Part shown: positions 1-21,995 of the stretch, piece by piece
How the letters are laid out: the number at the start of each line of letters is the position of its first letter
Numbering within the stretch: the first letter of the stretch is position 1
Source: a virus
Virus record (IMG/VR): IMGVR_UViG_3300029319_000580
Location: 1-21,995 of that record
Length of the DNA: 21,995 nucleotides
Reading direction: 5' to 3' (one strand)
Notes under the pieces: model-generated
Seen by the model: only the letters and a program-made list of their open reading frames with translations
Told to the model about the DNA's origin: nothing
Database searches by the model: none
Position numbers and translations under genes: made by a program

Positions 1-2
1 TA

Positions 3-626
3 AGCAGTATAGAAATTACAGGTGCTACAGATAGCACAACAGCCACTTTAACAAAATCAGATGGTGCACATGGATTAACAGTTGATGATACTATAACAGT
101 AGCAAACGCTAGTGATGGTACATATAATGGCACATTTAAAATACAAAGTGTTGGAGATAGTGGTGCTCATACAGGAAATACATTAACCTACACTTTACCT
201 ACAAATCCAACTAGCGCCGCACCTAGTTCTGAAACAGCAGGTAAACAAAAGTTAGTTCAATTTACAACGACTAGTGGGATTGATTCTAGTGGCACACAAA
301 GTTTAAATCATGTAAAAGATGTAGCAGAGTTTCAAATAGGTTCTAATAATTACATAGTAACATTAAGTCAAAAAGGATTTAATGATGGTGCTAAAATAAG
401 CGGTAATCAAGTATCAGATACACCTTCATTTTTAGATTTTTATGAAATAACAAAAGATGAAGAAGAGTATTTACATAAACAATTTAATTTTAAGCTGCTA
501 CCTTTGTCCATCCAGCGTCCTGTGAAGGACTTATTGTTGAGTATGAAGCGTTTTGATCTGGTATCACAGCGCTCCAAATATTTACGTTCCCAACCGCACC
601 ATTTGCCGAAACACCAGTTATGTTAA
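3..626 (+). CDS. AT-rich partial virion/tail protein fragment (5' end outside window)
   Basis: The frame is open from base 3 to a TAA at 624-626. Up to about base 492 it reads as a Ser/Thr/Gly/Asp-rich beta protein with the pattern HGLTVDDTITV ... YNGTFKIQSV ... LTYTLP, a module I know from Ig-like or lectin-like phage tail and virion proteins. The last ~45 codons are the antisense of the next leftward gene and look unlike protein, so the native gene probably lost its end near base 490. Codons here are A/T-ending (AAA, ACA, TTA, GAT), unlike the rest of the window, which recalls phages of AT-rich marine hosts. It is either a recombination junction or a chimeric assembly. The function call is weak; the open frame itself is certain. 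Confidence 0.5.
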   Translation, partial: SSIEITGATDSTTATLTKSDGAHGLTVDDTITVANASDGTYNGTFKIQSVGDSGAHTGNTLTYTLPTNPTSAAPSSETAGKQKLVQFTTTSGIDSSGTQSLNHVKDVAEFQIGSNNYIVTLSQKGFNDGAKISGNQVSDTPSFLDFYEITKDEEEYLHKQFNFKLLPLSIQRPVKDLLLSMKRFDLVSQRSKYLRSQPHHLPKHQLC

Positions 627-903
627 CAGTTGCTCCCGATCCCTCGGAAATTGTAACTGACCCAACGGCACCTTGACCTTCGGAGCCTGTTACAGAAACC
701 GTGACCCCGGAACCTTCAACGATAGTGACAGAGCCAACGCCCCCGGTCCCAGCAAGACCAGTAACCGAGACACCAACGCCCGTTCCAACTGTTACGGAAC
801 CTACACCACCTGTTCCGGCAACCCCGGTTACCTCGACGGGCGCAGCTTCATTCCACGCACCGCTGCCCCAAGTACCACGGCCCCAACCTGTTAGAGCAGC
901 CAT
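490..903 (-). CDS. Gly/Val repeat virion protein
   Basis: A 137-residue protein. It starts with a Trp/Gly motif (GWGRGTWGSGAW, residues 6-17) and then carries about four imperfect repeats of 22-24 residues with the pattern VTGxxGxGxVGSVTVxxGxxVxV (residues 24-108), ending in a short unique tail. Such repeats make short beta strands and occur in marine phage virion proteins, probably as surface or fibre-like decoration; that role is inference. AAGGTG lies just upstream of the ATG, and the upstream gene ends 12 nt before it. It is the last leftward gene before the AT-rich junction, so its downstream neighbours are unknown. Confidence 0.7.
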   Translation of the reverse strand: MAALTGWGRGTWGSGAWNEAAPVEVTGVAGTGGVGSVTVGTGVGVSVTGLAGTGGVGSVTIVEGSGVTVSVTGSEGQGAVGSVTISEGSGATVNITGVSANGAVGNVNIWSAVIPDQNASYSTISPSQDAGWTKVAA

Positions 904-915
904 GCTCAGAACACC

Positions 916-1350
916 TTAGGCGATTCGAATAATCGCGCTAGAAGCGTCGGCTGTAGGGAATTGTATTGTGAAGTCCCCGGAGGAACTACTCTTGTCAGAG
1001 CCAAAATCCAAAACAACAACAGTCGGATCGCCACTTGCGGAGTCGTTGTAAATCAACGCGCCACGCGCAGTTATCGTTGACGAGCTAAATGTTAAATCTG
1101 AAAAATCAGTGAACGCCGTGGTGCTACTAGTTGTCGGGTCAACCCTAGTAAGAGTACCCCCACCAGCGCTATAACCTGTTCCAGAAACCTCGTTACTGGT
1201 CGTATACGCCGTAGTTGCCGCGTTGAAACTGGCAGAGTTGGTATACATGGCAAGTTTGAAGGTGTTGCCACCGCTATTTTTAAAATTGTGAACGCCTTCT
1301 AACAATTCCTTTTTGAAGGACGTACACATGAAGTTACCGCTAAAGGCCAT
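916..1350 (-). CDS. virion structural protein, conserved in marine phages
   Basis: A 144-residue protein beginning MAFSGNFMCTSFKKELLEG, then a Ser/Thr-rich beta section (TAYTTSNEVSGTGYSAGGGTL) and a C-terminus ending in IIRIA. I recognise this as a common structural protein of uncultured marine phages with no firm function; neck, tail-tip or decoration roles are possible. The ATG shares its A with the TAA of the upstream gene (TAATG), and GGAGGG sits 4 nt before it, so translation is likely coupled. There is no signal peptide or membrane segment. Confidence 0.75.
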   Translation of the reverse strand: MAFSGNFMCTSFKKELLEGVHNFKNSGGNTFKLAMYTNSASFNAATTAYTTSNEVSGTGYSAGGGTLTRVDPTTSSTTAFTDFSDLTFSSSTITARGALIYNDSASGDPTVVVLDFGSDKSSSSGDFTIQFPTADASSAIIRIA

Positions 1351-1643
1351 TATGCCCTCCTTAATAAATCAGCGAGATCGGTGTACCCACCCGTCAAAGC
1401 GATCTCTACACAACGATCCCTTTCAGAGCGCATAGCTTCTTCAATATATTTCAAAATCAATTGTTCTACACGCAACTTAAACACACGGGCCTGTTCTTTT
1501 ATCTCTGGCGGTGCGTTTTCACTTATGTAAACAAGTTTTCTGCTACAAAGCGTTGCAAGTTGTTCTGACGAAAGACCGCCATTTTTACTTGTTTCAACGA
1601 AAACAGAAGGAACTTCACCAGTCGATAAAGCCTCAGATATCAT
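1350..1643 (-). CDS. small conserved phage protein in adaptor region
   Basis: A 97-residue, mostly helical protein. The N-terminus (MISEALSTGEVPSVFV) is followed by two predicted helices around residues 45-85 with alternating Lys/Glu/Arg and the motif APPEIKEQARVF. It is often found next to head-tail adaptor genes of marine phages; its function is not known to me. The start is well supported: AGGAGGT lies 5 nt upstream and the ATG overlaps the upstream TGA (ATGA). It is sandwiched by coupled genes on both sides, so it is made in proportion to virion parts. Confidence 0.7.
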   Translation of the reverse strand: MISEALSTGEVPSVFVETSKNGGLSSEQLATLCSRKLVYISENAPPEIKEQARVFKLRVEQLILKYIEEAMRSERDRCVEIALTGGYTDLADLLRRA

Positions 1644-2272
1644 GCAGACCTCCTGACACCGTTTCTATAGCTATCAGAATTTATATCCTGCATGGAATAT
1701 CTCGCAAGAGAAGCGAGAGCCTCTTTGTAACGAGCTTCATAGAAGCGCATTATGTCTTCTTCACCCTTGAGATATGTATACGCCTCAACAAGAGTAGCGT
1801 ACAAAAGAGCCGACTCAGCGTTTGTGCTCAACCAACTGGTTGTATTTGTTGAAGACAGTTGCGTGGGCCGAGCCTTGTAATTTATTTGTATTGTATAAGC
1901 TGCGTCAGGAACTGGACCCAAAATAAAAAACAGACTATCAAAATGAGCATAATGTTCTGGAGCGCCCTTTACATCGGTATCCGGGTAAGCCTCTCTAATG
2001 AAAGAGACATCCTTGGGCAGCAAATAAGTGTATTCATTGCCAGATGAAATACGAGCTAGTGAATAAACTGAGAAAAAATCAGAAGGCTTTGATAGATATG
2101 TTGTGCCGTCACTGGTGGTTCCGGTGGCTGCTTTTCGAAACTCTGGAAGGTCTATGTCAAAGAAAATACGTGTTTCAGCTTGGCCGATAAACGTATCAAT
2201 ATTGGTCACAAAAGAGGACTCTGATGTTTGTGTGTAGTCTTGCAGCGCTGTTTTAAGTTCTGAATAATTCAT
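1640..2272 (-). CDS. head-tail adaptor-like structural protein (SU10 adaptor-like)
   Basis: A 210-residue protein from MNYSELKTALQDYTQ. Features typical of this adaptor-like family are an N-terminal helix, then FIGQAETRIFFDIDLPEFRK (residues 29-48), a central beta region (YLSKPSDFFSVYSL; FILGPVPDAAYTIQINYKA) and a C-terminal helical part with LLYATLVEAYTYLKGEEDIMRFYEARYKE. It probably forms a ring beneath the portal. The frame extends 40 codons further upstream, but that stretch lies inside the previous gene. The chosen ATG has AGGGGG 5 nt before it and follows the previous stop by 8 nt. Confidence 0.75.
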   Translation of the reverse strand: MNYSELKTALQDYTQTSESSFVTNIDTFIGQAETRIFFDIDLPEFRKAATGTTSDGTTYLSKPSDFFSVYSLARISSGNEYTYLLPKDVSFIREAYPDTDVKGAPEHYAHFDSLFFILGPVPDAAYTIQINYKARPTQLSSTNTTSWLSTNAESALLYATLVEAYTYLKGEEDIMRFYEARYKEALASLARYSMQDINSDSYRNGVRRSA

Positions 2273-2280
2273 TACGCCCC

Positions 2281-2640
2281 CTAAGACACCGAAACTGTAA
2301 CGCTTCCAACTTGACCGGAAGCCTGTAAACTCGTTTCTGTCGAGAACCCGTAAAGTGCTTGCAAGGTATTTCTGTCTCCAACAGGATTCCAATTGGCAGA
2401 AGCATTGGACCTTGAGTCTGTCCTGCTATCCGGTCTTGCGCCACGCAGTGCTTGCGGGTCATCTACGGGATATCTGCCCAAGAAGTTTTGTGGATGGTCT
2501 GGATCGAGCATGTCTTTGCCCACACGCAATCCAGTCAGCTTTCCATCTTGGACCTCGAACACAAGGTCTTTAAGTTTGTAAGTAAAACCGCTTCTATCGC
2601 AAACTCCGAGAGCGTATTTTCCTGCTGCAAATGAGGACAT
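2281..2640 (-). CDS. conserved virion protein with a degenerate zinc-ribbon-like N-terminus
   Basis: A 119-residue protein. Residues 9-60 (YALGVCDRSGFTYKLKDL ... DPDHPQNFLGRYPVDDPQALRGARPD) match a phage family I know, in which the first part usually has paired cysteines (CDxCGF ... CxxCxxxDHPQ). Here only one cysteine remains, so metal binding is probably lost. The middle has the NWNPVGD motif and the C-terminus is a short GQVGSVTVS strand like the repeats of the gene at 490-903. The ATG overlaps the upstream TAA by one base (TAATG). Likely a small neck or stabilising protein; the exact role is unknown. Confidence 0.65.
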   Translation of the reverse strand: MSSFAAGKYALGVCDRSGFTYKLKDLVFEVQDGKLTGLRVGKDMLDPDHPQNFLGRYPVDDPQALRGARPDSRTDSRSNASANWNPVGDRNTLQALYGFSTETSLQASGQVGSVTVSVS

Positions 2641-3329
2641 TAGTAAGTATATCCTCCCGGTATCAATTGAACCCCGGCCTTGACCCTGTCTTCAGCGGCA
2701 CACAGAGCAAACTGTTCTTCGTAGACTTGCTTTAGCAATCCAAGACGATCAGAAGATTCGGGCCTTTTCATGGCAACATAATAAGCTAATCCAGATGTTA
2801 AGGCTGGTAGCCAACGGTCAGGGGCATCATAAGTATTAGAACCTGCCGTCCCAACATCTTGAATTCTTTTAATCCTTAAAAACACAACGGTGTAGGTTTG
2901 TGCATCATCAGGAACAGGCCACAAGGTATATTGGGGTGATGTTGTCCTCTGTATGTAAATTTGCAGAGGTTTGCCACTTGTTAACTTGTTAGGAATGTTT
3001 TGAAAGGTGGAGGGGCTTACACGAACAAGACTGGTATCAGCCTGTGTATCAGTGTTCCCTGCGTCCGTTCGAATGTGATGTTCAAGAAAATCAATGGTTC
3101 CAGCGGGGAATGAATAAGTGGCTGTTCCAGCGGTGAGAGTTTGAGTTCCCTCTTCAATAGTCCAAAGATTTAGACCGCGATTTATCCACTCCAAAGACAT
3201 AAGATCGAGGCTACGACGAGCCGTCTTGAGATCGTAACCACCACGCATCTCAAGCCCAGCCCGTTCATAAGCCTCCTCGCAGATATCAATGATATCCAGA
3301 GTAAAATCTGATGTCCCGCTAGTTGCCAT
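2640..3329 (-). CDS. head-tail connector / neck structural protein
   Basis: A 229-residue protein. An N-terminal helical segment (DIIDICEEAYERAGLEMRGG, residues 12-31) is followed by LKTARRSLDLMSLEWINRGLNLWTIEE, then a beta-rich middle (LTAGTATYSFPAGTIDF; PLQIYIQRTTSPQYTLWPVPDD) and a helical C-terminus ending in PGGYTY. This layout is common in marine phage adaptor or stabilisation proteins encoded beside the SU10-like adaptor. It probably seals or extends the portal after packaging. Its stop overlaps the next start, and it begins 4 nt after the stop of a tiny basic gene. Confidence 0.7.
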   Translation of the reverse strand: MATSGTSDFTLDIIDICEEAYERAGLEMRGGYDLKTARRSLDLMSLEWINRGLNLWTIEEGTQTLTAGTATYSFPAGTIDFLEHHIRTDAGNTDTQADTSLVRVSPSTFQNIPNKLTSGKPLQIYIQRTTSPQYTLWPVPDDAQTYTVVFLRIKRIQDVGTAGSNTYDAPDRWLPALTSGLAYYVAMKRPESSDRLGLLKQVYEEQFALCAAEDRVKAGVQLIPGGYTY

Positions 3330-3333
3330 TTAG

Positions 3334-3474
3334 TTACTTTTTCTTCTTCATTTTGCTGCCGCCACGCATCATCATTTTTTTAGTGCCACCACGCATCATT
3401 GCTTTTTTCTTGGTGCCACCACGCATCATCATTTTCTTTTTGCCGTTTTTACCGTTTCTACGACCCATCGCCAT
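3334..3474 (-). CDS. tiny Lys/Arg/Met/Gly repeat protein
   Basis: A 46-residue reading frame starting MAMGRRNGKNGKKK. The rest is three repeats of a ten-residue unit close to MMMRGGTKKK, ending KMKKKK. It has no acidic residue, so it should bind DNA or RNA or stick to acidic proteins. The ATG is preceded by AAGGAG with 8-9 nt spacing, which strongly supports translation even though the gene overlaps the end of the 180-residue gene by 17 nt. It ends 4 nt before the next gene. No family recognised; the function as a DNA-condensing virion component is inference. Confidence 0.6.
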   Translation of the reverse strand: MAMGRRNGKNGKKKMMMRGGTKKKAMMRGGTKKMMMRGGSKMKKKK

Positions 3475-4000
3475 AACTCAGTCTCCTTCTGTCCAAAACT
3501 AAGGTTTCATAAAGATGATCTGCAAAATGATTATAATACCCAATCGATTCAAGCGCCATACTTGCTTTGTTGAGCGCACTTAAAGATTGGATAAAAACCA
3601 TCATGTAGTCATCGTCCACATCCGACTCCCAGTCATTGTCTGTAAGAAACTCTTCAGTTTCCTCAGATGGTGGGAAACCCGGATGGAACAGCATTAGGTG
3701 GATGTCGCGAGAAACATTTTTTTTGTTCCACATCTGCACCCACCGATCCCAAAGATCAACTCTGCTCAGGTTAAAATTAACCCAAACAGTTACATCAAAA
3801 GATTTTGAATCAAAACTATCTATAGCTGCCTTTAGATCAGCAGGACCCTCTCCAATGAGAACATCAACTCGTTTTTTGCTCCAAGCATTCTCTGCGTAAG
3901 GACAAGCCTTCAAACCAGACAGATGCGGGTTTGAAACTTCAAGCACTTCGCGAGACCAGCTTCGGATGTCATCAAAAACAAGTTGATGCCTGACATTCAT
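3458..4000 (-). CDS. unknown acidic protein with a CPYAxxAW motif
   Basis: A 180-residue protein with PHLSGLKACPYAENAW (residues 25-40), an alternating beta/alpha middle (FDVTVWVNFN; DIHLMLFHPGFPP) and an acidic stretch (TDNDWESDVDDDYMMVF). The LxxCPYA motif followed by an FHPG segment recalls DUF1415-type proteins, but I cannot confirm homology. It sits inside the run of tiny basic genes, and its ATG overlaps the upstream TGA (ATGA), so it is likely re-initiated from that gene. It could be an enzyme or a partner that neutralises the basic proteins; both are inference. Confidence 0.6.
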   Translation of the reverse strand: MNVRHQLVFDDIRSWSREVLEVSNPHLSGLKACPYAENAWSKKRVDVLIGEGPADLKAAIDSFDSKSFDVTVWVNFNLSRVDLWDRWVQMWNKKNVSRDIHLMLFHPGFPPSEETEEFLTDNDWESDVDDDYMMVFIQSLSALNKASMALESIGYYNHFADHLYETLVLDRRRLSYGDGS

Positions 4001-4170
4001 TTTCTTTTCTTCTTCACGGTTTTTTTCTTGCCCCTTAATTTTTTAAAGTCAGCGCCCGTAATTTTATCTCTAGGGGGAGCAACTCTTGCGATCTTCTTTT
4101 GCTTTTTTGACAGCGGCATCTTTCTATTACCTTTCATTTGGCTTCGCATTTGAGGGCGGGAAATAGGCAT
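3997..4170 (-). CDS. small basic protein (57 residues)
   Basis: The frame reads MPISRPQMRSQMKGNRKM, then PLSKKQKKIARVAPPRDKI, TGADFKKLRGKK and a terminal Lys/Arg run (TVKKKRK). The SKKQKKIARxAPPRDKITGxDF string is one I know from small conserved marine phage proteins without a known role. It starts 2 nt after the previous stop and its TGA overlaps the next ATG, so it belongs to the coupled basic block. About half of its residues after position 17 are Lys or Arg. Nucleic-acid binding is likely; packaging or internal head roles are inference. Confidence 0.6.
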   Translation of the reverse strand: MPISRPQMRSQMKGNRKMPLSKKQKKIARVAPPRDKITGADFKKLRGKKKTVKKKRK

Positions 4171-4172
4171 GT

Positions 4173-4424
4173 CTATCTATGCCTCTTGGTTTTTTTAGCA
4201 ATCTTCTTGGGCTGCGGGACATACTGTTTGCCCTTTTTCATACCCCGGCGTTTTGCTGCTGAGGTTCTCCGGTACTCTTCAGGGCTTAGGGACTTGATGG
4301 CGCTGGTCGGCAAATAACGCTCACCTGTGGCCTTGGGGCCTTGAGTTGAGGGCTTGCCAGATTTTGTGCGCCACTTCTGCTTTGTCCACTTGGAAAGGCT
4401 CTTCTGTGACTTCTTCTTAGCCAT
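4173..4424 (-). CDS. small basic protein, DUF5872-like
   Basis: An 83-residue protein from MAKKKSQKSLSKWTKQKWR. Key strings are KSGKPSTQGPKATGERYLP (residues 21-39) and SLSPEEYRRTSAAKRRGMKKGKQYV, ending in Lys/Arg-rich PKKIAKKTKRHR. Similar sequences occur in phages and, as I recall, in algal giant viruses (DUF5872-type), with no known function. An upstream GTG-to-ATG extension of 23 codons lies within the preceding gene, so the ATG overlapping its stop (TGATG) is preferred. It probably binds DNA; this is inference from charge only. Confidence 0.65.
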   Translation of the reverse strand: MAKKKSQKSLSKWTKQKWRTKSGKPSTQGPKATGERYLPTSAIKSLSPEEYRRTSAAKRRGMKKGKQYVPQPKKIAKKTKRHR

Positions 4425-4651
4425 CAGTCTCGGTACCCGCCGCCAGCCTTTTTGTAGCGTTGAGCCAGCATTTGAGCTTTCCGAGCACTCCATTGTCCCG
4501 GTTTTCCGCCCTTTCCGCCAGCTTTGATAGCGTTAAACATACGCTTTCTCATAGCTGGCTTAGTATAGTTGCCAGCCTCGTTGACACGGCTCTTTGCTTT
4601 CTTTTTAGCAGGAGCTTTACGTTTTCTTGTAGATGACCGTTTGACTGCCAT
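4424..4651 (-). CDS. small basic protein with KGGKPGQWSARKAQ motif
   Basis: A 75-residue protein. Residues 1-26 are a Lys/Arg/Ala/Ser tail resembling a histone or protamine tail (MAVKRSSTRKRKAPAKKK). The rest is a compact motif, NYTKPAMRKRMFNAIKAG then KGGKPGQWSARKAQMLAQRY and KKAGGGYRD. I know the second half from many aquatic phages and algal giant viruses. GGAGG lies 5 nt before the ATG, and the ATG overlaps the previous TAA (TAATG); the GTG two codons upstream is less likely. Likely nucleic-acid binding; role unknown. Confidence 0.7.
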   Translation of the reverse strand: MAVKRSSTRKRKAPAKKKAKSRVNEAGNYTKPAMRKRMFNAIKAGGKGGKPGQWSARKAQMLAQRYKKAGGGYRD

Positions 4652-4956
4652 TAGCACCTCCAGCGCTTGCGAGCTTGCCGCAAACGACTATTAGGGTTTT
4701 TTGCTGCTTTAGGAAATTTCTTCATTTGCCCAGCAGAACGAGCGCAGAAAGACTTGCGCCGCTTTGCTGCTTTACTACCCGGCTTAACTTTGCCTGTGAC
4801 AGCAGTCTGTAATTTACTGCCGGGATTTTGACGGCGATATTTAGCAACGCCTTTTTTAGTCATTCCAGCGCCGGATTTCGTGGGCCTTTTGTGACCACCC
4901 TTGATGGTCATGCCCTTCATTCCAGCGCCGCGCTTTTTCTTTGGTTTAGAAGCCAT
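4651..4956 (-). CDS. small basic protein with KSFCAR...RxRW.C motif
   Basis: A 101-residue protein with about one third Lys/Arg. After a Gly/Lys-rich N-terminus it has GMTKKGVAKYRRQNPGSKLQ (residues 31-50), TAVTGKVKPGSKAAKRRKSF, CARSAGQMKKFP, then NPNSRLRQARKRWRC. Two cysteines (71 and 101) frame the conserved end and may bind metal or form a bond; this is inference. The family is widespread in marine phages and, as I recall, present in some giant viruses. It opens the basic gene block, 11 nt after the previous virion gene, with AGAGG before its ATG. Confidence 0.7.
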   Translation of the reverse strand: MASKPKKKRGAGMKGMTIKGGHKRPTKSGAGMTKKGVAKYRRQNPGSKLQTAVTGKVKPGSKAAKRRKSFCARSAGQMKKFPKAAKNPNSRLRQARKRWRC

Positions 4957-4967
4957 AGCCTCTATTC

Positions 4968-5372
4968 CTAAGCGTAGTACTTAACTGCCCGAATGACGAT
5001 TTCATATGCGTCCCCAGCTACCTCTGTTCCCAACGTGGACAGAAGGATGTCTCCGGTAGCATTTGTGCCGTACATTTTCAGGCCACCCACACTGCTGTAA
5101 TCCTGATGCGTCCAACCGGGATCAGCATTGAAAGCAACAACGTCTGTGTCCGCGTCATACATAAGCTGAACACCGTCAAAGCCGTGAACTTGCGCCCATA
5201 TTTCTTGGATGCGAATTTCGTTACACGCCTTTCCAAGAGCATTGGGATTTAATGCTGACACATCAATCTTTGTTACTTTGGTTTCGCCAGTAGAGTCGGA
5301 AAGGTTTGTTAACTGAACAACAAGTTGACGCTCTCCGTCCTCTATGGTGGTTACATTTACTGCATCCGCCAT
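4968..5372 (-). CDS. virion structural protein, conserved in marine phages
   Basis: A 134-residue, mainly beta protein: TTIEDGERQLVVQLTNLSD (residues 8-26), TKVTKIDVSALNP, an IRIQEIWAQVHGFDGVQLMYD strand pair and a C-terminal VIRAVKYYA. It resembles small structural proteins coded next to capsid genes in marine phages; capsid decoration or tail-tube-like use is possible but unproven. TAGGAGA precedes its ATG. It is separated from the upstream gene by a strong hairpin that may tune its expression. Confidence 0.65.
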   Translation of the reverse strand: MADAVNVTTIEDGERQLVVQLTNLSDSTGETKVTKIDVSALNPNALGKACNEIRIQEIWAQVHGFDGVQLMYDADTDVVAFNADPGWTHQDYSSVGGLKMYGTNATGDILLSTLGTEVAGDAYEIVIRAVKYYA

Positions 5373-5391
5373 ATCAATCTCCTATAAGACA

Positions 5392-5411
5392 GGGAGGGGT
5401 CGCCCCCTCCC
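5392..5411 (-). terminator. GC-rich hairpin with GNRA loop between virion genes
   Basis: On the minus strand GGGAGGGG pairs perfectly with CCCCTCCC over 8 bp, with a GCGA tetraloop. It lies 9 nt after the stop of the 236-residue gene and 19 nt before the next ATG. No T-run follows on the minus strand (TGTCTTAT), so it is more likely a partial terminator or an RNA-stabilising 3' hairpin than a full stop. Confidence 0.5.
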
Positions 5412-5420
5412 AACCTTAAA

Positions 5421-6131
5421 TTACCGTTCAACCGCAGCAATGATGAAATCAAGCGTCATCGTTTTAGCTGCCGCAGCGCCATTCTGAATACCGAAAGAAA
5501 CCGTAAGCTCTTCGTCATCAGGAACATTTGTAAGGGTGGTCTGCTCTCCAACCTTTACGTCATCCATAAAGATGCTGAAAGAGCCAGAACCAGCGTTACC
5601 GTTGGGGTCATAAGCAAACGCAACTGATATGAATGTGTCATCAGCGAGTGTGCCAATTGCCGTGTTTGACGTAGCAGAGTTGTCTTTCTCAATGTGGAAA
5701 TCGATGTTGGTGTCGCCATCGTCCTTCTGGAAGAAAATTCCGTCAGTGACATCAAGCGGCGTGGTGTCAGTGATTTGAAGACCCATCACGACATCAGACT
5801 GTGTGGCATCGCTAACCTTAAAACGAGCCTTGAAGAACATCCGCTTTGTGGAAACGTACTTGAAGCTCTCGCCTTTGAGGTTAAAGAAATCTGCATCGTT
5901 GTCAGCATCATCGTTGGTGACAAGCAGAGCGCCGCCAGCAACGGACGTTAAGGCTTCCGATGCATTACCAGAACCACCTTCGGTGGTCGTGATTGTCCAC
6001 TCATCAGCATGATAAGTGAAGAAATCATTCACATACGAATAGTATTTGAACGGATCAAGATAGGGATAATCGTAAAGGGGGTTGCCAACGGTTTGGTTGG
6101 AAACGCCATTTGTAAAGTGAGTTGTAGCCAT
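5421..6131 (-). CDS. virion protein, beta-sandwich (LamG/lectin-like)
   Basis: A 236-residue protein. Residues 16-41 (VGNPLYDYPYLDP ... YSYVNDFFTY) are a conserved start seen in marine phage virion proteins. The rest is a string of beta strands (FFKARFKVSD; VVMGLQITDT; FQKDDGDTNIDFHIEKD; FISVAFAYDPN; FSIFMDDVKVGEQT; LDFIIAAVER) of the kind found in concanavalin-like sandwiches. Position directly after the capsid gene suggests a capsid decoration or other abundant virion protein. AAAGGAGG precedes the ATG. Function by analogy only. Confidence 0.65.
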   Translation of the reverse strand: MATTHFTNGVSNQTVGNPLYDYPYLDPFKYYSYVNDFFTYHADEWTITTTEGGSGNASEALTSVAGGALLVTNDDADNDADFFNLKGESFKYVSTKRMFFKARFKVSDATQSDVVMGLQITDTTPLDVTDGIFFQKDDGDTNIDFHIEKDNSATSNTAIGTLADDTFISVAFAYDPNGNAGSGSFSIFMDDVKVGEQTTLTNVPDDEELTVSFGIQNGAAAAKTMTLDFIIAAVER

Positions 6132-6175
6132 AACAGTTCCTCCTTTAGAACCAGCGCCGAAACGCCATCATGGAC

Positions 6176-6207
6176 AAAAGAAAAAGGGGAGAGGTTGCCC
6201 CCTCCCC
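6176..6207 (-). terminator. rho-independent terminator after major capsid gene
   Basis: On the minus strand the arms at 6199-6207 and 6186-6194 pair over 9 bp (one G-T wobble) around a GCAA loop, and the run TTTTTCTTTT follows directly. It begins 8 nt after the stop of the capsid gene, where many phages place a terminator to give the capsid gene its own high-copy transcript. Confidence 0.8.
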
Positions 6208-6214
6208 CAAACGA

Positions 6215-7123
6215 TTAGGAAGCTCCGGGTGAACCGAAGATGCCCAGAGGATCAGAGACGCCGAATGAATAACGCTCCCGCGCTTTGTAGCGCACGTTAC
6301 CCGTTTGGAAATCTCCATCCATTGCGGTGGTCATTGGAGCACGTTCGAAATGCTTCATTCCATTCGGCACATCAGTGATGATGAAATAAGCATTCGTGTC
6401 CGTCAGATAGTGATTGACCGAATAGCCCTCAGGAATCGTTCCGTTGGTGCGGATCGCGTTGATGTCGTTATCCGCAGTTCCAACCCGCTGATCTGTTTCC
6501 AGAATGCGAGTAGCAACGAACATGAGGTCAGGCGGAACAATCAGCTTACGCGGACGAGCCGCAATAAGAAGACCACGCTGATCAACATACTTGGCAATCT
6601 GTATAACGTGAGCTTCAAGAGAAGTCTCGTTAAGATCAGACGCCGTTGCTGGGCGGTTAGAGTTTGTGCCGCCACTCACCAGAGGATGAGCAGTGCTGAA
6701 CAACGTAACTCCGTCACCTGATTGGAAGGTGTTGAAGCCGTCATTCAACGGAGCAGCCGCTTTTACCTGTTTGGTATAAGCCATAGCCCTTGCGAGAGCT
6801 TTGGTATAACGAGCAGAAAGGGAGTCATAGAGGTTGTCCTCAATGGCTTCTTCCGTGATCGAAAAGCCCATCGCAATGGTTTCGTGGTTATACCGAGCAG
6901 TAAACGACTCCTGCGCGACATCATAAGAAATGGATGCACCCTCGTTTTTGACGGGGGCTGCGTCGAAGCCGGAAAGTGCGACTTCTTCCTCGAAGCTACG
7001 ATCCGAAGATTCGGTATCATAAACCTCAGTGTGCTCATCCTCGTATTTTTCATACTCCAGACCGAAAAGAGCGTTAAGCCCCGGCAGGAGTTCTTTAAGC
7101 ATTTGTGCTCTTGAAATAGCCAT
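6215..7123 (-). CDS. major capsid protein (Mu gpT-like, HK97 fold)
   Basis: A 302-residue protein. It matches the pattern of gpT-type major head subunits: an acidic N-terminal helix region (FGLEYEKYEDEHTEVYDTE, residues 20-38), FTARYNHETIAMGFSITEEA (residues 74-93), LFSTAHPLVSGG with the HP motif around 145, IAARPRKLIVPPDLMFVATRI in the A-domain and a C-terminal YKARERYSFGVSDPLGIFG. It forms the icosahedral shell on the scaffold encoded upstream. CAGGAG precedes the ATG, 3 nt after the previous stop, and a strong terminator follows. The length is normal for the family. Confidence 0.85.
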   Translation of the reverse strand: MAISRAQMLKELLPGLNALFGLEYEKYEDEHTEVYDTESSDRSFEEEVALSGFDAAPVKNEGASISYDVAQESFTARYNHETIAMGFSITEEAIEDNLYDSLSARYTKALARAMAYTKQVKAAAPLNDGFNTFQSGDGVTLFSTAHPLVSGGTNSNRPATASDLNETSLEAHVIQIAKYVDQRGLLIAARPRKLIVPPDLMFVATRILETDQRVGTADNDINAIRTNGTIPEGYSVNHYLTDTNAYFIITDVPNGMKHFERAPMTTAMDGDFQTGNVRYKARERYSFGVSDPLGIFGSPGAS

Positions 7124-7126
7124 TGC

Positions 7127-7732
7127 TTAGACTCCTGTCGTATCTGAGTATTGATGAGAGGCACAACTATTGCCAGTCGCATCGCCACCAGAGTTGAACT
7201 TACAGATGACATCCGTAAAGGAGTCACCTACCGCAGAGTTCGGACCATCCACAAAATCGATGATACGAATTGGAAGAGTTTTCGTGGTAGCGATTGTACT
7301 TGCATCGATAGCATTCTTACTCGTTCCAATTGAGGTGGAGCCAGCAGTCTGAACCACGGCAACATTGTTGCCAAGAGCAGTTTGTGCCAAAGAGGCATCA
7401 CCCTGAGCCTGAAACACGACATTTGGATCATCAACGACATAAGCCATGATGTCATCAGCCGCTGTAGAAGCAGGATACTGCTGGTTAAAAGTTAGCTGGT
7501 TAGTGCTTGGGTCCGTGTAACGAACTCCAACAAAGATTCCACAAGGCGTCATCGTAGTCGTTCCGGTGTCTTTTTCGATGGTTCCGGTGTTTACGATCTT
7601 GACAACATCCCCGTAGAAGATAGCGGTTCCATATCCGCTGGCGATTTTGATGTGGCGCACAGCATCAGACCAAGTGCCACCTCCAAGTAGACCAACGGGA
7701 CGGAAACCAAATGGTGCAGCAACAGAAGCCAT
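7127..7732 (-). CDS. head-associated virion protein (capsid decoration-like)
   Basis: A 201-residue protein starting MASVAAPFGFRPVGLLGGG, the signature start of a structural protein coded just before the capsid gene in many marine phages. The rest is mostly beta, with HIKIASGYGTAIFYGDVVKI (residues 27-46) and CGIFVGVRYTDP (residues 64-75). It may stabilise the capsid or decorate it; this is inference from position. AAGGAG lies 8 nt before the ATG. The gene ends 3 nt before the capsid start, so its 3' end carries the capsid ribosome binding site. Confidence 0.7.
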   Translation of the reverse strand: MASVAAPFGFRPVGLLGGGTWSDAVRHIKIASGYGTAIFYGDVVKIVNTGTIEKDTGTTTMTPCGIFVGVRYTDPSTNQLTFNQQYPASTAADDIMAYVVDDPNVVFQAQGDASLAQTALGNNVAVVQTAGSTSIGTSKNAIDASTIATTKTLPIRIIDFVDGPNSAVGDSFTDVICKFNSGGDATGNSCASHQYSDTTGV

Positions 7733-7774
7733 ACCGAGTTCTCCTTCCTAAGGACAAAGATTAAACCAAGGAGA

Positions 7775-8251
7775 CTAATCCGGTTTCCTGCCCGATCCGA
7801 AGGAGATACGTGTTGACGACTCATTCAGCTTAGGCATTCGAGGATCACTCTCACGCAGATAGTTGTTGTCAACAGACTCGGCCTGTCTTGCTGCCGCTCT
7901 CGCATAATACTCATTACGCGCTTCTACATTCTCAACGGAAGACTTGCAAAGCAATAGACCACCTACCTCAATGTTACCATCAGTCGCCCATTTACTGTCA
8001 TGGTCCGATTGTAACATCAACTCAGGATGATCTGATGCCTTTACAGGCTCCCATCCCTCTCGGAAACGCTTCGACGCATTCACGTTGTCAGCCTGTCCAA
8101 GAGTTGCCGTCCTGATCCACCGGAAAACATAGCCTTCCTGAGGTTCGGGATCGGGTAGAACTTGCGGCGGTTCCCATGCTTTATCACGCACCTGTGTTTC
8201 ACGGGCCTTTGCCTGTCTTGGTTTGCGCTCTGTTCCTCTAACGTCAGCCAT
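7775..8251 (-). CDS. conserved phage protein between scaffold and capsid genes
   Basis: A 158-residue charged protein. Conserved-looking strings are GYVFRWIRTATLGQADNVNA (residues 40-59), KRFREGWEPVKASDHPEL (residues 61-78) and VGGLLLCKSSVENVEARNEYY, followed by helix and a basic end. I know this type from marine phages in the same position but not its function; a scaffold helper or minor head protein is possible. Its ATG overlaps the scaffold stop by 8 nt, and GGAG lies inside the scaffold 3' end, so translation is coupled. Confidence 0.65.
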   Translation of the reverse strand: MADVRGTERKPRQAKARETQVRDKAWEPPQVLPDPEPQEGYVFRWIRTATLGQADNVNASKRFREGWEPVKASDHPELMLQSDHDSKWATDGNIEVGGLLLCKSSVENVEARNEYYARAAARQAESVDNNYLRESDPRMPKLNESSTRISFGSGRKPD

Positions 8252-9212
8252 TGCTTATCTCCTTCACAAGCTGTGCCGCGTACTGTTGAGGCGATAAACC
8301 CAGTTTCTTGGCGAGAGAAACTTGGGTGCTAGTCAACTCCACTTTGCGCGGCGATGCACCTGCTCCCCTTTTGGAAGGTGCTACCACCGGAGTTCTTCGA
8401 GAGATCGGAGTTTCACTAGCAGGAGTGCTGCTCTCACCGAAGAATTCCGAAAACTGCTTTTTTAGGGCAGAATCTATTTGCTCATAATAACCCGGATTGT
8501 TGCGGGGGTCTACCCCCTGCTTTACGAGTTTTTCATGGAGACCGACAGCGTACCCTGTCATCTCCTCATGTCCGGGTTGCTGAAACCATGTATTCCTTTT
8601 CAACCAATCGACAGCCATTGGATCAGGAGGCTCAACCTGAGCGGCTGCTTGTTGTTGATCTTGCGCTTGAGGCTGAGGCTGCTGCACTGGATTACCGAGG
8701 CTTTCGGACTCCATTGAGTACCTGACTTTTTCCGCATGAAGCCTAGACAAGTCTTCTTGAGCGGATACCACTGAATCTGTATCTCCGCTTTCGTAGGCTT
8801 CTCTGTATCTGCGCTTCGCTCCCTCAATTTCACTGTCTGTTTTCGCCCCAACCTGATCATAGAGCAAGCGTCTTAGTTCAGCATGTTGGGTTTTAAGGGA
8901 TTCGTTTTCTTCTTGAATTTGCTTGGCGTAATTTACTGCCTCACTATTCTCTCTTTGAAAACGCTCTTTTTCACGCCGCTCTTCATTGTACTCGTAGCGC
9001 AACTTTCCGATACGCTTTTGAATACGTTGACTAAGCTGACTTTCGTCTAGGTCTTCATCCTCAGATTCGTCGGAATCTTCTGCCCTCGCAGGTCTGTTAC
9101 GATCTTCCTCTGGGGTATCATCGACAACTTCAACTTCAAGTGCGTCCGGGTCAATATCCAGATCAACTTCTACTTCTTCTATTTGATCTTCTGGTAAATT
9201 TTGATTGTTCAT
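8244..9212 (-). CDS. head scaffolding protein
   Basis: A 322-residue protein with the usual scaffold layout: a very acidic N-terminus (residues 7-58, rich in Asp/Glu), a long coiled coil (about 60-165), a Gln/Pro-rich linker (176-192), a VDWLKRNTWFQQPGHEE segment, and a basic C-terminus (about 270-320) that would bind the coat protein. It directs procapsid assembly and leaves before or during packaging. It lies two genes upstream of the capsid gene, and its ATG overlaps the stop of the GroES-like gene (ATGA). No protease domain is visible in it. Confidence 0.8.
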   Translation of the reverse strand: MNNQNLPEDQIEEVEVDLDIDPDALEVEVVDDTPEEDRNRPARAEDSDESEDEDLDESQLSQRIQKRIGKLRYEYNEERREKERFQRENSEAVNYAKQIQEENESLKTQHAELRRLLYDQVGAKTDSEIEGAKRRYREAYESGDTDSVVSAQEDLSRLHAEKVRYSMESESLGNPVQQPQPQAQDQQQAAAQVEPPDPMAVDWLKRNTWFQQPGHEEMTGYAVGLHEKLVKQGVDPRNNPGYYEQIDSALKKQFSEFFGESSTPASETPISRRTPVVAPSKRGAGASPRKVELTSTQVSLAKKLGLSPQQYAAQLVKEISNG

Positions 9213-9583
9213 GGTTTTTCAATTCCTCTTGGGTCTTCAACAACTGCTTCAACAGAGTCATCATTTATGACTCTGAACTCTTGCCCATGAACATTTATCC
9301 GTGTTCCTGAGTAAGAACGCATGAGTATGAAGTCGCCCTCTTTGCACCAAGGGCCACTAGGAAACCTTTCGACATCTTTGTAAGCGTCAGGCCCCATTTT
9401 CAAAACCATTCCAACCATGCTAGCTGCCTCTTCACGCTTTCGCGTATCTTCAGGCAACAAGACACCACCTTCTGTTTTCTCTTCTTTTTCTGGTATAGCG
9501 ATTAAAATTCTGAAGCCGACAGGCTCCGGTAAGGCTTTTGCTTTTCTAGCCTTACTCAGCTTAACGACATTGTCGTCACTCAT
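9209..9583 (-). CDS. GroES-like co-chaperonin (Cpn10 / T4 gp31-type)
   Basis: A 124-residue protein from MSDDNVVKL. Core features of Cpn10: VGFRILIAIPEKEEKTEGGV (residues 22-41) with the Gly-Gly before the mobile-loop region, MVGMVLKMGPDAY (56-68), CKEGDFILMRSYSGTRINV (80-98) and FRVINDDSVEAVVED. It probably caps host GroEL to fold the phage capsid protein, as gp31 does in T4. No GroEL is visible here. The start is set by AAGGAG 6 nt before the ATG; an upstream ATG adds 20 unlikely residues. It overlaps genes at both ends. Confidence 0.8.
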   Translation of the reverse strand: MSDDNVVKLSKARKAKALPEPVGFRILIAIPEKEEKTEGGVLLPEDTRKREEAASMVGMVLKMGPDAYKDVERFPSGPWCKEGDFILMRSYSGTRINVHGQEFRVINDDSVEAVVEDPRGIEKP

Positions 9584-9785
9584 CTTCTTCTCCTTTACGC
9601 AAAGCCTCAAACAAATCGAGAAGTTCTCTCTCTGCCAAGGCAAGTCCTTCTATTACGCCCACAATCTTGTGGTATTCCTCAAAGCTACGTGCACCACCAG
9701 TAGCCAAGAAGTCGGCCTGTTCGTTCATCACAGACCTTAGATTTTTTTGAAACACCTCGTATACATTTTCAACTCTATCCACCAC
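9576..9785 (-). CDS. small helical phage protein
   Basis: A 69-residue, all-helical acidic protein: MVDRVENVYEVFQKNLRSVM, then FEEYHKIVGVIEGLALAERE and LLDLFEALRKGEEDE. It uses a GTG start (the second GTG is equally possible), and GAAGG lies about 6 nt upstream within the right half of the dyad at 9794-9815. I know similar small proteins upstream of GroES or scaffold genes in marine phages but not their role. It overlaps the GroES-like gene by 8 nt. Confidence 0.65.
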   Translation of the reverse strand: MVDRVENVYEVFQKNLRSVMNEQADFLATGGARSFEEYHKIVGVIEGLALAERELLDLFEALRKGEEDE

Positions 9786-9793
9786 TTCGCACC

Positions 9794-9815
9794 TTCAGGT
9801 TATTTTTAACCTGAA
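9794..9815. promoter_or_regulatory. 22-bp dyad, copy 1 (portal stop / start of head operon)
   Basis: Half-sites TTCAGGTTA and TAACCTGAA are perfectly inverted with 4 nt between them. The minus-strand reading contains the stop codon of the portal gene, and the GTG start of the next gene follows 8 nt after the dyad. It is one of five copies of the same element in the window (others near 15729, 16313, 18672 and 20194), so chance is unlikely. Operator, translational hairpin or phage promoter are all possible. Confidence 0.65.
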
Positions 9816-12313
9816 TCAGTTGTATTGCTATTATTGGTGTCCATCAAGTTTTTTCCAACATCAGCAAGGATTTTTGCAGTATCCAGAACCTGTCTTTTGT
9901 CAGCGCTTTCCTTGCGTTGCTGAGACTCCAGAGACTCTTGAGCTATTTGAACACCCAGACGCGCCCCCTCCATGCGTTCTTGAGACTTCATCCTGAGAAG
10001 TTCAGTCTCTTGACGCATCTGCGCTTCCTTGAGTTTGGCAATCATACGGGCTGTATCGGTCTGCGCTTTCCGCTCTAGGTCTGCTGCCTCAAGCTGAAGT
10101 TCCTGCTGCTGCAACTGGAATACAGGATCGTTGAGCTTCTCCTGATTCTCACGCATCTGCTCTTCCATCACATCTTTGCGGAACAGACGGTCAGAGGCTT
10201 CTGCAACCAAACGGGATAGCTTGACTTCCACATCTTCTGGAAGCGGCTCGTTTTCAGGCGGCAACTCGACTCCAAGCTCTTTCTCGATCTCTCTGCGATA
10301 CTTGAATCCGAGGTGCTCTTGAATGTGAGCGGCCATGGCTGCCTGTATTGTGCCAGCCATAGGACTTTGACCGACAAGCTGTTGTATCTTCGGGTCCTGA
10401 ATGGCGTTCATGTGAACCTGAATGTGAGCATCGTGGTCCTGATATGAGAAAGCCTTCAAAGGTTTTCCGTTCAAAACATCCATGTTCTCTGAAACTGGAT
10501 CACGCGGTTCTGCCTCTTTGGACAGCGGAATAATCGTATCAGCGTCCTGAATACCAAGAACATCAAGCATCTGACGATGCAGTTCTGGCAAGTCGTACAT
10601 TTGAGGAGCCTGTTGAGAAAGCTGCAATGCTGCCTGATATTGCATGATACGCTGACTCATCGTGGATGAGTTTGGATCACTTACGGGAACAATATCCAAT
10701 CGACCATCAAAGTCCTCTGCCTTTACGGCATCATCTTCAGATTCATATTCGTAGTTTTGTTCTGCCCCGAAATCATGGACAAGGTCAGAGATTAAAATAA
10801 ACTCACGCTTCATTGAAGAATGAAGGCGGGCTTGAATGGCGGTCATAACTTTCATTGACCGCTCAATAAGAGCAAGCGTCGTTCCAACCGGGGCGTCTTG
10901 CTTCATGTCTGCCAGCTTCAGGTCGGTCAAAGATGCAAAGCGACGACCTTCTTCAACAAGCTCGGCAAGCATCTCCTGCAACACACGGCTTGGCTCTTTG
11001 TAGGGCAAGAAGGTAATGTTGTCTTTTATCGCTCCACCGGGGACATCAACATCCCTAAACTCACCCGGCATAATCGGCGCGTCGTCTCCCTTGATCCTGA
11101 GGCCACGGGCCTTCAAACCACCCGGAAGGTTGGCAAGCGTACCAGCATCGATAAGTTGACGAAGCAGAGATGTGGCGCTTTTGGCGATACCACCGATAAG
11201 GTGAATAAGCCCAAAGCCATAGAATCCAAGCCCCGGCATATACTGATAATGCACAAAGTGCATACGCTTGGTTTTCTGATCGTCGTCCTCGTACCAGTTT
11301 CTGCGAATTGACAGTATTTCATTCGTTGACCGAAGAACTGTAACAACGTATGGCAGGGCGATCTCTGTTGGCTCTCCATCTGATCCAACATCCTCAAAGC
11401 CCGGAAGATCAAGATCAACATGCATTTCAAGAAGCTGATGACGGGTATCTGCTCCACCAGTTGAGCTTTCGCCCTCTAGTTCGTCATACTTCTCCTGAAT
11501 ATCAGTATCATAGGCTGGCGCATTGCCAATCTTCACCTTTCTGTAAAGACCCGCTACCTGTAACTTTCTAATCTCGTTGGCGGTCTTCCGCATGATGTGC
11601 GTGTAACGCTCTGCGGTCAGAAGATCAGAAGCACCGTAACTGACAACAAAATCTTCAGCAGGAACAAACGATGTGCATATTCTTCCCATAGCAGCATCGT
11701 AATAAACTTTTTTGAAAGCCGAACCAGCGAGGGGCAGACTGAAAAGCAACTGCTCCATCTCAGGTCTGTATTCGGTCATTCTTTCAGTCAGAAGAAAGTT
11801 CATGTAGTCCCGAACACGATGGGCCTGTTTTTCTTTTTCATTTGTTATCTTGCCGAGAATCTTTGTTCTCACAGGTCCAGAGGCTGGAAAGACTTCCATA
11901 ATTGACTGAGACTGGAAACGTACAACTGCCTCTGTAAGGATGGGATGATAAACACCACACGCTCCGGGCCACGGTGTGGTTCTGTCATCAATGTTCAAAC
12001 CCAGAAGGTCCAAACCTTCGACATATGACTTTGACCAATCGGCGCGGGAGTCTTTGTCAGATTCAAAGTCTCCGATCAAATCGGAAGCAAGAGAGCGAAG
12101 CTCATCTTCTTCCATGTATTCAGCAAGATTTGAATCATGTCCGTCAGGATCAAGGACGGTTACATCAGGATCAAAATCAATAACAACGCCACCTTCTTCT
12201 GTCGAGATGGCAACTGCCTCTGGATTTACGACAGCGACTTCTACTTCTTGAGCGCCGTTGTCCGGGTCCATCAACTCAATTTCAGTTTCTTCAAGTCTTT
12301 TTTCGATAGCCAT
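9806..12313 (-). CDS. portal protein (P22-type)
   Basis: An 835-residue protein from MAIEKRLEETEIELMDPDNG. The N-terminus is acidic (to about residue 75), followed by typical portal strings: DRTTPWPGACGVYHPILTEA (about 110-130), LPLAGSAFKKVYYD, FVPAEDFVVSYGASDL, GLGFYGFGLIHLIGGIAKSA and ADMKQDAPVGTTLALIERS. The last ~130 residues are a Gln/Glu/Arg-rich coiled coil, like the long barrel of P22 portals. It forms the dodecameric DNA channel and docks the terminase. The chosen ATG has AAGGAAAA 7 nt upstream; the GTG/ATG frame adds 12 more residues of poor support. It follows the terminase by 68 nt. Confidence 0.85.
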   Translation of the reverse strand: MAIEKRLEETEIELMDPDNGAQEVEVAVVNPEAVAISTEEGGVVIDFDPDVTVLDPDGHDSNLAEYMEEDELRSLASDLIGDFESDKDSRADWSKSYVEGLDLLGLNIDDRTTPWPGACGVYHPILTEAVVRFQSQSIMEVFPASGPVRTKILGKITNEKEKQAHRVRDYMNFLLTERMTEYRPEMEQLLFSLPLAGSAFKKVYYDAAMGRICTSFVPAEDFVVSYGASDLLTAERYTHIMRKTANEIRKLQVAGLYRKVKIGNAPAYDTDIQEKYDELEGESSTGGADTRHQLLEMHVDLDLPGFEDVGSDGEPTEIALPYVVTVLRSTNEILSIRRNWYEDDDQKTKRMHFVHYQYMPGLGFYGFGLIHLIGGIAKSATSLLRQLIDAGTLANLPGGLKARGLRIKGDDAPIMPGEFRDVDVPGGAIKDNITFLPYKEPSRVLQEMLAELVEEGRRFASLTDLKLADMKQDAPVGTTLALIERSMKVMTAIQARLHSSMKREFILISDLVHDFGAEQNYEYESEDDAVKAEDFDGRLDIVPVSDPNSSTMSQRIMQYQAALQLSQQAPQMYDLPELHRQMLDVLGIQDADTIIPLSKEAEPRDPVSENMDVLNGKPLKAFSYQDHDAHIQVHMNAIQDPKIQQLVGQSPMAGTIQAAMAAHIQEHLGFKYRREIEKELGVELPPENEPLPEDVEVKLSRLVAEASDRLFRKDVMEEQMRENQEKLNDPVFQLQQQELQLEAADLERKAQTDTARMIAKLKEAQMRQETELLRMKSQERMEGARLGVQIAQESLESQQRKESADKRQVLDTAKILADVGKNLMDTNNSNTTDSG

Positions 12314-12419
12314 AAATATTTTCCTTGCATGAATCAACGAAAAGATCAAGCTCTCCGAGAAACACCTGTTTTAATTCTTCATCAATAATAGTCTGCTTTC
12401 GAACGAGGAATAAAATCAT
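12291..12419 (-). CDS. possible small overlapping ORF between terminase and portal
   Basis: A 42-codon frame starting ATG at 12419, inside the terminase 3' end, and running past the portal start to TGA at 12291. It bridges the 68-nt gap and reads MILFLVRKQTIID then EELKQVFLGELDLFVDSCKE and NIYGYRKKT. AGAAG precedes the ATG. It may simply keep ribosomes moving to the portal start. There is no family match that I know, and chance remains quite possible. Confidence 0.25.
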   Translation of the reverse strand: MILFLVRKQTIIDEELKQVFLGELDLFVDSCKENIYGYRKKT

Positions 12420-13872
12420 CTTCTTCATCAGATGATACACGCACAAAGCCGCCTTGCCTAAACCTCAATAAAGCCTGAGTGCTGCTGTCAACCAAGTCAT
12501 CGTGCTCTCCAACAGGAAAAGACGCGAACTCCTCTATGACTTCTTCGGCCCAAGAAGTCGGAGGCGCCCACACAACACCGGAAGCAAAAAGATCACTCAC
12601 CGCGTTTACACGGGCTATCTTATCGTTTCCGCGAGACGGAGTGAACTCTCCTATTGGCATACCCATTTGTCTCAATTCAAAAATAAGCGGAGTGCCAGCG
12701 GCCTTCGCCTCAACGATACAGGCGTCCGGTTCCCACTCGTTGTATGTTTTATACGCTACGCTCTTGAGTTCAGGGAACTCCATTCTGTCTTTGAATGCAT
12801 CTAACAGAATAATGTTCGCGCCATCATCTTCATCATAGAACACACCCCACGTTGTACAGGCTGAGTAGTCAGCACGTTGATGCTTCAGGAAAGCTGTGTC
12901 CCAAGATTGTATTATAAATTCACAAGATGGCGGTGACTTGCGATCCCATTCACGCCACCACTCACGTTTGATAATCGCATTCTCTTCGGCGGTTGGGTCT
13001 TGCTGATACTGGGCAGACCACTTTGAAGCAGGAAGTTCTGCTTTAAGTTTTTCCAATTCACCCTTTGACCAGAACTCAGGCCAGAGAGGATTGCCTGAAG
13101 GCATAATCGCAGGAAGCTGAATCACCTCCCATTCGTCACTACCATCTCTGTGATGTGATGCTTTTAATATTTGACCAGCCAAATCTCTTTGATGCCAGCG
13201 CGTCATCACAATCACGATTGCCCCACCCGGCTGCAATCGCTGTCGAGGGCCAGAGGTATACCACTCGTACACCGGATCAAATACAGACCCATCCGGGGAA
13301 CGCGCTTCTTGTTCACTGTGCGGATCGTCAATGATCAGGAGGTCAGCGCCTTTACCAGTCACCGCACCGCCTACACCGATAGCGAAGTATTCTCCACCTT
13401 TGTTGGTGTTCCAGCGACCTGCTGCTTTTGAATCCTGACGTAGTGATACATCTTTGAAGACTGACTTGAAATCATCGTCGCCCACAAGGTTTCGGACTTT
13501 TCGACCGAAGCCTACAGCAAGCTCTGCTGTATGCGCTGTCTGAATAACTTTCTTTTCAGGGTATCGACCTAAAAACCACGCTGGCAAAAGATAACTGGCA
13601 AACTCACTTTTAGTATGGCGCGGTGGCATGTTGATGATCAGACGTTTCAACTCGCCTGTGCATACACGCTCGAATGCATTTGCCATGATGCCGTGGTGAT
13701 TGCCACCAATAAATGCGGGCCACATCTCCCGCACGAATTTTAAAAAATCACTTTGAGACTCTTCGCGCTTGGTTGCCGATTCCAAATCCTGCAACAGCTT
13801 GAGTATGTCCGCTTGCTCCTCATGGGGAAGCGAGGCAACCTGACTCAAGTAGTTTTTAAGTTGTGCGTCCAT
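12382..13872 (-). CDS. terL: terminase large subunit (TerL)
   Basis: A 496-residue packaging motor from MDAQLKNYLSQ. ATPase motifs: the P-loop-like NMPPRHTKSE (residues 81-90, lacking the usual GKS/T, as in many marine relatives), the Walker B LLIIDDP (178-184) and the coupling motif MTRWHQRDL (223-231). RNase-H-fold nuclease motifs: SWDTAF (D325), IVEAKAAG (E388) and HDDLVDSS (D458/D459, D462). It cuts concatemeric DNA and pumps it through the portal. The frame extends 27 codons upstream to an ATG at 13953, but the leftward start at 13872 with GGCGG nearby fits the family better. A candidate promoter lies upstream. Confidence 0.9.
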   Translation of the reverse strand: MDAQLKNYLSQVASLPHEEQADILKLLQDLESATKREESQSDFLKFVREMWPAFIGGNHHGIMANAFERVCTGELKRLIINMPPRHTKSEFASYLLPAWFLGRYPEKKVIQTAHTAELAVGFGRKVRNLVGDDDFKSVFKDVSLRQDSKAAGRWNTNKGGEYFAIGVGGAVTGKGADLLIIDDPHSEQEARSPDGSVFDPVYEWYTSGPRQRLQPGGAIVIVMTRWHQRDLAGQILKASHHRDGSDEWEVIQLPAIMPSGNPLWPEFWSKGELEKLKAELPASKWSAQYQQDPTAEENAIIKREWWREWDRKSPPSCEFIIQSWDTAFLKHQRADYSACTTWGVFYDEDDGANIILLDAFKDRMEFPELKSVAYKTYNEWEPDACIVEAKAAGTPLIFELRQMGMPIGEFTPSRGNDKIARVNAVSDLFASGVVWAPPTSWAEEVIEEFASFPVGEHDDLVDSSTQALLRFRQGGFVRVSSDEEDDFIPRSKADYY

Positions 13873-13990
13873 CCACCGCCATTTCGAAAAGGAAAGGACG
13901 CCAGAAGCGCCCTTTCCCGGTGCGTAAAGGGGACTTGCACGGGTATCGGGCATCCCGGCACCGGACCCACCATAAAGATGGAACGGTTAT

Positions 13991-14018
13991 ATAATATATG
14001 GAAAGCCAGAAAATTCAA
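13991..14018 (-). promoter_or_regulatory. candidate sigma70-like promoter upstream of terL
   Basis: On the minus strand TTGAAT (14013-14018) is followed after 16 nt by TATTAT (13991-13996) within an AT-rich patch (ATATATTATATAA). It overlaps the 3' end of the nuclease gene boundary and would give a ~110-nt leader before terL at 13872. Matches to consensus are 4/6 and 5/6. It may re-start transcription for packaging and head genes. Confidence 0.4.
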
Positions 14019-14023
14019 TCTTA

Positions 14024-14638
14024 TCATTCATAATCGAATAAAGAGAAATTGGAATTTTCCCACTCATATGCGAGTTCAATATCCTGAGGATCGTTTCTGT
14101 CATATCTGCCCCAGCGATTAACAAATGCCTCGCCACTATCGATAAGTTCTTTAAGGCTTTTGCCTGAACCCCCACGACGCCACGGTTGGAAATATTCTTT
14201 GTAAGAGAGAGATGACTTGGGAGCGTTTATGTACATCCATCCGATTATGTCACGCCAGCCCACGACCAGAAAAGCTGGTATGTTCTTTTCATCCGAAAGT
14301 TTTATCAGGGTATCGCACTTTGCTTTCGAGAGTTTGTAGGTTGGGTAATCATCAAAGTCTGGTTTTCGTTTCTTGACTTCGATAAGAGCAAGAACTTCTT
14401 TCCCCGGAACCCGAATAACGCCTGTTGTGTGAAGCATCACATGGGCAAGTTTTTTCATTACAAAATCATACGGAGCAGTTGTCCCTGTCTGCTCAAATAA
14501 AACTTCTCCTTTTCTGCGTCTTCCGTCCTCTCCCGTCTCTTCGCTGTCAACCTCACAGACTGAGAACTGATCCGAGAAAGAGTTGATTACACTTCTTTCG
14601 TGTCTGGCGTCTTCGTTTGTCTGATACAGAGGTCTCAT
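14024..14638 (-). CDS. PD-(D/E)XK-like nuclease
   Basis: A 204-residue protein. A conserved-looking Glu (E14, DARHERSVI), APYDFVMKK with D58, then VLALIEVKKR with E87-V88-K89 followed by YPTYKLSKAKCDTLIKL form the usual E...D...ExK order of PD-(D/E)XK enzymes, with a following strand FLVVGWRDIIGWMYI. It could be a Holliday-junction or branched-DNA nuclease, or a nicking enzyme that helps packaging; position beside terL fits this. No HNH motif is present. Its ATG overlaps the upstream TGA (ATGA). The fold call rests on motifs only. Confidence 0.6.
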   Translation of the reverse strand: MRPLYQTNEDARHERSVINSFSDQFSVCEVDSEETGEDGRRRKGEVLFEQTGTTAPYDFVMKKLAHVMLHTTGVIRVPGKEVLALIEVKKRKPDFDDYPTYKLSKAKCDTLIKLSDEKNIPAFLVVGWRDIIGWMYINAPKSSLSYKEYFQPWRRGGSGKSLKELIDSGEAFVNRWGRYDRNDPQDIELAYEWENSNFSLFDYE

Positions 14639-15189
14639 TGTGCGACGGAGAGAAGTTGTTTTCCTTCCAAAATTTCTTCACGAAACTCAGAACCTATTGT
14701 TGCCTCTTTGTCAAACCAATCACCCCTCAGTTCCAGAATATAAACAGGTTTACTGCTCGTGACTGCCCACCCTATCTCTTCAGCAACACCGGGACTGTCC
14801 TTCCACCCCTCAAGGGCAGCAACTGCCAGTACATCTGTGTTCTTGAAGAACTCCGCGTCACGCCTCATCCACCATTCTTTGGGATGTTGAGAAACAACTC
14901 GGTCCATACCGCGTCCATAGACGACAGGAGAGAACGCCCATACCCCTTTTTCCAGTAACCAGTTGGTAAATATGGTAGCTTGAGTAGCCCGAAGGTCAGA
15001 AATGTCCTTAGAAACGCCTCCAGAAGGCTGAAAAGGCAGTTGAGACATATAGGGAGAGGCAAGATATACGATTTTATTCCGACATTCGGCAGCAAAACGG
15101 AAAAAATCCCCGTCAATATCGTCTTTTAGGTCACGATAAAGGCCAAAATTCGGAAATGGCAGTCTCGTATTGGCAAGAATGTCCCTCAT
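14635..15189 (-). CDS. DUF1937-like / nucleoside 2-deoxyribosyltransferase-fold protein
   Basis: A 184-residue protein. Typical strings are IVYLASPYMSQ (residues 40-50), a helix with ATQATIFTNWLLEKGVWAFS (69-88), WMRRDAEFFKNTDVLAVAAL (107-126) and GWKDSPGVAEEIGWA (128-142) with the Gly-Val-Glu-Ile motif that carries the catalytic Glu in deoxyribosyltransferases, then KPVYIL. It may act on nucleosides or nucleotides, either to salvage bases or to change a host signal or modified base; the substrate is unknown. The ATG at 15189 is used here; a TTG 18 nt upstream is possible. It is the first gene after the CTAG control region. Confidence 0.65.
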   Translation of the reverse strand: MRDILANTRLPFPNFGLYRDLKDDIDGDFFRFAAECRNKIVYLASPYMSQLPFQPSGGVSKDISDLRATQATIFTNWLLEKGVWAFSPVVYGRGMDRVVSQHPKEWWMRRDAEFFKNTDVLAVAALEGWKDSPGVAEEIGWAVTSSKPVYILELRGDWFDKEATIGSEFREEILEGKQLLSVAQ

Positions 15190-15225
15190 AGCTTTTTTTA
15201 CCCCCAAAATTAACGCACAAATGGC

Positions 15226-15254
15226 GTTATACTAGACTAGACTAGCTAGGTCTA
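15226..15254 (-). promoter_or_regulatory. candidate promoter of the leftward packaging operon
   Basis: On the minus strand TAGACC (15249-15254) and TATAAC (15226-15231) are 17 nt apart, matching the -35/-10 consensus at 4/6 and 5/6. It would start a transcript about 30 nt before the DUF1937-like gene. The spacer is made of CTAG repeats, so a repeat-binding protein would cover the promoter. Confidence 0.4.
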
Positions 15255-15320
15255 TACTAATTTTCTAAATTATAGGCTAGAACTAGTACTAGACTAGAGC
15301 TAGTTCTTGACTAGAGCTAG
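15232..15320. repeat. CTAG repeat array in intergenic control region
   Basis: Eleven CTAG tetramers lie within 89 bp (starting at 15232, 15237, 15242, 15246, 15277, 15283, 15289, 15294, 15300, 15311 and 15317), with several in ACTAG steps of 5 bp. GAACTAG (15280-15286) and CTAGTTC (15300-15306) form an inverted repeat. CTAG is normally one of the rarest tetramers in bacterial and phage DNA. The array sits between oppositely directed genes and over candidate promoters. Operator array, replication origin or packaging site are possible. Confidence 0.85.
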
Positions 15321-15335
15321 TATCTATGTTAAAAC
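15307..15335 (+). promoter_or_regulatory. candidate rightward promoter for the tiny gene at 15359
   Basis: TTGACT (15307-15312) and TAAAAC (15330-15335) are 17 nt apart, a 5/6 and 4/6 match to the sigma70 consensus. It lies at the edge of the CTAG array, 24 nt before the small reading frame. That frame ends in a perfect terminator, so a complete short transcription unit is plausible. Confidence 0.4.
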
Positions 15336-15358
15336 TAACGAGTTAGAACAGTTTGAGA

Positions 15359-15481
15359 TTGGGGTATCCTCGAAAATCGTCTTCTGTAACAGATGTCAAG
15401 GATATCATGCCAGACAATTTCAAAAAGTTTTATCCATACCTCCCTGAGAAGGCGTTGCGTGAGCGCTTTCCTTTCAATTAG
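15359..15481 (+). CDS. tiny rightward protein of unknown function
   Basis: A frame of 40 codons from a TTG (GYPRKSSSVTDVKDIMPDNF, then KKFYPYLPEKALRERFPFN). An internal ATG at 15407 has AAGGA 5 nt upstream and would give 24 residues; which start is used is unclear. The sequence reads like a basic, aromatic-rich peptide. A candidate promoter lies just upstream and a perfect rho-independent terminator begins at the stop codon, which argues for a real transcript, coding or not. It is the only rightward gene between two leftward ones (small terminase and DUF1937-like gene). No family known. Confidence 0.45.
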   Translation: MGYPRKSSSVTDVKDIMPDNFKKFYPYLPEKALRERFPFN

Positions 15482-15517
15482 GGGACCCAATTACCCAAGG
15501 GGTCCCCTAATTTTTTT
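15478..15517 (+). terminator. strong rho-independent terminator
   Basis: TTAGGGGACCC (15478-15488) and GGGTCCCCTAA (15500-15510) form a perfect 11-bp stem with an 11-nt loop, followed by seven T on the plus strand. The stop codon of the tiny gene lies in the left arm. It ends rightward transcription before it can run antisense into the small terminase. Confidence 0.85.
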
Positions 15518-15784
15518 CGCAAAAATTTTTTTGAGCACGTATGGGACCCATAAAAGGGGGCACCCCCTCTTCGCTGTGAAAATTCTGTGATTATTTGTGC
15601 GGATTAGTGTGCATAGCCGTAGGTCGCGCAGCGACACATAGGGTGGCCCCCCTCCCCACCCCCGGCCCCGGTGCCGATAGTGTGGCTAGATAGCCCTACC
15701 CCCCCTAGCTTTTTCTGGGCGAGATGCCTTCGGGTTATTTTTAACTTGTCGGCTCACTGCCTGACGTAGGCACTGCGCTTTGGC
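15518..15784. other. gene-free control region downstream of small terminase
   Basis: I find no convincing gene here. It holds short palindromes (TATGGGACCCATA at 15540-15552; GGGGG/CCCCC near 15556), a very C-rich block (about 15645-15710) and dyad copy 2 at 15729-15750. It collects the 3' end of the small terminase transcript. A role as packaging start (pac/cos) or replication origin is possible because it lies beside terS, but nothing visible proves it. Confidence 0.5.
15729..15750. promoter_or_regulatory. 22-bp dyad, copy 2 (after terS)
   Basis: The core GGTTATTTTTAACT matches the GGTTAATATTAACC family but is the most diverged copy: the left half-site is TTCGGGTTA and the right is TAACTTGTC. 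It lies 34 nt beyond the stop of the small terminase. It is the only copy not directly before a start codon. Confidence 0.5.
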
Positions 15785-16297
15785 TCAGTCCTTGCCGCCT
15801 AGCAGGGCAGTCAGTCGCGCCTGTAGCTCTGTCCGCAATTCGTCCGGCGTCCGCTCTGCATTGTCGGTCTCGATCCGCTCGACAAACAATCCCACATCAT
15901 GGGTCTTGCCCAGCAGTTCGAGCGCCCTCACTCTGGCGCTGTCACTCTCCGCGTGCGTTGCCTCATGCTCCAGCCTCTCCAGAACCAACCGCCTTCGAGA
16001 GAGTGCTGACGCAGATGCAGCACGCTCCACGCTCACCTGATGGGCATGTAATCTCCGGGCGATCTCTGGGTGACCTGACAGTCTCCACGCTTCCGTGTCT
16101 ATTGCCGACCTCTTCATACCCTCTGCATTGTATGCCGCACAGTATGCCTCGTATTGGGACTGCCCCCTGATTAATCCGGCGAGGAACTTCTCCTGCTTCG
16201 GCGTGAGCTTTCGCGCTTTGCTTGCCTTCGATCCCTTACCACCCTCCACCAGTGTAAGTATTGGCGAGTCAGTGTCCGATTTATTTTCGTCGCTCAT
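15785..16297 (-). CDS. terS: terminase small subunit (TerS)
   Basis: A 170-residue protein. After a polar N-terminus, KARKLTPKQEKFLAGLIRGQ (residues 27-46), SQYEAYCAAYNAEGM (47-61) and AWRLSGHPEIARRLHA form the helix-turn-helix pattern of Terminase_2-type small subunits (compare LTPKQxxFVxEYL). The middle is a helical oligomerisation segment and the C-terminus (ELRTELQARLTALLGGKD) may bind TerL. It recognises the packaging site in DNA. Unusually it is 1.9 kb from terL with two enzymes and a control region between. Dyad copy 3 lies 15 nt upstream of its ATG. Confidence 0.75.
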   Translation of the reverse strand: MSDENKSDTDSPILTLVEGGKGSKASKARKLTPKQEKFLAGLIRGQSQYEAYCAAYNAEGMKRSAIDTEAWRLSGHPEIARRLHAHQVSVERAASASALSRRRLVLERLEHEATHAESDSARVRALELLGKTHDVGLFVERIETDNAERTPDELRTELQARLTALLGGKD

Positions 16298-16312
16298 GCG
16301 GGTTGTTCCACG

Positions 16313-16334
16313 TTCAGGTTAATATTAACCCGTC
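16313..16334. promoter_or_regulatory. 22-bp dyad, copy 3 (upstream of terS)
   Basis: The core GGTTAATATTAACC (16317-16330) is a perfect palindrome. The arms extend to TTCA on one side and CGTC on the other. It lies 15 nt before the ATG of the small terminase on the minus strand and about 65 nt upstream of the rightward promoter, so it could act on either. Its minus-strand reading (TTTGACGGGTTAAT) is nearly identical to copy 4 on the plus strand. Confidence 0.7.
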
Positions 16335-16398
16335 AAATGTACGTATTCTGCTGTTTTTCAGCAATGTGAAAAAAATCAAAGAAATGTCATTTAGTGGG

Positions 16399-16429
16399 TT
16401 GAAATGTTCAATTAGTTCCCTTATATAAT
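16399..16429 (+). promoter_or_regulatory. sigma70-like promoter of the rightward early operon
   Basis: TTGAAA (16399-16404) is followed after 17 nt by TATATA (16422-16427), overlapping an exact TATAAT (16424-16429). The preceding 70 bp are AT-rich. This is the best promoter match in the window and would be read by host RNA polymerase right after infection. It leaves a ~200-nt leader before the first gene. Confidence 0.65.
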
Positions 16430-16436
16430 GCTCATA

Positions 16437-16636
16437 CGCTGATCGCGACAGCCTAACAACGCGGGACCACAAGCAGGGTGTAACCACGAAAGTGACGGCG
16501 CATCCGTAGAGCCTAGAACCTGATCAGACTGGGCCGACACACAAATTGTGTCCGGTGCTGTTGCTGCACCGCTGACGAGCGCAATAGTGCGCCTTGGACC
16601 CAGCAGGGTCGAAACACATTCACTGAGGAGTGACAC
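16437..16636 (+). ncRNA. structured 5' leader or small RNA
   Basis: The leader has no good reading frame. From 16536 to 16610 it can fold into four hairpins in a row: GACACA/TGTGTC (16536-16552), CGGTGC/GCACCG (16553-16571), GCGC/GCGC (16579-16592) and GACCC/GGGTC (16597-16610). The ribosome binding site GAGGAG follows at once. Leader control, an RNA-stabilising 5' end or a separate small RNA are all possible; no known riboswitch class is evident. Confidence 0.4.
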
Positions 16637-17302
16637 ATGACTGCAATAGATAATTCTTTCGTATCCGCCGCCCGTGACGAGTTCAAGACTGTCACTAAGA
16701 AGGAGAACGACATCAACAAGGTTCGTGGCGAGCTAAACCCTGAGGCCAACAAGCTGAACGGCATTGCCTTCTTTGCGGTGGTTGCCAAGTCGATGGGCCT
16801 CGACAATCCTTCGTTCAAGGGCCGCAAGACAGTTGCTCGCGAGTTCCGCGAGATCGCTGCCTCTTTCGGTTGGAAAGAAGCCAAGGTCAAGTTGATCTGC
16901 GAGAACGCGGTCAAGATGACCCGCCACGGTGCCTTCGGCAATGCCATCGAAGCTGCTGTCGAGCACGGCAACACTGGCAACTTCGCACAGGAGATAGGCG
17001 GCATCTTCGACATGGAGGGCATCACCAATCAGTCCAAGCTGTTAAAGATACTGAACCCTAAGGCTGAGATCTCGGTTGTGGATGAGATTGCCCTTCTCGT
17101 TTTGAAGAAAGTCGGTGCCAAGAAGGCCGACATCAAGGTCAAAAAGGCCAGCATCTCGACGGGGACTGTTCTGGATGATGAGGCGCTTCAGTTGGCGCTT
17201 GATGTTATTGCGCGGATCGATCCCCGCGCCACCGATGTTCGTGACACGCTGGTCGATGCGCTCAACAGGGGCAGCGTCGAGATCGAAAAGGTTGCCGCGT
17301 AA
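16637..17302 (+). CDS. early protein of unknown function (221 residues)
   Basis: A mostly helical, mixed-charge soluble protein. Notable stretches are VTKKENDINKVRGELNPEAN (residues 19-38), FKGRKTVAREFREIAASFGW (60-79), NAIEAAVEHGNTGNFAQEIG (102-121) and a long C-terminal helix pair. It has no signal peptide, membrane segment or cysteine cluster. It is first in the rightward operon, behind a strong promoter and a structured leader, and shares the start context GACACATGACTGCA with the DUF3150-like gene at 20233. It may be an abundant early protein. I do not recognise a family. Confidence 0.7.
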   Translation: MTAIDNSFVSAARDEFKTVTKKENDINKVRGELNPEANKLNGIAFFAVVAKSMGLDNPSFKGRKTVAREFREIAASFGWKEAKVKLICENAVKMTRHGAFGNAIEAAVEHGNTGNFAQEIGGIFDMEGITNQSKLLKILNPKAEISVVDEIALLVLKKVGAKKADIKVKKASISTGTVLDDEALQLALDVIARIDPRATDVRDTLVDALNRGSVEIEKVAA

Positions 17303-17307
17303 TCACC

Positions 17308-17327
17308 GCCGGGGCTTCGGCCCCGGC
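17308..17327 (+). terminator. UUCG hairpin after the first early gene
   Basis: GCCGGGGC and GCCCCGGC pair perfectly (8 bp) around a TTCG tetraloop, 5 nt after the stop codon. No T-run follows (AACCAACCC). It is therefore a 3' stabiliser or attenuator that would leave the first gene with more transcript than the following ones. Confidence 0.6.
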
Positions 17328-17362
17328 AACCAACCCACCCATCAAAGGAGGACAAAAAGCAA

Positions 17363-17596
17363 ATGTTCGTTTCAGACGAAACTATCGCCGAGATTGCATC
17401 AGATATGCAATCTCGCTTCGAGTGCGACTTGCATTCTCAGTCGTCCATATCTGAGATTGCCCGTGCAGCCAGAGAGGAACTGGCTGATCGCGGATTGCCA
17501 ACCCGCAAGTCACTGTCAGTCGTCATTGCCAAAGTCGCTCTGATGACGTGGCAGTCCACTGTTTTTGAAACCAAACAAAGGAGAGCACATGGTTGA
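17363..17596 (+). CDS. small unknown early protein
   Basis: A 77-residue protein, MFVSDETIAEIASDMQSRFE then SDLHS-like polar residues, IARAAREELADRGLPTRKSL and SVVIAKVALMTWQSTVFETK. It is helical with amphipathic segments and a basic end; it could be a small DNA-binding or host-takeover protein, but no motif decides this. AAAGGAGG stands 10 nt before the ATG, a very strong site. It overlaps the next gene by 8 nt. Confidence 0.6.
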   Translation: MFVSDETIAEIASDMQSRFECDLHSQSSISEIARAAREELADRGLPTRKSLSVVIAKVALMTWQSTVFETKQRRAHG

Positions 17597-17780
17597 TAAT
17601 TCCAAATTATCGGGTCTCGAACTGCGCCGACACCTCCGTCTCAACGTGATCCGCGAAAGGTTGCGCGGGTCTGATCTCGACGTTGTCGCCGATCTCGACG
17701 ACCCGACGTTGGACAAGCTCCGACGCTTGGTGCGTAACATGCCGGATGTTTTGCCGGACGGCACCATCCTCGACCGCTAA
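17589..17780 (+). CDS. small charged early protein
   Basis: A 63-residue protein, MVDNSKLSGLELRRHLRLNV, IRERLRGSDLDVVADLDDPT, LDKLRRLVRNMPDVLPDGTILDR. Alternating Arg and Leu/Asp suggest two amphipathic helices, with the Asp-rich turn between them. The ATG at 17589 has AAAGGAG 5 nt upstream and lies inside the end of the previous gene; the frame extends 8 codons further but has no ribosome site there. No family known. Early phage proteins of this size often bind host polymerase or nucleases; that is speculation here. Confidence 0.6.
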   Translation: MVDNSKLSGLELRRHLRLNVIRERLRGSDLDVVADLDDPTLDKLRRLVRNMPDVLPDGTILDR

Positions 17781-17814
17781 TCCCACTGACGAGACTGGAT
17801 GATTACCAGCCGAA

Positions 17815-17830
17815 ACGCCCTCGGGGGCGT
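17815..17830 (+). terminator. hairpin between early genes
   Basis: ACGCCC and GGGCGT pair perfectly (6 bp) around TCGG. It lies 34 nt after one stop codon and 34 nt before the next ATG, and has no T-run (CTGGGAAAA). This is the second of three such hairpins in the rightward operon. Confidence 0.4.
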
Positions 17831-17864
17831 CTGGGAAAATCACAGAGGTGACAGGAGAACCAAA

Positions 17865-18089
17865 ATGTGTGAGCAATTAGATTTGCCTATAAACCATGAG
17901 CCTAGCCTAGACCATTGGGCAAAAAACCTTGCAGATTTATCAATAGAAAATGGTGAGTCTTCAGATTGGGACCATGCTTACGAGAGTGCATGGTGGTTCA
18001 TAGAACTTTATGTGGAGAACCAAGATTTATATCGCTCGGACCTGCACACCGTCCACAATATTGCCGAATTTTACAAAGAGGAGGTGTAG
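17865..18089 (+). CDS. small acidic early protein
   Basis: A 74-residue protein, MCEQLDLPINHEPSLDHWAK, NLADLSIENGESSDWDHAYE, SAWWFIELYVENQDLYRSDL, HTVHNIAEFYKEEV. It is strongly acidic with four Trp and several Tyr, suggesting a compact helical fold that binds a basic partner; acidic early proteins can mimic DNA, but this is a guess. The ATG at 17865 follows AGGAGA by 6 nt; an upstream ATG at 17799 covers the hairpin and is unlikely. It ends 2 nt before the next gene. Confidence 0.65.
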   Translation: MCEQLDLPINHEPSLDHWAKNLADLSIENGESSDWDHAYESAWWFIELYVENQDLYRSDLHTVHNIAEFYKEEV

Positions 18090-18091
18090 CA

Positions 18092-18352
18092 ATGATTTAT
18101 ATCGCTACGAACGTCCACGGTCGTGGGATCAAGCATGTTACTGCTTTTGAGAACCGACTTGACCTGTTGTCTTACGTTGACGAGATCACCGCGTTCACCG
18201 AGACAGTTGTCAATTCCCGCGACAATATCGACACCCTTTGCGACAAACTTTCCGACAGGGGTATGGGTTGCGGTTCCAGAAGTCACGCCAGAGTGAGCCG
18301 ACGCGAGGCACACGATTTAGTCCGCAACGGCGCGTTGCCATACGGTTTTTAA
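18092..18352 (+). CDS. small unknown early protein
   Basis: An 86-residue protein, MIYIATNVHGRGIKHVTAFE, NRLDLLSYVDEITAFTETVV, NSRDNIDTLCDKLSDRGMGC, then a basic SRSHARVSRREAHDLVRNGA and LPYGF. The start looks like a beta strand and the middle like two helices. GAGGAGG stands 7 nt before the ATG, and the frame in front is the antisense-looking extension of the previous gene. No family recognised. Confidence 0.6.
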   Translation: MIYIATNVHGRGIKHVTAFENRLDLLSYVDEITAFTETVVNSRDNIDTLCDKLSDRGMGCGSRSHARVSRREAHDLVRNGALPYGF

Positions 18353-18368
18353 TTGAAAGGATTGAGTT

Positions 18369-18572
18369 ATGGAGATCATGTATTTTGCAGGGGTTGTTGC
18401 AATTGGTTGCGTAATTCTGGCCGCATGGCTGGCAATCAGCACCATAGAGGCAACATGCCCATCAGAGGTGAGAGAGCTACGCCGTCGCAATCGTAAGCTC
18501 GAAGCGATACTTCGCGAGGAAAACCGCCACGCTGCCCGCACCGAGCGCTTGAACCGTAAGAAGTTATCGTAA
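18369..18572 (+). CDS. small single-pass membrane protein with basic coiled tail
   Basis: A 67-residue protein. Residues 4-25 (MYFAGVVAIGCVILAAWLAI) are a hydrophobic membrane helix without a clear cleavage site. Residues 32-67 are a very basic helix (EVRELRRRNRKLEAILREEN) that would lie in the cytoplasm. The shape recalls spanin- or holin-like or superinfection-exclusion proteins, but there is no lysis cassette nearby, so the role is unknown. AAAGGA precedes the ATG. The last codons are part of a 27-bp direct repeat. Confidence 0.6.
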   Translation: MEIMYFAGVVAIGCVILAAWLAISTIEATCPSEVRELRRRNRKLEAILREENRHAARTERLNRKKLS

Positions 18573-18611
18573 CAAGTTTGCGGTACCGTAAGAAGTTATC
18601 GTAACAAGTTT
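18553..18611 (+). repeat. 27-bp direct repeat at gene end
   Basis: A 27-bp unit (18553-18579) recurs exactly at 18585-18611, 32 bp later. The first copy holds the last codons and stop of the membrane-protein gene; the second is non-coding. Each unit contains the palindrome GTTATCGTAAC. It is either a recent tandem duplication or a pair of protein-binding sites. Confidence 0.85.
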
Positions 18612-18632
18612 TTCGTAATGTTACGAAAACTT
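18606..18632. repeat. inverted repeat before the 75-residue gene
   Basis: AAGTTTTTCGTAA (18606-18618) and TTACGAAAACTT (18621-18632) are inverted with one extra T on the left and a 2-nt centre. It overlaps the second 27-bp repeat. No T-run follows, so an operator is more likely than a terminator. Confidence 0.6.
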
Positions 18633-18671
18633 ATTAGGAAGATCGCCCGTGATAGTTGTTGACTAACAATT

Positions 18672-18693
18672 GACGGGTTAATTTTAACCTGAG
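18672..18693. promoter_or_regulatory. 22-bp dyad, copy 4 (upstream of the 75-residue gene)
   Basis: The core GGTTAATTTTAACC (18676-18689) is flanked by GACG on the left and TGAG on the right, and the whole stands 8 nt before an ATG. TTGAC precedes the core, as on the minus strand of copy 3. The ribosome site GAGGTGAC begins within the right flank, so binding here could block translation as well as transcription. Confidence 0.65.
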
Positions 18694-18701
18694 AGGTGAC
18701 T

Positions 18702-18929
18702 ATGGAAAATTATTCTGGTTATGAGATCGACCACAAGCCTGTTAGCTGGTCACGCAATCGCGCCCATCACTACAGGATGAAAAAGGAAAACTATCTGAGG
18801 CTTGCCGCTTCGATGGAGAAAAGGGCCAAGTGGGCGCGGAGACGCGGTAGTGACAAAGAGTACACCAAATACCTTCGTCTGTTGGCGACGGCGTCCGAGT
18901 ATCGCAGACTTGAAGGTCTCTTCGAGTGA
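18702..18929 (+). CDS. small basic early protein
   Basis: A 75-residue protein, MENYSGYEIDHKPVSWSRNR, AHHYRMKKENYLRLAASMEK, RAKWARRRGSDKEYTKYLRL, LATASEYRRLEGLFE. It is rich in Arg, Lys and Tyr and probably all helical; a nucleic-acid-binding role is likely but unproven. The ATG is set by GAGGTGAC; a GTG two codons upstream is possible. Its stop overlaps a GTG in the frame of the ATPase that follows. Confidence 0.6.
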   Translation: MENYSGYEIDHKPVSWSRNRAHHYRMKKENYLRLAASMEKRAKWARRRGSDKEYTKYLRLLATASEYRRLEGLFE

Positions 18930-19078
18930 AGCGACCACATTGGGAGAGGATCGTTCGTCAGGCTAAAACAAGAGCCGCTCGAAATCGAGATACTCCTGAA
19001 GATTGGCCCCTTCTTATCTACTCCTACGATGAGTACAAACGACTTTTTTCTAACCCTAACGTGCAGCGAGGTGACACC
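18926..19078 (+). other. in-frame N-terminal extension of the MoxR ATPase gene
   Basis: From a GTG that overlaps the previous stop (GTGA) the ATPase frame is open for 51 extra codons (KRPHWERIVRQAKTRAARNR ... LLIYSYDEYKRLF). The stretch has a protein-like mix of Trp, Tyr and Arg but less GC at third positions than the ATPase. It may be a longer isoform with a basic N-terminal domain, or simply untranslated spacer. Confidence 0.35.
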
Positions 19079-20164
19079 ATGCACATCAAACCTTCCCAGT
19101 TGACCGAGGCCCTGTGCCTCACCCTTCCCGACAGTCCCGTGATGATCTGGGGTGCGCCCGGTGTGGGCAAGTCTCAAATCATCCACGACAGTGTTGAGGA
19201 TATCTTCGATGCTGTTGCTTCGGCGCGTGGCGTCGAGGTCCCTGCGTCTCCCATCTTGTGGGAGCGGCGCATCAACGACTACGACCTACTCGACTTCGCA
19301 GGTCTGCCGCACATCGTGGATGGTGTGCAGGTCCGTGCGCTGCCCGACATTTGGCCCGGTGTTGGCTCCAGCAATCCTGTGTACGGGGTCCTGTTTCTGG
19401 ACGAGTTCCCGCAGGGTGCGCGAGAGAAGCAGACCGCAGTCCAGCGGTTGTTGGACGAGGGACGACTGGGCGACTACGTGTTGCCGGGGCATCCCAAGTC
19501 TGACCCTGACTGCAAGCGCGGTCTTGTCGTGGTCGTGTTGGCTGGCAATCGCCAGTCAGATCGCGCCAACAGCCACGGCATGGGTACCCAGACCGGGTCA
19601 CGCATGGTTCACTTCACGCTTGCGCCTGATGTGGACGACTGGCTGGGCTGGGCCGCTGAGGCCGATGTGGACCCACTGGTGACGGCGTTCGTCAAACAGA
19701 TGCCTGAGTATCTGTACAAGCTGGACCCTACGGTCAAGTCTGACACGCCTACAGGTCCGACGCCCCGCACCTTGGAGAAGCTCTCTAAGGCTGTAAAGCG
19801 CTGCCCTCCGGCTCATGTCGAGACCGCTGTGTACACTGGCATTGTCGGTGAGGAATGCGCTCGTGCCTTCCTCGCTCTCTGCCATGCAGCCCGTGGCGTC
19901 AATGTCGAGGAGGCTTTGACCAACCCCGACACCTGCGAGGTGCCGAGTGAGGCGGGTTTGCAGTTTGCGGCAGCATCACTGCTGATCCGCCGTTCAAGCA
20001 CAAAGAACTTTGACAACATCGTCAAGTTCGTTGAGCGCGACGGCTGGTCTTCACCTGAGATCGGCGTGTTTGTGGTCGAGGCAATCAAGCGGCGCATACC
20101 GCTGGTTGCTGAGACCGAGACGTATCGGGATTTCTGCCTGCGTTGGGCAGACATCCGCTCCTGA
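19079..20164 (+). CDS. MoxR-family AAA+ ATPase
   Basis: A 361-residue protein with all AAA+ motifs: Walker A GAPGVGKS (residues 25-32), Walker B VLFLDEF (104-110), sensor 1 at N157 in VVLAGNRQSDRA, a likely arginine finger in GTQTGSRMVHF (R175) and sensor 2 in PTGPTPRTLEKL (R230). The insert NDYDLLDFAGLPHIVDG is typical of MoxR/CobS-like enzymes. Such ATPases work as chaperones with VWA proteins to insert metals or remodel complexes. Here the VWA-like partner and a DUF3150-like protein follow at once. GAGGTGACACC before the ATG sets this start. GC-rich third positions differ from the late genes. Confidence 0.85.
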   Translation: MHIKPSQLTEALCLTLPDSPVMIWGAPGVGKSQIIHDSVEDIFDAVASARGVEVPASPILWERRINDYDLLDFAGLPHIVDGVQVRALPDIWPGVGSSNPVYGVLFLDEFPQGAREKQTAVQRLLDEGRLGDYVLPGHPKSDPDCKRGLVVVVLAGNRQSDRANSHGMGTQTGSRMVHFTLAPDVDDWLGWAAEADVDPLVTAFVKQMPEYLYKLDPTVKSDTPTGPTPRTLEKLSKAVKRCPPAHVETAVYTGIVGEECARAFLALCHAARGVNVEEALTNPDTCEVPSEAGLQFAAASLLIRRSSTKNFDNIVKFVERDGWSSPEIGVFVVEAIKRRIPLVAETETYRDFCLRWADIRS

Positions 20165-20166
20165 GC

Positions 20167-20184
20167 GGGGGGCTTCGGCCCTCC
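20167..20184 (+). terminator. UUCG hairpin after the ATPase gene
   Basis: GGGGGGC (20167-20173) pairs with GCCCTCC (20178-20184), one wobble, around a TTCG loop, 2 nt after the stop codon. No T-run follows. It copies the arrangement after the first early gene, so it seems a deliberate 3' end signal of this phage. Confidence 0.55.
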
Positions 20185-20193
20185 CCTCACTTC

Positions 20194-20215
20194 TTCAAGT
20201 TAATATTAACCTGTC
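20194..20215. promoter_or_regulatory. 22-bp dyad, copy 5 (upstream of DUF3150-like gene)
   Basis: The core AGTTAATATTAACC (20198-20211) is a near-perfect palindrome, with TTCA on the left and TGTC on the right. It stands 17 nt before the ATG at 20233 and 9 nt after the UUCG hairpin. Together they suggest that the last two genes of the cassette can be controlled apart from the ATPase. Confidence 0.65.
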
Positions 20216-20232
20216 AACATTTGAGGTGACAC

Positions 20233-21162
20233 ATGACTGCATTATCTGAAAAAGCTGTTCTCGTTCGCGTGATTGGTTCCACATGGAGCGGTCGTCGCAC
20301 CGACAAGGTGGTTGCCGAGGGTGCGGCGAAGCATTTCGACACCACATCCAATTGGGTGAGCGGGTCCAAGCGCTTGGTTGATCCCGCTGTTATTGCGGAG
20401 CCAAAGAAAATCTTGGGCGCTGCCCGTAACTATCTGCGCGGTGACAGCGTGGGTCCGTTGGATGGCGAGTTCATCACGGGCGGTCTTCCATCATGGGATG
20501 ACAAGGGCTGGTATATCTTGCCCAACGCACTGAATGAAAAGGTGCTTCGTAATCTTGGCGAGTTCCGCTCTCAGTTCGAGGCTGCGCTCGAAGACCTCAG
20601 GGATGCCTTACCCGCCGCCATCAAACGTGCGCGGGATGAGAACCCAAAACTGTGGTCAGCCGATGACTACGCTGGGGGGCGTGACGACGAGGCCAACGCT
20701 GCCATCATTGTGGCAGAGCGTTACGACTTTGACCGTGAGCTTGATGTCATCCCAGACAGCGGTGACATCCGCGTGTCGGCATCCAAGGAGTTTGTGGATG
20801 CGCTCAAGGCGGAGGTCGAGGGCCGTGCAAACAAGCGCCTCGAAGAGGTGGCTACGCACACCCGCGACACTGTCCTGTCCACGCTGCGCCATTTCGCTGA
20901 CAGTTTGTCAGAGTATGACCCAGAAAACAAACGGGCGACGGTGTTCCGCAATAGCACCGTGACCCGATTGCGTGAGCTTGTTCCAGTTGTCCGCGCTCTC
21001 AATATCGAGGGCGATGCGCGATTGGACAAAGCCGCCGATGACATTCTTGCGGTGCTGGGCAATCGGACTGCGGAGACGCTGCGCGAAGACCATGAGGATC
21101 GCGCTATCGTTGCATCCAAGGCCAGAGATGTGGCGAAAAATCTTACTGATGTTTTCAGCTAA
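20233..21162 (+). CDS. DUF3150-like protein of the MoxR cassette
   Basis: A 309-residue, largely helical protein. The N-terminus has VRVIGSTWSGRRTDKVVAEG (residues 11-30); the middle, GEFITGGLPSWDDKGWYILP then NALNEKVLRNLGEFRSQFEA, matches DUF3150-type phage and prophage proteins as I know them; the C-terminal half is coiled (SKEFVDALKAEVEGRANKRL; RHFADSLSEYDPENKRATVF). No catalytic motif is visible, so it is probably an adaptor between the ATPase and the HExxH protein. GAGGTGACAC before the ATG repeats the start context of the ATPase. It ends 10 nt before the next gene. Confidence 0.7.
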   Translation: MTALSEKAVLVRVIGSTWSGRRTDKVVAEGAAKHFDTTSNWVSGSKRLVDPAVIAEPKKILGAARNYLRGDSVGPLDGEFITGGLPSWDDKGWYILPNALNEKVLRNLGEFRSQFEAALEDLRDALPAAIKRARDENPKLWSADDYAGGRDDEANAAIIVAERYDFDRELDVIPDSGDIRVSASKEFVDALKAEVEGRANKRLEEVATHTRDTVLSTLRHFADSLSEYDPENKRATVFRNSTVTRLRELVPVVRALNIEGDARLDKAADDILAVLGNRTAETLREDHEDRAIVASKARDVAKNLTDVFS

Positions 21163-21172
21163 GGAGGTAACT

Positions 21173-21995
21173 ATGTACGCATCAATACTTGATCCTGAGT
21201 TGGGGCGCTTGATACGCGCCCGTTCTCGACTGGGCAGCAAGGCTCCCGGTTACGCTGCTCAGGTCTTCAACCTTCCTCTGACCGAGACCACCCGCACCGA
21301 CACGATGGCGACAGACGGCAAGTCGATGTTCTGGAACCGTGAGTTTGTGCGGAGTACCACCGACGCAGAACTGGAGGCAGTGGTCTTACATGAGGGGCTG
21401 CATGTCACCTTCATGCATCATCTGTTGCGTGGTGATATCAATCCCGATGTTTGGAACAAGGCGTGTGACTATGCCATCAATCTTGTGGTCTTGGACGCTG
21501 GTCTCGCACTACCGGACGAGGCGCTGCTAGATCACAAGTATCGTGGCATGTCTGCCAAACAGATCGCCAAGACCCTGTCTTCACCAGACAGTCCCAAAAG
21601 CTCGTCAGGTGATGGTGAGGCGGCTGAGGGTGGTAACGCACCCAGCAGTGGCGATGGCGATCAGGACGCCCCCTCAGGCGCTCCTGAGGCCCCCTCTCAT
21701 GCGGGGGAGATATGGGATCAGACCGACGATGATGGTCAGCGCTTGACTGGCGATGATCTTGAACAGGCTATCGAGGATACCCGTCGAGATATCATCGTAG
21801 CTGCCGAGGTCGAGAAGGCCACAGGGTCTGGCACCGTCAGCATCAGCGACGGCGTTCTGCAAGCAGCCAAGGATGCCAGCATTGATTGGCGCGAGGCGCT
21901 TGCAGACTTCCTGTCCAACAGCTTTGGCGAGGAGGCCACGCTGGCCCGTCCCAATCGTCGCTTCATTGGTGGGGGTCAGTACCTGCCTTCGACTG
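21173..21995 (+). CDS. HExxH (DUF2201/VWA-like) protein, 3' end outside window
   Basis: The frame is open from ATG at 21173 to the window end (274 codons). The N-terminus has MATDGKSMFWNREFV (residues 45-59), then VVLHEGLHVTFMHH with the zinc-protease motif HEGLH (73-77), then WNKACDYAINLVVLDAG (94-110), the usual order in DUF2201 putative metallopeptidases (COG3864). A Ser/Gly/Asp-rich linker (about 140-175) follows, then a helical region. The VWA/MIDAS part normally at the C-terminus would lie beyond the window. AAGGAGG stands 5 nt before the ATG. It is the natural partner of the MoxR ATPase two genes upstream. Confidence 0.75.
   Translation, partial: MYASILDPELGRLIRARSRLGSKAPGYAAQVFNLPLTETTRTDTMATDGKSMFWNREFVRSTTDAELEAVVLHEGLHVTFMHHLLRGDINPDVWNKACDYAINLVVLDAGLALPDEALLDHKYRGMSAKQIAKTLSSPDSPKSSSGDGEAAEGGNAPSSGDGDQDAPSGAPEAPSHAGEIWDQTDDDGQRLTGDDLEQAIEDTRRDIIVAAEVEKATGSGTVSISDGVLQAAKDASIDWREALADFLSNSFGEEATLARPNRRFIGGGQYLPST

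Follow-up and report, generated by a model that had tools for sequence, protein, structure and literature searches.

The partnership between MoxR ATPases and VWA proteins is already known, as are the DUF2201 family, the phage pair formed by MoxR and a metallopeptidase-vWA protein, and the gp24 and gp25 genes of phage N4. Cellular substrates are known for NorQ-NorD, RavA-ViaA and Midasin; to our knowledge, the VWA partners in these systems carry no HExxH domain.

In group 2.2 jumbo phages, a MoxR and metallopeptidase-vWA pair has been proposed to help assemble virions, peptidolytic processing included (Iyer et al. 2021, PMC7824862). In N4-like phages, gp24 and gp25 are two of the 14 core genes, one listed as unknown and the other as vWFA (PMC4193335; PMC2784036), and their homologues are middle genes (PMC4193335). 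The main text of the CRISPRi-ART paper does not mention N4 genes 24 and 25. Among the early conflict proteins that phages and conjugative elements encode, zincin peptidases are common (PMC5512222).

Composition of the locus

The stretch of DNA analysed here (the window) is a viral record of 21,995 bases, probably a fragment. It ends in three plus-strand genes, for a MoxR AAA+ ATPase, a DUF3150-like protein, and a DUF2201 protein (Table 1). A preliminary description had named these adjacent rightward genes, their families, and the HEGLH motif of the third product; open reading frames and PHROG and Pfam matches agree with it. It also gave the start contexts correctly (GAGGTGAC twice and AAGGAGG once), but the high expression that it read from them does not follow. 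Many further genes of the window, a small ORF at 18702 among them, also have AGGTGA or AGGAGG ahead of their starts; these contexts are therefore ordinary ribosome-binding sites, and special high expression of the triad was rejected. A promoter scan of positions 15200-21995 was uninformative (one site versus 4.1 expected). Rfam and tRNA searches gave no matches, nor did NCBIfam for the window proteins or whole-window megablast against phage records.

Table 1. Coordinates of the triad and of the landmark gene in the window
Feature	Position	Strand	Basis
Terminase small subunit, landmark bordering the slot in sister phages	15785..16297	-	phrog_1595 E 2e-13; slot synteny
MoxR-type AAA+ ATPase	19079..20164	+	361 aa; phrog_1297 ("ATPase") E 2e-56; motifs; PDB profile matches
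DUF3150-like protein, mostly helical	20233..21162	+	309 aa; PF11348 22.1 bits (just under cut-off 24.9); homologues named DUF3150
DUF2201 protein, no stop by window end	21173..21995	+	274 codons visible; PF13203 108 bits

The motifs GAPGVGKS (Walker A), VLFLDE (Walker B), AGN (sensor), and TPR are present in the MoxR protein and hardly vary across MoxR alignments. Its match to Pfam AAA_5 (PF07728; 17.3 bits) falls under the cut-off of 22. A MoxR-family profile run against the PDB found Midasin chains best, with NorQ and CbbQ further down. Relatives of both members of the pair are widespread among N4-like and jumbo phages: by tblastn against phage records, the MoxR protein matched 707 records and the DUF2201 part 285; matches to N4-like phages reach E 1e-35 and 2e-15 (nACB1), respectively, and the invariant residues are common to both sides.

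The visible part of the third protein comprises an HExxH peptidase-like domain (HEGLH, residues 73-77), a low-complexity linker, and the start of a VWA part. The window copy ends before the VWA domain, so statements about that half rest on relatives. In three of these (L003, L011, and L013) the protein is complete at about 420 aa, with a PF09967 VWA domain and MIDAS. The L003 protein, a close relative (80% identical), completes the sequence to 422 aa; its C-terminus matches PF09967 (VWA-like) at 58 bits and carries the MIDAS residues DTSGS, GGGT, and TDG. In an AlphaFold2 model of this protein (mean pLDDT 83), the VWA part resembles solved VWA domains (VIA Z 12.7, rmsd 2.6 over 149 residues). 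The VWA half had been suspected earlier, with the suggestion that a DxSxS motif be sought beyond the contig end and a VWA or metallopeptidase fold in the completed protein; the relatives supply both the motif and the VWA fold.

The 55 aligned phage DUF2201 homologues have a mean column identity of 27%; HExxHx4H and WNxAxDxxxN occur in all 55, and DxSxS in 54. The first two patterns are those expected of a metal site formed by a pair of adjacent helices and kept by selection, and they suggest catalysis. In seven DUF2201 proteins from bacteria, the metal-binding His residues (HxxxH) are kept and the catalytic Glu is lost; six of these seven loci lack a detected DUF3150. Because of these seven proteins, and because ArdC functions without its protease site (PMC7213743), cutting may not be an essential step of the module. 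PHROG labels the third window gene "HNH endonuclease," a name that is also seen on phage records. This looks like a misannotation, since Pfam instead assigns a putative metallopeptidase domain (DUF2201_N, E 7e-31; 106 bits for the L003 copy).

The DUF3150-like protein is linked by profile to proteins annotated as DUF3150 in phage MinM2 and on Cupriavidus plasmids. A PDB sequence search with DUF3150 gave no match; Foldseek and VIA searches with the AlphaFold2 model (pLDDT 87) returned helical-bundle matches only, none convincing. Degenerate patterns derived from the phage sequences matched no bacterial DUF3150, and bacterial members were reached through the DUF2201 alignment instead. DUF3150 is not mentioned in the literature searched.

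Co-inheritance and distribution

The preliminary description had staked its case on the three genes occurring together elsewhere, and proposed a search of other phages. The triplet recurs widely: 85 non-redundant copies remain after removal of near copies, 40 in phages and 45 on bacterial contigs. All 73 of the initially collected loci that hold the three genes (some contigs being counted more than once) share the same order and strand, with gene calls in the fetched loci made as mechanical ORFs. All three genes are present in 63 of 80 bacterial-contig loci fetched by the DUF2201 profile, and each of the 14 loci fetched by DUF3150 alone has MoxR, VWA, or both adjoining, as far as the contig reaches. 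The order DUF3150-MoxR-VWA occurs in three sister-phage loci (L144, L148, and L153) and two bacterial loci (L289 and L294), where the genes are still together. Pairwise distances of the three proteins across the 85 triads are strongly correlated (Mantel r 0.92-0.94). Judged by these sequence comparisons, MoxR-DUF3150-DUF2201 is a real, co-inherited operon.

The module also travels. Because a quick DUF2201 tree needs seven changes between phage and bacterium, four of them forced by well-supported branches (some long branches leave details unsure), several transfers of the module from one type of replicon to another are probable. A DUF3150 homologue is present in 40 plasmid records, and the VWA search also recovered these records with a single exception. 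Two plasmids were inspected: pBMC401 of Burkholderia ambifaria, typed as conjugative, and pIII of Paraburkholderia dioscoreae, typed as mobilizable. In each, the genes for MoxR, the third protein, and VWA follow one another directly, and the triad lies between PRTRC genes and a type IV secretion operon.

Repeated movement, with at least four forced changes, would also be expected of a ternary MoxR-vWA conflict system that mobile elements deploy against competing phages. The three-part logic of the triad (MoxR, vWA, and a third protein) matches such systems (PMC7159879). However, no PADLOC model matched a window protein better than E 0.02, no variable effector domains are present, and the pair is core in N4-like phages (PMC4193335). 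We regard defence or superinfection exclusion as very unlikely.

Presence, absence, and exchange at one slot

TerL groups the window phage with the pelagiphages HTVC027P and HTVC023P, with 023Pt_psg01 and DSL-LC04, and with Planktothrix phage Pag-Yong1. Pag-Yong1 carries the triad. (A downstream 399-aa protein is annotated there as AcrVA2; it has no PDB sequence match and a PHROG match at the C-terminus only, and this identity was not used as evidence.) The other four phages, deposited as complete, share with the window the capsid (63-66%), portal (39-42%), and TerL (53-58%), along with a GroES-like protein and tail genes. In these four genomes, on which the presence/absence comparison rests, there is no DUF2201 protein, no MoxR of the window type, no AAA_5 match above cut-off, and no VWA_2 domain. 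As these four phages show, a head, portal, and tail set of the window type can be built without the module.

Relatives found by TerL share a slot to the left of terS, whose genes run on the opposite strand from the structural genes; a primase-helicase gene, in those loci where it can be seen, flanks the slot on its left. The slot holds MoxR-DUF3150-DUF2201 in L150 and L154; the permuted triad in L144, L148, and L153; and MoxR-DUF2201 in L178 and L183. In eight others (L185, L188, L191, L192, L194, L197, L211, and L215), it holds a MoxR resembling CobS together with a VWA protein resembling CobT, and five of these CobT-like proteins have HELLH or HELCH ahead of the VWA domain. The simplest reading is that an activity, namely a MoxR motor acting on an HExxH-VWA protein, is conserved at the slot rather than a particular family. 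A single locus, L155, instead holds ArdC, an anti-restriction protein with a zincin domain; being a single locus, it carries little weight alone. In the sister contig G001, recombination genes lie alongside the module.

These comparisons bear on virion assembly, in which the MoxR-VWA machine would chaperone tail or portal proteins and the metallopeptidase would process structural precursors. Besides the jumbo-phage proposal, precedents include the ATV p618/p892 MoxR-VWA pair, which acts in tail development (PMC4124505) and supplies the analogy for that proposal; the PA5oct MoxR, which carries an ESI-MS/MS virion note; and the N4-like roseophage RPP1, which encodes some virion proteins near its gp24/25 homologues (PMC4193335). 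The role is disfavoured, however, because phages with the same virion genes lack the module, because the slot content is exchanged, and because plasmids, which have no virions, carry copies; the strand opposite the structural genes also speaks against it. For the triad we consider it unlikely, though it may apply in other lineages, and the results speak against assembling virions as what these proteins do in general.

The CobST-like pairs in the slot also bear on cofactor or metal insertion, by which the machine would activate a phage or host metalloenzyme. NorQD does so for nitric oxide reductase (PMC13036017), and viral CobST has been proposed to boost cobalamin for ribonucleotide reductase (PMC8651126); the bacterial DUF2201 proteins that retain the metal-binding His and not the Glu also fit. 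Yet ribonucleotide reductase and CobN are absent from 16 contigs of the group (53-65 kb) in which controls were detected, and no other metalloenzyme constantly adjoins the triad. Such insertion seems distinctly unlikely.

Candidate function and known systems

The preliminary description had listed host takeover, capsid or tail maturation, and protection from other phages as candidate roles. Comparative evidence disfavours the virion role in this lineage and favours the host interface: the triad probably serves the dealings of mobile DNA with its host rather than particle building. Our favoured reading, held at somewhat less than even confidence, is an ATP-driven remodelling or peptidase machine at the element-host interface, acting in establishment or counter-defence, with DUF3150 as an optional adaptor. 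The MoxR ring would partner a co-chaperone consisting of the HExxH peptidase-like domain, a flexible linker, and the MIDAS-bearing VWA domain. By analogy with NorQ-NorD and Midasin, the hexamer would dock on the VWA domain and spend ATP on what is presumably a pull or a twist. This movement would bring the HExxH domain onto a target complex, to be remodelled or perhaps clipped. DUF3150 would recruit the target or control access; other lineages have no DUF3150. Phages and conjugative plasmids both have to enter a new cell. Because they also share the module, a host factor that any incoming mobile DNA would meet early is the most likely target.

Several observations point this way: co-inheritance, invariant motifs, the VWA fold, sister phages without the module, exchange at the slot, conjugative plasmids, the strand opposite the structural genes, the recombination genes of G001, the middle genes of N4, and the zincins common in early conflict proteins. 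Against the host-interface reading stand the core status of the pair in N4-like phages, which fits a constitutive task equally; the single ArdC locus; the loss of Glu; and the virion note on PA5oct MoxR. Direct support extends to the composition of the module, its active-site motifs, its VWA fold, its co-inheritance and distribution, and the fact that virions of the type made in this lineage do not need it.

A bolder proposal, possible though doubtful, is that phage MoxR-VWA pairs of the DUF2201 type and of the CobS/CobT type can stand in for each other in one early task: an ATP-driven HExxH-VWA machine that would disarm or remodel a host factor directed against incoming DNA, in phages and conjugative plasmids alike, with DUF3150 as target adaptor. 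If so, phage CobST genes named for cobalamin would be misnamed. The results also argue for a second look at phage CobS/CobT genes annotated for vitamin B12. The long-standing question of what the core MoxR/VWA pair does in N4-like phages is now testable through the triad, its plasmid copies, and its presence, absence, and swapping at one locus.

Among known systems, N4 gp24/gp25 (phrog_1297/phrog_1314) resemble the window genes in encoding a homologous MoxR and DUF2201 HExxH-VWA protein at a non-late position near replication genes. However, no DUF3150 lies between or beside the pair in the N4-like records inspected, and the pair is core there, whereas the module is patchy in the lineage of the window. 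The jumbo-phage pair (PMC7824862) has the same domain plan, with tblastn homology in 121Q/RaK2/PA5oct-type phages; it is described as a pair with an assembly role, whereas the window encodes a triad with DUF3150 that is found also on plasmids and is missing from some phages whose virion genes match those of the window. Phage CobS/CobT-like pairs (phrog_249 with CobT_C) likewise join a MoxR-family ATPase to an HExxH-VWA protein and fill the same slot in sister phages, but belong to other protein families: neither phrog_249 nor CobT_C matched any window protein or L003.

NorQ-NorD, RavA-ViaA, and Midasin share with the window the plan of a MoxR-type AAA+ ring and a VWA/MIDAS partner. The MoxR-vWA ternary conflict systems (Kaur et al. 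2020, PMC7159879) are likewise three-part, with a further protein beside MoxR and vWA; the core of VMAP is α-helical. In the window the third protein is instead DUF3150, no variable effectors are seen, and the carriers are phages and plasmids; no VMAP, iSTAND, FtsH, beta-propeller, or bpMoxR-type Pfam match was found among the window proteins at E<=1, and a distant kinship of DUF3150 and VMAP is possible. ArdC, like DUF2201, places a zincin-type metallopeptidase domain on mobile elements and fills the slot in a sister phage, but has neither MoxR nor VWA and has an ssDNA-binding domain. What is new beside these systems, as far as the tools reach, is the DUF3150 triad itself, its occurrence across phages, plasmids, and bacterial genomes, its absence from phages that share the virion genes, and the way it trades places with CobST-like pairs at one locus.

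Genes of the structural region and phage lifestyle

Beside the portal gene of this phage lies a gene for a GroES-like co-chaperonin, a real candidate for an assembly chaperone. Each of the five relatives used for comparison retains it, at 38-52% identity. The PDDEXK_14 nuclease and DUF1937/deoxyribosyltransferase-like genes are absent from these five phages; both are present in the sister-phage contig G001. The same contig encodes a tyrosine integrase together with Sak, PDDEXK nuclease, RusA, and Toprim-DnaB proteins, and the phage group may therefore be temperate.

Coordinates of genes in the window and related loci
Feature	Location	Strand	Basis or setting
GroES-like co-chaperonin gene	window 9209-9643	-	phrog_3188; adjoins portal gene
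PDDEXK_14 nuclease and DUF1937/deoxyribosyltransferase-like genes	window 14024-15207	-	adjoin terminase genes
Tyrosine integrase, Sak annealing protein, PDDEXK nuclease, RusA, Toprim-DnaB primase-helicase	L140 (contig G001 40001-54067)		sister phage
Conserved protein 3' of module	L003:5857-7056; L017:9787-10908; L024:10051-11091		Pag-Yong1 counterpart labelled AcrVA2
ArdC (ArdcN and MPTase-PolyVal)	L155:5109-6086	-	slot elsewhere occupied by MoxR-VWA modules
CobT-like VWA proteins beside CobS-like MoxR	L188, L191, L192, L194, L211	-	left of terS
RNase H and Sipho_Gp157 genes	L232:6270-7376		3' of acidobacterial triad

DUF2201 proteins and bacterial triads

Bacterial DUF2201 proteins at seven loci (L262, L279, L281, L285, L287, L293, and L296) keep HxxxH and lack the catalytic Glu; DUF3150 was undetected at six of these. 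Labels of 'HNH endonuclease' or 'homing endonuclease' on DUF2201 proteins (phrog_1314; phage records such as NC_071039 and NC_019526) seem to be misannotations. In acidobacterial triads (MoxR, DUF3150-like, DUF2201), genes for RNase H and Sipho_Gp157 frequently follow directly downstream, which suggests that these chromosomal copies are located within mobile elements.

Slot left of terS and a gene downstream of the module

Downstream of the module is a conserved protein, putatively AcrVA2 going by its label in the Pag-Yong1 record. Occupants of the slot in other phages include ArdC and the CobS-CobT-like pair. HELLH/HELCH stands near the N-terminus of all five tabulated CobT-like proteins, which thus have the HExxH-VWA plan in common with DUF2201 proteins.
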